A stretch of 64,000 nucleotides of DNA from Ruegeria sp. 6PALISEP08 (GTDB lineage Bacteria > Pseudomonadota > Alphaproteobacteria > Rhodobacterales > Rhodobacteraceae). The DNA is taken from positions 1 through 64,000 of the forward strand of contig NZ_LGXZ01000001.1 of the NCBI RefSeq assembly GCF_001238295.1, read 5' to 3'. The position numbers and the translations under genes were made by a program. Below are positions 1 to 64,000 of this stretch, piece after piece. Below the pieces are notes generated by a model. The model saw nothing but the letters and a program-made list of their open reading frames with translations. It had not been told where the DNA came from and made no database searches. Each line of letters begins with the position of its first letter. Within the stretch, counting starts at the first letter, position 1.

Positions 1-7
1 CCTGACC

Positions 8-637
8 CTAATTCACTTCTGAAATTATTACCCCCCCCCGCTTCACCAAGATGTCAACAATTGCGTCGACCCCTTTTTTGTGGCGAAGGGACGAGAACAA
101 AAATGGCCGTCCTTTGCGCATTCTGGCTGCATCTCGTTCCATTATCTCCAGTGAAGCGCCAACATGCGGCGCCAGATCGGTTTTGTTTATGACCAGGATG
201 TCGGATTTTGTTATTGCCGGTCCGCCTTTTCGTGGGATTTCCTCTCCAGCGGCGACGTCGATCACATAGATTGTAAGGTCTGCGAGTTCCGGACTGAAAG
301 TAGCCGACAGGTTGTCGCCGCCGCTTTCGATCAGAACGACATCAAGATCGGGATGGCGTTCCTGCATTTCAGCAACCGCTGCAAGGTTTATCGATGCATC
401 CTCGCGGATTGCTGTGTGTGGGCAACCGCCCGTTTCGACGCCGATAATCCTATCTTGGGGAAGGACCTGCATGCGCACCAGCGCTTCGGCATCCTCCTGC
501 GTATAAATGTCATTGGTGATGACGCCCACTGAACAAACATCGCGCAGGGCTTCAGACAAGGCAGCGGTCAAAGTGGTCTTTCCGGCCCCAACCGGGCCAC
601 CAATGCCAACGCGAAGAGGGCCGTTCATACTGCTCAT
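8..637 (-). CDS. ureG: Urease accessory GTPase UreG
   Basis: UreG is the cytoplasmic SIMIBI-class GTPase that, with UreD, UreF and UreE, delivers nickel to apo-urease. The protein has a Walker A loop GGPVGAGKT near residue 10, a CPH metal-binding motif in [11 protein letters not shown], and the NKTD guanine-specificity motif. The reading frame runs further upstream, but the start at 637 is preferred because it gives the usual 209 residues and an ATGA overlap with the ureF stop. It is the last visible gene of the minus-strand urease operon, and its stop lies 8 bases from the window edge. Confidence 0.96.
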
Positions 638-1287
638 GTTCGGAATATCCTTGAATACTGTGTTTCGTGTCTCATCGACGCGATGTCCGTTAGGAACGCA
701 GTCGAACTCAATTCTTCCAAGCCTGCCACTTGCGTACTTTCGGCGATATGAGCACATAGCGGTGTCAAATTACGGATTAGTTTCTGAGCGTCGGTTTGCC
801 CCAGCGGCACAAGACGCGTTGCGCAAGCGACCAAGTTGCTTGCGAATGCTTGTAGATACATCTTCGTCGTCAGCAGTAGCGGGAGGTTCTGCAGACGCGC
901 GGCGTGGCCTACTGAAACTGGGTAGGAAAGCTGTTGGATGTCTAAATCCCAGACATCTCCTGTGACAGTCCCGAACGCCTGTCCCAGCAGTTCGGTTTCC
1001 ATTTTCCTTTCGGATGACGCGCAGATAGCCCGTGCTTTGGCATCGATGCTGTCAAGTTCATCTTTGTCCCGCGCGTTGTATGCGGACACTACGAGCAGAG
1101 CATCATTCCACCCAGATCCGTGTTCCAGCGCATCTGAAATCCAGGCTTCGGCGTCTTGGGAACTGGCGACCGCTCCTTCGTCAATTGCAGTTTCCAACCC
1201 ATGAGAATAAACAAAGCCCCCCACAGGGTATGCTGGAGACAACCACTGGGTCAGCGTCAGGATATCGGCGTCAGTGGGCGTGGCCAT
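634..1287 (-). CDS. ureF: Urease accessory protein UreF
   Basis: UreF is an all-helical protein of the UreD–UreF–UreG activation complex and is thought to gate UreG GTPase activity. The family signature is the N-terminal [17 protein letters not shown] block, followed by a helical body and a C-terminal stretch rich in Arg, His and Glu. ATG codons also occur at 1305 and 1299. I chose 1287 because [18 protein letters not shown] resembles family N-termini and shortens the overlap with ureE to 17 bp. The gene overlaps ureG by 4 bp, so translation is probably coupled. Confidence 0.94.
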
Positions 1288-1723
1288 GTGTCCTGCCATG
1301 GCCATAGGCTCCGCCTTCGGGGTTGAACGGTTCGTGCACCTCGCGCACTGTGGCTCCGATTTTCAATAGCATATCTCGGATCACATGATCGACCTGGATC
1401 AGCAGACGATCCTTTTCGATCTGGCAGGGCGTGTGGCGATTGCCGATATGCCACGCGATGCGTGTCAGGTCCGGAGCGGAAACCTCTAGCAGTGCTTCGG
1501 GCGCAGCCTGTATTTCCACTTCGCGACCGTCGTCCAGAACCAACGTGCCACCGTGGTTCAACGAGGTGGTTTGCGCCAGATCGACGAGGATTTGTTCGCC
1601 ACTTTCACAGGTCAGAACCTTGCGACGCAAAAACCGATCGTCATAAGTCAGCGACAGGCAATCTGCCGGATCACTGTGCGCGTGATCCGAGTACCGGCGC
1701 GCGGTACAGAGCAGGGCGGTCAT
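1271..1723 (-). CDS. ureE: Urease accessory nickel metallochaperone UreE
   Basis: UreE is the nickel-binding dimer that hands Ni(II) to UreG. It has the two-domain UreE layout in about 150 residues, with WHIGNRHTPCQIE in the metal-binding core and a C-terminal tail ending HGRTHGHAH that should bind extra nickel. The frame is open to 1774, but the ATG at 1723 (MTALLCTARRY) gives the expected length. It follows the DUF1127 gene by 28 bp and overlaps ureF. Confidence 0.93.
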   Translation of the reverse strand: MTALLCTARRYSDHAHSDPADCLSLTYDDRFLRRKVLTCESGEQILVDLAQTTSLNHGGTLVLDDGREVEIQAAPEALLEVSAPDLTRIAWHIGNRHTPCQIEKDRLLIQVDHVIRDMLLKIGATVREVHEPFNPEGGAYGHGRTHGHAH

Positions 1724-1751
1724 GCGATCACCCCCTCTGCAGCAGGAACGG

Positions 1752-1976
1752 TCAGAGCCAGATTGAATCCGCAAACACCCGGTGCACGATCCGTTCGCGT
1801 GATAGGCCGCGTTTTTTCAACTCTTCGTCGCTGAGCGATCGCAGGAATTCGACTTGCCGAACGCGGGATTGAGCTTCGGCCACACTGATCAGAGCCCCGT
1901 AGACTGATGCTGCGATGGACGCGATCAGACCGGGCAGCGAAAAGCGTGCGTGAGATTGTGTTGCTGCGTGTGCCAT
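1752..1976 (-). CDS. DUF1127-type small protein inside the urease operon
   Basis: This is a 74-residue protein with a short helical N-terminus (GLIASIAASVYGALIS) and a C-terminal block, LSDEELKKRGLSRERI, that resembles the DUF1127 (YjiS-like) motif. Some DUF1127 proteins have roles in RNA turnover or phosphate and carbon physiology; nothing links this one to urease chemistry. It lies between ureC and ureE on the same strand, so it should be co-transcribed with them. The ATG at 1976 is preferred over 2012 because it begins at the compact MAHAATQ N-terminus. The family call rests on the C-terminal motif only. Confidence 0.72.
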   Translation of the reverse strand: MAHAATQSHARFSLPGLIASIAASVYGALISVAEAQSRVRQVEFLRSLSDEELKKRGLSRERIVHRVFADSIWL

Positions 1977-2097
1977 TTGGACCCTCGTAAACGTTGGTCC
2001 TCCCTTGGGCATTAATATCTGTCATATCGGCCTCACATTGAAGTGGGTGTTTGGTCATTTCTGCGTTGCGCGCGGTGCAATGCAGCATAATTTTTAA

Positions 2098-3858
2098 TCA
2101 GAACATAAAGTATCGCTGTGCCATTGGCAGCACTTCGGCGGGTTGGCAGGTCAGCAATTCGCCATCTGCCCGGACTTCGTAGGTTTCTGGATCAACTTCG
2201 ACATGAGGTGTCGCGTTGTTGAGCAGAAGATCCTGTTTGCCAATCTCTCGCGTGTTTTGGACAGCGACGGTCTGCTTTGCCAATCCTAGTGTATCACCGA
2301 TCCCGTCCGCCAGCGCGGCTTGCGACACAAAGGTGATTGCTGAGTTTTCAACGGATCGACCATAGGCACCGAACATTGGCCGACTATAAACCGGCTGCGG
2401 GGTGGGTATCGAAGCATTGGGATCACCCATCTGTGCACAAACGATGGTGCCGCCTAGCAAAACCATCTCAGGCTTAACTCCAAAAAAGGCAGGGTCCCAT
2501 AGGACAAGGTCGGCGCGTTTTCCTTCCTCGATACTGCCAATCTCGTGGCTGAGGCCATGGGCAACGGCAGGGTTAATCGTGTACTTGGCGATGTAACGGC
2601 GAACGCGCAGGTTGTCGTTGTCACCGGATTCCTCCGGCAGGCGGCCTCGCTGTTTCTTCATTTTATCAGCCGTTTGCCACGTACGGATCAACACCTCGCC
2701 AACGCGGCCCATAGCCTGACTGTCGGACGCGATGATGCTGAAGGCACCCATGTCGTGCAGGATATCTTCAGCCGCGATGGTTTCACGCCGGATGCGGCTT
2801 TCAGCAAAGGCCACGTCCTCGGGGATGGATTTGTCGAGGTGATGACAGACCATCAGCATGTCGAGATGTTCCTCTACCGTGTTAACCGTAAAGGGCCGCG
2901 TCGGGTTGGTAGAGGAGGGTAGGACATGGTCCTCACCGCAGATCTTGATGATGTCGGGGGCGTGGCCGCCGCCCGCGCCTTCGGTATGGAAAGCGTGGAT
3001 AGTACGGCCCTTTATCGCGGCCACTGTATTTTCAACAAACCCGGATTCGTTGAGCGTGTCGGTGTGGATCATCACCTGAACGTCCATCGCATCAGCGACC
3101 GAAAGGCAGCAGTCGATGGCCGCAGGGGTCGTGCCCCAGTCCTCATGCAGTTTCAGGGCACAAGCTCCGGCTCTGACCTGTTCCTCCAGTGCAGCTGGAA
3201 GCGAAGCATTTCCCTTGCCCGCAAAAGCAAGATTCATGGGAAAAGCATCCGCCGCCTGCAACATCCGGCCGATATGCCATGGACCCGGGGTGCATGTGGT
3301 CGCCAGAGTGCCATGTGCCGGGCCGGTGCCACCACCAAGCATGGTCGTCAGGCCAGAATGCAGCGCGTCCTCTATCTGTTGAGGGCAGATGAAGTGAATA
3401 TGGCTGTCGAATCCGCCAGCCGTCAGGATGCGACCCTCGCCCGCGATGGCCTCTGTGCCGGGGCCGATGATGATGTCTACGCCGGGCTGCGTATCCGGAT
3501 TTCCGGCTTTACCAATCTTGGCGATGCGCCCGTCTTTTAGGCCGACATCCGCCTTGTAGATACCCAAGTGATCCACGATCAGAGCATTGGTGATCACTGT
3601 GTCCACGGCGCCTTCGGCACGCGTGGCCTGAGACTGCCCCATCCCATCGCGAATGACTTTGCCACCACCGAATTTAACCTCTTCACCATAGACATCTTCG
3701 CGGTGACCGGTCTCGCTGAAACGCGCAGTCGTTGCGCGCTCCACGATCAGGTCTTTTTCTACTTCGATGATCAGATCGGTATCTGCCAATCGTACTTTGT
3801 CGCCGACCGTGGGGCCGAACATGGAGGCATAGTCACTCCGGCTGATCTTGCCCGGCAT
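2098..3858 (-). CDS. ureC: Urease alpha subunit (catalytic)
   Basis: UreC carries the bi-nickel site that hydrolyses urea to ammonia and carbamate. It shows SHIHF (His153, His155), the carbamylated lysine in ALKLHED (about residue 236), the mobile-flap motif VCHHLD with the flap cysteine, and SDSQAMGR with the fifth metal ligand. At 586 residues it is longer than the roughly 567-residue Klebsiella type. The extra residues appear to be an insertion around 38–56, between EVEKDL and YGEEVKF. It overlaps ureB by 26 bp. Confidence 0.98.
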
Positions 3859-4165
3859 CTTTCAAAGCCCCCATGATGTGCATATTGAAACCGTAGATGT
3901 GGCGGCGCCCCTCAAATGGCACCAGCATAACTTCGCGAGTTTGGCCTGGCTCAAATCGCACCGCAGTGCCCGCTGGGATGTCCAGCCGCATACCCAAAGC
4001 TGCATACCGATCCAAATCCAGAGCCGGGTTTGCTTCGGAAAAATGGTAGTGACTGCCGACCTGTATTGGTCGGTCGCCGGTATTGGCGACGATAACAAGA
4101 CGGCTGCTGCGTCCTGCGTTCAGCGTCAGTGAGCCTTCGGCCGGAATAATCTCACCCGGGATCAT
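3833..4165 (-). CDS. ureB: Urease beta subunit
   Basis: This is the 110-residue structural beta subunit of the (αβγ)3 urease. Typical blocks are [11 protein letters not shown] at the N-terminus, [15 protein letters not shown] and [15 protein letters not shown]. The start codon overlaps the stop of the preceding 53-residue membrane-protein gene as ATGA, and the 3' end overlaps ureC by 26 bp, so translation looks coupled along this part of the operon. The order A–small ORF–B–C keeps the three structural subunits together. Confidence 0.97.
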
Positions 4166-4323
4166 TTCGGCTGCTTCAAAATCACGGTTATGGCGATGAC
4201 CGCGATCAAAGCCAACCCAGCTGCGAGCGCGGCGTAATCACTGCCATGGGCGTGAACTTGGGTATCCGAATGGGCCATGGCCGGACCAGCCAGAATGAGA
4301 GCGGGAAACAGCATACGGTTCAT
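4162..4323 (-). CDS. Small membrane protein between ureA and ureB (unknown function)
   Basis: This is a 53-residue reading frame. The first residues, [17 protein letters not shown], look like a signal peptide. They are followed by a short stretch with three histidines ([10 protein letters not shown]) and one strong transmembrane helix ([19 protein letters not shown]) ending in KQPK. A good ribosome site, AAAGGAGT, precedes the ATG, and the stop overlaps the ureB start as ATGA, which is strong evidence that it is translated. I recognise no named family. The histidines might touch nickel, but that is only a guess. Confidence 0.72.
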
Positions 4324-4341
4324 GGGTGACTCCTTTGGAAA

Positions 4342-4644
4342 TTAGCGAATGGGGTTGTGGACAGTCACAAGTTTTGTGCCATCCGGGAAAGTGGCTTCGA
4401 CCTGCACCTCGTGGATCATCTCGGGCACGCCTTCCATGCATTGGTCCCGGGAGATCACTTCAGCCCCGGCTTGCATCATGTCGGCGACCGAACGGCCATC
4501 ACGCGCGCCTTCGACCACGGCGTCGGTGATCAAGGCGATAGCCTCGGGGTGGTTCAGCCTAACGCCGCGGGCCAGCCGTTTGCGAGCAACCTCAGCGGCC
4601 ATAGCGACCAGCAGTTTGTCTTTTTCACGAGGGGTCAGGTTCAT
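4342..4644 (-). CDS. ureA: Urease gamma subunit
   Basis: This 100-residue gamma subunit begins [20 protein letters not shown] and contains [14 protein letters not shown] and [18 protein letters not shown], all typical of UreA. It starts 1 bp after the ureD stop and lies 18 bp before the small membrane-protein gene. Separate genes for gamma and beta are the usual bacterial arrangement. It is part of the structural core of cytoplasmic urease. Confidence 0.98.
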
Positions 4645-4645
4645 G

Positions 4646-5482
4646 TCAGAGCATCCAGCATCGGGGCAATGTGTCTTTGTTCAGTCGGCGCAGAACTGGT
4701 ATCAGCGTTCGGCGCAGAGCAAAGCTGTTGCTGGCCAGAATGCGAATGACCAATAGGTCTTTCCGGATCACGGTTGCCCCTGCGGTGTCCGGTAGCATTG
4801 CCCGGACAGGTTTCAGATGACCTTCGGCAGAACTCGACGCTAAGACGATTAGCGCCATCGCCCCTGCGCCATTTGTAATATGCGGCTTGGATACGTGCGT
4901 ATGCCAATCACCAGAGAACCTAATCGCATCGAGAAACACTGGCGTCTCTTCGCGCCGAATCTCGATCCGATCGCGCAAGCGAATGTCCGTCAGCGTCTCG
5001 CCCATGGCAACGCGCCCAAAGACCAGCGGCTCGACCATCAGCATTTCAGCATCGAGCGCCAAGTCGATCCTAAGGCGTCGGTCCAAAGCGCTGCCGTTGT
5101 ACAGGATGGTCTCCTGCGGCAGCCAGTTCAGCCGGGCGCCATCCTCAACCGTCAAATGGTTTGTAATCTGGCCCCATTCTTTGGGCTGGGCTTTGTAGGC
5201 GCGCTCGCAGGCTTGTGTCGTCAAGGTCAGCGCCGTGCATTTTGCTGCCTTGCAAGAAAACCGGAATGAATCGCCTCCGGTCACGCCGCCCGCCGTGTTC
5301 AGAAGAACCGCATCAAGATCAGGTGTGATCGTTCTGGGGAACAGGCATTTAAAGGACCCAGACTGGCGAAATCTGTCCAGCACAGTCCTGTTGCCCAATT
5401 GCTTGGTGCTTAAGCTTACGGTGCCTGCAGCACGTGGCGGTACCGCGCTGAGCGTGGGTAATATGGCTGCAACTTGTGTAAT
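4646..5482 (-). CDS. ureD: Urease accessory protein UreD, probable ATT start
   Basis: UreD (UreH) binds apo-urease and, with UreF and UreG, carries nickel to the active site. The core is clear: [30 protein letters not shown] and a C-terminal [16 protein letters not shown]. The only standard start, TTG at 5398, falls inside the conserved first strand. The frame stays open upstream to a TAA, and the residues there ([11 protein letters not shown]) fit the family. In that stretch there is no ATG, GTG or TTG. An ATT at 5482 lies 6 bases after AAAGG and would give 278 residues, the usual length. The start is therefore uncertain; the gene is not. Confidence 0.88.
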
Positions 5483-5855
5483 AGGGCACCTTTAGCGCGT
5501 CGTTTGGTGCCACCTGTTTCTCTGTTGAAGTGTCCGAACACTAATCTGCAGTGTCGGAATCTGCTTATTTCCACATCGTGTGTCTAAATTTTAGACAGCA
5601 ACGCCCGACTTAGATGAAAAAATATGCGCTTCTCGCCGATTTCCCAAATTGGGCTAAAGGTAAGTTGCCAACCTTGCTGCAATGCAGAAACCGTATGGGT
5701 GCCACCGTGGAAATGACCCGGGGTGTGTGACGGCTGCGCGAAATGGACCTCGAACACAACCGCCACACGGAACGCAACAACAGTTGCGGGGATCAGGTAG
5801 AAGAAGAGTGTGCCTTTGCGCAAGCCCTCTCTCCCAGCCCCGCCAGGAGGATTAC
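5483..5855. promoter_or_regulatory. Divergent ure/urt control region with repeats and palindromes
   Basis: These 373 bp separate the two divergent operons and carry no gene I can support. Visible elements are an inverted pair GGGCACC (5484) / GGTGCC (5506), two direct repeats AGTGTCCGAA (5529) and AGTGTCGGAA (5550) set 21 bp apart, the first of which is also the palindrome AGTGTCCGAACACT, and a perfect 8+1+8 palindrome TGTCTAAATTTTAGACA at 5581–5597. Shared nitrogen-responsive control of both operons is likely, but the binding proteins cannot be named. A strong AGGAGG at 5845–5850 serves urtA. Confidence 0.55.
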
Positions 5856-7136
5856 ATGAAATCGCTCAAATCCACGCTCGCCGGATCGGTTGTCTTTGCT
5901 GCCATAGCCACCGCTGCCTTGTCTGCCGAAGACACGATCAAGGTCGGAGTGCTGCATTCGCTGTCGGGCACGATGGCAATCTCGGAGACTACTCTGAAAG
6001 ACACCATGCTGATGCTGATCGACCAGCAAAACGCTAAAGGTGGTCTTTTGGGCAAGCAGCTTGAGGCCGTTGTTGTGGATCCTGCATCGGATTGGCCGCT
6101 GTTCGCGGAAAAAGCGCGTGAGCTGCTGACCGTCCACGAGGTGGATGTGATCTTTGGCAACTGGACTTCGGTCAGCCGCAAATCAGTACTGCCGGTGATC
6201 GAAGAGCTGAACGGTCTGCTGTTCTATCCGGTTCAGTATGAGGGTGAAGAAAGCTCTAAAAATGTCTTTTACACAGGTGCGTCCCCGAACCAGCAGGCGA
6301 TCCCTGCGACCGATTATTTCCTGGAGGAACTGGGGGTCGAGAAATTCGCTCTGCTCGGCACGGACTATGTCTATCCCAGGACCACCAACAATATTTTGGA
6401 AAGCTACCTTAAGCAAAAGGGTATTGCGGACGCGGATATCTTCGTCAACTACACCCCCTTTGGCCATTCTGACTGGTCCAAGATCGTATCTGACGTTGTT
6501 GCACTGGGCGAAGATGGCAAAAAGGTTGGTGTGATCTCGACCATCAACGGAGACGCCAATATTGGTTTCTATAAAGAACTGGCCGCTGCTGGCGTTTCGG
6601 CAGATGACATTCCTGTCGTGGCCTTTTCGGTTGGTGAGGAAGAACTGTCCGGCCTGGATACCGCGAACCTCGTCGGCCATTTGGCGGCTTGGAACTATTT
6701 CCAGTCGGCGGATACTGATGTGAATGCCGAGTTTGTCGAAACTTGGAAAGCCACCATGGGTGACGAACGGGTGACCAACGATCCTATGGAGGCGCATTAC
6801 ATCGGCTTCAACATGTGGGTGAATGCCGCGACCGAAGCCGGCTCGACCGAAGTAGACGCTGTGCGCGCCGCCATGTACGGGCAGGAATTCCCGAACCTGA
6901 CCGGCGGTACTGCTGTGATGTTGCCGAACCACCATCTGGCTAAGCCGGTTCTGATTGGTGAGATTCAGGAAGACGGCCAGTTCGACATCATCAGTGAAAC
7001 GGACGTTGTGCCGGGCGATGCATGGACCGACTTCCTGCCTGAATCCGCAGTGCTGAAATCGGATTGGAAAGATCTCGGCTGCGGTATGTACAACACCGAG
7101 ACCGAGAGCTGCGTTCAGACTTTGTCGAACTACTAA
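5856..7136 (+). CDS. urtA: Urea ABC transporter substrate-binding protein UrtA
   Basis: UrtA is the periplasmic receptor of the high-affinity urea importer. The 426-residue protein starts with a Sec signal peptide (MKSLKSTLAGSVVFAAIATA, cleavage near SAED). It then shows the amide/urea-binding fold with VGVLHSLSGTMAISE, LLFYPVQYEG and DPMEAHYIGFNMW, typical of UrtA rather than branched-chain amino-acid receptors. The frame is open upstream, but ATG 5856 has a perfect AGGAGG and starts the signal peptide. A strong hairpin follows the stop before urtB. Confidence 0.96.
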   Translation: MKSLKSTLAGSVVFAAIATAALSAEDTIKVGVLHSLSGTMAISETTLKDTMLMLIDQQNAKGGLLGKQLEAVVVDPASDWPLFAEKARELLTVHEVDVIFGNWTSVSRKSVLPVIEELNGLLFYPVQYEGEESSKNVFYTGASPNQQAIPATDYFLEELGVEKFALLGTDYVYPRTTNNILESYLKQKGIADADIFVNYTPFGHSDWSKIVSDVVALGEDGKKVGVISTINGDANIGFYKELAAAGVSADDIPVVAFSVGEEELSGLDTANLVGHLAAWNYFQSADTDVNAEFVETWKATMGDERVTNDPMEAHYIGFNMWVNAATEAGSTEVDAVRAAMYGQEFPNLTGGTAVMLPNHHLAKPVLIGEIQEDGQFDIISETDVVPGDAWTDFLPESAVLKSDWKDLGCGMYNTETESCVQTLSNY

Positions 7137-7143
7137 ATCGTAC

Positions 7144-7171
7144 GCAAGGCGGGTGTGATCGCCCGCCTTGC
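7144..7171 (+). promoter_or_regulatory. Hairpin between urtA and urtB
   Basis: This is a perfect 10-bp stem, GCAAGGCGGG / CCCGCCTTGC, with an 8-base loop, in the 59-bp gap between urtA and urtB. No T-tract follows, so it is not a simple terminator. Such hairpins after the receptor gene of ABC operons can protect the upstream mRNA and raise receptor levels relative to the permeases; that role is inferred here. Confidence 0.6.
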
Positions 7172-7195
7172 CCAAAGACACGCGGGTTTCACCAC

Positions 7196-9148
7196 ATGTT
7201 AAGACTATTCCTTGCGGGCCTGGCAATTCTCTTCGCCTGCCTGAACGCCAACGCGCAAGAGGGCGGCCTGCAGCCGATATTGCAGGATCATCAGGAGATC
7301 ATTGTCAAAAGCTCGCGCAAGACGATCAAACCGGCGATAGATGCGCTTGCCGCCAGTGGGCTGCCGCAAGCGCAGGTGATGCTTGAGACATGGGCCGCCA
7401 AAGACATGTGGATGCGCAAGTCTGACGGTCTGTTCTTTGCCGGAACAAAGGCCGAAGGGCGGTTGTACGAACTGACCGATTTCGACACGGGCGAAGTGGT
7501 CGGTACCTTTGAGAAATCCGACCTGAAGCAATTGAAACCCAACAGCGGTGTCCGCGCTATGATCGGGACAGCACTGGTGCAGTTCCAGTTGACCGACCCG
7601 GACCGAAAGAAGCGCCTGGCCGCACTAAAATCCATTCAACGTGATCCCGAGGGCGCGCTGCTCGAACCTCTTCGTGCTTCGATTGAGGACGAGCCAGATG
7701 TGGATTTGAAGGTCCAGAAGCAACGGCTCGAACGGCTGCTGACTATTGGATACGACGAAGACGTTGTGGCCCGCGTGGCTGCAATTGAAGAAATGTCGAA
7801 CGATCTGGGTGTCGACGTCCGCGCGGCGTTGAACCCGTTACTCGTGACCGCACGAAAGACCGCTGCGGACCTGCCATCGGATGTTAACGTCGCCATCGTT
7901 CTGGAACCCGGATCAGACGCCTTGTCCCGGGACGACGCATACCACCTGTTGGTCGCGAGTGACCTGGCTGCGTCCCTTGTGTTGCCTGACGACATTCGCT
8001 TGGCTTTGGCTGCGAACATTGATGGTGGCCGCGTAGGGGGCATCCCGGTCGCGCAACTGAACAACAATACTGCGCGCGCGCAAGCCTACAGCACTCTGGC
8101 CGAAGCCGGAATTGTGCCTGCGTTCGTAACTGAGGCCGATATCGACACGGCGCTGGGTGCACATGTGTTCTTTGAGACTTATGCCGAACCGTCCATCGAA
8201 GTAACCGCCGCTGCCGAAAAAGCGCTAAAGAAGATCGAACTGAAAGTTGGCCTGAACCAAACGCTCGACCTGACGTTGGACGCGGTCTCTCTGGCCTCGA
8301 TTTATTTCCTAGCCGCAATTGGTTTGGCCATCACTTTCGGAGTGATGGGTGTAATCAACATGGCCCATGGCGAATTCATCATGATGGGCGCCTATACGGG
8401 CTATGTCGTTCAGCAGTACGTCCCCGACCATACGGTATCGATCATCGTTGCCATCCCAATGGCCTTTGCCGTCACGTTTGCCATGGGCGTCGCCATGGAG
8501 CGCCTGGTGATCCGTTGGCTTTATGCCCGCCCGTTGGAAACACTGCTGGCGACCTTTGGTATCTCGATTGCCTTGCAGCAACTGGCAAAGAACATCTTTG
8601 GTACACAGGCACGCCCTCTGACAGCTCCGGGTTGGCTGGACGGGGCCTGGGTGATGAACGATGTGGTCTCGATCAGCTATATCCGCATTGCGATCTTCGT
8701 TCTGGCGCTGATCTTTCTGGGGCTGTTCCTTTACATCATGAAACGGACAAGGCTGGGGCTTGAGATGCGTGCGGTTACGCAGAACCCGCGCATGGCAGGA
8801 TCGATGGGGATCAATCCGGGGAGGGTGAACATGCTGACATTCGGTCTGGGTTCCGGCATTGCCGGGATTGCCGGGGTCGCCATTGGCCTGTTCGCCAAAG
8901 TCACATCGGATCTGGGCAACGACTACATTGTGCAAAGTTTCATGACCGTGGTTGTCGGTGGTGTTGGCAACATCTGGGGCGCGCTGGCAGGCGCGGGGAT
9001 GATCGGGTTCCTGCAAAAGGGGATCGAGTGGATGAACCCTTCAAACACGCTCGCGGCGCAAACCTACATGATCATCTTCATCATCATTTTCATCCAATTC
9101 CGGCCACGAGGCATTATTGCCCTCAAAGGTCGCGCGGCGGGGGATTGA
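7196..9148 (+). CDS. urtB: Urea ABC transporter permease UrtB
   Basis: UrtB is one of the two LivH-like permeases of the urea importer. The 650-residue protein has a signal-like N-terminus (MLRLFLAGLAILFACLNANA). A roughly 320-residue helical region follows, expected to lie in the periplasm. The multi-helix permease begins near residue 360 (LTLDAVSLASIYFLAAIGLA) and includes GVINMAHGEFIMMGAYTGY, the family's signature. The long N-terminal extension is usual for UrtB and not for LivH. ATG 7196 is chosen because it begins the signal peptide. Confidence 0.95.
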   Translation: MLRLFLAGLAILFACLNANAQEGGLQPILQDHQEIIVKSSRKTIKPAIDALAASGLPQAQVMLETWAAKDMWMRKSDGLFFAGTKAEGRLYELTDFDTGEVVGTFEKSDLKQLKPNSGVRAMIGTALVQFQLTDPDRKKRLAALKSIQRDPEGALLEPLRASIEDEPDVDLKVQKQRLERLLTIGYDEDVVARVAAIEEMSNDLGVDVRAALNPLLVTARKTAADLPSDVNVAIVLEPGSDALSRDDAYHLLVASDLAASLVLPDDIRLALAANIDGGRVGGIPVAQLNNNTARAQAYSTLAEAGIVPAFVTEADIDTALGAHVFFETYAEPSIEVTAAAEKALKKIELKVGLNQTLDLTLDAVSLASIYFLAAIGLAITFGVMGVINMAHGEFIMMGAYTGYVVQQYVPDHTVSIIVAIPMAFAVTFAMGVAMERLVIRWLYARPLETLLATFGISIALQQLAKNIFGTQARPLTAPGWLDGAWVMNDVVSISYIRIAIFVLALIFLGLFLYIMKRTRLGLEMRAVTQNPRMAGSMGINPGRVNMLTFGLGSGIAGIAGVAIGLFAKVTSDLGNDYIVQSFMTVVVGGVGNIWGALAGAGMIGFLQKGIEWMNPSNTLAAQTYMIIFIIIFIQFRPRGIIALKGRAAGD

Positions 9149-9151
9149 GCC

Positions 9152-10381
9152 ATGGAACGTAGTTTTGTTGCTAAGAACCCATCTGTACTGGTCTTTCTGG
9201 CCATCCTGTCGCTGTTCACGCTGGGTGTAACTGTCCTGTCCGAAGGGTTCGGGATCGGTGTGATTTCAACCAGTTTCGTCAAAACGCTGGGCAAGACCCT
9301 GTGCCTTTGTTTGATCGCGGTCGCGATGGATCTTGTTTGGGGTTTCACCGGCATTCTATCACTAGGCCATTTCGCTTTCTTCGGGCTCGGTGGCTATATG
9401 ATTGGCATGTGGCTGATGTACGAACGCACTCGGCTGATCGTGGTCGAGTCATTGTCACAAGCCGAAATCCCGCCAACGCCTGCCGAAGTTGTGGACGCCA
9501 TTGGCACTCAGATTTTCGGCGTAGTCGGATCATCCGAATTCCCGCTGATCTGGGCGTTTTCGCACAGCTTGACGCTGCAGTTGATACTGGTCGTTGTGGT
9601 GCCTGGCCTGCTTGCACTGATCTTTGGCTGGCTTGCCTTCCGCAGTCGAGTAACGGGCGTCTATCTGTCGATCCTGACGCAAGCAATGACGCTGGCTCTG
9701 GCTTTGTATCTGTTTCAGAACGACAGCGGTTTGCGCGGCAACAATGGCTTGTCCGGCTTGCAGAACCTGCCCGGTGTCACTGTTTCTCAAGACGTTGTTT
9801 CGCTCTGGTTCTTATGGGCTTCGGCTTTGGCGTTGGGACTGGGTTACATGCTGGCGGCATGGATCGTGTCAGGCAAGTTCGGCTCAGTCCTGCGTGGCAT
9901 TCGAGACAACGAGGCGCGGGTGCGGTTCCTCGGCTATTCGGTCGAGGTTTACAAGTTGGCTGTCTTCACCCTGACGGCTTGCATCGCCGCAATCGCGGGC
10001 GCGCTCTATTACCCCCAAGCGGGCATTATCAACCCCGAGGAAATGGCCCCCATCGCCTCAATATATCTGGCCGTCTGGGTCGCTATCGGCGGCCGGGGCC
10101 GCCTGTATGGTGCGGTCATCGGCGCGGCTTTTGTCAGCCTGCTGAGCACCTGGTTCACCGGCGGGCAGGCCCCGGATATCCCGCTTGGTTTTTACACGAT
10201 CAAATGGGTCGACTGGTGGCAAGTGCTGCTGGGTGTGTCCTTTGTGCTGGTTACGCTGTTTGCTCCGCAAGGTATCGGAGGTTTGTTCGACTTGTATACC
10301 AACCAGCGTCATCCCGATCGGCATGGTGCCAATCTGGGACCGGATGAAGGCGCTTTGCGTGAGAAAGAGGCTAGCCTATGA
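9152..10381 (+). CDS. urtC: Urea ABC transporter permease UrtC
   Basis: UrtC is the LivM-like second permease subunit, 409 residues with many hydrophobic helices. Key blocks are GFTGILSLGHFAFFGLGGY and GSVLRGIRDNEARVRFLGYS, the cytoplasmic loop that contacts the ATPases. It starts 3 bp after the urtB stop and overlaps urtD by 4 bp, so urtBCD are likely coupled in translation. Confidence 0.95.
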   Translation: MERSFVAKNPSVLVFLAILSLFTLGVTVLSEGFGIGVISTSFVKTLGKTLCLCLIAVAMDLVWGFTGILSLGHFAFFGLGGYMIGMWLMYERTRLIVVESLSQAEIPPTPAEVVDAIGTQIFGVVGSSEFPLIWAFSHSLTLQLILVVVVPGLLALIFGWLAFRSRVTGVYLSILTQAMTLALALYLFQNDSGLRGNNGLSGLQNLPGVTVSQDVVSLWFLWASALALGLGYMLAAWIVSGKFGSVLRGIRDNEARVRFLGYSVEVYKLAVFTLTACIAAIAGALYYPQAGIINPEEMAPIASIYLAVWVAIGGRGRLYGAVIGAAFVSLLSTWFTGGQAPDIPLGFYTIKWVDWWQVLLGVSFVLVTLFAPQGIGGLFDLYTNQRHPDRHGANLGPDEGALREKEASL

Positions 10382-11118
10382 GCACCTTGTTAGAGGTAAG
10401 TGGCGTATCGGTTACCTTCGACGGGTTCCGCGCCATCAACAACCTGTCCTTCCAGATTGGTGACGCGGAGCTACGTTCCGTGATTGGCCCGAATGGTGCC
10501 GGCAAGACTACGTTTATGGACATCATCACCGGCAAGACCCGACCAGATGAGGGGCGGGTCATATGGGGCGAAAAGTCAGTATCTTTATTGGATATGACCG
10601 AGGCAAAAATCGCGCAGGCGGGAATAGGGCGGAAGTTTCAGAAGCCTACGGTTTTTGAGGATCAGTCCGTGCGCGATAATCTACTAATGGCGCTAAAGAA
10701 AAATCGTGGCTGGGTTGGTGTGCTGCTTTACCGTCCGTCCACAAGTGATTTGCAGAAGGTCGAGGACCTGGCCACCGAAATTGGGCTGTATCAGGAACTG
10801 AGCCGGAAGTCAGGTGAACTGAGCCACGGGCAAAAGCAATGGTTGGAAATTGGCATGCTGCTTGCGCAGGACCCACGTCTGCTATTGGTTGATGAACCCG
10901 CCGCTGGCATGACCCTGCAAGAACGCGAACATACCACAGACTTGCTAGTTCAAGCTGCAAGGACCCGCGCGGTTGTGGTCGTTGAACATGACATGGAATT
11001 TGTCAGGCGCCTGAACTGCAAAGTCACGGTTTTGCATGAAGGATCCGTGTTAGCCGAGGGCAGTCTTGATCACGTGACATCAAATCAGGACGTCATCGAC
11101 GTCTATCTGGGGCGCTAG
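10378..11118 (+). CDS. urtD: Urea ABC transporter ATP-binding protein UrtD
   Basis: UrtD is the LivG-like ATPase, 246 residues. It has Walker A GPNGAGKTT, the Q-loop region GIGRKFQKPTVFED that marks this family, signature LSHGQKQW, Walker B LLLVDEPAAGM and the H-loop in VVEHDMEFV. It energises urea uptake together with UrtE. The start overlaps the urtC stop by 4 bp. Confidence 0.96.
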   Translation: MSTLLEVSGVSVTFDGFRAINNLSFQIGDAELRSVIGPNGAGKTTFMDIITGKTRPDEGRVIWGEKSVSLLDMTEAKIAQAGIGRKFQKPTVFEDQSVRDNLLMALKKNRGWVGVLLYRPSTSDLQKVEDLATEIGLYQELSRKSGELSHGQKQWLEIGMLLAQDPRLLLVDEPAAGMTLQEREHTTDLLVQAARTRAVVVVEHDMEFVRRLNCKVTVLHEGSVLAEGSLDHVTSNQDVIDVYLGR

Positions 11119-11121
11119 AAA

Positions 11122-11817
11122 ATGTTGAAGCTGACCGATCTGACTTTGTACTATGGGCACTCGCAAATCCTCAACGGGATTTCCATGGAAGCTTTACAGG
11201 GTGAAGTAACGTGCGTCATGGGGACCAACGGTGTCGGAAAAACCAGTCTGATGAAGGCAATCTCAGGGGCGCGTCCCCGTTCCGGTGGTGAACTGGAGCT
11301 TGACGGAAAGCCAATGGGTATCTTACCTGCTCATCAGATGGCCTGGAAAGGTGTGGCATATGTCCCCCAAGGCCGCGAAATTTTCCCATTGCTCACAGTT
11401 CGAGAAAATCTGGAAACAGGCTTCTCCTGTCTGCCTGCCAGCGAACATTTCGTCCCAGATGATATTTTTGATATGTTCCCGGTCCTCAAAAAAATGCAGA
11501 ACCGGCGCGGGGGCGACCTTTCCGGCGGGCAGCAGCAACAGTTGGCCATCGCGCGTGCACTGATCACAAAACCGCGCCTGCTGCTGCTGGATGAGCCAAC
11601 CGAAGGTATTCAGCCGAACATAATCCAACAGATTGGCGAAGTGATCCGGCACCTCAGAAAGACGAGCGGAATGGCAATTGTCTTAGTCGAGCAGTATTTC
11701 GACTTCGCATATGATCTTGCCGACAGGTTTGTTGTATTGCGACGTGGCGAAGTCATGGTCAAAGGCACACGAGATGACCTGACGCGTGATCAAGTGTTGC
11801 AGGCCGTAACAGTTTAG
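11122..11817 (+). CDS. urtE: Urea ABC transporter ATP-binding protein UrtE
   Basis: UrtE is the LivF-like ATPase of the importer, 231 residues, with Walker A GTNGVGKTS, signature LSGGQQQQ, Walker B LLLLDEPTEGIQPN and H-loop VEQYFDFA. It starts 3 bp after urtD and closes the operon. No clear intrinsic terminator follows; an interrupted inverted repeat (ATCAAACC near 11852 with GGTTTGAT near 11894) lies downstream without a T-tract. Confidence 0.95.
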   Translation: MLKLTDLTLYYGHSQILNGISMEALQGEVTCVMGTNGVGKTSLMKAISGARPRSGGELELDGKPMGILPAHQMAWKGVAYVPQGREIFPLLTVRENLETGFSCLPASEHFVPDDIFDMFPVLKKMQNRRGGDLSGGQQQQLAIARALITKPRLLLLDEPTEGIQPNIIQQIGEVIRHLRKTSGMAIVLVEQYFDFAYDLADRFVVLRRGEVMVKGTRDDLTRDQVLQAVTV

Positions 11818-12420
11818 CACTGCTCGATGTAGTTGGCTTCGGTATGAGTGCATCAAACCCAAATCATGTCCTGCATTAAGGCTCGAGACATGGTTTGATC
11901 CTACAAAAACGTACAATTTGAGAATTGCTTTTTTTGAGATACGGCCCTTCGGAACCTCTTGCCGTGATATGTGAGTACTTTCGGACAGATCGACAGGCTT
12001 GGTGTTGTATCAAGGTTCGGCTTGAGCTCGAACCTTTCCGCAACGTTGCGCTCCACGATGGTCAGTGCTGACTGCAGTGAACGGGCGGTTTGGACTTTTC
12101 CGGTTTATGCCCGTGCAAACGCTCGCAAATAGGTGTCCGCTGCATTGCCGAAAACACATTGCTGCGGGCGCGAACGCTTTCTGCGTCACCAGCATGCGAA
12201 ATCCCAAAAGTCCGCTTTGTCCGCATCTCGGACATTGCAAACTCGGTTTTGGAGGTCCGCTTTGGGCTGCCTCCCTTCATCTACACGGGAGGCAGCGAAG
12301 GTCGACTACGAGCCCAAATCGACTCTGATTTCCGACGTTTTCCGCTGATGAAACGTCCCAAAACATCCATTTCAAAACTCACCTGTGTCCTATGTTTTCG
12401 GAGGTTTAGAGGAAAATCGA
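11818..12420. other. Gene-free, hairpin-rich intergenic stretch
   Basis: I see no supportable gene in these 603 bp. Structures present are AAGGTTCG / CGAACCTT with a 9-base loop (12012–12036), a 12-bp palindrome CGCAACGTTGCG (12039–12050), and a perfect 10-bp stem GCTGCCTCCC / GGGAGGCAGC (12266–12296). None is followed by a T-tract. Just before the last hairpin is a 17-bp word that recurs with one change at 35180. The stretch marks the left border of the accessory region. Confidence 0.5.
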
Positions 12421-12843
12421 ATGGCGACGCGTGGGTATTGTCTGTGTAAGAAAACAAGTTGGGTCTATCGGGGTGATCAAACATGGGCATGCTATTGCCA
12501 CTGCGATGACTGCCGTCGGAATTGTGCCGCACCGGTGGTTGCGTGGTTCGGTATGCCAATAGAGAACTTTGAGTGGACTGGTGATAAACCCTGTACTTTT
12601 GAAAGTTCCAAAGGCGTTTTCAGGCACTTTTGCGGGACGTGTGGGTCACCCATTGGATTTGAAGCCGATCACTATCCAGGTGGTATGCACCTCTACGCTG
12701 CGTCGCTCGAAAACCCGGAAGATTTCAAACCGACTTTTCACGTCAATAAGCAAAGCAAGTTGCCTTGGTTGCAAATGACTGATGATCTCGACGCGTTTGA
12801 AGGCACACTGCTACACACCCCTAACGACCCAGCCGGATATTAG
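12421..12843 (+). CDS. GFA-family (Mss4-fold) zinc-binding protein
   Basis: This 140-residue protein has the cysteine pattern of the GFA/CENP-V family: Cys7 and Cys9, Cys24-x-Cys26-x-Cys28-xx-Cys31, and Cys71-xx-Cys74. The founding member was described as glutathione-dependent formaldehyde-activating, but most relatives have no proven substrate. The ATG at 12421 is preceded by GAGGAAAA; the open frame begins 36 bases earlier without a good ribosome site. It stands alone between gene-poor stretches, so context gives no hint of its role. Confidence 0.85.
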   Translation: MATRGYCLCKKTSWVYRGDQTWACYCHCDDCRRNCAAPVVAWFGMPIENFEWTGDKPCTFESSKGVFRHFCGTCGSPIGFEADHYPGGMHLYAASLENPEDFKPTFHVNKQSKLPWLQMTDDLDAFEGTLLHTPNDPAGY

Positions 12844-12968
12844 TAGATGTGGAAGCGACCTGACTTTCACAATGGCAGCTTTGTTCGGATTGCGGTCCGC
12901 TGCATGTGCGAAATGCGGAATTGGGATCTAGGGCAGCTTAGGGCTCCGTACTGCTATAACAAAGCCAA

Positions 12969-13204
12969 CTAAAAATACCTAGCTCGAACAACCCTAACTC
13001 TTGCTTCAGGCGTCTCCAAGTGACGGTATCGGCCCCCTGAGTACCGGCGGCAATCCAGCGCAAGTCCGGCACAGATTGAGGCCGCGTCAATGTCTTCCCC
13101 ATCTACGTAGCAAACGCCCAATTAGCGGTCGTAGGTGCGTTCATCGTTCAGCTTGCACGTGACGGTTCCGCCGGGAAGGTGAAGTGTGCTTGAAGCTACT
13201 AGTC
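12969..13204 (-). pseudogene. Decayed copy of a thermonuclease-family gene
   Basis: Translating the minus strand here gives a run resembling the C-terminal half of the intact nuclease next door. Blocks such as GGTVTCKLNDERTYDR, then a TAA stop at 13122–13124, then LGVCYVDGEDI, GLALDC and YRHLETPEAR line up with LDGERSYDR, LVGTCYL, GLALDL and YRHLEPAGVR of the intact protein. The N-terminal half, with the IDGDT active-site region, is missing. The copy ends at a TAG (12969–12971). Earlier parts of the frame (12984–13196) have no other stop. It is a remnant of a tandem paralogue. Confidence 0.7.
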
Positions 13205-13849
13205 TCAGCTTCGGCTCACCTTTATTGTCGTCCTCTGTCGAATGCGGATAGAAGCATGCCCAAACTGCCCGTTAGCGAGTCTTCGACGCACTCCCGCTGG
13301 CTCTAGATGGCGATACTTACCACGAGAAAACTCCGGCAAATCTAAAGCCAGTCCTTGTTTAATTAACTCTGCACCAATGTCTCGACCCTCTGGTAGATAG
13401 CATGTTCCCACGAGTCGATCGTAAGATCTTTCACCATCAAGTTCTGCGGTAATGGTTTGCCCATTACAAATTTCGACCATCGCCCATTTGGACTTTTGGC
13501 CATAAGGCATGTCCAATTCCGGAGCATAGATTCCAGCCAAACGAATTTTTGTTCCATTTATTCTGATAGTGTCTCCATCTATCACATATGCACGCCCTTG
13601 CAGCATCATGCTCTTTGGCATTGCTGGTATTGGGTATGCTGGCTTGTGGATGCGGCGTCTATTGTTGGGTCGAACAACTGGCTTCAGAGTAGATCGCCGA
13701 TTGTTAGGTCGAACTACCGGCTTTAGGGAGGTACTTCTCCGACGAGAGCGACCTACTGCACGGCCTATGGAGCGACCTATAGAGCGGCTTGAGCCAGTGA
13801 CCTTAATTAAAAGTCCGCCAAAAACAACGGCCAAGACAACTAGTTCCAT
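13205..13849 (-). CDS. Membrane-anchored thermonuclease-family protein
   Basis: This roughly 214-residue protein begins with a hydrophobic anchor (MELVVLAVVFGGLLIKV). A strongly basic linker follows with SIGRSIGRAVGRS and two copies of LKPVVRPNNRR, encoded by a 39-bp tandem repeat (13662 and 13701). The staphylococcal-nuclease-like domain carries VIDGDTIRING, IRLAGIYAPE and SYDRLVGTCYLP with the expected Asp, Arg and Glu positions. Phosphodiester cleavage of nucleic acid is the family activity; the substrate is unknown. TTG at 13858 is an alternative start. A degraded paralogue lies immediately downstream. Confidence 0.8.
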   Translation of the reverse strand: MELVVLAVVFGGLLIKVTGSSRSIGRSIGRAVGRSRRRSTSLKPVVRPNNRRSTLKPVVRPNNRRRIHKPAYPIPAMPKSMMLQGRAYVIDGDTIRINGTKIRLAGIYAPELDMPYGQKSKWAMVEICNGQTITAELDGERSYDRLVGTCYLPEGRDIGAELIKQGLALDLPEFSRGKYRHLEPAGVRRRLANGQFGHASIRIRQRTTIKVSRS

Positions 13850-13978
13850 TATTCCCAAAACCCTTCCACGAAGCGGATGAAGTAGGTTGTTTAATTAGGG
13901 TGTTTTGGGGTGGAATTGCTTTCGATTCACGGCCAATAGTTTTTTAATTTCCGCCAAAACAAATAATATACAGATCAA

Positions 13979-14156
13979 TTACTTAGCCGCTATCGGAAGT
14001 CTTAATCCGAATTGAGGTTTGTACCCTGATAAATCAACACCCAGGGTAATCAACCAAGTGATTGATACTGGCTTTGATGTTTGGTTCGTCTCGAGAACTG
14101 ACACCAGCTGAACTGAGGCGGGGTACCGGCTATTGATCCAACCGGGGGTTATTGTC
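13979..14156 (-). pseudogene. C-terminal gene remnant cut by the IS element
   Basis: A minus-strand frame enters from the left IS end and runs 59 codons to a TAA at 13979, encoding a patterned hydrophobic/polar sequence with PASVQLVSVLETNQTSK, ITWLITLGVDLSGYKP and FGLRLPIAAK. It looks like the end of a beta-rich protein rather than chance sequence. I see no matching N-terminal part beyond the right IS end, so the rest has probably been lost. The family is not recognised. Confidence 0.4.
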
Positions 14157-14169
14157 AAATCTGGTGTCC
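14157..14169 (+). repeat. IS256 element left terminal inverted repeat
   Basis: AAATCTGGTGTCC reading inward. It matches the right end at 12 of 13 bases, and both ends continue with G-rich sequence. Confidence 0.75.
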
Positions 14170-14178
14170 AGGCGGTCC

Positions 14179-15426
14179 TCATGCGGCGGCTTGATCCTGG
14201 TTTGATGGCTTGATGCCGTTGACGAAATCGACGCCCTGAATGACGTCGGCAAGATGGGCGAAGCCGCGCAGTTTGCGCCAGCTTTTTTCGGCGCATTGTT
14301 CGAGTTTGAACATCATGTGAAGCATCCCGTCGCGGCTCAGGCAGCCCTTGGATCGCTTGGTGCAATGGCGGATCGTGGCGAAGACGCTTTCTATTGGATT
14401 TGATGTGCGAATGCTCTGCCAATGCTGGGCGGGGAAATCGTAGAAGGTCAGCAGCTCCTCGCGGTCCTTGATCAAGCATTCGGTGGCTTTTGGGTACTTC
14501 GCTTCGAAGGTGTCGATGAACAAATCGAAGGCGGCCTGTGCGTCCTCGCGCGTTTCTGCCTACCAAATGTCATGCAGCATTTTCTTGGCTTTGGGCTGTG
14601 TTCGTTTGGGGAGGTAATTGAGCACGTTCCCGGTCTTATGCATCCAGCAGCGCTGTTGTCGCGTGCTGGGGAAGACTTCCTCCAGCGCCGCCCAAAACCC
14701 CATGGCCCCGTCGCCGGTAGCCAGTTTGGGCGCGTTTAGGCCCCGGTTTTTGAGACCAAGAAGCATTTCTCGCCAGCTTTGCGTGCTTTCCCGAACGCCG
14801 TCCTCGATGGTCAGAAAATGCTTTTCACCAAGGACATTGACCCCAATCACGACCAGCACGCAGAGCCGATCATCATTGCCGCGCAATCCGCTGTAGATAC
14901 CATCAGCCCAGACATAGACCCATTCATCGCGGCTCAGATCAGCCTTGCGCCAATCATCGTATTCAGCAGCCCATTGGACTTTCAGCCGTGAAATGGTTTT
15001 GGCCGAGAACCCGGTGGCATCCGGGCCGAGAAGCATCTTCAACGCAGATCCCATTTCGCCCGTGGAAATGCCCTTCAGATACAGCCAGGGCAGCGCGGCC
15101 TCAATGGATTTAGCCTTGCGCACATAGGGTGGCACAAGCGCGGAGCGAAACGTCACCGGCTTGCCATCCTTCGCCCGTACCTTCGGCACTTTCACCGTGA
15201 CCGGCCCGATCCCTGTCTGAATGGCGCGCTCCGGATGATACCCACCGCCCACAACCGCCGCGCGGCCATCTGAGGTGCGGCGTTCGGCAAACTCTGCGAG
15301 AAAGATATCTCGCTCGGCCTCAACGGCCGCTTGCAACAGTTCCCGAGCGCCTTTGCGTATGAGCTCCGTCAGCGGGTCAGCGACCGCGTCTCGACCGGAA
15401 AATGCGATGATGGTAGTGTCGTTCAT
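14179..15426 (-). pseudogene. IS256-family transposase, interrupted by TAG
   Basis: The frame encodes a mutator-type DDE transposase of about 415 codons: MNDTTIIAFSGRDAV at the start, the first catalytic Asp in VWADGIYSGLRG, the second in LATGDGAMGFW, and TSNPIESVFATIRHCTKRS near the C-terminus. At 14560–14562 a TAG replaces one codon (HDIW-stop-AETRED). The frame continues unchanged on the far side into FDLFIDTFEAKYPKATECL, so this is a nonsense mutation, not a frameshift. The truncated product would lose the region with the catalytic Glu. Readthrough cannot be excluded. Confidence 0.88.
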
Positions 15427-15505
15427 GATGGTGGTGCTACTTTGGTCGGTGGCTTGTGTCGCAACAACAAACCAACCAGATGCACCGCCGTCATTCAAAT
15501 CCCCC

Positions 15506-15518
15506 GGACACCAGATTC
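15506..15518 (-). repeat. IS256 element right terminal inverted repeat
   Basis: GAATCTGGTGTCC when read inward on the minus strand. It pairs with the left end at 14157–14169. Confidence 0.75.
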
Positions 15519-15566
15519 ACTCATAGCTCTCTAACCGGCTTAAAGAGCCGTAACACACTTGCCCCA

Positions 15567-15598
15567 TTTAGTCTGGGCAGTCCCATGACCAGACTAAA
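15567..15598. repeat. 10-bp inverted repeat TTTAGTCTGG / CCAGACTAAA
   Basis: The two arms are perfect complements separated by 12 bases, about 50 bp outside the right IS end. No T-tract follows. It could be an operator, a recombination site or a folded RNA; nothing in the sequence decides between these. Confidence 0.5.
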
Positions 15599-15694
15599 TC
15601 CCCGCGTTGCCCATCATCCCAGATTAGGGCGGCGCGGGGTACTTTTGATCCAAAGTGCAATTAACGCCGTACACAATTTACCCCTAACTTTCTG

Positions 15695-15739
15695 CCCGCG
15701 TTGTTCACTTGGTTTCCCTCCGAACAACGCGGGTTTTTT
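15695..15739 (+). terminator. Intrinsic terminator without an upstream gene
   Basis: A perfect 12-bp stem, CCCGCGTTGTTC / GAACAACGCGGG, has a 15-base loop and is followed by TTTTTT. It is the strongest terminator in the window, yet no plus-strand gene precedes it within 1.5 kb. This implies either a lost gene or a short RNA ending here. Confidence 0.75.
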
Positions 15740-15765
15740 GGGGGATGAGGGGGTAACGAGTGACC

Positions 15766-15790
15766 GCCCCGCCATAGTGCGGGGCTTTTT
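15766..15790 (+). terminator. Second intrinsic terminator
   Basis: The stem GCCCCGC / GCGGGGC has a 6-base loop and is followed by TTTTT, only 27 bp after the previous terminator. The pair stands upstream of the small membrane-protein frame at 15858. Confidence 0.65.
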
Positions 15791-15857
15791 CTTGGTTAGA
15801 CATGACGCGAAACTCTATCATATTGTGACTAAACGTCATTGCGGCACGGGTTTCGTC

Positions 15858-16028
15858 ATGGACAACACTGTACTCTATTTTTTGGTTGGCATCTTTGTCG
15901 TCGGGCTACTGACGATGGGTTACTACTCAAGGGGCAGCGGTGCGTTAATCTCAATTGTGATTGTGGTCGGCGTTATAGGTGCAATAATAGCTTACCTGAG
16001 CGGCTATTTCGGTGAACTGCCACAGTAG
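15858..16028 (+). CDS. Small two-helix membrane protein (hypothetical)
   Basis: This is a 56-residue frame with two clear hydrophobic helices (TVLYFLVGIFVVGLLTMGY and ISIVIVVGVIGAIIAYLSGY) split by a short RGSG turn, ending GELPQ. The pattern is strongly membrane-like, but the ribosome site before the ATG is weak and no family is recognised. It could be a small toxin-like or accessory membrane peptide of the island. The neighbours are two terminators upstream and a gene-poor stretch downstream. Confidence 0.42.
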   Translation: MDNTVLYFLVGIFVVGLLTMGYYSRGSGALISIVIVVGVIGAIIAYLSGYFGELPQ

Positions 16029-16102
16029 GTGCATGCATCCGGTTAAGAGGCAATGGATGATGTGACTGATCGAATTTGGTCCAAGACGACGATTATGTAG
16101 GC

Positions 16103-16152
16103 AAGAAAAGAACCAGCTTCGCAGTTCCTGTGAGTGAGTTTTGCGAAGCTGG
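16103..16152 (-). terminator. Terminator for the integrase-side transcript
   Basis: On the minus strand the stem CCAGCTTCGCA / TGCGAAGCTGG (11 bp, 18-base loop) is followed by TTCTTTTCTT. It lies downstream of the small ORF and integrase pseudogene and would end their transcript. The gap 16153–16280 holds nothing else I can support. Confidence 0.55.
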
Positions 16153-16280
16153 CTAATCCCTACAGCACTGGGATGGTGGCCGCAGGCGGGGTTCGCATAG
16201 GACTTTGCAACTTGTATTTACCACGAAATGACTGACACCGATAAGCGGGCATAAGAATAGGGGACTATCCAAAAGTATAG

Positions 16281-16475
16281 CTAACTGTGACCGACTGGCC
16301 CGCGTAGTTCCGGTTCGGTCGGCAAAGCGTGGTCTGGTGGTTCAATGCCGTGCTGGTTCAACCACTCAAAGACAGCGGCCCAATCGTCTTGTAGCGACGG
16401 TTTGCTGCGATACTCGCGCAAACATTCCAGCTTGCATTTCAGGTCATAAGGAATCGTCCGCGGCCATTTCTTCAT
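16281..16475 (-). CDS. Small hypothetical protein downstream of the integrase
   Basis: This 64-residue frame begins MKKWPRTIPYDLKCKLECL, is rich in charged residues and Trp, and ends PTEPELRGPVGHS. A TTG at 16511 in the same frame, 5 bp after the natural end of the integrase gene, is an alternative start. I recognise no family. The position directly behind an integrase and in front of a terminator suggests an island accessory gene. Coding evidence is limited to the open frame and context. Confidence 0.45.
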   Translation of the reverse strand: MKKWPRTIPYDLKCKLECLREYRSKPSLQDDWAAVFEWLNQHGIEPPDHALPTEPELRGPVGHS

Positions 16476-16516
16476 GGCAAGATGTTCTAATTTTGTTCCG
16501 CACAGTGTCAATGCCG

Positions 16517-17320
16517 CTATGCACCCTTAAACAACAACCCTTCCCACTGGTTCATGATTTCCCGGCGTTGTCGCAGGCGTTGAGAACGATTGTAGGTTCG
16601 TGCAACCCCGGGCTAGGTTGCTGCGGCCTGATGGTTCAATATCCGGTCTACATCGTTTTCATCCGCGCCGTGTTCGCACAGATGCGTGGCGAACGACCGG
16701 CGTATGTCCCGAAGCTGGAACCTTTTGACCGGGATATATGCGTCAGTGAACCAGCGTTTTTTGACGTGCGCTGTTGTCTTGAAATCCTGAAACTGGTTCG
16801 GCTGCATCGCGGCCAGAACGAAAGCCCGACCGGCCAACGGTATGACGTGGCGGGTGCCATTCTTCGAAGACGGGATCACCATGCACTGATCGCGAACCAG
16901 AGCCGGGTTGAACTGCATCAGGTCCGACTCTCGTTGCCCGGTTAGAATGAGCAATTGCAGGAGCTGGCACCACGCCTTGCCCTGATACGGTGCGGCGTCG
17001 TACAGGGCGCGTAGCTGGTCCAGCGTCAGCACCTGGTCGCGTGGTGTTTCTCGGGCTGGCAGGATCGTCGGCGCCAGCGTCGTCCAATCATTGGCTCGAC
17101 CGTACCGCCAGAAATGCGTCACCGCTGGCCGGTACCGATTCCTTGTGCTGGTCTTCCACCGGCTGAGTGCATCCGACAGATCAGAATTGGTGATCGTGTG
17201 CATGTGGGAACATGAGTTGGATTCAAGTACCCGTTCCAACTGCGTCAGGCGTTCGTCGCCATGTTTGAGTTGGTCCAGATGGTCGATCTTATATCGTGCG
17301 AGTGCATCGCGTATCAGCAT
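16517..17320 (-). pseudogene. int: Tyrosine recombinase (integrase) with amber stop before the catalytic Tyr
   Basis: The N-terminal part looks like a SAM-like core-binding domain (MLIRDALARYKIDHL onward). The catalytic domain shows LLILTGQRESDLM with the first Arg and RDIRRSFATHLCEHG with the second. The frame stops at TAG (16613–16615) right after RILNHQAAAT. Read through that codon, it continues for 31 codons as PGVARTYNRSQRLRQRRE to a TAG at 16517, supplying the missing catalytic tyrosine. ATG 17320 is chosen because TTTTAGGGGT precedes it; 17347 is also possible. The gene sits against the tRNA-Cys 3' end, the classic integrase position. Confidence 0.85.
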
Positions 17321-17332
17321 AGGCGTACCCCT

Positions 17333-17346
17333 AAAATCCGTGTACA
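17333..17346 (+). repeat. Inverted copy of a tRNA-Cys segment at the integrase start
   Basis: The sequence AAATCCGTGTACA (17334–17346) is identical, in the opposite orientation, to 13 bases of tRNA-Cys spanning the anticodon-stem 3' side (17431–17443). It lies just upstream of the integrase ATG, 85–110 bp from the tRNA copy, and may be an attachment-related or regulatory site. Confidence 0.6.
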
Positions 17347-17403
17347 TGCCCTGCTGACAATCGTCAGGGTGATTTTCCGAAGCCGTATCAACAGCTTGCG
17401 GTT

Positions 17404-17477
17404 TGGAGGCGAGTACCGGAATCGAACCGGTGTACACGGATTTGCAATCCGCTGCGTCACCACTCCGCCAACTCGCC
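17404..17477 (-). tRNA. tRNA-Cys (GCA)
   Basis: The minus strand folds as a complete tRNA. The acceptor GGCGAGT pairs with ACTCGCC, the anticodon loop reads ATTGCAAAT with anticodon GCA, the T-arm is CCGGTTCGATTCCGG, and U73 is followed by an encoded CCA. Its 3' end points at the integrase remnant, so it is the likely integration target of the island to its left. Confidence 0.96.
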
Positions 17478-17703
17478 TTTTCAAGTAAAATCAAATACTT
17501 GCCGTGGTGTGCGTGGGGTTTTAACAGCTTTCTTCTGGGGCGTCCAGAGGATTGCGTGCAATTTTGAAGGCTAGATTGAAATTTGCGATATCCCGTGAAC
17601 ATTTTTTGAGGCGTCGCAACCGGGTTGCGGCAACAGGGCCGTTGCTGCACGGATCAGGATGTGGCACAAGCCCGACATCTTTGGGAATGAGACGAGATAT
17701 CCA

Positions 17704-18357
17704 ATGACAGATTTCGCAGCCCGGCGCCGCACAATGGTTGATACACAGGTCCGACCCTCTGATGTCACCAAGTTCCCGATCATTGACGCGATGTTGCACG
17801 TCCCACGCGAGAACTTCGTGCCGGACGCGCAGCGCGAAGCGGCCTATGTCGACGATTTGATCGAAATGGGCAATGGTCGCGCGATGATCGAGCCTCGGAC
17901 GCTGGCCAAGATCTTGGACGCGTTGAACATATCCAATGATGAGATGGTTCTCGATATCGCTCCGGCCATGGGGTATTCCACGGCGGTAGCCGCCCGGATG
18001 GCGCAGTTGGTTGTTGGTGTGGAAAGTGACGAGGCGCTGGCGGCTGAGGCGCAAAGCCTTCTGGCCGAGGCGGATGTGGACAACGCAATCATCCACGTGG
18101 GCCCGCTTGAGCAGGGCGTGGCTGAGCACGGCCCCTACGACGCGATTATGGTACAAGGCGGCGTCGAGCAAATTCCCCAAGCGTTGCTTGATCAGCTTAA
18201 AGAACACGGCCGGATCGCCTGTCTGTTTGTCGACGGGAACCTCGGCACCGTGCGGATCGGTCGGAAGTCCGGCGGTCAGGTCAGCTGGCGTGACGCGTTT
18301 AACGCCAGCGCACCTGTTCTGGAGAGTTTTTCGGCCGAGTGTGCATTTTCGCTATAG
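17704..18357 (+). CDS. pcm: Protein-L-isoaspartate O-methyltransferase family protein
   Basis: This is a 217-residue SAM-dependent methyltransferase of the PCMT family, whose members repair isoaspartyl residues. It begins MTDFAARRRTMVDTQVRPSDV and contains PRENFVPDAQR and the SAM-binding loop VLDIAPAMGYSTAVAARM, where the usual GxGxG is GxAPAMGYS-like and thus altered. It starts an alphaproteobacterial gene group that continues with tolC and a PopZ-like gene. The ATG at 17704 begins the conserved N-terminus. The altered SAM loop leaves the enzyme's real activity open. Confidence 0.85.
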   Translation: MTDFAARRRTMVDTQVRPSDVTKFPIIDAMLHVPRENFVPDAQREAAYVDDLIEMGNGRAMIEPRTLAKILDALNISNDEMVLDIAPAMGYSTAVAARMAQLVVGVESDEALAAEAQSLLAEADVDNAIIHVGPLEQGVAEHGPYDAIMVQGGVEQIPQALLDQLKEHGRIACLFVDGNLGTVRIGRKSGGQVSWRDAFNASAPVLESFSAECAFSL

Positions 18358-18451
18358 TCCGCCGATAGATTTTTCTTCCGCCTTGATTAGTTGAAAACAA
18401 GGCCGCAAACTGCCTGTAGGGCAGTGTAATTTCGTTTGAGAGGATTTCGGT

Positions 18452-19870
18452 ATGCGTGGTACGGCGACAGGTAAGATCGTCAGGGCGTTTGCGGTGACCG
18501 CAGGACTTGCCATCAGCGTGATGCCAGGGCGTGTAGCGTGGGCAGATAACATAACAGACGCCTTTATCGGCGCGTATAACACAAGCGGCCTGTTGGAGCA
18601 GAACCGGGCGCTGTTGCGGGCTGCGGACGAAGATGTGGCCATCGCGCTTTCGGCGTTGCGGCCGATCATCAACTGGACGGTGCAGGTTAGCCAGGATTAT
18701 ACCCGCTCTCGGACCTCCAATGTGGTCACGACCAATGAACCATCGCGGTTCTTTACGGGTCTGACGCTGGGCCAACTTCTGTATGATGGTGGCGCTTCGC
18801 TTCTGGGCAAACAATCTGCGCAGGAAACTGTACTGTCGACCCGGCAAACCTTGATCGACATTGAACAACAAGTTCTGATCCGTGCGGCAAATGCCTATTT
18901 GGGCGTGTTACTGCAGGAAGAGACTGTAGAAATCCGTCAGAACAACGTCGAGGTTTCGGCCGAGGAACTTAGGGCATCGAATGACCGCTTTGAGGTTGGT
19001 GAAGTCACCCGCACGGACGTCGCCTTGTCCGAAGCGCAGTTGGCGAGCTCGCAGGCGGACCTCGCGGTTGCGCGCGGTGAACTGAGCATCGCGCAGGCCG
19101 AATATGTGAATGCTGTCGGTAAGGCGCCGGGGCGCACCGCAGGCCAACCGAGCCTGCCCAACCTGCCACGGTCCGAGGCCGAGGCAGTCGGCCTAGCGCA
19201 ACGCAACCATCCGGCGATTCTGTCTGCGCAGCATCAGGTGCGCGCGTTCGACCTGATCGTGCAGCAACAGCGGGCCAATCTTGGTCCAAATGTCAGCCTG
19301 AACGCGGATGCAGGCGTGTCCGAAAGCTATGACAACGACGATTATATCAACGATGCAACTATCTCACTGAACTTCAATCAGCCCATCTATGCGGGTGGTC
19401 GTTTAGCCGCGAACGTGCGGCGCGCAATGGCGACACGGGATGCATCGCGTGCGAATCTGTTGAATGTGCAGAAAAACATCACGCAGGGCGTCACCGACCG
19501 TTATGCGGCGTTCCTGGCGGCCAGCGCCAGCCTTCGGGCCTCGACTGAGCGGGTTCGCGCATCACAGGTCGCCTTCGACGGCATTCGCGAAGAAGCGACA
19601 TTGGGTGCCCGGACAACTCTGGATGTATTGAACGCTCAGCAGGACCTTTTGGATGCGCAGCTGGCCGAAGTTGCTTCGCGCACGGAACGCTCGCGCGCCG
19701 CTTATCAGTTGTTGCAGGCGCAGGGCTTGCTGACGGCAGAACGTCTGGGGTTGGCTGTACAGATCTATGACCCGACCTTGTACTACAACCTGGTTAAAAA
19801 AGCGCCGGCACAGGTCAGCAAACAGAGCAAAGATCTGGATCGCGTCCTCAAAGCATTGCGTCGCGACTGA
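18452..19870 (+). CDS. tolC: TolC-family outer-membrane efflux channel
   Basis: TolC trimers form the outer-membrane duct for type I secretion and tripartite efflux. The 472-residue protein has a signal peptide ending near RVAWADN and the duplicated outer-membrane efflux domain with long helical repeats (GEVTRTDVALSEAQLASSQ; later GARTTLDVLNAQQDLLDAQ). The loop LGPNVSLNADAGVSESYD is typical of proteobacterial TolC. GAGAGGAT lies before the ATG. It follows pcm by 94 bp, probably in one transcript. Confidence 0.94.
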   Translation: MRGTATGKIVRAFAVTAGLAISVMPGRVAWADNITDAFIGAYNTSGLLEQNRALLRAADEDVAIALSALRPIINWTVQVSQDYTRSRTSNVVTTNEPSRFFTGLTLGQLLYDGGASLLGKQSAQETVLSTRQTLIDIEQQVLIRAANAYLGVLLQEETVEIRQNNVEVSAEELRASNDRFEVGEVTRTDVALSEAQLASSQADLAVARGELSIAQAEYVNAVGKAPGRTAGQPSLPNLPRSEAEAVGLAQRNHPAILSAQHQVRAFDLIVQQQRANLGPNVSLNADAGVSESYDNDDYINDATISLNFNQPIYAGGRLAANVRRAMATRDASRANLLNVQKNITQGVTDRYAAFLAASASLRASTERVRASQVAFDGIREEATLGARTTLDVLNAQQDLLDAQLAEVASRTERSRAAYQLLQAQGLLTAERLGLAVQIYDPTLYYNLVKKAPAQVSKQSKDLDRVLKALRRD

Positions 19871-19943
19871 TCGGCCATACTATTTGTTGTGAGGTTGGGA
19901 TTGTTTGGCTACACTCGATCCGAGGATAGAGCGGTAGAGAACA

Positions 19944-20720
19944 ATGACTGATAACGTCGTAAAAGCAGGGATCGAAGATGTTCTGTCTTCGGTCAAACGT
20001 CTGGTAAGCGAAGACCACCGCGATAAATCCGTCTCGGATCAACAGCCTGTATCCAGAAAGCCGGGACGGCTGGTTCTGACGGATGCTTTGCGTATCGGCA
20101 CCCCGACTCAGGTCGATGAGACTCCCGAGTTTGTTGGCACGGGCCTAAAAAGTTCCGACTCGGCTAAGCCGATGTTGTTGCGGGCTTGCGATATCGTCGA
20201 GGCGGGCAAACCGGCTAATGCCGTTGAGGATGAGGTAGAGGCAGACGCGCCGAATTCTGCCGCATCGACAGATGCGGCAACCAGCCTGAGCGCGAAGATC
20301 GAAGCGCTGGAAGCGGCCATTGCGCAAACAGAAGATCAGTGGGAGCCAGACGGTGACAGCGAAGACGCCTATTCCGGGACGCCGTCGCAGTCTTTGCCTT
20401 GGAATGTAGAAGAAGAGTTCGCCGCAGCCGCTTCTTTAGACTCTGTCGAAGTCGAGCAAACCGATGCGCCCGCAGAGGACGAAGACGTACACGTTCAGGC
20501 AGAGTTTATCCGGTCGCCTCGGGTTGAATCCGAGGTGATCGAAGAGGCTGCTGAAGACGAAATGACAATCGATATGGATGAAGAGGCGTTGCGCGCCCTG
20601 ATTGCCGAAGTTGTCCGGCAAGAGTTGCAGGGCACAATGGGCGAACGGATCACACGGAATGTGCGCAAGATGGTCCGGCGCGAGATCGCACGTGCTCTGG
20701 CCGCAAAAGAGCTGGGCTAA
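19944..20720 (+). CDS. PopZ-like (DUF2497-type) acidic protein
   Basis: This is a 258-residue protein with three parts, as in PopZ, the polar scaffold of Caulobacter. A short N-terminal helix (GIEDVLSSVKRLVSED) comes first. A long acidic, low-complexity middle follows (for example DAPAEDEDVHVQAE), then a C-terminal helical block EEALRALIAEVVRQELQGTM and RKMVRREIARALAAKEL. The position after tolC also matches the alphaproteobacterial arrangement of that gene. The sequence match is weak and largely by pattern, so the scaffold role is inferred. It ends 3 bp from the convergent cobQ. Confidence 0.5.
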   Translation: MTDNVVKAGIEDVLSSVKRLVSEDHRDKSVSDQQPVSRKPGRLVLTDALRIGTPTQVDETPEFVGTGLKSSDSAKPMLLRACDIVEAGKPANAVEDEVEADAPNSAASTDAATSLSAKIEALEAAIAQTEDQWEPDGDSEDAYSGTPSQSLPWNVEEEFAAAASLDSVEVEQTDAPAEDEDVHVQAEFIRSPRVESEVIEEAAEDEMTIDMDEEALRALIAEVVRQELQGTMGERITRNVRKMVRREIARALAAKELG

Positions 20721-20723
20721 AGC

Positions 20724-22181
20724 TCAGCCGCGCTGAGGTGACTGGGCAAGACTAAGCAACAGATCAAGATCCATGTGGTGCTCAAGATGGTCGGCCAGAT
20801 CGTCCAGCGCCTGTTCTACGCCGTCCTCGTAAGCGACGTCCGAGGTCACGCCCAGTTTTGAAAGATAGTGCGTCCGGAACGTGTCGGACGAAAAGATACC
20901 GTGCAGGTAGCTTCCTTTGATCCGTCCATTGGCGCTGGCAGCACCTTCTGGCTTGCCTTCAACCTCCAGCCATGCGCGGGCGCGATCAGGGCCATCGGTA
21001 TGACCCATGTGGATTTCGTACCCGCTGACCGGATTCCGGTCGGGCAGGGCATGGGCTGATCGCAGGATAACGTGTTTTTGCCCGCCCATGACGGTGTCAA
21101 CGTCCAGTAAACCCAGCCCATCGACCTTACCCGGTCTGCCATCGACGCCGTCCGGATCTGAGATAGTTTTGCCCAGCATCTGGTACCCACCGCACAGCCC
21201 CAGAACATGCCCACCCCGGCGCAAATGGCCATAGAGGTCGATATCCCACCCCTGCGCCCTGAAATATGTCAGGTCTGCGATGGTGGATTTGCTGCCGGGC
21301 AGCAGAACCAGATCGGCGTCACCGGGCAGGGGACGTCCTGCGGGAATGATCTCGACACTTACGCCGGGCTCAGCCGACAGCGGGTCGAGGTCGTCGAAAT
21401 TGGCCATGCGTTCAAGCTGAGGAACAACGACCTTGCACGCGCCACCGGTATGAGAGCGAATATCCATCATATCCTCGGCAGGCAATTTCCACGCGTCTTG
21501 AAACCATGGAACCACGCCCAGACAGGGCCAACCTGTGCGGGTGGCGATGTCATCGCGCCCCTCGTCGAACAAGGACACATCCCCCTTGAACCTGTTGACG
21601 GCAAAGCCCCGGATCTGTGCCAGATCGCCGTCTTCCAGCACAGCCTGAGTGCCGACGATCTGTGCGATCACACCGCCACGATGGATGTCGCCGACAAGAA
21701 CCACCGGAACATCTGCGGCACAGGCAAAGCCCATGTTGGCGATATCACCTTTGCGCAGATTGGTTTCAGCCGGGCTTCCCGCGCCCTCGATCAAAACCAG
21801 GTCAGCATCCGCGCAAAGCCGGTCAAAGCTTTCCAGCGCAGCCCCCAGCAGCTTGGACTTGTCCTTGCGGTAATCCCCGGCCTTCATCGTGCCCGCACGT
21901 TGTCCCTGAACGATGATCTGGGCGCCGGTGTCCGTTTCGGGTTTCAGCAAAATGGGGTTCATGTCGGTATGGGTCGCCCGCCGCGCCGCCCGGGCCTGAA
22001 GCGCTTGCGCACGGCCGATCTCGCCCCCGTTTTCGGTGACAGCCGCATTGTTCGACATGTTCTGTGGCTTGAACGGAGCAACCCGCATACCCCGCCGTGT
22101 AAAGGCCCGCGCAAGCCCGGCCACCAGCACCGATTTTCCGACGTTGCTGCCGGTACCTTGAATCATGATGGCGCGAACCAT
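20724..22181 (-). CDS. cobQ: Cobyric acid synthase
   Basis: CobQ amidates four carboxylates of adenosylcobyrinic a,c-diamide in cobalamin synthesis. The 485-residue protein has an N-terminal ATP-binding domain ([31 protein letters not shown]) and a C-terminal class I glutamine amidotransferase domain with the nucleophile in [13 protein letters not shown]. The frame runs to 22322, but ATG 22181 ([16 protein letters not shown]) is the family start. It diverges from a membrane-protein gene. Confidence 0.95.
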
Positions 22182-22243
22182 GGTTTGTCTCCTATATGTC
22201 GGGGCGCAGATGACCTGATTTGAACCAAAAGGGAAAGCCCCGG

Positions 22244-22813
22244 ATGAACACGCCAGCGCATCTTTTGATCGGGGCCGCTGCTTTTGCCCGGCCTCCGCAG
22301 GGGCGTATCCTGTTGGCGGCATTGCTGGGGGCGGTACTGCCGGATTTATCCCTGTATCTTATGGTAGGGGTTTCGCTGTTTGTTTTGGGCATTCCGGAAC
22401 AGGTGGTCTTTGGGCAACTCTACTATTCACAGACCTGGCAGACCGTCTTTGCCATCGACAACTCCTTTATCCTTTGGGGAAGTGTGCTGTTATTGGCAGT
22501 GTGGCGCGGTTGGCATTTTGTTGCTGTCGGGGCTGCGGCAGGTCTGTTGCATTTGGCGACAGATTTTGTGCTGCACGCCGGGGACGGGCGACCCCAGTTC
22601 TGGCCGCTGAGCGATTGGGTATTTCACAGCCCTGTCAGCTATTGGGACAGCGGCCATCATGCCTTGTGGGTGGCACCGGTTTCTGCGTCAGTGTGTTTGG
22701 CGGCCTATGTTGTGCTGTGGCAGCGCGGCCTGTCAGTTTGGGGCAGGGTCCTGTTCGGCTCCATGCTGGCGGCTGAAATCTGGGTGGCGCGACAGTGGCT
22801 GTTGTTTTTCTAG
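22244..22813 (+). CDS. YdjM/DUF457-like integral membrane protein
   Basis: The 189-residue protein has about five hydrophobic helices and metal-ligand-like motifs: [12 protein letters not shown] with His6, [12 protein letters not shown], and [17 protein letters not shown] with an HxxxD pair. This resembles the DUF457 (YdjM-like) putative membrane hydrolases. In related genomes the gene beside cobQ has sometimes been labelled as cobalamin biosynthesis by position only; I see no such evidence here. The ATG at 22244 starts at the conserved [10 protein letters not shown]. Confidence 0.7.
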
Positions 22814-22840
22814 GCGCGCGAATTGCATGACACGGCAAAG

Positions 22841-22874
22841 AAAAACGCGCTCTGACAGGCAGAGCGCGTTTTTT
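22841..22874. terminator. Bidirectional intrinsic terminator
   Basis: AAAAACGCGCTCTG, a 5-base loop and CAGAGCGCGTTTTTT form an 11-bp GC-rich stem with A- and T-tracts on either side. It separates the converging membrane-protein gene and DUF6280-type gene. Confidence 0.9.
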
Positions 22875-22895
22875 CTGGTGCGAAATCGCCTGGGA

Positions 22896-23216
22896 TCAGG
22901 CGGCTTCAGCTTGCTGAGCGGCGTTACGACGCTCGCTTTCTTCGCGCGACAAAGCGACCGAGGTGCGCACGCCACGGCCAACGAACTCCATCAGTCCGCT
23001 GACAACCCGTTCATTCGGGTCAATACCTGCGCAGGACAGCACTTCGCGCCCATCGCGCGAACGCGCCCATCGCGCGATTTGTTCGGGGCCATTGCCGTAC
23101 TTCTTGTCATCGGCGATGGCATCATCAAGTGCAGCCAACACAACGGCCGCGAAAAGTTTGCGCGCACGATTGCCTTGCTCATTGTTAAAGGCAGTGCCGT
23201 CAACGAAATCTCTCAT
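22896..23216 (-). CDS. DUF6280-type conserved protein
   Basis: This 106-residue soluble protein begins MRDFVDGTAFNNEQGNRARK and ends with a charged helical tail (LSREESERRNAAQQAEAA). I recognise it as a protein common in Rhodobacterales, annotated as DUF6280, with no known function. It has no signal peptide or membrane helix. It diverges from efp over about 220 bp, so a shared promoter region is possible, but no operator is evident. Confidence 0.75.
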   Translation of the reverse strand: MRDFVDGTAFNNEQGNRARKLFAAVVLAALDDAIADDKKYGNGPEQIARWARSRDGREVLSCAGIDPNERVVSGLMEFVGRGVRTSVALSREESERRNAAQQAEAA

Positions 23217-23434
23217 CTCGTCTTCCTTGTTGTTCTTGCTCTTGCATTTTCGGCGTGAGGGTCCTTATGACCTATTAGGTGCGATTCGGATACAGATAAA
23301 ATGCATAGTTGCGTTGCGTCACTTGCATAGCTTGCTGCAAGTGCAGCACTAGGTGTCGTTGTCTTGTCAGGTGTGGTCCCGCCAGATATAGGGGCCGCAA
23401 CTGATGCATCAACCGTTTGTGAAGGATTTATGTA

Positions 23435-23998
23435 ATGCCCAAGATAAATGGGAACGAAATTCGCCCCGGCAATGTGCTTGAGCATAACGACGGCCTGTGG
23501 GCAGCGGTCAAGGTAGACCACGTAAAGCCGGGCAAAGGCGGTGCGTTTGCCCAGGTCGAACTGCGCAACCTGCGCAATGGCTCGAAATTGAACGAACGCT
23601 TCCGGTCAGCGGACAAGGTCGAGCGCGTCCGCCTGGAACAGAAAGACCAGCAATTCCTTTACGAATCCGACGGGATGCTGGTGTTCATGGATACAGAGAC
23701 CTACGAACAGATTGAATTGCCGGCAGATTTGCTGGGTGAACGTCGTCCGTTCCTGCAGGATGGCATGACCATCGTTGTTGAATTCTACGAAAGCGAGGCG
23801 CTGAACGCGACGCTGCCGCAGAAAGTGACCTGCAAGATTGTCGAGACCGAGCCTGTTGTCAAAGGTCAGACCGCGGCAAATTCGTTCAAGCCTGCGATTC
23901 TGGACAATGGCATGAAAGTTATGGTGCCGCCTTTCATCGGTCAGGATGAAATGATTATCGTGAACACGGAAACGATGGACTATTCCGAACGCGCGTGA
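23435..23998 (+). CDS. efp: Translation elongation factor P
   Basis: EF-P rescues ribosomes stalled at polyproline runs. The 187-residue protein has the three-domain EF-P pattern with [10 protein letters not shown], where Lys34 is the usual site of lysylation, and the C-terminal signature [27 protein letters not shown] precedes the ATG. A strong terminator follows. No epmA homologue is visible in this window, so the modification route here is unknown. Confidence 0.97.
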
Positions 23999-24018
23999 CG
24001 TTTGGAACTATTGGCAAG

Positions 24019-24054
24019 AGACCGTGCAGGCACCCGCTGCGCGGTCTTTTTTTT
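24019..24054 (+). terminator. efp intrinsic terminator
   Basis: AGACCGTGCAG / CTGCGCGGTCT forms an 11-bp stem (one G·U pair) with a 7-base loop and eight T residues. It runs into the stop codon of the convergent ABC membrane-protein gene. Confidence 0.88.
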
Positions 24055-24994
24055 AAGCGGTGGGGCGGTAACGATAGCGTGTTGGATCGGGGCCAAACAG
24101 TTCCAGCATCAGTTCATATTTGATGCGATTGGCGCTGACCTGACGATAGAATGCGATCAGGAACGCGGTCGGGCCCTGAATTCGGCTGAGCCCACTGGTG
24201 GCCGCCACCACGGTGCCCACATCCGTTTTTCCCTGCAATACCAGATAACCGCCCAGCATCAGAATGCCGACGGTACCGGCGCCGTTGATTACGCTTAGCA
24301 GAAACTTGGCCGACAGCTTCCACAGGAACATCCTTCGCCGCGTGACATAGATGTCGTCAAACATGGTGTTGATGTCCCGCTCGACGGCTTCGATGTCCTC
24401 GGTCGTCAGCCGGTCCGTAGCGCTGCGCAGGATACGGACACGTTCTGCTACGAAAATGTTCACTTTGCGTTGCGAGACCAAAACGATGATGATCTGCGGC
24501 ACGATCATCGAGAAGGCGATTAGCCCCAAACCGGGTTGCGTGGATGAGATATATCCGATCACGCTGATCAACGTACCGATCTGAACCACCGGATCCGAGA
24601 ATGCGCCCCCTGCGAATTTCCCCAACTCTTCGGCCTCGGCGGAAATGGCCGTGGTCATGGTGCCTTTGCGTAGGTCCTCACCGGTTTCTTTCAGGTCGGT
24701 TGAACGCCACAGCAAACGCTGCCGGATAAGCCGGATCATGTCTTCACCCAAGGTGCCAGCCCGGTATCCAAGGATCCATTTCAGCACAAGGCTCAGCAGG
24801 ATAACGGCCATCATGCCGATACCCAGCTGGATCAGCTTCTCAGTGCCCACATTCTTAGTTGTTAGGTGGTTGACGATGTCACGCTGAAACTCAAGGGGAA
24901 CGGCGGCCAGGGCAGCAATGGCGATGGACAGCACGATAAGAACGATCTGCCGTCCGGAACTGGCGCGCCAGATCGCGGAATATAGTCGAAACAT
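24053..24994 (-). CDS. ABC-exporter transmembrane protein lacking an ATPase domain
   Basis: The 313 residues form a type I ABC exporter membrane domain. There are helices at about 16–38 and 58–76, a long cytoplasmic segment (WRSTDLKETGEDLRKGTM), two mid helices (GTLISVIGYISS, GLIAFSMIVPQIIIVLV) and a last pair near 235–260. The protein ends soon after this region with no Walker A, signature or Walker B. No ATPase gene adjoins it. It may pair with a remote ATPase or serve a non-transport role. Confidence 0.75.
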   Translation of the reverse strand: MFRLYSAIWRASSGRQIVLIVLSIAIAALAAVPLEFQRDIVNHLTTKNVGTEKLIQLGIGMMAVILLSLVLKWILGYRAGTLGEDMIRLIRQRLLWRSTDLKETGEDLRKGTMTTAISAEAEELGKFAGGAFSDPVVQIGTLISVIGYISSTQPGLGLIAFSMIVPQIIIVLVSQRKVNIFVAERVRILRSATDRLTTEDIEAVERDINTMFDDIYVTRRRMFLWKLSAKFLLSVINGAGTVGILMLGGYLVLQGKTDVGTVVAATSGLSRIQGPTAFLIAFYRQVSANRIKYELMLELFGPDPTRYRYRPTA

Positions 24995-25106
24995 GGGTGT
25001 ATCCAGTTTGTCCTGTTTCCCGCAGTTTGGCAGGGCTGGGGAACAGGTTCAAACTTGGCGATATGTGTCGTCAACGTGGTCGTGCTGATTAGGCAACAAG
25101 CGGCGC

Positions 25107-25844
25107 TTAGTCCGTCAATCGCACCGTGGCCTTGCCCGCCTGCATTTCACCGCCTGCGCGGTCAAAACGCAGGTAGGCAATCGCGTGGCCCCCGGATTGA
25201 GTGAACAGGGTGCCTATCGATTTGCCATTGGCCGTGATCTCGGTCCCCACAGGGGCTGTGCCATCAACAACGACACGGCGCAGACCTTTGCGCAGTTCGG
25301 TCTTGTGCTTCATGCGCGCGGTCACTTCCTGACCTACATAACAGCCCTTTTTGAAATCCACACCGTTCAGAATGTCAAAACCGGATTCAAGGATATAGCT
25401 GTCTTGGGACAGCTCAGTTCCGGCCTCTGGAATGCAATGTTGAACGCGCAGCGCATCCCAATCGGTGCCGTCATCTTCTTCCGGTGCTGTGGAATACATG
25501 CGCCAGCCCATGTCCGGGTGACGCGGGTCGGGCAGGGCGATCTCTGGCGCGGCACCCGTTCCGTACTGCAGATGCAGATCGGTGCCTTCGATCGCCACAT
25601 CCGCACGCAGCTTGTACATGCTCAGACGCTTGATCAGATCTTCGGCGAGGTGCTCGGCCACATCCAGCAAAACGCCGTCGCCGTCACGCTTCAGGAAAAA
25701 GTCCGCCAGATACTTGCCTTGCGGCGTCAGCAGCGCTGCATAGACCAGCCCGTCATTCAAACCCTGAATGTCATTGGTGATCAGGTCCTGCAAAAATCTT
25801 TCGGTGTCCGAGCCGGTCAGGCGCAGGATGCGGCGGGTGGGCAT
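25107..25844 (-). CDS. ygfZ: YgfZ/GcvT-family folate-binding protein
   Basis: YgfZ is a tetrahydrofolate-binding protein that helps repair or assemble iron–sulfur enzymes. The 245-residue protein starts MPTRRILRLTGSDTERFLQD and carries the signature KGCYVGQEVTARM near residue 175. The open frame extends far upstream, antisense to the neighbouring glycosyltransferase; the start at 25844 matches the family and leaves a 73-bp divergent gap. Confidence 0.92.
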   Translation of the reverse strand: MPTRRILRLTGSDTERFLQDLITNDIQGLNDGLVYAALLTPQGKYLADFFLKRDGDGVLLDVAEHLAEDLIKRLSMYKLRADVAIEGTDLHLQYGTGAAPEIALPDPRHPDMGWRMYSTAPEEDDGTDWDALRVQHCIPEAGTELSQDSYILESGFDILNGVDFKKGCYVGQEVTARMKHKTELRKGLRRVVVDGTAPVGTEITANGKSIGTLFTQSGGHAIAYLRFDRAGGEMQAGKATVRLTD

Positions 25845-25917
25845 GGCTTGGTCCTCGTCATTTCCTTTGGCCTCGTGATATAGGAAGATCCGCCACCAAG
25901 ACCAGAGGGTATCAGAC

Positions 25918-26592
25918 GTGCCAGCCCCGATCTCTGTTGTGATTCCGACCCTGAACGCCGCTGGTGCCTTGCCCGCATGTCTTGAGGCGTTGATGGAGGG
26001 TCTGCACGCCGGGCTGATCCGCGAGCTGATCATCAGCGATGGGGGGTCTACTGATCCAACACTGAAGATCGCGGAAGAGGCCGGTGCCCGGGTTGTGGCG
26101 GGTGCACCGTCGCGCGGCGGACAGTTGCGACGTGGCTGCGCAGAGGCCGGTGGGGACTGGATGCTGATCCTGCACGCGGACACCGTGCTGCAACATGGCT
26201 GGAGTGAGGCCGTAAGCGCCCACCTTTCCAGCGGCACACCTGCAGCGTTCCGGTTGGCATTTCGGGCGCACGGTATTGCGCCAAGATGGGTCTCGGGCTG
26301 GGCCAATCTGCGCAGCAGGGTATTTGGGTTACCCTACGGGGATCAGGGACTTTTGGTGCTGCGCGATGTCTACCAAGCCGCAGGCGGCTATCCGGACCAA
26401 CCCTTGATGGAGGACGTAGAGCTGGTGCGTTGCTTGCCCCGAATGACACTGCTTGAGATCCGAGCCTTTACGAGCGCGGAGCGGTATGAGCGGGCGGGGT
26501 GGCTTCGGAGGGGTACTCGGAATCTGTGGACGCTATTGCGCTATTTTCTGGGGGCAGATCCGCAGGTGCTGGCGCAGGCGTATCGGCGATAA
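25918..26592 (+). CDS. TIGR04283-type family 2 glycosyltransferase
   Basis: The 224-residue protein is a GT-A glycosyltransferase with VVIPTLNAAGALPACLEAL, ISDGGSTDPT, the DxD-like LILHADTVLQ and LMEDVELVRCLP. It is shorter than most family 2 enzymes and fits the TIGR04283 group, linked by name to arsenosugar synthesis; no arsenic genes lie next to it. It starts with GTG. Its last 125 bp are overlapped by the convergent gene on the other strand. Confidence 0.82.
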   Translation: MPAPISVVIPTLNAAGALPACLEALMEGLHAGLIRELIISDGGSTDPTLKIAEEAGARVVAGAPSRGGQLRRGCAEAGGDWMLILHADTVLQHGWSEAVSAHLSSGTPAAFRLAFRAHGIAPRWVSGWANLRSRVFGLPYGDQGLLVLRDVYQAAGGYPDQPLMEDVELVRCLPRMTLLEIRAFTSAERYERAGWLRRGTRNLWTLLRYFLGADPQVLAQAYRR

Positions 26593-27355
26593 GTGCCGTA
26601 CGCAGCTCGACCAGCGATTTTCCCAACCGGAACGGGGCTGCAAAGCTGACAAGGCACAGGGCCACGATTTGAAGAACCAGAATATGAGCGTTGGCCTGCA
26701 AATACTCCCACTCGTCTTTCAGTTTGCCAACCTGATCGATCAGATCATCATAGCTTTGGGCCAGGATCAGGTAGTCCCCTGCAATAGCAGGTACTTTCCG
26801 GCGCATGTTGTCGATGGCGGTTTGCGTTTCGTCGTCCAGAGAGGTGAAGACCAGAAACTGGTCGATATCGAAGGCATCAGCTTTCGCGGCGGCACTGCGC
26901 ATTTCATCCATGTCATCCTTGGCTTGACCTCCGAAGAGGAAATGCAGGCCCTGAAGCGGGGCGACCTCATTGGTGACGGCTATGAACAACGGAAGTTCCG
27001 AATTGCTGGCGGTTGAGGCCGAGAGGAACTCGACCTTGTCGCATAAAACGGCCGTGTCCGGGTCGAAGGCCGGATCACAAAAGCGCAGGCGAAACCGAGC
27101 GGCGTCACGATCAAAGGCCAGTGTGGCCGCATAAGCCACATCGATCTGACGATCCAGCCGTGAGCTGTCCGAGGTGTAAAGCCCCGCCAGAACAGCGACC
27201 AACGCCCCGATACCGCCCAGTACGACCCAGACCAGATCGGCCAGCTTCCAGGCCCGATGACCGGCCGGTTTGCGGAACAGAAATGCCGTTCCGATACATC
27301 CCACTACAAAAAACAGAATCAGCAGGGGCAGTTGGTTGTCGGTCACAAAACTCAT
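26468..27355 (-). CDS. Membrane protein with an overprinted proline-rich tail (hypothetical)
   Basis: The 295-residue protein has two N-terminal helices (LPLLILFFVVGCIGTAFLF and LADLVWVVLGGIGALVAVLAG). A soluble middle of about 160 residues follows, then a third helix (ILVLQIVALCLVSFAAPF) and a tail rich in Pro, Ala, Thr and Ser. The tail is encoded opposite the end of the glycosyltransferase gene. ATG 27355 starts directly before the first helix. No family is recognised. Confidence 0.68.
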   Translation of the reverse strand: MSFVTDNQLPLLILFFVVGCIGTAFLFRKPAGHRAWKLADLVWVVLGGIGALVAVLAGLYTSDSSRLDRQIDVAYAATLAFDRDAARFRLRFCDPAFDPDTAVLCDKVEFLSASTASNSELPLFIAVTNEVAPLQGLHFLFGGQAKDDMDEMRSAAAKADAFDIDQFLVFTSLDDETQTAIDNMRRKVPAIAGDYLILAQSYDDLIDQVGKLKDEWEYLQANAHILVLQIVALCLVSFAAPFRLGKSLVELRTALIADTPAPAPADLPPENSAIASTDSEYPSEATPPAHTAPRS

Positions 27356-27460
27356 GAGCCCGATCTTAGGACCTGACCTGCGTCCTGCAACAGGGATCAC
27401 GCGCAGTTGTAACATCTTACCGAATGTTCATACTGACCGAAGAGCCACGGGAGATTGTCG

Positions 27461-28231
27461 ATGACAAAAGACATTGTTCTGATTCATGGGGCATTTGCCG
27501 GACCCTGGTGTATGCAGGATTATGCGACCTTCTTTCGTGATCGGGGGTGGACTGTACACACCCCCGCCTTGCGTCATCATGGCGATGATCCGAAAGCCGA
27601 TCCTGACCCTGGGCTGACTAAGACCAGCGTGCTGGATTACACCGACGACATTGCGGAGTTTGTGCAGGGTCTGGACAGCAAGCCGGTTCTGCTTGGCCAC
27701 GCCATTGCGGGTGTTGTTGCGCAGCAGGTGGCCGCGCGAGGTCTGGCCAGCGCCATTGTGCTGATCAACCCCAATGCGCCCTGGGGCACCTTGCCCGCAA
27801 CCGATGATGAGCGCGCTGTGCCGCGTGCGCTGATGGAAGGTGGGGCCTTCTGGAAACAGCCCATGCGGGTCGAGTTCGACCTGATGGCGCCCTTTGCGCT
27901 CAATAAAATGGACGAGGCACAACAACACGCCGTGTTCGATCAACTGGGGGCCGAAAGCGGGCGCGTTATGTTCGAGATGTTCTTCTGGATGTTCGATGAC
28001 CATCACGCGATCAAGGTTGAGTTCGACAAGGTCGACTGCCCAGTTCTGGTCGTTTCAGGCGCAGAAGACCGGGCGGTAAATCCAGACACATGCTGCGCCC
28101 TGGCAGAGCGTTACGGAGAACGCGGAACTTTTCTGCTGGTTCAGGACCACGCGCATTTTCTGTTTATGGAGCCAGGCTGGCAGGGGCCTGCTGAGCAAAT
28201 CGAAAGCTGGTTGAATACACAGCCCATTTGA
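27461..28231 (+). CDS. Alpha/beta-hydrolase-fold protein lacking the nucleophilic Ser
   Basis: The 256-residue protein has the fold's marks: VLIHGAFAGPWCM (oxyanion His-Gly), an acid in SGAEDRAVN and a final His in DHAHFLFMEPGW. The nucleophile elbow reads LLGHAIAGV instead of GHSxGG, so the serine is an alanine (codon GCC). It should not act as a normal serine hydrolase. It may be a lyase, a binding protein or inactive. ATG 27461 follows CACGGGAG; a TTG two codons upstream is possible. Confidence 0.82.
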   Translation: MTKDIVLIHGAFAGPWCMQDYATFFRDRGWTVHTPALRHHGDDPKADPDPGLTKTSVLDYTDDIAEFVQGLDSKPVLLGHAIAGVVAQQVAARGLASAIVLINPNAPWGTLPATDDERAVPRALMEGGAFWKQPMRVEFDLMAPFALNKMDEAQQHAVFDQLGAESGRVMFEMFFWMFDDHHAIKVEFDKVDCPVLVVSGAEDRAVNPDTCCALAERYGERGTFLLVQDHAHFLFMEPGWQGPAEQIESWLNTQPI

Positions 28232-28330
28232 AACCGGGTTGACAATAATCAGGTTTTTGGTCGAGATCGCGCCAAGTGAATAGGGCCACAGACCCTTTTT
28301 GCGCATAGTATCTGCGGGAAAGGACCGGGC

Positions 28331-29170
28331 ATGACCCTATTCGTCATCCTCATTATTCTGTCTGCAGCACTGCTTCATGCGGTCTGGAACGCCATCGTCA
28401 AGATCGCGGCGGATCGCACGACCATGTTGGGGCTCGTTGCATTTGGCCACGTGTTGCCAGCGACTGTTATGGTGATGGTCCTGCCATTGCCCAGTGCCGA
28501 GAGCTTTATCTACATCCTGCTCTCGACCGTTGTGCATTTCGGGTATTACTTCATGCTGGGCAAAGCCTATCAGCATGGGGATCTGAGTGTGGTTTACCCC
28601 ATCGCCCGAGGCATCGTTCCAGCACTGGTTTCGCTTTGGGCGATGGTTCTGGTGGGTGAGGTGCTGCCATTGCAGGCGTGGGGTGGCATTGCCCTTATCG
28701 CATTTGGCATTCAGCTGAGCAGTTGGAAGGAGCTGCGCTCGGGTGTGGGGCGCAGTGCGCTGGGCTTTGCAGTAGGCACCGGTTTTTGCATTTCGATCTA
28801 CTCGGTTGTGGATGGGATCGGCGTTCGGCTGTCGGGCAACACACTCAGCTATTGGGCCTGGGGTGCTTTCCTGCACCTGTTCATTGCCGGCTTTGTCGGG
28901 GTCAAAAAGCGCTCGAGCCTGAAGTACATACCTGCCAAGGTTTGGATGACGGGCATTCTTGGCGGGCTGGTCTCGATGACCGCGTATGGTCTGGTGCTTT
29001 ATGCCAAGAATTTTGCCCCGCTGGGCGCCGTTTCGGCGCTGCGAGAAACCTCGGTCATCTTTGCCGCGCTGATCGGGTTCATCTTCCTCAAGGAAGGCAA
29101 TTGGATACGACGGTTGGGGGCCGCCGCACTTATGGCCATCGGTGTTGCCTTGATCGGGCTGGCCGTCTGA
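28331..29170 (+). CDS. EamA/DMT-family transporter
   Basis: The 279-residue protein has about ten hydrophobic helices in two EamA halves, with AALLHAVWNAIVKIAADR at the start, YPIARGIVPALVSLWAM in the first half and SALRETSVIFAALIGFIFLKE in the second. DMT carriers usually export metabolites or amino acids; the substrate cannot be told. It is convergent with a small DUF1496-like gene. Confidence 0.88.
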   Translation: MTLFVILIILSAALLHAVWNAIVKIAADRTTMLGLVAFGHVLPATVMVMVLPLPSAESFIYILLSTVVHFGYYFMLGKAYQHGDLSVVYPIARGIVPALVSLWAMVLVGEVLPLQAWGGIALIAFGIQLSSWKELRSGVGRSALGFAVGTGFCISIYSVVDGIGVRLSGNTLSYWAWGAFLHLFIAGFVGVKKRSSLKYIPAKVWMTGILGGLVSMTAYGLVLYAKNFAPLGAVSALRETSVIFAALIGFIFLKEGNWIRRLGAAALMAIGVALIGLAV

Positions 29171-29185
29171 TCACGGATGCAGGGC

Positions 29186-29467
29186 TCAGTTATTGGTCGA
29201 GAATGTGCTCTGTGGTTTCCATTTCAGGGTGCCGTCGTTATCGCGGTGGCAACGCAACAGGCGTTCCTGAACCGTGCTGACTGTATTGGTAACCGTGTTG
29301 TCGCCGACCATCAGAACAAAGGCGTCCTCGGAATAGGCCATGCCGTCGTAATAGCAAAACCGGCTTTCGGCCCCGTCCGGAATGGGGGATGCGGTGCTGA
29401 GCATCTGCTGCGCAAGGGCTTGTGAGGCCAGCAGCGCCAGGGCCAGTCCAAAGGTAATAGTTTTCAT
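29186..29467 (-). CDS. DUF1496-like small secreted protein
   Basis: This 93-residue protein has a clear signal peptide (MKTITFGLALALLASQALAQ). Its body matches the DUF1496 pattern loosely: FCYYDGMAYSEDAFVLMVGD, then a second Cys in RLLRCHRD. The two cysteines probably form a disulfide in the periplasm. The function of this family is unknown. ATG 29467 is preferred over 29524 because it starts the signal peptide, after AGACGGGAGGACGAC. Confidence 0.68.
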   Translation of the reverse strand: MKTITFGLALALLASQALAQQMLSTASPIPDGAESRFCYYDGMAYSEDAFVLMVGDNTVTNTVSTVQERLLRCHRDNDGTLKWKPQSTFSTNN

Positions 29468-29669
29468 GTCGTCCTCCCGTCTAAAAGCGGTGTTGGTAAA
29501 AGATACTGGACGCCCGGACCTCAAGCCATTGTTGTTATGATGCGGTAAGTGTGAACGGGATCAAAGGTTTAGGCAACGAGAAATTGCCATCGTTCCTTCG
29601 TGCCACGCGATTGAAGCCCAGACGTAGGCCTGTGCAATCCTGTTTCCATGGGGGAAAGCCGTCCCTTGT

Positions 29670-30641
29670 TCAGTGGGACGCAGCTTCTGATTGTAGCTCT
29701 CTGAAATAGCTGATGGTGGACGCCAACCCTTCCTTCAGCTGCACCTTGGGTTCCCAGTTCAGCAGGGTCCGCGCCAGAGTGATATCCGGTTGACGCTGTT
29801 TCGGGTCGTCCTGCGGCAGTGCCTTAAAACTGATGGGGGTTTCGGCCCCCACAAGCGCCTGTATTTCACCGGCCAGTTCGTTCATCGAGAATTCATTGGG
29901 ATTGCCCAGATTGACTGGGCCGGTGACGTCTGGGCCAGTTTCCATCAGGCGGATGAACCCTTCGATCAGATCATCCACGTAACAGAATGACCGGGTTTGC
30001 GTACCGTCGCCAAAGATCGTGATCGCCTCACCGGTCAGGGCCTGCATGATGAAGTTCGACACGACGCGCCCATCGGCAGGGTGCATTCTGGGCCCGTACG
30101 TGTTGAAGATGCGGGCCACCTTGATCTCAAGCCCCATCTGCCGGTGATAATCGAAGAACAAGGTCTCGGCGCAGCGCTTGCCCTCGTCATAGCACGAGCG
30201 CGGACCAACCGGGTTGACGTTACCCCAATAATCTTCGGTCTGCGGATGGATGGTCGGGTCGCCATAGACTTCGGAGGTCGAGGCCTGAAATATCTTGCAT
30301 TTCAGCCGCTTCGCCAGCCCCAGCATGTTGATCGCGCCATGCACGCTGGTCTTGGTCGTCTGCACCGGATCGTGCTGATAATGCACGGGTGAGGCCGGGC
30401 AGGCGAGGTTGTAGATCTCGTCGACCTCCACAAACAACGGAAAGGTCACATCATGGCGCATGAACTCGAACCGTGGGTTGTTGTGCAGGTGGTCAATGTT
30501 GCGCTTGGTGCCGGTGAACAGGTTGTCGACGCACAAAACCTCATGCCCCTCATCCAGAAGCCGGTCGCACAGATGCGAGCCCAGAAACCCGGCCCCACCG
30601 GTTACGAGAACACGTTTTCGACTGTCATAAAGGCGGGCCAT
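29670..30641 (-). CDS. UDP-glucuronate decarboxylase (UDP-xylose synthase type)
   Basis: This is a 323-residue extended short-chain dehydrogenase. It has the NAD-binding [15 protein letters not shown], catalytic SCYDEGKR (Tyr-x-x-x-Lys), [10 protein letters not shown] and [19 protein letters not shown], which together are typical of UDP-glucuronate decarboxylase. It converts UDP-glucuronate to UDP-xylose for surface polysaccharide. It stands alone, with no other sugar gene next to it on this strand. Confidence 0.88.
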
Positions 30642-30788
30642 TGCAAATCCTTAATCGTTAAATCCAAGCCAGCTTGTCACAGGGAAGCCGGGTCTTGGTT
30701 TGATTAGTAAACCGAAGATGTTTGAATTGCAGTAGATTTTGGTATTTTGAGGGCGCGTGTGGGGTTGGTGCGTCTTCTGCCCATCCAA

Positions 30789-30811
30789 TGCTTGATGCAA
30801 AGCATCAAGCA
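30789..30811. repeat. Perfect hairpin upstream of the UDP-xylose synthase gene
   Basis: TGCTTGATGC-AAA-GCATCAAGCA is a 10-bp stem with a 3-base loop and no T-tract. It sits 148 bp before the decarboxylase start, in the only gap on that side, and could be an operator or a structured leader. The remaining gap holds no other feature I can support. Confidence 0.5.
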
Positions 30812-30908
30812 CGCGCCCGACCCGCTCCCGTTTTGTCAGAGGCAATCCTTCACTTTGACACCGGGCGCATTTCGCAACTACCTTCGGTCTGGGCGCGAAC
30901 TGAGTGTT

Positions 30909-31679
30909 TCAATCGGACGTCGAACCAACTTTCTCATGTAAGGTTCTTTTAATTGTGTAGCGTGGCCACTGGCTTTCGGACGCAATGTAAACAACATCAT
31001 ATCTGCTCAAGAACCGATCACCCTCACTATCATCAAACCTTACAACAGCGCTCAGTACTTCAGTAATCGGTGCACAAAGTTCAACGGCTTGATCTTCAGC
31101 GGAGTCCTCGAATTTTAGAAGTTCTTTGCTTACCTGCAGAAGAGTCTGACCATCTAAGGTGTATTCGATCGAGAAGTTGGAGACAGTATGTCCAATGTTG
31201 GTGATCTTGGTGAAGTAGCGATAATTGTCCAACCCTTGCCGGGAGTCTGCTCCAAATTTGATGTCCAGCTTAGGTTGTAGACTTTCTTTTTTAGATAATG
31301 CCTGAATGTTGAGGACTTCTCGCTCGTGTTCCAGAGTTTCTCGAGTGACTTTTACCATTTCTTTTTGCTGTTCAACGGAATGGGCAAGTTCCTTGGCTTG
31401 TAGGTTCAGTGCATCCACGCTGTTTTGAAGCTCTCGGCTTTGCTGAAAGAACCCGAGGACTAGCCAAAAGATTGCAAGAGGGCCAAAAACTCCTGCAAGG
31501 AAATCACCCAGTTGGTTGATCTCCAACGGTTCTAATTTGATAGCTCCGAGGAGCATTGCAATTGGAAGGCATCCAACCAATAGCACAACATAGATTTTAG
31601 TGATGGTTAGGCCCAGAGACGCCAGATGTAGGGAGTTTGGTTTTACTTTTTTCGAAGAAGGATTCGAACCTTTAGTCAA
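30909..31679 (-). CDS. Two-helix membrane protein with coiled coil (hypothetical, AT-rich)
   Basis: This 256-residue frame starts at a TTG that overlaps the parE stop (TTGA). It has two helices (ITKIYVVLLVGCLPIAMLLG and FLAGVFGPLAIFWLVLGFF). A coiled coil of about 60 residues follows (ELQNSVDALNLQAKELAHSV, QQKEMVKVTRETLEHER), then a beta-rich C-terminal domain. This layout is common in uncharacterised membrane proteins of accessory regions. The DNA is visibly more AT-rich than parE. No family is recognised, and the TTG start is uncertain. Confidence 0.68.
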   Translation of the reverse strand: MTKGSNPSSKKVKPNSLHLASLGLTITKIYVVLLVGCLPIAMLLGAIKLEPLEINQLGDFLAGVFGPLAIFWLVLGFFQQSRELQNSVDALNLQAKELAHSVEQQKEMVKVTRETLEHEREVLNIQALSKKESLQPKLDIKFGADSRQGLDNYRYFTKITNIGHTVSNFSIEYTLDGQTLLQVSKELLKFEDSAEDQAVELCAPITEVLSAVVRFDDSEGDRFLSRYDVVYIASESQWPRYTIKRTLHEKVGSTSD

Positions 31680-33634
31680 ACATCCAACTCCTCCACAAAC
31701 CGCGCGTTCTCCTGAATGTACTGGAACCGCAGTTCGGGTTTTTTACCCATCAGGCGCTCGACCAAGTCGCCGGTCTCGCCGGGTTCGTCCTCGTCGATGG
31801 TGACCCGGATCAATTTCCGGGACGCGGGGTCCATCGTGGTTTCTTTCAGATCCTTGGCGTCCATCTCACCCAGACCCTTGAAGCGGGACACGTCGATCTT
31901 GCCCTTGCCGCCCAGACCTTTCTCAAGCCATTCATCCCGCTCGGCCTCGTCCAGGCAGTAGACGCGTTTGGCACCTTGAGTCAGGCGATACAAAGGCGGG
32001 CAGGCCAGATACAGGTGGCCCGCGTCGATCATCGGACGCATCTGGGTGAAGAAGAACGTCATCAGCAGCGCCGCGATATGCGCCCCGTCCACATCCGCGT
32101 CGGTCATGATGATGATCTTGTCATAGCGCAGGTCATCGACGTTGAACTTGGTGCCAAGCCCCACACCCAACGCCTGCGTTAGGTCACTGATTTCGGCGTT
32201 GGTGCCCAGTTTCGAACTGGCCGCGCCCAGCACGTTCAGGATCTTGCCGCGCAAGGGCAACAGGGCCTGTGTTTTGCGGTTTCGGCCCATCTTGGCCGAG
32301 CCGCCCGCAGAATCGCCCTCGACGATGAATAATTCCGTGCCATCCCGTGTTGAACTAGAACAGTCCACCAACTTGCCGGGGAGACGAAGTTTCTTAGTGG
32401 CGGACTTGCGTTGTGTTTCCTTCTCGGCCCGTCGGCGCAGGCGTTCCTCTGACCTCAGGATGAGGAAGTCCAGGATCGCACCTGCCGATTTATTGTCCGC
32501 GGCCAGCCAGTTGTCGAAATGGTCGCGGACAGAGTTCTCGACCAGTCGCTGCGCTTCGACCGTGGCAAGGCGGTCTTTGGTTTGGCCCACGAATTCCGGT
32601 TCAGAGATAAAGCACGACACCAGCGCGCAACCACCGGTGATCAGGTCGTCGCGGTTAATCTGCGCGGCCTTCTTGTTGTTGATCAGCTCGCCATAAGCCT
32701 TGATCCCTTTGAGGACCGCGGCCCAGAAGCCCGCCACATGTGTGCCGCCTTCGGGCGTGGGGACGGTGTTACAGTAGGACTGGATGAACCCGTCGCGCGA
32801 AGGGGTCCAGTTGATCGCCCATTCCACCTTGCCGGGGGCGCCGAATTTTTCGTTGAAATCCACGGTGCCGGCAAAGGGCTGCTCGGCATAGGTGGACGAT
32901 CCGTTCATCGTCTCTTTCAGGTAATCCGACAGGCCGCCGGGGAAATGAAACGTAGCCTCGGTCGGGGTTTCACCGTCGTCGATGGCGGATTTCCAGCGGA
33001 TTTCGACGCCCGAGAACAGGTAAGCCTTGGACCGGATCGATTTGAACAGCCGCGCCGGTTTGAAACGATGGTGGCCGAAGATGTCCGCATCTGCGTGGAA
33101 GGTCACTGTTGTACCGCGCCGATTGGGGGCCGCGCCGACCTTTTCCACAGGACCCAGCGGAACGCCGCGCGAGAACCGCTGTTCGAACAATTGCTTGTCG
33201 CGTGCCACCTGCACGACCATCGAATCCGACAGAGCATTCACCACGGACGCACCCACACCGTGCAGACCGCCCGAGGTCTGATAGGCTTTGCCCGAGAACT
33301 TGCCGCCCGCGTGCAAGGTGCACAGGATCACCTCAAGCGCCGATTTGCCCGGAAACTTCGGGTGCGGATCGATTGGAATACCCCGTCCGTTGTCGCGCAC
33401 CGTAAGGGCATAATCGGCGTGCAGCTCAACCTCGATCCGGTTGGCATGGCCCGCGACGGCCTCATCCATCGAGTTGTCGAGGATTTCGGCCACCATGTGG
33501 TGCAACGCCCGCTCGTCCGTGCCGCCAATATACATGCCGGGACGTTTGCGGACCGGTTCCAGCCCTTCCAGCACCTCGATCGAGGAGGCGTCATAGGTAT
33601 TGGTCGCTTCGGGCGTCAACAGATCGTCGGGCAT
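31676..33634 (-). CDS. parE: DNA topoisomerase IV subunit B
   Basis: ParE supplies the ATPase of topoisomerase IV, which decatenates daughter chromosomes. The 652-residue protein shows the GHKL ATPase motifs (EILDNSMDEA, DNGRGIPID, TSGGLHGVGASVVNALS), the transducer domain, and the TOPRIM motifs (VEGDSAGGSAKMGRNRKTQA, DADVDGAHIAALLMTFFF). The ATG at 33634 is chosen from a longer open frame because it is followed by the family N-terminus with EVLEGLEPVRKRPGMYIG. Confidence 0.96.
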   Translation of the reverse strand: MPDDLLTPEATNTYDASSIEVLEGLEPVRKRPGMYIGGTDERALHHMVAEILDNSMDEAVAGHANRIEVELHADYALTVRDNGRGIPIDPHPKFPGKSALEVILCTLHAGGKFSGKAYQTSGGLHGVGASVVNALSDSMVVQVARDKQLFEQRFSRGVPLGPVEKVGAAPNRRGTTVTFHADADIFGHHRFKPARLFKSIRSKAYLFSGVEIRWKSAIDDGETPTEATFHFPGGLSDYLKETMNGSSTYAEQPFAGTVDFNEKFGAPGKVEWAINWTPSRDGFIQSYCNTVPTPEGGTHVAGFWAAVLKGIKAYGELINNKKAAQINRDDLITGGCALVSCFISEPEFVGQTKDRLATVEAQRLVENSVRDHFDNWLAADNKSAGAILDFLILRSEERLRRRAEKETQRKSATKKLRLPGKLVDCSSSTRDGTELFIVEGDSAGGSAKMGRNRKTQALLPLRGKILNVLGAASSKLGTNAEISDLTQALGVGLGTKFNVDDLRYDKIIIMTDADVDGAHIAALLMTFFFTQMRPMIDAGHLYLACPPLYRLTQGAKRVYCLDEAERDEWLEKGLGGKGKIDVSRFKGLGEMDAKDLKETTMDPASRKLIRVTIDEDEPGETGDLVERLMGKKPELRFQYIQENARFVEELDV

Positions 33635-33861
33635 GGGTGCTGCTCTTGTTTTTGAGTTTCTCCCATTATGGCAGGTGATGTGGTCCGGGGAAAGAGGGGC
33701 GCGAGGTGTTGTAGGTGTTTGAGAGGTGAAGAATGGGGTGGAGGCCCGCTGTGCGGACAAAGTGGACAATTGTTTCGCCCCTCTTATGCGTACGTTTTGC
33801 TTCAATAAACTAAATGACATAGGCGATGGGCTGCTCCAAAGTGCTCTTTAAGGAGAACTTT

Positions 33862-35136
33862 ATGCCGGATGTTTTCGACCGAATTTCAGATTGGTTGCAG
33901 AAATTAGCCTTCTTCGAAGGCGAGGTAGGTGGTCTCGTCGAGCATCTGAGCCACAGGCTGATCGACGGCGGCGTGCCAGTTGCCCGTGTCTCTCTGGGTC
34001 GCCTCATGATGCACCCCGTCATCGGTTTGGTCGATGCTACTTGGGATGTATCAACCGACCGTATTGAATGGACTGTCATGCCTCGCAGTTCCATCACGGA
34101 TGAGCTTTTTGACAGTGCACCCTTTGGCGAGAACACAAAACTGTCAGATCAAGTGGCCAGCAGGTTTTTTCACCGAGAAATCTGGGATCTTGCCGATGGC
34201 CTTGTTGGCGAATTGGAAATGGTGCCGCTTCTGCGTGCCAACCTGACGAACCCATCAATCCGGGATAAATACCCGATATACCAAAAACTGGCCGCATCAG
34301 GTTTCACCGACTACCTCGTATTGTCCGTTCCGTTTGGGACACGCACCGTATCGTTCGAAAATGGATCGGAGTGGGTGCTTGGTGCTTCTGTATCCTTTGC
34401 AACAAAGAGGCGCTCTGGTTTTACGAAACGAGAAATCGATGGTCTTGCGCGTCTGTCCATTCCGCTTTTTGGCACGGTTCGTGTTTATACTGAGCAGTTT
34501 TTGGCAGCAGAATTGATGGAAGCCTATCTGGGCAGGATTTCCGGTCAATCGGTCTTGAGCGGTCAGATATCGCGTGGCGATGTTCAGGAAATCGATTGTG
34601 CCCTTCTATTCAGCGACATGCACGGGTCAACGGCTCTGAGCCAACGCCTGTCGCCGGAAGACTATGTTGCTGCCGTCAACCGTTACTTTGAATGCGTCGC
34701 CGGAGCGGTTCACGACCACGGCGGAGAAGTGTTGAAATTTGTAGGTGATGGCTTACTGGCGATTTTCCCGTTTGATGGTCACCGACGTTTGCCGGAAGAC
34801 ATGTGCGAGGCAGCCCTGTCAGCTGCTCGAGAAGCGTTTCAAAGGCGCGCAGAAATTGCGCCTGAAGACCAAACCGATTTTGGAATTGGCTTACACATGG
34901 GTTCAGCGATCTATGGCAACGTGGGAACCGAAAAACGAATGGACTTCACGGTGACAGGTACGTCCGTTGCTTTGGTCAGCAGATTGGAAAACCTAACTCG
35001 GTCGCTTGATGCGCCTTTGCTGGCAACGAGTGAATTTGAAAAGCTTGTAACCGAAACGTCTCTCACACTTGGGTCGCAAACCCTGCGTGGGTTTGAAGAA
35101 GCCGTAGAAATCTATGCTTTCGAACATTTGGACTGA
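33862..35136 (+). CDS. Class III adenylate/guanylate cyclase-like protein with altered active site
   Basis: In this 424-residue protein, residues 1–240 form a sensor-like N-terminal region with no recognised family. A class III cyclase domain follows. The metal-binding aspartates are present (LLFSDMHGSTALSQR and FVGDGLLAIFPF). In the later motif, GNVGTEKRMDFTVTGTSVALVSRLE, the usual (D/T)xxN pattern has Thr for Asp and Ala where the transition-state Asn is expected. Activity is therefore doubtful. AAGGAGAA precedes the ATG at 33862. It is divergent from parE. Confidence 0.83.
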   Translation: MPDVFDRISDWLQKLAFFEGEVGGLVEHLSHRLIDGGVPVARVSLGRLMMHPVIGLVDATWDVSTDRIEWTVMPRSSITDELFDSAPFGENTKLSDQVASRFFHREIWDLADGLVGELEMVPLLRANLTNPSIRDKYPIYQKLAASGFTDYLVLSVPFGTRTVSFENGSEWVLGASVSFATKRRSGFTKREIDGLARLSIPLFGTVRVYTEQFLAAELMEAYLGRISGQSVLSGQISRGDVQEIDCALLFSDMHGSTALSQRLSPEDYVAAVNRYFECVAGAVHDHGGEVLKFVGDGLLAIFPFDGHRRLPEDMCEAALSAAREAFQRRAEIAPEDQTDFGIGLHMGSAIYGNVGTEKRMDFTVTGTSVALVSRLENLTRSLDAPLLATSEFEKLVTETSLTLGSQTLRGFEEAVEIYAFEHLD

Positions 35137-35180
35137 GGTACGAACGCTCCACCATGCGGCGCACAAACAACTAAACACTG

Positions 35181-35203
35181 AGGTCCGCTCTGGGCTCGGA
35201 CCT
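35181..35203. repeat. Intergenic hairpin AGGTCCG / CGGACCT
   Basis: This is a 7-bp stem with a 9-base loop. Together with the base before it, the left arm and loop repeat, with one change in 17 bases, a word at 12252–12268. It may belong to a family of short intergenic repeats. Confidence 0.4.
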
Positions 35204-35322
35204 GCCGTTCATTGCCTGCTGCATCACCTCGTTGCGTCATAGCTCGAGGTTTGCCTCGTAAGCGGTTCGAATTGTTACTAGGCTGCGCCAGACGTTCAAT
35301 CGAGAGGAAAGACAGGTGCCGC

Positions 35323-35931
35323 ATGAGCTGGATCAGAACAGTGCCGTTGGAAGAGGCGACCGGAAAGCTGAAGAAACTTTACGAACGGGTGACCGGCCCG
35401 GACAATAATGTGGACAACATCATGATGGCGCATTCTTTGCGGCCGCATTCGATGGAAGGCCATATGGCGATGTACAAGGCGGTGCTGCATCACTCGGGCA
35501 ACAAGATACCGAAGTGGTTTCTTGAGGTGCTGGGCGTGTGGGTCAGTTCTCTGAATCGGTGCGGGTATTGCGTCGAACATCACTTCGCCGGTTTGCAGCG
35601 GTTGCTTGGCGACAAAGCGCGAGGCAATGCGATCCGGGCGGCGATTGAGGCACGTGATCCAGCTGCTGCTCCGTTGGATCCAGCGCAGGTCGCCGCCATG
35701 ATCTATGCCTGTAAACTGACCGAAAGTCCGGGGGACCTGGTCGAGGCGGATGTGATCACCCTGCGTGAGGCGGGTTGGGACGATGGAGAAGTCCTTGAGA
35801 TCAATCAGGTCTGTTCGTACTTCTCTTATGCAAATCGAACGGTGCTGGGGTTGGGATGTTCGACTGTCGGGGACGAGCTAGGTTTGTCGCCGAACAATTC
35901 TGACAACCCTGACGATTGGGGGCATCGGTAA
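35323..35931 (+). CDS. Peroxidase-related AhpD-like protein
   Basis: The 202-residue protein belongs to the carboxymuconolactone decarboxylase/AhpD superfamily. The redox motif is NRCGYCVEHHFAGL (Cys-x-x-Cys followed by His), and the N-terminal MSWIRTVPLEEATGKLKKLYE fits the peroxidase-related group. AhpD relatives reduce peroxiredoxins with lipoyl or thiol partners; the partner here is not visible. The ATG at 35323 is used instead of the upstream open frame. Confidence 0.83.
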   Translation: MSWIRTVPLEEATGKLKKLYERVTGPDNNVDNIMMAHSLRPHSMEGHMAMYKAVLHHSGNKIPKWFLEVLGVWVSSLNRCGYCVEHHFAGLQRLLGDKARGNAIRAAIEARDPAAAPLDPAQVAAMIYACKLTESPGDLVEADVITLREAGWDDGEVLEINQVCSYFSYANRTVLGLGCSTVGDELGLSPNNSDNPDDWGHR

Positions 35932-35944
35932 AAGATCACACAGA

Positions 35945-36823
35945 TCAGGCAATGCGGACCCATTCCAGTATGGCGTTTGCAACGTCCTGCGGTTTTTGAT
36001 GGTGCAGCCAGTGGTCGGTGCCGGGGATCGTGACGCGGGTCAAGTCCGCGGCAAAAGCCTCTAGCCCCTCGGTGGTTTCGGGCAAGAGCGCCTTGTCATC
36101 AGGGCCCCAAAGCAACAGGTGCGGGCATCGGACATGCAGCCGGTCGTGCGGCAGGTCCGGCAGGTCTGTTGCCGGAAGTCCGGGTTCAGCCACAACCAGT
36201 GGAGAGGCGCGATACCAGTTCAGCATTGCCTTCAGCCTCCCGGGGCGAGCCCATTCGGTGCGATATTCGACCATGCGGCTTTCGGTCAGCCAATCCAGTC
36301 CCATGCCATGGCGAAAGAACCTTTCGAGCACCGCAAAACTGTTTTCGGACAGTTTCCGGGCCGCATCTGGTGCCCGCAGTTGGTTGATGTACTGCGAGGC
36401 TTCCGATTGCGCACCGCCTGTGGCCATGGCGCGTTGAAACGGAACCGGGTGCACGCCGTTTGCGATGACAAGCCGGTTAACCAAATCAGGACGGAACATA
36501 GCAAGGCCATAGGCCACCGATGCGCCCCAGTCGTGACCCAGCACGGTAAAAGGCGCTCCGTGGGTCTCAATCAAGGTGGCCATGTCGGACACCAGTTGCG
36601 ATAGGGCATAGTTCTGCACCCCTTCGGGGCACCAGCTTTGACCATAGCCGCGCTGATCTGGGGCGATGCAATAGAAGTGATCCATCAGATGCGGGGCGAG
36701 ATCCGCCCAGGCGCCGCCGTATTCCGGGAAGCCGTGCAGCATCAACAGCGGTGGCGCATCGGAGTTGCCCCAGAATCGGACACAGAAGGACTGGCCATTC
36801 AGGTCGGCAAAAGACGTGCGCAT
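35945..36823 (-). CDS. Epoxide-hydrolase-like alpha/beta hydrolase
   Basis: The 292-residue protein has an oxyanion motif LMLHGFPEYGGAW, an aspartate nucleophile in VLGHDWGASVAYG, and a catalytic His near the end (GTDHWLHHQKP). An Asp nucleophile with the HGFPE motif is typical of epoxide hydrolases and haloalkane dehalogenases; the substrate is not clear. ATG 36823 is preferred over 36892. It is divergent from ppk2. Confidence 0.85.
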   Translation of the reverse strand: MRTSFADLNGQSFCVRFWGNSDAPPLLMLHGFPEYGGAWADLAPHLMDHFYCIAPDQRGYGQSWCPEGVQNYALSQLVSDMATLIETHGAPFTVLGHDWGASVAYGLAMFRPDLVNRLVIANGVHPVPFQRAMATGGAQSEASQYINQLRAPDAARKLSENSFAVLERFFRHGMGLDWLTESRMVEYRTEWARPGRLKAMLNWYRASPLVVAEPGLPATDLPDLPHDRLHVRCPHLLLWGPDDKALLPETTEGLEAFAADLTRVTIPGTDHWLHHQKPQDVANAILEWVRIA

Positions 36824-36945
36824 GGGAACCTCTGATCCGGAGTGGAATTTATGGGTTTTTGAGGCATCAATTTGACACCAATCAAAGCGCATTCAAGACG
36901 TTTCTGCTAGCCCTCATTCAGGACAGTAGAAAAAGGAAAAGATGT

Positions 36946-37869
36946 ATGGAAGCCATTGCTCCGGTCGAAGCAAAATCCCCTCAGATCAAATCCGTACCAG
37001 CCAATACAGCCGAGCCCGTCGCGCCCAGTCCCGAGAAAATCCGGCAGGCGTTCGAAAGTGGGAAATACCCCTACGGCCGCAAGATGGCACGGGCGACTTA
37101 TGAGACGCAGAAAGCCAAGTTGCAGGCCGAGCTTTTGAAGGTTCAGCTGTGGGCGCAAGACACGGGGCAGCGGTTCGTTCTGCTGTTCGAAGGTCGCGAT
37201 GCCGCTGGCAAGGGCGGCACGATCAAACGGTTCATGGAGCATTTGAATCCGCGTCAGGCTCGAGTGGTCGCTTTGAACAAACCCACCTGGGAAGAGAAAG
37301 GGCAGTGGTATTATCAGCGCTACCTTCAGGAGCTGCCAACCGTTGGTGAAATGGTGTTCTATGACCGGTCCTGGTACAACCGCGCGGGTGTTGAGCGGGT
37401 GATGGGCTTCTGCTCGCCCAATGAGTATCTGGAGTTCATGCGTCAGACGCCGGAACTGGAACAGATGCTGGTCCGCTCGGGCATCCAACTGTACAAATAC
37501 TGGTTCTCGGTCACGCAGGAGGAACAACAACGTCGGTTCAAAAGCCGCGAGACCGATCCGCTGAAACAGTGGAAACTTTCACCCATCGACAAGGCCAGCC
37601 TCAGCAAATGGGATGATTATACCGAGGCGAAAGAAGCGATGTTCTTTTACACCGATACCGCGGACGCGCCCTGGACGATCATCAAGTCGAACGACAAGAA
37701 ACGGGCTCGGTTGAACTGTATGCGTCACTTCCTGTCGACGCTGGATTACCCCGGCAAGGATCATGACGTTGTCGGTGATCCTGATCCGTTGATCGTGGGG
37801 CAGGCGCATCACGTCATTCATCGGTCTGAACATATTCTGGGTGCAACATTGCATCCGGACGCCCGTTAA
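36946..37869 (+). CDS. ppk2: Polyphosphate kinase 2
   Basis: The 307-residue protein carries the PPK2 domain: Walker A FEGRDAAGKGGTIKRF, LNPRQARVVAL, the Walker-B-like YDRSWYNRAGVERVMGF and a lid RRFKSRETDPLKQWKLSP. PPK2 enzymes transfer phosphate between polyphosphate and nucleotides, often making ATP or GTP. The ATG at 36946 is preceded by AAAAGGAAAAG. The first 40 residues before the domain are low-complexity. A GC hairpin follows the gene. Confidence 0.94.
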   Translation: MEAIAPVEAKSPQIKSVPANTAEPVAPSPEKIRQAFESGKYPYGRKMARATYETQKAKLQAELLKVQLWAQDTGQRFVLLFEGRDAAGKGGTIKRFMEHLNPRQARVVALNKPTWEEKGQWYYQRYLQELPTVGEMVFYDRSWYNRAGVERVMGFCSPNEYLEFMRQTPELEQMLVRSGIQLYKYWFSVTQEEQQRRFKSRETDPLKQWKLSPIDKASLSKWDDYTEAKEAMFFYTDTADAPWTIIKSNDKKRARLNCMRHFLSTLDYPGKDHDVVGDPDPLIVGQAHHVIHRSEHILGATLHPDAR

Positions 37870-37876
37870 ACACCAA

Positions 37877-37907
37877 GGTGCCCGTTCTCATGCCAGGAGC
37901 GGGCACC
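37877..37907 (+). terminator. Hairpin after ppk2
   Basis: GGTGCCCG / CGGGCACC forms an 8-bp stem with a 15-base loop. The following sequence (AAAGTCTCAC) has no T-tract, so it is a weak or Rho-assisted terminator at best. Confidence 0.4.
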
Positions 37908-37976
37908 AAAGTCTCACAATGAAATTTTAGTGATCCACTCTTGTCCCGCGCCAAGCCCGCGCATATGGCTGGTGCT

Positions 37977-39347
37977 ATGACAAAAGTGATGACATATCCC
38001 GCTCATTTTCGGGCGATTGCCGTGCTGGGCCTGCCCCTGGTCGGAGGGCATCTGGCGCAGTATGCGATCAGCTTGACAGATACCATCATGTTGGGTTGGT
38101 ACGGGGTCGAGGCGTTGGCTGCGGTGACATTGGCCAGCAGCTATTACTTTGTGCTGTTTTTGTTCGGTGCGGGGTTTGGCTGGGCCGTCATGCCAATGGT
38201 TGCCACAGCGGCAGCAGAAGGGGACGAAACCAGCATTCGCCGCTCAACCCGAATGGGGCTTTGGCTGTCGCTGCTGTACGCAGTGGTGGTTATGCCATTG
38301 CTGTGGTGGTCTTATCCGATCCTAATCGCCATGAAGCAGGAACCGCAAATTGCTGAAACCGCATCCGAGTATTTGCGCGTTGCAGGTTGGGGGTTGTTTC
38401 CGGCCCTGCTTGTGATGGTGCTGAAGTCCTACCTTGCGGCATTGGAACGGACGCAGATCGTGCTGTGGATCACGGTCGCGGCGGCATTTGTGAACGCGGT
38501 GACCAACTATGCGCTGATCTTCGGCAATTGGGGGGCACCGGAACTGGGCGTGACGGGGGCGGCCATCGCCTCAATCGCAACCCAGGTCGTTTCGCTGGTC
38601 GCTGTTGTTATCTACGTGGTTCGGACGCTGCCCGAACACAGCCTTTTTCAACGGTTTTGGCGGCCGGATTGGGAGATGTTCGCCAGCGTATGGAAGCTGG
38701 GTGTGCCCATTGGTCTGACCACTCTGGCCGAAGTTTCGCTGTTTGCAACATCAGCGGTGATGATGGGGTGGCTGGGTCAGGTCCCTCTGGCCGCGCATGG
38801 GATCGCGCTGAACCTCGCTTCGGCTACCTTTATGGTGCATTTGGGGTTGTCAAACGCCGCCACCATCAGGGCAGGTAACGCGCTGGGCCGTCGGGACAGG
38901 GCACATCTGGAAAAAGGTGCAATTGCCGTAACGGGCATGTCACTGATCATGTCCGTTCTGACAATTGTCCTGTTTCTGACCTGTGCCGAACCGCTGATTT
39001 CATTGTTCATGGAGACTGATGATCCGCAACGCGGGCAAATCCTGGCTATTGGGACAGGGTTGCTTGCCATGGCGGCATTGTTTCAACTGGTCGATGGGGC
39101 GCAGGTCATTGCACTGGGTCTGCTGCGCGGATTGCAAGACGCCAAAATTCCCATGGTCATGGCCGCACTCAGCTATTGGGTCGTTGGAATCCCGGCGTCG
39201 TACTATTTTGGTTTTGTTCGCGAAATGGACGGCATCGGTGTCTGGCTGGGGCTGGTGCTTGGTTTGGCATTCGCAGCCGTGCTGTTGATGGCCCGGTTCT
39301 GGATGCATTCGGTCCGGCAGATGCCGACAGCAGCAGAACCCGCCTAA
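37977..39347 (+). CDS. MATE-family efflux transporter
   Basis: The 456-residue protein has about twelve helices in two MATE halves, with LPLVGGHLAQYAISLTDTIM at the start and LGVPIGLTTLAEVSLFATSA opening the second half. MATE carriers export drugs or metabolites with Na+ or H+. Several in-frame starts exist (TTG 37941, ATG 37965, 37977, 37989); 37977 leaves a short cytoplasmic N-terminus. The 3' end overlaps the convergent neighbour by 4 bp. Confidence 0.9.
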   Translation: MTKVMTYPAHFRAIAVLGLPLVGGHLAQYAISLTDTIMLGWYGVEALAAVTLASSYYFVLFLFGAGFGWAVMPMVATAAAEGDETSIRRSTRMGLWLSLLYAVVVMPLLWWSYPILIAMKQEPQIAETASEYLRVAGWGLFPALLVMVLKSYLAALERTQIVLWITVAAAFVNAVTNYALIFGNWGAPELGVTGAAIASIATQVVSLVAVVIYVVRTLPEHSLFQRFWRPDWEMFASVWKLGVPIGLTTLAEVSLFATSAVMMGWLGQVPLAAHGIALNLASATFMVHLGLSNAATIRAGNALGRRDRAHLEKGAIAVTGMSLIMSVLTIVLFLTCAEPLISLFMETDDPQRGQILAIGTGLLAMAALFQLVDGAQVIALGLLRGLQDAKIPMVMAALSYWVVGIPASYYFGFVREMDGIGVWLGLVLGLAFAAVLLMARFWMHSVRQMPTAAEPA

Positions 39348-39745
39348 TTCTTGCTCAGCCGGTCTGCTTTTTTCCGAACCAGAACCGTGCGCAGGTCGTG
39401 CATCGCCATCAGCAACCGGTCGGTTACGTCTTCTAGCTGTTCGTCACTTGCCTTGGACTGCGCCCATTGCGTGGTCAGGTTCAGGTAGTCGACAGCGCGA
39501 TGGATATCGTCGATGTCGCGCTGGGCCAACAAGGCCCGGCGTTCTTGCATCCAGCGGTCGATTTCGGCGTGATCTCGCTCAGAAAGCGTCCGCTGCCCTT
39601 GCGGTTTGACTTCGCCATTGCGGATATTGATGACCGCGATCTGGTCCATCTCAATACGGCGTTGGCGGTTTTCTGTATCGACCCGAAACACCGCAGCCCC
39701 GTTTTCACGGATACGAAAGTAGTACTCGGGAAGTTCGGCGGACAT
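39344..39745 (-). CDS. Conserved Rhodobacterales-type hypothetical protein
   Basis: This 133-residue soluble protein begins MSAELPEYYFRIRENGAAVFR, contains IEMDQIAVINIRNGEVKPQG and ends in a helical charged region (TDRLLMAMHDLRTVLVRKK). I recognise no defined domain. It starts 2 bp before the end of the aminotransferase gene in the direction of transcription, so the two are likely one unit. No signal peptide or membrane segment is seen. Confidence 0.8.
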   Translation of the reverse strand: MSAELPEYYFRIRENGAAVFRVDTENRQRRIEMDQIAVINIRNGEVKPQGQRTLSERDHAEIDRWMQERRALLAQRDIDDIHRAVDYLNLTTQWAQSKASDEQLEDVTDRLLMAMHDLRTVLVRKKADRLSKN

Positions 39746-39747
39746 GT

Positions 39748-40971
<1,224 letters not shown>

Positions 40972-41042
40972 TCAACCTGACTGTCATAGGGTGCACCGGA
41001 ATGACGATCAAGCCGTATGGATAATGTGAATCGGAGACCCGA

Positions 41043-41435
41043 ATGAATGATGAACAAGACTGGTATGGTCCGGAGTCTGCAACATTTGGGGATCGTTTGG
41101 CGGGCGCTCGCGAAGCCGCCGGAATGACGCAAGCAGAATTGGCACGCCGTCTTGGGGTCAAGAAAGCGACAATTGCTGATTGGGAAAACGATTTATCCGA
41201 GCCGCGTGCGAACCGATTGTCGATGATGGCGGGTATGATCAATGTCTCGATCATGTGGCTGCTGACCGGTGAGGGCGACGGCATGGATGCACCGGTGGAA
41301 GAGGGTGAAGGCGGTATGGAACTGTCAGTCGCCGTAGCCGAACTGCGTGCCATTCGCGGCGAGATGCGCGCGAGCGCCGAACGCGCGGCGCGGCTGGAAA
41401 AGAAAATGCGCCTGATGCTGGAGCAGAAGAATTGA
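41043..41435 (+). CDS. XRE-family helix-turn-helix regulator
   Basis: The 130-residue protein has an N-terminal Cro/CI-type HTH (FGDRLAGAREAAGMTQAELA, RRLGVKKATIADWENDLSEP). It ends with a coiled-coil-like tail (AELRAIRGEMRASAERAARLEK) that may mediate dimers. It lies between aspartate aminotransferase and sdhE. Its stop overlaps the sdhE start, so the two are translated together; a role in regulating its neighbours is possible but unproven. Confidence 0.87.
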   Translation: MNDEQDWYGPESATFGDRLAGAREAAGMTQAELARRLGVKKATIADWENDLSEPRANRLSMMAGMINVSIMWLLTGEGDGMDAPVEEGEGGMELSVAVAELRAIRGEMRASAERAARLEKKMRLMLEQKN

Positions 41436-41689
41436 GCGAGCCCCGGGATGTGCGCATCAAACGCATGAAAATGCGGTCCATGCGGCGTGGGATCAAAGAA
41501 ATGGACATTATCCTGTCCGCCTACGCAGATCGCAATCTGGCCGACATGGATGAGGCCGGGCTGGATGATTATGACGCGCTGCTGAATGAAAATGACCAGG
41601 ATCTATATCAGTGGGTCACCGGGCAGGTACAATCGCCTGCACAGTTTTCCCGCTTGATATCGGACATCGCTCAAACGTTTCAAAAGTAA
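41432..41689 (+). CDS. sdhE: FAD assembly factor SdhE
   Basis: SdhE helps attach FAD to the succinate dehydrogenase flavoprotein. The 85-residue protein has the RGxxE motif in RSMRRGIKEMDIILSAYAD and ends with a helical TGQVQSPAQFSRLISDIAQ. It starts with TTG, overlapping the TGA of the XRE gene. The family match supports this rare start. Confidence 0.9.
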   Translation: MSEPRDVRIKRMKMRSMRRGIKEMDIILSAYADRNLADMDEAGLDDYDALLNENDQDLYQWVTGQVQSPAQFSRLISDIAQTFQK

Positions 41690-41767
41690 CGAAAATTTCC
41701 GCTTAACCGATTTTTTGGATTTTTGGTTCATCGTGTCTCAAACCGCGCGACTGAATCGGAGGGTCGG

Positions 41768-42265
41768 ATGAGTATGGAAATGCAGGTCTCGGGATCGGGA
41801 ACCAAGGGGTTCATGACCAGCTACCTTGAGGCGCTGGCCCTTGTGGAAAGATTGCACCGCTTGCTGCTGGACGTCATCAAGGACGAGTTTGAGCGCATTG
41901 GCGTGTTGGAAATCAATGCTGTGCAGGCGCTGCTTCTGTTCAATATCGGTGATCACGAAGTCACGGCAGGTGAACTGAAAAGCCGTGGCTACTATCAAGG
42001 CAGCAATGTCAGTTACAACCTCAAGAAACTGGTCGAGATGGGGTACATGCACCATCAGCGCTGCGAGATCGACCGTCGCTCGGTGCGCGTACGCCTGACG
42101 CCGCTGGGCAGAGAGATCCGCGACATCGTTTCCGACCTGTTTGCACGTCACGCTGAGGGCCTGCAAGGCAGGGGAGTGCTGGCACTTGAGGGCATAGAAG
42201 ACATCACCACGTCGTTGCGCCGCGTCGAACGGTATTGGACCGACCAGATCAGGTATATCTACTGA
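41768..42265 (+). CDS. MarR-like winged-helix regulator (LdtR-type)
   Basis: The 165-residue protein has a winged-helix core (VTAGELKSRGYYQGSNVSYN, LKKLVEMGYMHHQRCEIDRR, SVRVRLTPLGREIRDIVSDL) between helical ends. This matches alphaproteobacterial MarR relatives of the LdtR group, which act in stress and cell-wall control. The ATG at 41768 follows GGAGGGTC. It ends directly against the convergent DUF1194 gene. Confidence 0.83.
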   Translation: MSMEMQVSGSGTKGFMTSYLEALALVERLHRLLLDVIKDEFERIGVLEINAVQALLLFNIGDHEVTAGELKSRGYYQGSNVSYNLKKLVEMGYMHHQRCEIDRRSVRVRLTPLGREIRDIVSDLFARHAEGLQGRGVLALEGIEDITTSLRRVERYWTDQIRYIY

Positions 42266-42979
42266 TCAAGGACGGGCTTCGGACAGCACGAGGCTGTCCA
42301 ACTCTCGGATCAGTTTACGGATCATGGCATCTTCATAGGCCTCAAACCCCAACGCGACCTCGACGAAGGCGTTTGGCCCTGAAATGACCCAGGCCGTGTA
42401 ATAGGCGGAAAGCTCGCCCACCTGAACAAAGCGCTGATCTCCGGCCTTAGGGTCATCCGCACCGATGACCAGACCGTTGATTGTTATTCCGCTGTTACGC
42501 AGTGTAGCTCGAACTTCGCGGGGATGGGTCCCAAGATTATGCTTGCCATCTCCAGACAGATCCAGCGTACGCCGCCAGCATGAATTTTGCTGCCGTAGCA
42601 AATCGGCGCCAAACGCCATCGCGGATCCAACCGCAGTGCCTTGCGGTGTCGAGCTGCGTGAAGTTTCGATCAAAAGGGTGTTGATTGCGTTTAGATCGAC
42701 CTGGGTTTGAATCTCGGTCCAGTTCAGCAGCATTCGTTCGTGCCCGGGCTCGTTCCATTCAAAAACTGCCAGTCTTATGGATGTCGCGTCATCGGCCAGC
42801 ATCAGCTGGCGCACTTCAGGGTGTTGCAGCGCAGCGGCCACGCCCTCTAACTGCAACCTGTATTCCCCGTTGTCGACTGACCCCGACACGTCCAGACCCA
42901 AAGCCAATGCGTGCCGGCACTGCGCATGAACAGGCCCGGATATCAGGCAGAACAACACGACAAGCAGACGCGCAATCAT
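42266..42979 (-). CDS. DUF1194 (VWA-like) secreted protein, copy 2
   Basis: The 237-residue protein has a signal peptide (MIARLLVVLFCLISGPVHAQ) and a von Willebrand A-like fold with the MIDAS-type start LALGLDVSGSVD and LDLSGDGKHN. The DUF1194 family is common in Rhodobacterales and of unknown function. It follows a paralogue with an ATGA overlap, and both follow gloA. It shares with that paralogue the patterns LDLSGDG, ITINGLVI and a C-terminal RKLIREL. Confidence 0.88.
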   Translation of the reverse strand: MIARLLVVLFCLISGPVHAQCRHALALGLDVSGSVDNGEYRLQLEGVAAALQHPEVRQLMLADDATSIRLAVFEWNEPGHERMLLNWTEIQTQVDLNAINTLLIETSRSSTPQGTAVGSAMAFGADLLRQQNSCWRRTLDLSGDGKHNLGTHPREVRATLRNSGITINGLVIGADDPKAGDQRFVQVGELSAYYTAWVISGPNAFVEVALGFEAYEDAMIRKLIRELDSLVLSEARP

Positions 42980-43677
42980 TGGCCAACACGTCCAATCGCG
43001 CCGATCTGCAGTCCGCTCAGTTCCCTCTTAAGCTTCTTGCGCATGGCGCGTTCGAAATCTTCAAACCCCTGTGCCACTTCAAGAAAGGCACCGGGGCCAT
43101 GCAGGACGTTGTTCTCAAAGAAGGGAACCAGAAACAGTTCACCTTCAAAATCGGCGGCGTTGATAACCAGGCCATTGACCACAACGTCACGGGTAAAGAA
43201 CCGTTGATACGCGATCTGCGGCCCATACCCGTCATTGTTGGACCCGTCACCGGACAGGTCTATCGTATGAAACAGGCAAGAGGGCGCGCTTTGCAGCAAT
43301 TTGGCCCCAAACCGCAGCGCGTGCCCCATAGCTGTGGCCGAGCCTTGATTGGACCGGATCGACTGGCTGATTTGCGTTGCCGCGGCGATCAAATTTCCTT
43401 TATTTTCAATAATTTGCCAGTTCAGAATGACGTGTTGTGTAGATTGCCCGCTCCACTCGTAGACCGCCAAGGCAACGGGCAGGGGTGAGGAAAAGAAAGC
43501 CTCTTGTACTTCAGGGGCTAAAAGCGCTGCGGCCAATCCCTGCCTCTGCAAAAGATCTTCTGCATCGTCGACCGAGACTGAAATATCCATCGCCAGAGCT
43601 AGGGCCAAACGGCATTGTTCGGCCTTGATAGGGCCGGCCAAAATGGCCAGCCCCATTGCTATGATCCACCGGATCAC
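42976..43677 (-). CDS. DUF1194 (VWA-like) secreted protein, copy 1
   Basis: The 233-residue protein has a signal peptide (MIRWIIAMGLAILAGPIKAE) and a VWA-like start, LALAMDISVSVDDAED. In copy 2 this motif is DVSGS. Here the serine after Val keeps the DxSxS-type metal site. TIDLSGDGSNNDG and the Arg/Lys-rich C-terminus match copy 2. Gene starts and stops overlap as ATGA on both sides, joining gloA and the two copies in one operon. Probable periplasmic location; role unknown. Confidence 0.88.
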   Translation of the reverse strand: MIRWIIAMGLAILAGPIKAEQCRLALALAMDISVSVDDAEDLLQRQGLAAALLAPEVQEAFFSSPLPVALAVYEWSGQSTQHVILNWQIIENKGNLIAAATQISQSIRSNQGSATAMGHALRFGAKLLQSAPSCLFHTIDLSGDGSNNDGYGPQIAYQRFFTRDVVVNGLVINAADFEGELFLVPFFENNVLHGPGAFLEVAQGFEDFERAMRKKLKRELSGLQIGAIGRVGQ

Positions 43678-44102
43678 CAGCGGCCGGTGTTCTCCATGCT
43701 GGCCCAGGGTTCGGCAGGTTCCAGCGCGTCGCCATTCTGCAGCAACTCAACCGAGATGTTGTCGGGAGAACGGATAAAGGCCATGCGACCGTCGCGTGGC
43801 GGGCGGTTGATGGTGACGCCGTTGTTCTGAAGGTGTTGGCAGACCTCGTAGATGTTGTCGACGCCGTACGCCAAGTGGCCGAAATGTCGGCTGTCGCTGG
43901 GCAGCTCATCATCGCCATCCCAGTTGTATGTCAGTTCGATCGGAGCGTCCTCCTGCCCCGGAGGAGCCATGAAAATCAGCGAGAATCGCCCGGCCTCGCT
44001 GTCATATCGGCGTGTTTCCTTGAGGCCGAGAAGCTCATAAAACGCCATGGACTTTTCCAGGTCCCCCACGCGGACCATAGTGTGCAGATATGTCAGCGCC
44101 AT
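43674..44102 (-). CDS. gloA: Glyoxalase I (lactoylglutathione lyase)
   Basis: GloA isomerises the hemithioacetal of methylglyoxal and glutathione to S-lactoylglutathione. The 142-residue VOC protein shows the four usual metal ligands: His7 (LTYLHTMVRV), Glu in PIELTYNW, His in RHFGHLAYGVD and Glu in NISVELLQ. It is shortest and most like GloA of the VOC group. It heads the operon with the two DUF1194 genes, an odd pairing. Confidence 0.93.
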   Translation of the reverse strand: MALTYLHTMVRVGDLEKSMAFYELLGLKETRRYDSEAGRFSLIFMAPPGQEDAPIELTYNWDGDDELPSDSRHFGHLAYGVDNIYEVCQHLQNNGVTINRPPRDGRMAFIRSPDNISVELLQNGDALEPAEPWASMENTGRW

Positions 44103-44278
44103 TTTGACTTTCCTTCTTCGATTTATTTTGCCAGCAACTTAGCGCACTGGTTTGACGTGTCGAGTGCACCGTGGTGTCCAAATCGAAAATAGCGCGGGTT
44201 GCGGCATATATCGCGGTTCCGGTGGCGGGATTGGCGAGATATAGTAGGAGGCGACTCATTACCAGAAAGGAAGATTTG

Positions 44279-45187
44279 ATGCCGCTGTCCGCTGACCAAC
44301 AGGCCGAGATCGAAGCGCAACGCGCGCAATCGCATCCCACACGTCGCGCCGTTTCAGCCGGAATGGAAGACCATTTGTACACCGCGCATCAGGTCCTGGA
44401 TCACGGCTTTGTTCGTGTGATCGACTATATGGGCGATGATGCCGCGATCTGTCAGGCGGCCCGTGTATCTTATGGTAAAGGCACAAAATCGGTTCAGAAC
44501 GACGAAGGGCTGATCCGATATCTGATGCGGCACTGGCACTCGACCCCGTTCGAGATGTGCGAGGTCAAACTGCATGTAAAGCTGCCCGTTTTTGTGGCGC
44601 GCCAGTGGATTCGGCACCGAACAGCAAATGTAAACGAATACTCGGCGCGGTATTCTATTCTGGATCGTGAGTTTTATATCCCCGCGCCAGAGCATGTAGC
44701 GGCCCAGTCAGAGGTGAACAACCAGGGGCGCGGATCAGCACTGGAAGGTGAAGAAGCGGCTCGTGTGCTGGAAATCCTGAAAGCCGACAGCACCCGCTGC
44801 TATGACAATTACGAGGCCATGATCAACCAGGATGGACAACAGGGCCTGGCGCGTGAACTGGCTCGGATGAACCTGCCTGCGAACATCTACACGCAGTGGT
44901 ATTGGAAGGTCGATCTGCACAACCTGTTCCATTTCCTGCGTTTGCGCGCAGACCCTCATGCGCAGTACGAAATCCGCGTATACGCCGACGCGATGTGCAA
45001 GATCGTCGCCGACTGGGTGCCGTTTGCCTACAAAGCGTTCGAGGACTACCGTTTGGGTGCGGTCAACCTGTCCGCCCAGATGGCGGAGAGTCTTCGGAAC
45101 ATGTTGGCGGGTGAGACCGTCACGCAGGAAAGCTCAGGCATGACCGCCCGTGAATGGCGTGAGTTTGAAGCGATCATCCGCAAGTAA
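44279..45187 (+). CDS. thyX: Flavin-dependent thymidylate synthase ThyX
   Basis: ThyX makes dTMP from dUMP with FAD and methylenetetrahydrofolate. The 302-residue protein has the signature [11 protein letters not shown] (residues 112–122) and further family blocks ([52 protein letters not shown]). GAAAGGAAGA precedes the ATG at 44279. Confidence 0.96.
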
Positions 45188-45247
45188 TTCTCACTAACGC
45201 CTAGCGTTTGTCTATACATTCTGTCATGGAATCGATACAATGGTTCC

Positions 45248-45556
45248 ATGATCCACGTTTATAAAACTGCTGCTTTGTGCTTGCTCTTTAGCCATACTTT
45301 GCCAGCGCAGGCTCAGTCTCCTATCGCAGAAATTCTGTGTGAGCCGACGCACCGGTTACACCAAAAGCTAGAAGGGCAGTTTGGGTCGGAACGTGTGGCC
45401 ACTGGTGTTCGCGGACCTGAACAAATCATGGAAGTTTGGTCAAACCAGCGCGGCGACTGGACGATGGTCGTGACCTATGCGACCGGAACGTCCTGCATCG
45501 TTGCCATGGGCGACAACTGGATTGCTCATGACAGGCCAAAGCCCGCACGAGGGTAA
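45248..45556 (+). CDS. Small secreted hypothetical protein
   Basis: The 102-residue protein starts with a signal peptide (MIHVYKTAALCLLFSHTLPA, cleavage near AQA) and a mature part with cysteines at CEPTHRLHQKL and TSCIVAMGDNW, able to form a disulfide. GPEQIMEVWSNQRGDW is a noticeable patch. Similar small proteins are frequent in Rhodobacterales, but no named domain applies. It lies 60 bp after thyX on the same strand. Confidence 0.75.
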   Translation: MIHVYKTAALCLLFSHTLPAQAQSPIAEILCEPTHRLHQKLEGQFGSERVATGVRGPEQIMEVWSNQRGDWTMVVTYATGTSCIVAMGDNWIAHDRPKPARG

Positions 45557-45642
45557 TGGAACATGTCCGGTGGGGGGCGGGTGACGGCCGGAAATTGGCC
45601 GTCATCCTCAAATGTATCACTCCGCGTTGGGCGGGGGTGTCG

Positions 45643-45849
45643 CTACAACGGCTTCAATTCAGATGCCATTTGGCGTCCGTCGCGTCCGTCCTGCAACTCG
45701 TATGAGACTTTTTGGTTGTCTGCGAGTCCGGTGAGGCCGGACCGTTCTACGGCCGAGATATGAACAAACACATCTTTGCCCCCTTCATCAGGGGCAATAA
45801 ATCCATAGCCTTTGGTGGTATTGAACCATTTCACGGTGCCGGTTGGCAT
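45643..45849 (-). CDS. Cold-shock-domain protein (CspA family)
   Basis: This is a 68-residue OB-fold RNA-binding protein with both nucleic-acid motifs, KGYGFIAPDEGG (RNP1) and DVFVHISAVE (RNP2). The protein begins MPTGTVKWFNTTKG, typical of the family. Cold-shock proteins are single-stranded RNA chaperones. The upstream gap of about 210 bp would hold a long 5' leader, common for such genes. A TGACGGCC / GGCCGTCA hairpin (45582–45604) follows the gene but lacks a T-tract. Confidence 0.95.
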   Translation of the reverse strand: MPTGTVKWFNTTKGYGFIAPDEGGKDVFVHISAVERSGLTGLADNQKVSYELQDGRDGRQMASELKPL

Positions 45850-46063
45850 GTCCCGTGTCTCCTTCTACTTACGCATTGTCCCACAAATTGGTGGGGGCTG
45901 TGGTCGGCGTCATCGTAAATCCCACTGTTTCGCGATTGCAGAACAGTCCAATTTACATGTTTCGCCTTTTTCAACATTGCACGGTGAAGTAAAAAATCAA
46001 GAATAACTGCCAAAAACAGGCGTGATTGCCTAAAATGAAAGCACGAGCAGGAGTACCACAGTG

Positions 46064-46381
46064 ATGAAACTTTATGGCTTGAAGGCTTGCGATACCTGTC
46101 GCAAGGCATTGAAATCTTTGCCAGATGCGGAATTTCTTGATGTTCGGAAAGACGGTGTGCCGGATTCTGTTCTGTCGCAAGGTTTTGCCGAATTCGGCAA
46201 TGCTCTGCTCAATACAAGATCAACAACGTGGCGTGGGCTAGATGAAGGCCAGCGCGCAAAAGCACCACTGGAGCTTTTGAAAGAACACCCGACCCTGATG
46301 AAACGCCCCTTGATTGAGGATAACGGTAAGCTGCTGTTGGGATGGACCGCTGAAACCCGGGCGCAGCTTGGTGTTTCCTGA
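46064..46381 (+). CDS. ArsC/Spx-family (YffB-like) protein
   Basis: The 105-residue protein has a thioredoxin-like fold. It begins MKLYGLKACDTCRKAL with the Cys-x-x-Cys of this group, and the C-terminal half contains LIEDNGKLLLGWTAE. YffB-like proteins resemble arsenate reductase, but most have no proven arsenate activity. GTG one codon earlier (46061) is an alternative start. The Arg triad of true ArsC is not clear, so the name YffB-like is safer. Confidence 0.85.
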   Translation: MKLYGLKACDTCRKALKSLPDAEFLDVRKDGVPDSVLSQGFAEFGNALLNTRSTTWRGLDEGQRAKAPLELLKEHPTLMKRPLIEDNGKLLLGWTAETRAQLGVS

Positions 46382-46422
46382 ATGGGTGCTTATCTGCCCA
46401 AGATCAAAAGTGAGGATTTTCT

Positions 46423-46791
46423 ATGCGTAATGCCGCAATGACTTTGGGCGTTATTGCCGGACTGATCGGTATGATCGTCGGGTTTTTCGGATATGCCAAA
46501 GTGGTCGTTGTCGACCATGTCGGCGAAATTGACGGGGTTCTGAGCCAAGTCGATAACCCCGGCCTGATCCAGGCCCTTTCGATTATCGCGCCTTTGCTGG
46601 CAATTGCCGGAGGGGCGATGGCACCTGCGCGAGCTCTGATCGGCGGGGTTTTGCTGCTGATTTCAGCCGGTGCGATGTACTATGCGTTTGGGTTTGGCGT
46701 CTTCACCATGTTCCCGATCGCCTTTGCCGGTGTGGCCGGCGTGCTTGGGCTGGCGGCAGGAAAACCGGACCAGCCCAAAGCGCATTTCTAG
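46423..46791 (+). CDS. Membrane protein of unknown function
   Basis: The 122-residue protein has about four helices (TLGVIAGLIGMIVGFFGY, ALSIIAPLLAIAGGAMAPA, ALIGGVLLLISAGAMYYAF, GVFTMFPIAFAGVAGVLGLA). No family is recognised with certainty. It follows the YffB-like gene by 41 bp, so the two may be co-transcribed, and it stops 1 bp from the end of the convergent bufferin-type operon. Confidence 0.75.
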   Translation: MRNAAMTLGVIAGLIGMIVGFFGYAKVVVVDHVGEIDGVLSQVDNPGLIQALSIIAPLLAIAGGAMAPARALIGGVLLLISAGAMYYAFGFGVFTMFPIAFAGVAGVLGLAAGKPDQPKAHF

Positions 46792-46792
46792 A

Positions 46793-47311
46793 TCATTTCA
46801 GGCGCAGGATACGGTCCAGCGAGAGCGGGCCTGCGCCGTTGATCACAATGACCAGCATCAGGAAAGTCCACATCGTGCGCTGATCCAGGATGGAAGGCGC
46901 GGCGTCAAACAGGCTGCCAAGTTTCACGCCGTGGCCGGTGACGTCGACCAGCGTTTGCACCCAGATGAACCCAATCAATCCCAGCGCCGCCAGACGCGTG
47001 AACAAGCCAACCAGCAACAAGGCAGGCAGGACAAACTCGGCGACCGTTCCGAAGAAGATGACGATGCGCTGGAAGAATGTCATTTGGGACACGTCATATA
47101 AAACGGCCTCGGCCGCCTTGGGGAAGATCTGACCAAATGCACCAGCCGACGGTGAAAAGATCGAACCGTCGATCTTCAGCATGGCCGAGTTCCAGTAGTA
47201 AACCAGCAGAACGGCAATGAAGACCAGCCGCGCAAGTGTTGGAGTCAACCAGTTGGACGCGTGGTCCACCTTCTCAAGAGCAGAATTGTGAATTGAGATC
47301 AGGGCAGTCAT
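46793..47311 (-). CDS. DoxX-family membrane protein of the bufferin operon
   Basis: The 172-residue protein has four to five helices (LARLVFIAVLLVYYWNSAML, VLPALLLVGLFTRLAALGLI, MWTFLMLVIVINGAGPLSL) in a DoxX pattern. In bufferin operons the DoxX gene (named bufD) is the usual last member and may help in redox or secretion of the peptide. Its start overlaps the bufC stop by 4 bp (ATGA), which supports a single operon. Role is inferred from context. Confidence 0.85.
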   Translation of the reverse strand: MTALISIHNSALEKVDHASNWLTPTLARLVFIAVLLVYYWNSAMLKIDGSIFSPSAGAFGQIFPKAAEAVLYDVSQMTFFQRIVIFFGTVAEFVLPALLLVGLFTRLAALGLIGFIWVQTLVDVTGHGVKLGSLFDAAPSILDQRTMWTFLMLVIVINGAGPLSLDRILRLK

Positions 47312-48069
47312 GTCTCCAGCCTTTCGATAGTCACAGAAGTTAATGCACCGCCCTGTAAAAGCAGTGCCAGAGTGGTTCCAAGGTCAAATTCCGGCTGTTC
47401 CGCAGCGGTTTTCTCGAATGCTTCGCCAATTGTGTCGCCATTTTTCATATGGGCGATCCAGTCGGCTCCACCAACGGGCAGCAGTTGGGGAATGGGGTCG
47501 AATTCCGGGCGTGTGATCAACACATCCTCAGCACGTGCATCCGGTTTCGGGGCATCAGCCTCGGTGTTGAAGCGCCAGATCGCGTGGACGGGCCAATCTG
47601 AGCGGATCACCTGCATGGCCGGGGCAAAGTGTAGCCGGGCTTGCATGACCTGCTCGGGATCTACAGCCAGCGCTTCCGCCGGAGCAGGTTGGCTGTCGGC
47701 GGCGTGGTAAGAATTGCGCAGTGCAAGTTCCAGCCGCGCGACATCCGGTAGGTAACCAATATGCGAAAGCTGCTGCATTCCAGCCAGGAAATCGGGAAAT
47801 GCTTCACCGTAGAACATCATCAGCGGCGATGACGGTGGATGCTGACGGAGGAATATCCCGGCCAGCCCGTCCATGTTCTGAGGCCCCAACAGCTTGGTGA
47901 TGACGGGAAACGCCTGATGCATGGCCTCAGTCAATGAGACGGCAACATTGTTGCGATAGACGCTGAACCGGCGACCGGCTGGTTGCGCCTCGGCATCCAG
48001 CAAACCCTCGGGTACGGGGGCCGAGGCATCCATCATGGCTGCGCGGAATTCGGACTGCGAAACGCTCAT
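47308..48069 (-). CDS. bufC: DUF2063 (HvfC/BufC) partner of the MNIO enzyme
   Basis: The 253-residue protein has an N-terminal DUF2063-type helical domain ([60 protein letters not shown]) and a C-terminal region with [19 protein letters not shown]. In bufferin and related systems the partner protein binds the precursor leader and works with the DUF692 enzyme. Start and stop overlap both neighbours by 4 bp. The ATG at 48069 starts [12 protein letters not shown]. Confidence 0.87.
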
Positions 48070-48923
48070 GCCGGAATCCGCTCGAGTGCGGCCTGCGCAC
48101 GAACCGCTTCTTCCCGCAGAACGGGAAAATCGGGGACATCGGTGTCCCATTCGATCAGAACGGGTTTCGGTCCCGAACGCTCCAGCACATAATCCAACAA
48201 GGCCCAGACCGGATCGACGACTTCGCGCCCATGGCTGTCAATCAACAACGGATGGCCATGGTCGTCTTCGTCTTCATCATGGCCGCCAAGATGAATTTCG
48301 CCCACATTCTCAAGGGGGTAAGCGTCAATGTAACCCTGAGGTGAAAAGTCCAGATTGGTCGCTGAAACAAAGACGTTGTTCACGTCCAGCAGCAGACCAC
48401 AGCCGGTGCGTGTGGCGATCTCTCTCAGGAAATCGGGCTCTGACCATGTGCTTTCTTCAAAAGCCAGATAGCTGGAGGGGTTTTCCAACAGCATCTGCCG
48501 CCCAACAGTTTCCTGTACCTGATCGATATGTTCGCATACGCGCGTCAAAGTCGCGTCGGTATAGGGCAGGGGCAGCAGGTCGTTGTAGAAATGCGTGTCA
48601 TGGGTGGACCATGCCAGATGCTCGGAAAAGCTGGCAGGGTTCAGCCAACCGACCAGGTGTTTCAGCCGGGCCAGATGATCGGGGTCAAGGGGGCCTTCGC
48701 CGCCGATGGACAGGCCAACGCCGTGAACCGAGATCGGGAATTGTTCGGACAGGTGGCGCAGCTGCGCCAAGGGGCGCCCACCGTCGCCCATATAGTTTTC
48801 CGCATGGATTTCCAGCCATGCGACAGGCCTTGCGTGTTCGAGTATCTGAGCAAAATGTTGCGGTTTGTAGCCAACGCCCGGTGCTGCGGGCAGGCGGTTC
48901 GACCGGTGTGCATCATCCAACAT
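48066..48923 (-). CDS. bufB: DUF692 multinuclear non-heme iron oxygenase (BufB type)
   Basis: The 285-residue protein belongs to the MNIO (DUF692) family of RiPP-modifying oxygenases, which alter cysteines of precursor peptides. Likely iron ligands of its TIM-like barrel appear in order: [72 protein letters not shown] and [11 protein letters not shown]. Family work on bufferins shows the enzyme forms 5-thiooxazoles on precursor cysteines. It starts 73 bp after the precursor gene and overlaps bufC. Confidence 0.92.
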
Positions 48924-48996
48924 GGGTCAGTTCCTTGATCACGAAAGGGAAAGGGCGGGCGATCTGGCCCGCCCCTCTGAATTCGTATGATCGACC

Positions 48997-49299
48997 TTAT
49001 GCCGGCAAATCGCGTTCCTGGGCTTCCAACGAACCTTTGCGCGGTGTGCCGTCTGCCTCTGCAGGCAGTTCGATGTCCGCGCAGGTGCCAGCGTCAACCA
49101 GGGTCCATGCGTTGCCCTGATAGTCAACGGTCGAGGTGCCCGCGCAGGTGGTGCCGGGGCCTGCGGCGCAGTCGTTCTGACCGGCCAGCGATACTCCATA
49201 GCATTTTTCTTTTGCCTGTGCGGTTGCAGTGGTTGCTGCGCCCGATACGGCGGCTGCGACTGCGGTTGCAATAACCAGGGACTTAGCTGTGTTCGACAT
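48997..49299 (-). CDS. bufA: Bufferin-type RiPP precursor (DUF2282)
   Basis: The 100-residue protein has a signal peptide (residues 1–28, [20 protein letters not shown], cleavage near AQA) and a short mature part with four cysteines at about 33, 44, 52 and 73 ([27 protein letters not shown]). This is the pattern of DUF2282 bufferin precursors, RiPPs that bind copper after oxidation of cysteines. GTG ATG begin the frame; the ATG at 49299 is preferred since GAGGAT lies 7–8 bases before it. It lies 221 bp after thrS on the same strand, so its own promoter is likely. Confidence 0.9.
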
Positions 49300-49520
49300 C
49301 ACGGTAATCCTCTTGATGACTGGGTATGTCTGCTTGTGACACTGACAAAGGTAGTGGCTTGATGGCCAGAGTTGAATTCACGAGCCCGTGTCTCACAAGC
49401 ACGTCAGGGGGCGGCATGCCCTCTTGCAGCGTAATACATTGTTTTTGATGAAAAAAGGATGAAATGTTTCAATCTGGCCCCAAATCGGAGGCCAGATTTC
49501 CAGCGATATGCGGCCGAATG

Positions 49521-51479
49521 TTACAGCAGATCCGGTGGAGTGGCTGCCTGCGACAGCTCATTTGTTACAACGTCAAGCGGTTGAACATGTGTTTGTTTTT
49601 CACCCAGACGGCGGACACTTACAGTGCGGTCTTCGACTTCGCGGTGACCAACGGCCAGAATCACCGGCACTTTGCCGACCGAATGCTCGCGGACCTTGTA
49701 GTTGATCTTTTCATTGCGAGTGTCGGCCTCGGCACGCACACCTGAAGCGCGCAGGGTTTCAACAACCTCGGCAACATAGGCGTCGGCCTCGGACGTGATC
49801 GAGGCGACCACGACCTGACGCGGGGCGAGCCAGAAAGGCAGCTTGCCTGCGTGTTCTTCGATCAGGATACCGATAAAGCGTTCGAAAGATCCCAGTGTCG
49901 CGCGATGCAGCATAACGGGGCGGTGTTTACCGCCGTCAGCGCCGACATAGGTGGCGTCCAGACGCTCTGGCAGAACGAAATCGACCTGGTGCGTGCCGCA
50001 TTGCCAGTCACGACCAATTGCGTCGGTCAGGACAAACTCCAACTTGGGACCATAAAAGGCACCTTCACCGGGGTTGAGCTCTGGCTCGATCCCCGCAGCA
50101 CGTGTTGCACTGAGCAAAGCGGCTTCAGCTTTGTCCCAAACCTCGTCAGAGCCCGATCGTTTTTCAGGACGATCCGAGAATTTGACCGAGAAGTTTTCGA
50201 ATCCGAGGTCCTTGTAGATCTCGGACAGGAAGCGAATGAACTCGGCAGTCTCGGATTCGATCTGATCTTCGGTGCAGAAGATGTGACCATCATCCTGCGT
50301 GAAGCCGCGCACGCGCATGATACCGTGCAAGGCGCCTGACGGCTCATAACGGTTGCACGATCCGAATTCCGCCATTCGAAGAGGCAGATCGCGATAGGAT
50401 TTCAGACCTTGGTTGAAGATCTGCACGTGGCACGGACAGTTCATCGGCTTCAGGGCATTGATCGCCTTTTCGCGGGCATGTTCTTCGTCCACTTCGACGA
50501 TGAACATGTTTTCCTGATACTTGTCCCAGTGGCCTGAAGCCTCCCACAGTTTGCGGTCCACAACCTGCGGAGTGTTGACTTCGACATACCCGCCCTTGCG
50601 TTGCTGGCGGCGCATGTAGTCCTGCAATTGCGTGTAGATGGTCCAACCGTTGGGGTGCCAAAAGATCTGACCGGGGGCCTCTTCCTGCATGTGGAACAGG
50701 TCCATTTCGCGGCCCAGCTTGCGGTGGTCGCGTTTGGCGGCCTCTTCCAGCATATGCAGGTGAGCTTTGAGCTTTTCCTTGCCTGTGAAAGCCACGCCAT
50801 AGATGCGTTGCAGCATCGCGCGGTCACTGTCGCCGCGCCAATAGGCACCAGCAATGGACATCAGTTTGAACGCGTCGCCCGGCACCTGACCGGTGTGTTG
50901 CAGGTGCGGACCACGGCAAAGATCCTGCCAGTGGCCGTGCCAATACATGCGGAGCGGCTCGTCGCCCGGAATGGCTTCGATCAGCTCGACCTTATAGGGC
51001 TCGTTATTGGCCTCGTAAAACTCGATCGCGCGCTCACGGTCCCAGACCTCAGTGGTAACAGGATCGCGCTTGTTGATGATTTCCTTCATCTTTTTCTCGA
51101 TCAGGCCGAGGTCTTCGGGCGTGAACGGTTCCGCGCGGTCAAAGTCATAATACCAGCCGTTTTCGATCACGGGGCCGATCGTAACCTTGGTGGCGGGCCA
51201 GATTTCCTGAACGGCACGCGCCATGATGTGCGCCAGATCGTGACGGATCAGCTCATTGGCCTGCTCTTCATCTTTCATGGTGTGGATGGCGATCTGCGCA
51301 TCGGCTTCGATGGGCCATTGCAAGTCCCAATGCTGGCCGTCTACCGTGGCCGAGATGGCCTTTTTGGCCAGCGAGGTTGAGATATCGGCAGCCACCTGCG
51401 CGGGCGTGACGCCTGCGTCATAGATACGTGCATTGCCATCGGGAAAGGTGAGAGAGACGGATTGAGAATCCAGGGCCAT
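49521..51479 (-). CDS. thrS: Threonyl-tRNA synthetase
   Basis: ThrRS charges tRNA-Thr. The 652-residue protein has an N-terminal TGS domain ([19 protein letters not shown]), the editing domain with [16 protein letters not shown] and [11 protein letters not shown], the class II core ([39 protein letters not shown]) with zinc ligands, and an anticodon-binding tail. The ATG at 51479 starts [12 protein letters not shown]. It precedes the bufferin operon on the same strand. Confidence 0.97.
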
Positions 51480-51694
51480 ATCGGCTCTCCTCGTCGGTTT
51501 GGCGCCCACTGAACGCCCGGTTGCGGGTTATGTGTGTTTGGCTGATTTGGCAGGTAGGGGTGCTGGTGTCAAGGGCGGGAGCGAGGGGCCAGCCCCTCGC
51601 GCACCCCGGGATATTTAGAGCCAGATGATGAAGGATCCGGGAATTGCACTTGGGCACGTGGCGTGCATGATGCTGCAAAAGGATAGAGGGTTTC

Positions 51695-52444
51695 ATGGCA
51701 GCGACAAGTTTTCTCGAGACGGCGCAGGGGCGGCGGCTGGCTTATCACAAGAGCGCAGGGACAGGACCGACCGTCGTTTTTCTGGGCGGGCTGAAGTCGG
51801 ATATGGAAGGCACCAAGGCCGTGCATCTGGAGGCCTGGGCGCAGGCGCGGGGGCAGGCGTTTTTGCGGTTCGATTACTCCGGGCACGGTGAAAGTTCGGG
51901 GGCATTTACCGATGGCTGCATCGGTGATTGGCATGAAGACACCGTCGCGGCGGTGACAGCGCTGACTGATGGGCCTTTGATCGTTGTGGGGTCGTCCATG
52001 GGAGGATGGCAGGCGTTGTTGCTGGCCAAGACGATGCGAGATCGAATTGCGGGCATGGTTACAATTGCTGCTGCGCCGGATTTTACCGAAGATGGTTATT
52101 GGGCGGCATTCAGCGATGAACAAAAGGCTGCGCTGGACAGCGTTGGTCATGTAGAACTGCCCTCTGACTACATGGAGCCCTATATCATCACCAAGCAAAT
52201 GATCGAGGACGGGCGGCAGCGATTGGTTCTGCGAGACCCGCTTCATCTGCCCTTTCCAGTGCGTTTCTTACAGGGAACGGCCGACACGGCGGTGTCCACG
52301 GAAACTGCTGTGCGGTTGCTGGATCACGCGACCGGGCCAGATATGCGCCTGTTGCTGGTCAAGGACGCAGACCACCGGTTCTCGGACGGGCCTTGTCTGA
52401 GGATGATCGAAGACGCGGTTTTAGACGTGTTGGGAGCGGTCTGA
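51695..52444 (+). CDS. Alpha/beta hydrolase (intact serine triad)
   Basis: The 249-residue protein has VVFLGGLKSDMEG, the nucleophile Ser in VVGSSMGGWQALL, an acid in GTADTAVSTE and the His in DADHRFSDGPC. The pattern resembles ABHD10/palmitoyl-thioesterase-like hydrolases, but the substrate is unknown. Its stop shares a base with the start of the next hydrolase gene (TGATG), so the two are probably translated together. Confidence 0.85.
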   Translation: MAATSFLETAQGRRLAYHKSAGTGPTVVFLGGLKSDMEGTKAVHLEAWAQARGQAFLRFDYSGHGESSGAFTDGCIGDWHEDTVAAVTALTDGPLIVVGSSMGGWQALLLAKTMRDRIAGMVTIAAAPDFTEDGYWAAFSDEQKAALDSVGHVELPSDYMEPYIITKQMIEDGRQRLVLRDPLHLPFPVRFLQGTADTAVSTETAVRLLDHATGPDMRLLLVKDADHRFSDGPCLRMIEDAVLDVLGAV

Positions 52445-53436
52445 TGCGGCGTTTTGGTTGGCTGCTTGGGCGGATTTTTCTGGCGCTGATCGTCGCCTGC
52501 GGCGTGATCTACTGGTTCGGACCTCGAGAGGAGGTCGATCTGCATCCAAGCTTTGATTCCCGTAAGTTTGGCGAAGGGGTGCAGGTCTATTTTGAAAGCA
52601 CCGAAGCCGCGTTCGACGATATTGTTCCAGGTGTCGAAAAGCGTGTGGTCTGGCGGGAGGGATTCAAGGAACAGCGCACGCCCTATTCCGTTCTGTACAT
52701 CCACGGCTTTTCAGCAAGTTCCGAGGAAATTCGACCCGTTCCAGATCTGGTGGCAGACGCGCTGGGGGCAAATCTTGTCTACACACGCTTGCAGGGCCAT
52801 GGCCGGGTTGGACCTGCGATGGCGGAAGGCACAGCCTCGGGCTGGATGCAGGACGCTGCCGAAGGCTTGGCTGCGGCGCGCGCGGTTGGGGACAAGGTGA
52901 TCGTGATTTCAACCTCGACCGGAGGGACGCTTGCCGCTGCTGCCGCGTTGGATGCCGATCTCAGCGCGGATGTCGTCGGCATGGTTTTTGTGTCTCCAAA
53001 CTTCGGCGTAAATACCGTCGCTGCGTGGGTGCCTTCCTTGCCTTGGGCGAGGCGTTGGTTGCCGATCCTGATGGGGCCAGAGCGTGACGTGTCAGGACCG
53101 GACCCTGAGAAAAACAAATACTGGTCAGCAGTTTACCCATGGGAAGCAGTCGTGCCGATGTCTGTTCTGGTGGATACGGTGTATGCGCTGGATTTTTCGC
53201 AGGCTTCGGTGCCGGCGTTGTTTTGGTTTTCGGACGATGATCAGGTCGTGCGCCCCGACAGAACACATAAGGTCGCCGAGGCCTGGCGCGCGCCCGCAAC
53301 GGTCGAGTTGGTCACGATGGGGTCCGGGGACGATCCCGCGTCACATGTCATTGCAGGACGGCTGATGTCACCGGGACAGACCGATGCCGCTGTTGCGGGT
53401 ATTCTAGAGTGGCTGAAACAGCTGGGCGTCGAGTGA
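52444..53436 (+). CDS. Membrane-anchored alpha/beta hydrolase
   Basis: The 330-residue protein begins with a hydrophobic anchor (MRRFGWLLGRIFLALIVACG VIYWF) and continues with a hydrolase fold: LYIHGFSASSEEIRPVPDL, LQGHGRVGPA, nucleophile Ser in VISTSTGGTLAAA and a late His in ASHVIAGRLMSP. A periplasmic or membrane-bound esterase/lipase-like role is likely; the substrate is unknown. The start overlaps the previous stop as TGATG. It is the second gene of a hydrolase-rich run. Confidence 0.84.
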   Translation: MRRFGWLLGRIFLALIVACGVIYWFGPREEVDLHPSFDSRKFGEGVQVYFESTEAAFDDIVPGVEKRVVWREGFKEQRTPYSVLYIHGFSASSEEIRPVPDLVADALGANLVYTRLQGHGRVGPAMAEGTASGWMQDAAEGLAAARAVGDKVIVISTSTGGTLAAAAALDADLSADVVGMVFVSPNFGVNTVAAWVPSLPWARRWLPILMGPERDVSGPDPEKNKYWSAVYPWEAVVPMSVLVDTVYALDFSQASVPALFWFSDDDQVVRPDRTHKVAEAWRAPATVELVTMGSGDDPASHVIAGRLMSPGQTDAAVAGILEWLKQLGVE

Positions 53437-53462
53437 AGCCCGAGCGGAGTTGAGGAGACGGA

Positions 53463-54095
53463 ATGAAAAAACCGGGGAGCATGTGGAGCCTGGAGACTTT
53501 GGGTCGCGTCCGCCTGTCCCGGCACTTTTTCATGCGTGACTTCCTTTATTCCGAGATTGGCAATTTCCACAAGAAACAGAATATCCCAGACAATCCGAAT
53601 CTGGCGATTGAGACAGGGTGCGCATTTTGCGAAACCCTGCTGGACCCATTGGAGGAAACCTTTGGTCGGATCGCTGTGCGATCAGGGTACAGGTCGCCGT
53701 CGTTAAACCAGTTCGGCAATGAAAATCGACTAAACTGCGCCCGCAATGACAACCCGCTGGAATGCCATATCTGGGATCGAGGCGAAGGCGATGCGCGGAT
53801 CGCCGGTGCGTCAATCGTCATCCCCTGGTTTGCGGATCAATACGCGCAGGGGCGCGACTGGCGTGATCTGGCGTGGTGGATGCACGATCATCTTGACTAT
53901 TCTGAGATCTGGTTCTTTCCGAAGCTCTGCGCGTTCAATCTTGTGTGGCGGCCCAAACCATTGCGCAGGATTGACAGCTATATCGCCCCGCGCGGATGCC
54001 TGTTGAAGCCTGGCGCGGAACCGGTTGAAAACAGATCCGAGCGACAACGCCGCTATAATGATTTTCCTGTGTTTCGGGCAATTGCCTATCCGTGA
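53463..54095 (+). CDS. Peptidase M15-like conserved protein
   Basis: The 210-residue protein has a peptidase M15-like pattern: LSRHFFMRDFLYSEIGNFH, IAVRSGYRSPSLNQFGN, CHIWDRGEGD and LDYSEIWFFP. In D-Ala-D-Ala peptidases a similar YRS and His/Asp/Glu set binds zinc; here CHIWD could supply a His, but the full ligand set is uncertain. The protein has no signal peptide. A sequestered or inactive form is possible. The ATG at 53463 follows GGAGACGG. Confidence 0.65.
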   Translation: MKKPGSMWSLETLGRVRLSRHFFMRDFLYSEIGNFHKKQNIPDNPNLAIETGCAFCETLLDPLEETFGRIAVRSGYRSPSLNQFGNENRLNCARNDNPLECHIWDRGEGDARIAGASIVIPWFADQYAQGRDWRDLAWWMHDHLDYSEIWFFPKLCAFNLVWRPKPLRRIDSYIAPRGCLLKPGAEPVENRSERQRRYNDFPVFRAIAYP

Positions 54096-54180
54096 AGTTT
54101 CCCTTGCCCGGTCGCGGCAAACCTACCATCCTGTCAGGAAAGAGAAGAGCTCGGATAGCCGAGAGGATGGAGGCCCCCGC

Positions 54181-54891
54181 GTGATCGAGCCGCTGGTGTT
54201 CTTGCCTGGATTTATGTGTGATGCCCGACTGTTTCGCCCGCAGGTCGAGCTGTTGTCCCGCACGCGGGCAGTGACGGTTGCGCCTGTATCCGGTGGCGAG
54301 CGGATTGAAGAAATCGCTTCGGGTCTGGTGGACCAACTGCCGCATCGTTTCGCGCTGGCCGGTCTGAATCTTGGGGGCGTCGTGGCACTGGAGTTGATCA
54401 GACGGGCACCGGAACGCGTTTCGCGCTTGTGTTTGATGGCTACTGACGCGCAGGCAGATACACCGCAAATAGCGGCCAGCAGGGAAGATCTGATCATTGC
54501 AGCTCAAGGCGGTCGGCTGGAAGAGGGGATGCGTAAACTTGTGGGGTCTGACGCTCTGGCACCGGGGCCGCAGCGTATTCCCATTCTAAACGATCTTCTG
54601 GCAATGGCTGAGGGGATGGGGGTCGAGACCTTTGTACGTCAGATGCGCGCTTTACAGCGCCGCTCCGACCAGCAAGCCGCTTTACGGAAGATCAAGGTGC
54701 CCACATTGGTACTGTGCGGTGCGCACGACACTCTGACGCCGGTCCGGCGGCATTCCTTCATGGCCGATCTGATCCCGGGCGCTGAACTGCATGTTATTGA
54801 AAACGCGGGGCATCTGTTGCCCATCGAGGCACCTGAAGCCGTAAACGAAGCTTTGCAAAACTGGCTCAACGCCCCGCAGCGTTTCGACTAG
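54181..54891 (+). CDS. Alpha/beta-hydrolase-fold protein with Asn at the nucleophile
   Basis: The 236-residue protein starts with GTG (VIEPLVFLPGFMCDARLF) and has the hydrolase fold. The usual GxSxGG elbow reads ALAGLNLGGVVALEL, so the nucleophile Ser is replaced by Asn (codon AAT), while the acid (CGAHDTLTP) and late His (ENAGHLLPIE) remain. It should lack normal serine-hydrolase activity. A longer frame reaches 54025 and overlaps the previous gene, but the GTG at 54181 is the first with a sensible N-terminus. Overlaps the convergent neighbour by 4 bp. Confidence 0.8.
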   Translation: MIEPLVFLPGFMCDARLFRPQVELLSRTRAVTVAPVSGGERIEEIASGLVDQLPHRFALAGLNLGGVVALELIRRAPERVSRLCLMATDAQADTPQIAASREDLIIAAQGGRLEEGMRKLVGSDALAPGPQRIPILNDLLAMAEGMGVETFVRQMRALQRRSDQQAALRKIKVPTLVLCGAHDTLTPVRRHSFMADLIPGAELHVIENAGHLLPIEAPEAVNEALQNWLNAPQRFD

Positions 54892-55475
54892 GGGTAAAGT
54901 GTCGCGCGTTCGTCTTTCGTGATAACCAGCGGTGTGACAACTGGCTCACCGGTTTCACTGTCGAAAAACGGTGTGTTCCTCCACCGCCCTGACAGGCGCG
55001 AACCTGCGACGCGGCGCAGTAGCCCAAAGGCCGCAAACCTTATTTTCTCATGTTTTTGCTTGCCGTTCGGCTGAGGGACAAACCCACGTGTCGTCACGGG
55101 TCCCAGAACCGAAATGTCACCTGTAAATCTGCGAACAATAAACCCGGCAAAGGGAAGATTTGGGCCAGGTGGAGTTGTTGCCAGCGGGGCATTGCAGCAA
55201 CTGGCGTACCATCGCAGCATCCCCTTGGGGCTAAGCCTCATGGTCGCAAGAAATTTTTTGCCTTTGGTGATCTTAATTTCATCCGGTGCCATCTGGAGTA
55301 TATCGACGGCTCCGGGCGCTGGGTCCGGTCGTTTGAAATACAGCTGCGCGGCCCGGCAATCGTGGCAGAAACACGCGACATGCGTCCCTTGCCGGACACC
55401 TCGGGCCGAAATGTTTCCCCGCAAGCTGCCGCACTGACAGGAAAAGGCGAGACCGCTATACGCAGGCTCGCTCAT
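54888..55475 (-). CDS. DUF6151-type zinc-binding protein (GFA-like)
   Basis: The 195-residue protein has a GFA/Mss4-like cysteine pattern: FSCQCGSLRGNI, ACFCHDCRAAQLYF and YASCCNAPLATTPPG. It fits the DUF6151 group, which is common in Rhodobacterales and of unknown function. It differs from the GFA protein at 12421 in length and in the last Cys pair (CC in place of CxxC). It overlaps the previous gene tail-to-tail and lies 5 bp before the end of phaZ in the direction of transcription. Confidence 0.82.
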   Translation of the reverse strand: MSEPAYSGLAFSCQCGSLRGNISARGVRQGTHVACFCHDCRAAQLYFKRPDPAPGAVDILQMAPDEIKITKGKKFLATMRLSPKGMLRWYASCCNAPLATTPPGPNLPFAGFIVRRFTGDISVLGPVTTRGFVPQPNGKQKHEKIRFAAFGLLRRVAGSRLSGRWRNTPFFDSETGEPVVTPLVITKDERATLYP

Positions 55476-55480
55476 GTTTT

Positions 55481-56752
55481 TCAGGCTACTTTGTTTGTGT
55501 TGGCAGCGTTGCGGCGCTTGTTGCGGCTGTTTTCGTTCATGAAATCAATCACAAGTGGGCGGATGTTGTCACGCCAGCTGCGGCCCGCGAAGATGCCATA
55601 GTGGCCTGCGCCGGGTTCCACATGGCTTGCCTTTTTGCTGTCCGGCAGGCCGGTGCACAGATCAAGCGCGGCAATGCACTGTCCGGGGGCTGAAATGTCG
55701 TCGTTTGCCCCTTCGACCGTTTTCACCGCTACATTGGTGATCTTGGACATGTCCACCTTGTGTCCGGCAACGACAAACTCGTTCCGCGCAATCTCGCGGT
55801 TCTTAAAGACACGCTCGACGGTCGACAGGTAAAACTCGGCGGTCATGTCCATAACGGCAAGATATTCATCATAGAAGCGATTGTGCGCATCCTGATCCGA
55901 GGCTTCGTCACGAATGACCCGCTGGATTTGATCCGAGAACGCCTTGGAGTGTCGCTCGGCGTTCATCGACATGAACGAGGCCAGCTGCAACAGCCCCGGA
56001 TAAACCATGCGACCGACGCCCTTGTACTTGAAGCCAACACGCTGGATCATTGTCTCTTCCAGTTGGCCCATTGTGACGCGTCGTCCGAAATCGGTCACAT
56101 CAGTCGGTGTCGCATCGGGATCCACCGGTCCACCGATCAGGGTCAATGTGCTGGGTTGCGCCTTAGGTTCAACCTCGGCCAAATAAGCTGTGGCCGCAAG
56201 GGTCAGGGGCGCAGGCTGGCATACGGCAACAACGTGGGTGTCAGGGCCCAGCTCTTTCATAAAATCGACAAGATAGAGGGTGTAATCTTCGACATCGAAC
56301 TTGCCCGCAGACACTGGAATATCGCGCGCGTTATGCCAATCGGTGATGTAGACTTCGCAATTGACCAGCAGGCTTTTTACGGTCGAGCGCAGCAGGGTCG
56401 CGTAGTGGCCGGACATGGGCGCAACCAAAAGGACCTTGCGTGGCTGTTCTTCGCGGCCATTGACGCGGAAATGGACCAGATCGCCAAAGGGGCGTTCAAG
56501 AACGGTTGTGACTTCGACCAGATGATCTTTCCCGTCTTCACAGGTGAAGGTCCGGATGCCCCAGTCAGGTTTGACAACCATCCGCTGGAAGGTCCGCTCG
56601 GTCACTTCCCCCCAGGCCGCCATCCAGTTGAACGTGGGGTTGGGCACCATGGAAAACATCGGATAAGATGCCATCGCGCTGGCCGTCGCACCCAGCCATT
56701 GGTTGGTGTTGCGCATGGTTTCCATAAGGTCGTAGGTCGTCATGTAGCGCAT
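55481..56752 (-). CDS. phaZ: Intracellular polyhydroxyalkanoate depolymerase
   Basis: PhaZ degrades stored PHA to hydroxyacid units. The 423-residue protein has the family N-terminus MRYMTTYDLMETMRNTNQWL, the Cys nucleophile in VVAVCQPAPLTLAAT, a PHAsynth-like block ITDWHNARDIPVSAGKFD, and the late His in EPGAGHYGIFAGRSW. The open frame extends upstream, but ATG 56752 starts at the conserved region. It diverges from phaC over 111 bp with a PhaR-type box between them. Confidence 0.93.
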   Translation of the reverse strand: MRYMTTYDLMETMRNTNQWLGATASAMASYPMFSMVPNPTFNWMAAWGEVTERTFQRMVVKPDWGIRTFTCEDGKDHLVEVTTVLERPFGDLVHFRVNGREEQPRKVLLVAPMSGHYATLLRSTVKSLLVNCEVYITDWHNARDIPVSAGKFDVEDYTLYLVDFMKELGPDTHVVAVCQPAPLTLAATAYLAEVEPKAQPSTLTLIGGPVDPDATPTDVTDFGRRVTMGQLEETMIQRVGFKYKGVGRMVYPGLLQLASFMSMNAERHSKAFSDQIQRVIRDEASDQDAHNRFYDEYLAVMDMTAEFYLSTVERVFKNREIARNEFVVAGHKVDMSKITNVAVKTVEGANDDISAPGQCIAALDLCTGLPDSKKASHVEPGAGHYGIFAGRSWRDNIRPLVIDFMNENSRNKRRNAANTNKVA

Positions 56753-56828
56753 AAATGGGGCCTCCTGAGTGTCAGCCTGAGAGTTCGGACCATTCGTCGC
56801 TTTGCCCCCCAGCACCCACGACGTTATT

Positions 56829-56839
56829 CTGCATAGCAG
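56829..56839. promoter_or_regulatory. PhaR-type box in the phaZ–phaC promoter
   Basis: CTGCATAGCAG matches the CTGC-N3-GCAG site bound by PhaR in Paracoccus. It lies 25 bp before the phaC start. Confidence 0.65.
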
Positions 56840-56863
56840 CGAGGTTAGGGGGGAATTGTTAAA

Positions 56864-58666
56864 ATGACAACAAGTGAAGACCAAATGCCAGACGTATCAG
56901 ATGAACATATTGAACGCCTTAAAGAAAATATGGGTAAGGTCGAGCAGCTCTCGAAACGTTTGATCGATGTTATGGCGACAAAAAAGTCGCACACCCCTGC
57001 TTTAGATGGCCCGAATCAAGAGCTTTTTGCACGAGCAGCAACGGCCTATTGGGCCGAGGCTTGGCAAAATCCCGCCAAACTGTTGGAACAGCAGATAGAA
57101 TTTTGGGGAAAGTCGGTTTTGAACTTTGCTGAAGCGCAGCAAGCCCTGACAACCGGTGAAGTGGAGGACGAAGAAGCCAAACCCGGGGACAAGCGCTTTG
57201 CCAACCCCATGTGGGAAACCAACCCCTATTTCCGTCTGATCCGTCAACAGTACCAAACCAACGCTCAGGCCATTGCGCAGGCTGTCGCCTCGGTCGACGA
57301 TTTGGATGTCAGGGACAAGCGACGCTTGCAGTATTTCTCGCAGCAGATCATCGACATGATGTCGCCGACCAATTTTCTGGCGACAAACCCGGATGCGCTG
57401 CAAAAGGCGGTCGAAACCGAGGGTCAATCGTTGATTCAAGGGTTGGAGAACCTTGTTGCAGACCTGGAAGCCAATGATGGCGAACTGGTCGTGAAGCTGG
57501 CAGATGAAAGTGCATTCGAGGTTGGTGGAAACCTGGCAACCACGCCGGGAGACGTGGTTTACCGCAATCGGATGATGGAACTGATCCAGTACAAACCTGC
57601 GACGGATACTGTGCATGAGACACCGATCGTCTTGTTCCCGCCCTGGATCAACAAGTTTTATATTCTGGACATGAAAGCCCAGAACAGCCTGATCAAGTGG
57701 ATCACCGAGCAAGGTTACACCCTGTTTGTTGTAAGCTGGGTCAATCCGGATGAAAGCTATGCCGAAACCGGCATGGAGGATTATATTCAGGACGGCTTTT
57801 TGACGGCAATCGACGTTGCCAAGAAGATCTGCAAGGTCAAACAGGTCAATGCAGTTGGCTACTGCATCGCGGGCACCACGCTCAGCCTGACTCTGTCACT
57901 GCTGAAACAGCGTGGCGACAAGTCGGTAAAATCGGCAACGCTGTTCACGGCGCTTACGGATTTTTCTGATCAGGGTGAATTTACACCATTCCTGCAAAAC
58001 GATTTCATCGACGGGATTGAGGAAGAGGTGAACAAGGAAGGTGTGCTGCGCTCGTGGATCATGGCACGTACGATGTCATTCCTGCGGTCGCGCGATCTGA
58101 TCTATGGACCGGCCATTCGCAGTTATATGATGGGCGAGATGCCTCCGGCCTTTGATCTGCTGTATTGGAACGGCGATGGCGCGAACCTTCCGGCCAGAAT
58201 GGCCGTCGAGTATCTACGCGGTCTGTGTCAACGCAACGAGTTTGCAACTGACGGTATTGAGCTGATGGGACACAAGTTGTCCGTCAGTGATGTGGACGTG
58301 CCCTTGATGGCCATTACCTGTGAAACCGATCATATCGCCGCTTGGAAAGACTGCTATCGTGGTGTTCAGAAGATGGGATCGCGGTCGAAGACTTTCGTGG
58401 TTTCAGAGTCTGGTCATATTGCAGGTATTGTGAACCCGCCAAGTAAAAAGAAATACGGGCATTACACAAACCCGGACCTGAAAGCGGATTCTGCTACCTG
58501 GCTGAAAGAGGCGGATTATCACGAAGGGTCCTGGTGGCCAATGTGGGACGCCTGGCTGAAGAAACGGTCCGGCAAACAAGTGCCTGCGCGCGTTGCCGGC
58601 GATTCGGATTATGCCAGCCTTGCACCCGCTCCGGGGACGTATGTTTTGGCAAATCCAAACGTCTGA
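56864..58666 (+). CDS. phaC: Class I poly(3-hydroxyalkanoate) synthase
   Basis: PhaC polymerises hydroxyacyl-CoA into PHA granules. The 600-residue protein has the lipase-like box VGYCIAGTTL with nucleophile Cys334, VLFPPWINKFYILDMKAQNS, acid in TCETDHIAAW and the His in SESGHIAGIVNPPSKKK. The length matches class I enzymes, which work alone. It is the first of the phaCPR group, opposite phaZ. Confidence 0.96.
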   Translation: MTTSEDQMPDVSDEHIERLKENMGKVEQLSKRLIDVMATKKSHTPALDGPNQELFARAATAYWAEAWQNPAKLLEQQIEFWGKSVLNFAEAQQALTTGEVEDEEAKPGDKRFANPMWETNPYFRLIRQQYQTNAQAIAQAVASVDDLDVRDKRRLQYFSQQIIDMMSPTNFLATNPDALQKAVETEGQSLIQGLENLVADLEANDGELVVKLADESAFEVGGNLATTPGDVVYRNRMMELIQYKPATDTVHETPIVLFPPWINKFYILDMKAQNSLIKWITEQGYTLFVVSWVNPDESYAETGMEDYIQDGFLTAIDVAKKICKVKQVNAVGYCIAGTTLSLTLSLLKQRGDKSVKSATLFTALTDFSDQGEFTPFLQNDFIDGIEEEVNKEGVLRSWIMARTMSFLRSRDLIYGPAIRSYMMGEMPPAFDLLYWNGDGANLPARMAVEYLRGLCQRNEFATDGIELMGHKLSVSDVDVPLMAITCETDHIAAWKDCYRGVQKMGSRSKTFVVSESGHIAGIVNPPSKKKYGHYTNPDLKADSATWLKEADYHEGSWWPMWDAWLKKRSGKQVPARVAGDSDYASLAPAPGTYVLANPNV

Positions 58667-58718
58667 TTTCATTTTGAAACTTAAATTATTCTGCGCTGCA
58701 GCAAGAAAAAACTTGCAA

Positions 58719-58733
58719 TGCTGCGACGCAGCA
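58719..58733. promoter_or_regulatory. PhaR-type palindrome upstream of phaP
   Basis: TGCTGCGACGCAGCA is a perfect palindrome around the CTGC-N3-GCAG core, about 65 bp before the phaP start. A second, imperfect CTGC/GCAG cluster lies at 58691–58704. Confidence 0.7.
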
Positions 58734-58797
58734 TTCATATTGTCCTCAAGCTGATGAAGCCCGGGGTGGGCCCGGACCGGCTAAAAGGATTAGGACA

Positions 58798-59244
58798 ATG
58801 GCAAAGACCCAAGACTTTAGCGCGATCATGAAAGACATGATGGGCGCGTTCCCGGTGGACACCACCGCAATGGAAGATGCATTCAAATCGACCGCTTCGC
58901 TGAACGAGAAGCTGTCGGGTGTTGCTCTGGAAGCTGCTGAGAAATCGGCCGAGATCTCGAACAAATGGACCAAGGAAACCCTGGCCAAACTGACCGAGAT
59001 GTCGAAAGCAAAGACAGAGCCTGCCGATTACGCAAAAGCGGCAACCGACTTTGCAAGCGCGTCGGCTGAAGTTGCAGCTGAAAACCTGGCTGCTTTCGCT
59101 GAAATCGCGAAAAAAGTTCAGACCGAAACCGTTGAGCTGCTGATGGCTGCTGGCAAAGACGTTGCAGAAGAAGCAACTGCTGCTGTCAAGAAAGCGACCG
59201 ACGAGGTCACCACTGCAGCCAAAAAAGCTGCAACTGCAAAGTAA
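58798..59244 (+). CDS. phaP: Phasin (PHA granule protein)
   Basis: PhaP coats PHA granules and prevents their fusion. The 148-residue protein is almost wholly helical with repeated Ala, Lys and Glu (SAEISNKWTKETLAKLTEMS, AAENLAAFAEIAKKVQTETV) and ends in a Lys/Ala tail. This is the phasin_2 pattern. It lies between phaC and phaR under PhaR-type control, with a terminator behind it. Confidence 0.93.
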   Translation: MAKTQDFSAIMKDMMGAFPVDTTAMEDAFKSTASLNEKLSGVALEAAEKSAEISNKWTKETLAKLTEMSKAKTEPADYAKAATDFASASAEVAAENLAAFAEIAKKVQTETVELLMAAGKDVAEEATAAVKKATDEVTTAAKKAATAK

Positions 59245-59293
59245 GAAACGTCCGCGAACCGCACCCAATCCTCCCATCTGGTGCAATCGCGTT

Positions 59294-59324
59294 GGGCAGG
59301 TCCATTGACCTGCCCTTTCTTTTT
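59294..59324 (+). terminator. phaP terminator
   Basis: GGGCAGGTC-CATT-GACCTGCCC is a perfect 9-bp stem followed by TTTCTTTTT. Confidence 0.92.
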
Positions 59325-59358
59325 GTGCTGCAGTCGCATAACCTGTGCTGCAACGCAT
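59325..59358. promoter_or_regulatory. Tandem PhaR-type sites before phaR
   Basis: GTGCTGCAGTCGCAT (59325) and GTGCTGCAACGCAT (59345) are direct repeats exactly 20 bp apart, with CTGC/CGCA half-sites. They lie 22–55 bp before the phaR start, which suggests autorepression. Confidence 0.6.
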
Positions 59359-59379
59359 CATCCTTGGGGAGGGTACCCG

Positions 59380-59931
59380 GTGTCGGACCAAGAAAAACCG
59401 CTGCTGATCAAGCGCTATGCCAGCCGTCGGCTGTATAACACCGAGACCAGCGACTACGTGACGCTCGAAGATATTGCGGGGTTTATCCGCGAAGGGCGCG
59501 AAGTGCAGATCATCGACCTGAAAACCGGGGATGACCTGACACGTCAATATCTGCTTCAGATCATTGCCGAACATGAAAGCCGGGGCGAGAATGTGTTGCC
59601 GGTGAATGTGCTGAACGATCTGGTCCGCAGCTACATGGTGCCGGGCGGGGGAATGATGCCGCAATTCCTGCAAAGCTCATTCGAGATGCTGCGCGAAAGC
59701 CAAAGCAAGATGATGGAGAATATGAACGCCATGAACCCGATGTCGCAAATGCCGGGGTTCGACGCGCTGCAAGCGCAGCAAAAAGCGTTCTTGAAAGCCA
59801 TGACTGGTGGTTTGTCTGGCGGATGGTCCTCGCCAGACGAAGAAGAGGGCAAGGCAGAGCCCAAAGAAGATCTGGACGAAATAAAGAAGCAGTTGGCAGA
59901 ACTTCAGCAGAAGTTATCCAAGCTGAATTGA
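59380..59931 (+). CDS. phaR: PHA synthesis repressor PhaR
   Basis: PhaR represses phaP and its own gene and is released by binding PHA. The 183-residue protein has the N-terminal DNA-binding domain (LIKRYASRRLYNTETSDYVT, LEDIAGFIREGREVQIIDLK) and a PHB-accumulation domain (RSYMVPGGGMMPQFLQSSFE). It starts with GTG after GGGGAGGG. Repeated CTGC sites lie in front of it. Confidence 0.94.
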   Translation: MSDQEKPLLIKRYASRRLYNTETSDYVTLEDIAGFIREGREVQIIDLKTGDDLTRQYLLQIIAEHESRGENVLPVNVLNDLVRSYMVPGGGMMPQFLQSSFEMLRESQSKMMENMNAMNPMSQMPGFDALQAQQKAFLKAMTGGLSGGWSSPDEEEGKAEPKEDLDEIKKQLAELQQKLSKLN

Positions 59932-59950
59932 ACTGATCTTGAAATGAAAT

Positions 59951-59974
59951 GGCCCACGTTTAGCGGGCCTTTTT
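59951..59974. terminator. Terminator between phaR and the DegT gene
   Basis: GGCCC / GGGCC is a 5-bp stem with a 9-base loop and TTTTT, extended by A/T-rich arms (GAAATGAAA on the left, TTCGTTTC on the right). It probably serves both converging genes. Confidence 0.75.
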
Positions 59975-59978
59975 CGTT

Positions 59979-61193
59979 TCAGGTGCCATAGACAGGTACT
60001 GGGCCGGTCACTTCACCCACCGAGGCCAACAGAATATCCGCGATCACGTCCAGCTCTTCGCGGGTCAGACGCACGGGAAGGCGCACATCACAGGCTTTCA
60101 TCAGCATGGCACGAGTCTGGGGAAGCTCGAATTTTTCGGGCATGAACTGCCAGTTCCAGAAAGCGCGGGCATTGTCCTCGCTCAGGCCAAAGACCTGTAC
60201 CTTCACGCCACGTGCCTCGGACGCGGCGGCAAAGGCGCGAATGTCGTCTTCGTGCATCCCAACCAGATTGAATTGAATCGAGTCTGGCGCGCGCTTCTCG
60301 GGTGCCAGCGGATCGGGAACGTTGATGTAAGTTGAGCTGTTAAGACGTTCGGCCACATAATCGTGGTTTGCCAGGCCGTCGCGTACACGGCGCGCCAGTT
60401 CCGGGATCTGCGGGCGGATCACCGCGGCACTCAGATTGCTCAGGCGCAGGTTGTACAGCGGCAGTTTATTCTGCCAGCGGGCAAAAGCTTCTTCCAGTTC
60501 GGGCGAATTGTCGCCATGCGGACCTTTGTGCTTCTTCCAGTTATGCTCATACGCGCCGGACATGATGACGGCGCGAGCGACCAGATCGGCATCGTCTGTG
60601 ATCAGGATGCCGCCTTCACCGGCGTTGATCATCTTGTAGGACTGGAACGAGAAACAGCCGACTTTGCCAATGGTGCCTATATTGCCGCCATGCCATGTGG
60701 TGCCCAGCGAATGCGCGGCGTCTTCGATCACAGGAATGCCGTGCGCGTCGCACAGTTCCATGATTGCGTCCATGTCGGACGTATGTCCGCGCATGTGGCT
60801 GATGATCACTGCTTGAACGTTGCCCAGCTTGCCCTCGAAATCGGCCAAGTCGATGCGATAGTTTTCGCCCACTTCGCACAGAACCGGAATACAGCCCGCG
60901 TGCACGACGGATGAAGGCACTGCCGCAAATGTAAAGCCAGGGATCAGAACGCGCGCGTCGCGGGGCAAATCCAGCGCCTTGAGCGACAGGAACAGCGCGG
61001 CAGAGCAGGACGATACTGCAAGCGCATATTTCGAGCCCAGCAATTCCGCGAACTCGGCTTCCAGCAAGGCCACCGGGGCATCTTGTGGCGCGGTATAGCG
61101 GAACAGATCGCCTGATTGCATCAAGGCGTCGATGGCTTCGCGGGCTGCTGCGGGGATGGGTTCGGCGTCATGGACGTTTGGTGGAAGCGTCAT
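59979..61193 (-). CDS. DegT/DnrJ/EryC1-family aminotransferase
   Basis: The 404-residue protein is a PLP-dependent sugar aminotransferase type. It has VSSCSAALFLSLKAL, LIPGFTFAAVPSSVVHAG, VIEDAAHSLGTTWHGG and the PLP lysine in FQSYKMINAGEGGIL. Such enzymes aminate nucleotide sugars or other keto groups; the substrate here is unknown. It lies alone between the PHA cluster and the PuuB/PuuA-like pair. Confidence 0.87.
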   Translation of the reverse strand: MTLPPNVHDAEPIPAAAREAIDALMQSGDLFRYTAPQDAPVALLEAEFAELLGSKYALAVSSCSAALFLSLKALDLPRDARVLIPGFTFAAVPSSVVHAGCIPVLCEVGENYRIDLADFEGKLGNVQAVIISHMRGHTSDMDAIMELCDAHGIPVIEDAAHSLGTTWHGGNIGTIGKVGCFSFQSYKMINAGEGGILITDDADLVARAVIMSGAYEHNWKKHKGPHGDNSPELEEAFARWQNKLPLYNLRLSNLSAAVIRPQIPELARRVRDGLANHDYVAERLNSSTYINVPDPLAPEKRAPDSIQFNLVGMHEDDIRAFAAASEARGVKVQVFGLSEDNARAFWNWQFMPEKFELPQTRAMLMKACDVRLPVRLTREELDVIADILLASVGEVTGPVPVYGT

Positions 61194-61306
61194 ATTTGGA
61201 TTTCCCGAATTCTATCTTTGGGAAAGATAAAGCTATTCACGGGGCAAGCCAAGCGCTCATTCGGCGCAGTGGCAAGAATTCACCAATCTGTCGTAAAGTA
61301 CCTGGA

Positions 61307-62611
61307 TCAGACCCCAAGCCGGTCGCGCAAAGCGAACCACGTCATCGCCAGCACCAGCAACGGGTTGCGCAAGGCAGGGCCGCCGGGGAAAGGCAGGGCA
61401 GGCACGCGCGCCATCGTGTCAAACCCCTCGGCTTGTCCCTGAATGGCCAGTGCCATGAGCTGCCCGGCATGTGTCGCGGTTCCGACACCATGGCCGGAAT
61501 ACCCCGAAGCTGACAGGATATTTGGTGCAACGCGGGCAAGGTAAGGCATCCGCCGCATGGTGATCGCAAGCGTTCCACCCCATGCATAGTCGATTTTGAC
61601 ATTGCGCAGATGCGGGAAAATCTCGGTCATGGGTTTGCGGACCTTGGCGGCTATGTCCGAAGGGAAACGGTAGCCGTAGCTTTCCCCGCCCCCGAACAAC
61701 AGGCGACCATCCGCACTCAGGCGGAAATAGTTCACCACAAACTTGGTGTCCGCAACCGCGACATCCTGAGCCAGAACCCGCGCCGCATCGCTGCCCAAAG
61801 GTTCGGTGGCGGCAATGAAGTTGTTGATAGGCATGACCCGAGAGGCCACAGATCGATTGAGGTCGCCCAGATAGCCGTTGCAGGCCAGAATCACATGCTC
61901 GGCGCGGACACTCCCGTTTGAGGTTCGGATCACCGCAGGCTGCGATTCATCTATCCCGGTGACCTCGGTGCTTTCGTAGATCCGAACGCCCGCTTTCGCC
62001 GCCGCTCTCGCCAACCCCAACGCAAAGTTCAAAGGATGCAGGTGCGCCGCACCCGTATCCAGATAACCGCCTTTGTATGCCGGGGACGGGCAGAGCGCAC
62101 GGCCTGCGTTTTCATCCAACAATTCGATCTGGTCATAGCCGTACCGTTCAGACAGATGACCGGCATGATCATGCAACTCTTTCTGCTCTGAGGTGCTTAG
62201 GCCCAAAACCGCGATTCCGGGTTTCAAGTCACAGTTGATCTGGTGTTTGGCAATCAGGGACTTAACCAGATCCTTGGCGTCTTCGGCCAAATCCCACAGC
62301 TTTGCAGCATCCTCGTCGCCGACAAGACGTTCTAGATCTTCCTGATCCATCCGTTGCGCACTGCCCAACTGACCGCCATTGCGGCCCGATGCGCCAAAGC
62401 CGACACGGTGTGCCTCAAGCAGCACGACATCGATCCCGGCTTCGGCCAGATGCAGCGCTGCGGACAGGCCGGTGTAACCGCCGCCGACAACACACACTTC
62501 CGCCTTGATATCTCCTGATAGCGGGGGAAAACGATCCATCGGGTTCGCCGTCGCAGCGTACCAGCTGGCAGGGTATTCGCCCCTGCGGTCATTGGAATAA
62601 AGCAGGTTCAC
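61307..62611 (-). CDS. FAD-dependent oxidoreductase, PuuB-like
   Basis: The 434-residue protein is a DAO-type flavoprotein with the dinucleotide motif VCVVGGGYTGLSAALHLAEA, the sequence GFGASGRNGGQLGSAQR and the C-terminal FAD block ASGYSGHGVGTATHAGQLMA. It resembles gamma-glutamylputrescine oxidase (PuuB). It starts at GTG 62611, 8 bp after the glutamine-synthetase-like gene, so both form one operon. Substrate is inferred from the neighbour. Confidence 0.85.
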   Translation of the reverse strand: MNLLYSNDRRGEYPASWYAATANPMDRFPPLSGDIKAEVCVVGGGYTGLSAALHLAEAGIDVVLLEAHRVGFGASGRNGGQLGSAQRMDQEDLERLVGDEDAAKLWDLAEDAKDLVKSLIAKHQINCDLKPGIAVLGLSTSEQKELHDHAGHLSERYGYDQIELLDENAGRALCPSPAYKGGYLDTGAAHLHPLNFALGLARAAAKAGVRIYESTEVTGIDESQPAVIRTSNGSVRAEHVILACNGYLGDLNRSVASRVMPINNFIAATEPLGSDAARVLAQDVAVADTKFVVNYFRLSADGRLLFGGGESYGYRFPSDIAAKVRKPMTEIFPHLRNVKIDYAWGGTLAITMRRMPYLARVAPNILSASGYSGHGVGTATHAGQLMALAIQGQAEGFDTMARVPALPFPGGPALRNPLLVLAMTWFALRDRLGV

Positions 62612-62619
62612 GGTGTGTC

Positions 62620-63978
62620 TCAGACGTTGATCAGAAGGTGCTCGCGTTCCCACGGAGAAATGACCTGCAGGAACTCCTCATACTCAGCCCGTTTCACGAT
62701 GCCATAAACGCGGGCAAATTCGGGCCCAAGGACCTCGTGCAGGGCAGTGGCCCCGTCGAACAGATCCAGCGCTTCCCCCATGACCTGAGGAATATCCCCT
62801 TCGCCTTCATAAGCGTCGCCATAGAACTGGCGGCGTGGGCGTTCCTGTTCGATCAGGCCCAGATAGCCACAGGCCAGCGACAAGGCGATGCCAAGATACG
62901 GGTTGCAATCCATCCCGGCGATACGGTTTTCGACACGGCGCGCTGCGGGGCCAGACAGCGGGACGCGGATACCGGTTGTGCGGTTGTCGCGGGCCCATTC
63001 CAGATTGATTGGCGCAGCGTGGTCCTTCACATAACGACGGTAGGAATTCACATAGGGCGCCATCACGGCCAGACCGGAGGGCAAGTGGTTCTGCAGCCCT
63101 GCAACGAAGTGGTAAAACGCATCCGTCTCACCGCCCTGTGGACCCGAAAAGATATTCTCACCCGTTTCCATGTCGATGATCGAATGGTGGATGTGCATGG
63201 CCGATCCTGGCTCTTCCTCGATCGGTTTGGCCATGAAGGTCGCAAAACAATTGTGGCGCAGCGCGGCTTCGCGGATCAGGCGTTTGAAATAGAAAACCTC
63301 ATCGGCCAGCTTGATCGGATTGCCGTGACGCAGGTTGATCTCCAACTGTCCGGCACCGCCTTCCTGCGTGATGCCGTCGATCTCGAACCCCTGATGTTCG
63401 GCGAAATCATAGATGTCGTCGATCACCGGACCGAACTCGTCCACCGCTGTCATGGAATAGGCCTGCCTGGCAGCCGCCGGGCGACCGGAACGGCCCATCA
63501 TCGGCTTGATGCCCTGTGCCGGGTCGACATTGGGGGCGACCAAGAAAAACTCCATCTCAGGCGCAACAACGGGTTTCCAACCCCTGTCGTGATAGAGCTG
63601 CACAACACGCTTCAGCACGTTGCGTGGGCTGTAAGGGATTGGATTGTCATCCCGGTCATAGGCGTCGTGGATCACCTGTAGCGTCCAGTCTCCGGTCCAG
63701 GGCGCGGCGGATGTGGTCGAGAAATCGGGCTTCAGGATCATGTCCCGCTCGATAAAGCCATCTTCACCCGCAGCCTCGCCCCAGCCACCTGTGATGGTCT
63801 GGTAAAAGATACTATCGGGCAGATGGAAATACGACTGCTTTGCAAATTTCGAAGCAGGCACCGCCTTGCCCCGTGCAATGCCCGGTAGGTCCGAGATGAT
63901 ACATTCAACCTCGTCCAGTCGCTGTCCGTGAAAGTACGCTTTGGCGGCGTCCGGCAGTTTATCAGTCCAATCAGCCAT
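62620..63978 (-). CDS. Glutamine synthetase family, PuuA-like
   Basis: The 452-residue protein has the glutamine synthetase catalytic fold with APEMEFFLVAPNVDP, the ammonia/ATP region GAGQLEINLRHGNP, MHIHHSIIDM and NRTTGIRVPLSGPAARRVEN. The length and absence of a C-terminal adenylylation Tyr pattern fit gamma-glutamylpolyamine synthetases (PuuA type) rather than nitrogen-regulated GlnA. With the oxidoreductase beside it, a polyamine breakdown role is likely. Confidence 0.87.
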   Translation of the reverse strand: MADWTDKLPDAAKAYFHGQRLDEVECIISDLPGIARGKAVPASKFAKQSYFHLPDSIFYQTITGGWGEAAGEDGFIERDMILKPDFSTTSAAPWTGDWTLQVIHDAYDRDDNPIPYSPRNVLKRVVQLYHDRGWKPVVAPEMEFFLVAPNVDPAQGIKPMMGRSGRPAAARQAYSMTAVDEFGPVIDDIYDFAEHQGFEIDGITQEGGAGQLEINLRHGNPIKLADEVFYFKRLIREAALRHNCFATFMAKPIEEEPGSAMHIHHSIIDMETGENIFSGPQGGETDAFYHFVAGLQNHLPSGLAVMAPYVNSYRRYVKDHAAPINLEWARDNRTTGIRVPLSGPAARRVENRIAGMDCNPYLGIALSLACGYLGLIEQERPRRQFYGDAYEGEGDIPQVMGEALDLFDGATALHEVLGPEFARVYGIVKRAEYEEFLQVISPWEREHLLINV

Positions 63979-64000
63979 CAGGCTCTCTCTTTCTTTAGAA

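Follow-up and report, generated by a model that had tools for sequence, protein, structure and literature searches.

The stretch of DNA analysed here (the window) covers 64,000 nucleotides of Ruegeria sp. 6PALISEP08 and carries on its minus strand the four genes bufA, bufB, bufC and doxX, which encode, in this order, a DUF2282 precursor, an MNIO enzyme, a DUF2063 partner and a DoxX protein (Table 1). This gene order had been proposed in the original prediction, together with 4-bp overlaps among the last three genes. Both the genes and their coordinates were confirmed, and the two overlaps have the sequence ATGA (bufB/bufC at 48066-48069 and bufC/doxX at 47308-47311). The start codon of bufA is the ATG at 49299, a GTG being also present at 49302.

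Table 1. Genes and non-coding features of the bufferin locus in the window, listed in the direction of transcription.
Feature	Position	Strand	Evidence
Tandem palindromic promoter element TSACR-N4-YGTGA-NN-CACR-N4-YGTGA (putative binding site of a regulator)	49378..49406	-	19/19 consensus positions
-10-like TAnnnT box (TACCTT), 24 nt downstream of the element	49348..49353	-	inferred from conserved spacing
bufA, DUF2282 bufferin precursor, 100 aa	48997..49299	-	PF10048, E 7.6e-25
G+C-rich hairpin between bufA and bufB	48950..48976	-	window spacer z -4.4
bufB, MNIO (DUF692) bufferin maturase	48066..48923	-	PF05114 (MbnB_TglH_ChrH), E 3.3e-104
bufC, DUF2063 partner protein	47308..48069	-	PF09836, E 3.8e-23
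doxX, DoxX-family membrane protein	46793..47311	-	PF07681, E 1e-4, 23.3 bits

Profile searches recovered DUF2282, DUF692 and DUF2063 as expected, with PF10048 reaching 87.1 bits on BufA (cut-off 22.4) and PF09836 82 bits on BufC (cut-off 27.2). The fourth expected family, common but not obligatory in Buf1 operons, fell slightly short, as the DoxX score lies just below the Pfam PF07681 cut-off of 23.6 bits; in alignment A2, which contains the window protein and 13 relatives, the DoxX profile matched all 14 sequences at E<=0.001. BufB scored 376 bits against the NCBIfam equivalog NF050167 (MNIO_BufB), over its cut-off of 310. Among MNIO proteins of solved structure, the closest to it in sequence is 3bww (E 3e-46), and a genome search found one MNIO gene in the whole genome. 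No solved relative was found for BufA up to E 10 or for BufC up to E 0.1, and an AlphaFold2 model of BufA, with a mean pLDDT of 51.7, was set aside. Related types gave lower scores: the BufA2 profile NF050166 reached 19 bits against a cut-off of 60, and the precursor bears 4 cysteines and not the 6 or 12 of the Buf2 type; the methanobactin profile TIGR04159 (MbnB) reached 51 bits against 325; and the window proteins stayed under the NCBIfam cut-offs of HvfB, HvfC and HvfX. The four precursor cysteines predicted at positions 33, 44, 52 and 73 are present and are invariant in 40 BufA sequences (alignment A1). Since profiles, cysteine pattern and gene order agree, the bufferin-type assignment is supported. 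Judged by its sequence, the locus of this Ruegeria strain is a bufferin operon of the usual Buf1 type, for which peptide modification and copper binding are predicted.

The structure of the operon is similar to that of the Buf1 operon CC3254-CC3257 of Caulobacter, where the DUF2282, DUF692, DUF2063 and DoxX genes follow each other in the same order (PMC3511200), and the Buf1 precursor also has four conserved cysteines (PMC12452194). The BufA of the window differs in bearing a C-terminal ending of the form GSLE..ERDLPA. The gig operons of Cupriavidus metallidurans and Legionella are likewise described as bufferin gene clusters (PMC12452194), and we liken them to the present operon by that description; in Cupriavidus, gig is induced by Au, Ag and Cu (PMC8224329). 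Captophorins with EGKCG repeats, such as fontiphorin and oxazolin, share the MNIO enzyme and a DUF2063-type partner, and their 5-thiooxazoles and link with copper agree with what is predicted for the present operon (PMC13097082). They differ in that they form another precursor group, the DUF2282 group being little conserved around its cysteines (PMC13097082).

A BufA match was found in all 53 other Ruegeria genomes and in 100 of the 148 genomes searched (own genome counted), which argues against a chance arrangement. In the 116 of 119 loci that reach at least 3 kb downstream, doxX was always present, and bufB and bufC were found in 115. The locus L063 (genome G140, another family of the class) has a DoxX gene directly after bufA, and bufB and bufC were not found in it. 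Among the Ruegeria copies, that of G049 (locus L071) is broken by a stretch of N, which takes up the greater part of bufA, bufB and the beginning of bufC and leaves the upstream element and doxX readable; an apparent gene fusion there, in which a long open frame follows the first part of bufA, was ruled out because the frame crosses the N stretch. In L040, L161 and L165, bufA is doubled in tandem ahead of bufB. Upstream, thrS was found in 125 of the 148 loci that include at least 1.3 kb on that side.

The original prediction had left the control of the operon open, given its thrS neighbour and the lack of a visible regulator. As far as an adjoining regulator protein is concerned this still holds: among the ORF clusters recurring in at least 5 of 118 loci (clusters named by eye), none was an operon-adjacent regulator. 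An ArsR-like ORF beyond thrS (12/118 loci) and a LysR-like ORF (7/118), both named by eye, were discarded as too distant and too rare. At the DNA level, a candidate site was recognised. An alignment of 32 Ruegeria loci revealed a near-invariant block upstream of bufA, consisting of two palindromic units with a period of 15 bp. When its consensus was drawn from 152 bufA genes, which gave 140 distinct upstream sequences after 12 identical ones had been dropped, 107 of the 140 scored at least 15/19, while reversed upstream sequences reached 13 at most. The element was absent (score below 15/19) from the other 33.

The element is nearly exclusive to bufA. Its exact consensus occurs once in the Ruegeria sp. 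6PALISEP08 genome, at the bufA site. With up to 3 mismatches, the full consensus gave 22 matches in this genome, counting the bufA site on each strand, and 12 in the control; all those other than the bufA site had 3 mismatches. When one mismatch at most was allowed, the core GTGAN3ACGN4CGTGA was matched 34 times and the reversed pattern 17 times, and only the bufA site was exact. In the family, the exact element was found in 53 of 295 genomes (294 genera) and the reversed pattern in 0; 29 of 30 fetched exact-match loci have bufA next to the element, the match in L214 lying on the opposite strand. Only 3 of 385 class genomes carried it, two of which belong to the family of the window. The third (G660) is probably a chance match, because this genome does not belong to the 135 in which DUF2282 was matched.

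The exception among the 30 fetched loci is L202 (genome G221), in which the exact tandem element precedes an L,D-transpeptidase (YkuD) ORF (PF03734). The single palindrome TCACR-N4-YGTGA occurs at 10 places (vs. 7) in the genome of the window. One of its copies there (L256, G000:C6:200540-200553) precedes another YkuD ORF (gene at G000:C6:199907-200470) by 76 nt. When the promoters of this gene were compared across 30 Ruegeria genomes, those of the 30 matches fetched, 25 reached at least 8/10 (reversed control, 2/30); ATCAC was kept in 28 of the 30, and the GTGA half was often lost. This promoter is possibly a lead for a further, single-copy target. Copper reportedly inhibits L,D-transpeptidases.

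In Caulobacter, expression of CC3254-CC3257 requires the ECF factor sigma-F, which acts via GTAACC-N16-CGAA and is paired with the anti-sigma factor NrsF (PMC3511200). This operon is induced by copper, and disruption of sigF impairs growth in copper (PMC8224329). The window differs in having the tandem palindrome upstream of bufA and no NrsF (PF06532) match in its genome. Among the 295 family genomes, NrsF matches were found in 45, of which 40 were over the cut-off. The element was missing (12-13/19) from all five previously fetched family loci of NrsF genomes, which carry GTAAC-N16-CGAA instead, at 9/9 in four and 8/9 in one. The regions surrounding NrsF were then fetched from 20 of the 40 over-cut-off genomes, and bufA was found in 14. 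The element occurred in 0 of these 14 (11-14/19), and a sigma-F-like box of 8-9/9 was present 73-111 nt upstream in 13, the sole locus without it being L249, an odd reading. Together, the 19 bufA genes of NrsF genomes lack the element in all cases and have a sigma-F-like promoter in 18. Among 20 NrsF-negative family loci, the element was present in 14, and the other 6 had neither the element nor a box of at least 8/9. The corresponding 2x2 table of element and NrsF gave a Fisher p of 3e-6, uncorrected for the relatedness of the genomes. At the genome level, NrsF and the exact element coincided in 1 genome (G264) where about 7 were expected (p 0.002), related genomes being non-independent samples.

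Anywhere within 250 nt, 35 of the 107 element-bearing upstream sequences scored 8 or 9 for the sigma-F-like box (reversed control, 3/107), and many of these matches begin at the end of thrS. When the count was restricted to 60-120 nt before the ATG, the interval that holds the box in the NrsF loci, at least 8/9 was reached in 0 of the 107, the window included, and in 11 of the 33 other upstream sequences. Because of this distribution, the two promoter types appear to be alternatives at one operon within one family, and our interpretation is that there are two alternative circuits, one of them with a putative regulator outside sigma-F/NrsF. It could still be supposed that a sigma-F-type ECF factor drives the operon of the window as it does in Caulobacter, with the tandem element incidental or auxiliary, and the upstream sequence of the window does contain a sigma-F-like box of 8/9 at about 225 nt. 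This box, however, is located at the end of thrS, outside the 60-120 nt interval that is empty in every element-bearing sequence, the genome has no NrsF match, and the element is conserved far beyond chance. We therefore consider control by sigma-F very unlikely here and retain a regulator acting on the tandem palindromes.

Several features of the element suggest that it acts as DNA within a promoter. A TAnnnT box follows it at 24 or 25 nt in 47 of 73 non-redundant sites, other offsets being found at most twice each. The element would accordingly span roughly -65 to -37 relative to the inferred start and no good -35 is present, as at activator-dependent promoters. Each unit would also permit a short stem closed by a loop of 4-6 nt, and the block might then act at the RNA level, as two riboregulatory hairpins within an extended leader, but this seems most improbable, since the R and Y positions of the first unit do not covary (A stands with C in 13/73 sites), its position 2 is usually non-complementary (G-G in 35/73 and A-G in 12/73), and the fixed gap to TAnnnT fits a promoter. 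The lack of covariation favours a DNA site, which is the reading followed below.

A second non-coding feature lies between bufA and bufB (Table 1). Spacers of 40-150 nt were folded, shorter, longer and duplicate ones being dropped, and of the 120 distinct spacers 91 had a folding z below -2, against 8 of 134 control stretches inside bufB; 11 of the 120 were above -1. The stem sequence differs between genera while the structure is conserved. Because most of these hairpins, inspected by eye, have no clean T run behind them, the hairpin may function as an attenuator or as a stabilising 3' end, which would yield more precursor than enzyme.

The N-terminus of BufA, for which a Sec signal had been predicted, appears signal-like by eye, with Lys, a hydrophobic stretch and A25-x-A27, and is conserved in alignment A1. 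At the other end, the tail after Cys73 comprises 27 residues, including 4 Glu, 3 Asp and 3 Pro. In the 40 precursors of A1, identity of at least 90% was found in 33 of 46 columns of the core (28-73), 9 of 14 of the last part of the tail (87-100), 4 of 13 of the linker (74-86) and 7 of 27 of the signal region. In 30 Ruegeria sequences, the variant codons were 74 synonymous and 7 non-synonymous in the core, 20 and 14 in the tail and 24 and 22 in the linker. These codon counts indicate that the tail is under weaker constraint than the core. A 285-nt form of bufA is present in 12 of 53 same-genus genomes, and in the one that was read (L070) the linker is shorter and the ending GSLEPLERDLPA is retained. 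In other alphaproteobacteria the BufA ending is shorter, often of the GSL type, and the family tail shades into such endings. As aligned, the tail is not peculiar to the window but common to the family, with its last 14 residues conserved.

The original prediction had proposed that this long tail could set a metal preference of its own, and the conservation of the last 14 residues does imply that it does something. A preference for a metal other than copper is nevertheless hardly to be expected, because the tail contains no Cys, His or Met and is family-wide, grading into the GSL endings; moreover, the linker is shortened in relatives that keep the last residues, and recognition by BufB/BufC or stability would fit equally well. 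Such a role is as likely as metal choice. Preliminary evidence from published bufferins indicates that the signal peptide takes part in BufB-BufC recognition, and the Discussion reporting it makes no mention of the C-terminal tail (PMC12452194). A link of the tail with the presence of DoxX was ruled out, DoxX being constant among the loci, as was one with the DoxX subtype, since L043, L046 and L065 pair an RDVP/RDIP/RNIP ending with the other subtype; L055 is one suggestive case for the latter link. In L050 and L054, the BufA tails extend well beyond the usual RDLP ending.

Taken together, these features can be combined into one explanation, a Buf1 operon for a copper-binding peptide whose control by sigma-F/NrsF is replaced by a regulator on tandem palindromes and which is completed by the hairpin, and we consider this explanation probable. 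BufA would be synthesised with its signal-like N-terminus. In published Buf1 systems, the central cysteines are modified and the outer two form a disulphide (PMC12452194), and 5-thiooxazoles and copper detoxification are described in the wider class (PMC13097082). By analogy, BufB and BufC would turn the inner cysteines 44 and 52 into copper-binding thiooxazoles, the peptide would be exported, a Cys33-Cys73 disulphide would form, and the mature BufA would bind surplus copper in the periplasm, DoxX presumably aiding the process in some way. Transcription would start from the promoter without a good -35 and would be switched by a putative regulator binding the two tandem palindromes, which would stand in for the sigma-F/NrsF pair of Caulobacter and apparently of some relatives. 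The hairpin after bufA would favour the precursor mRNA over the enzyme mRNA.

The gene cluster itself is plain, and what is new is the promoter class and the putative regulator that it implies. Bufferins are widely used by bacteria to cope with copper. In the open-access literature examined, the bufferin control described is that by sigma-F/NrsF (PMC3511200), and no account of bufferin control in the Rhodobacteraceae was found. On balance, we favour the view that in many Rhodobacteraceae the bufferin operon is controlled by a regulator outside the described bufferin circuits, reading a 29-bp tandem palindrome nearly unique to bufA and possibly a single copy at the L,D-transpeptidase gene. If this is true, the regulator would represent a new transcription factor that responds to metal and has almost a single target. 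With so sharply defined a putative operator at one promoter, the 29-bp DNA could be used as bait for a metal regulator of these abundant marine bacteria, and two circuits driving one peptide would offer a natural comparison.

The remainder of the surrounding region contains two DUF1194 genes side by side (42266-43677, minus strand), a Thy1 gene (ThyX-type thymidylate synthase, 44171-45187, plus strand), a cold-shock protein gene (45643-45849, minus strand) and a gene for an ArsC-family protein (46061-46381, plus strand). They are followed by a 122-aa ORF (46423-46791, plus strand), which has no Pfam match and adjoins the end of doxX with its own end; 32 of 118 loci have it close to the operon.
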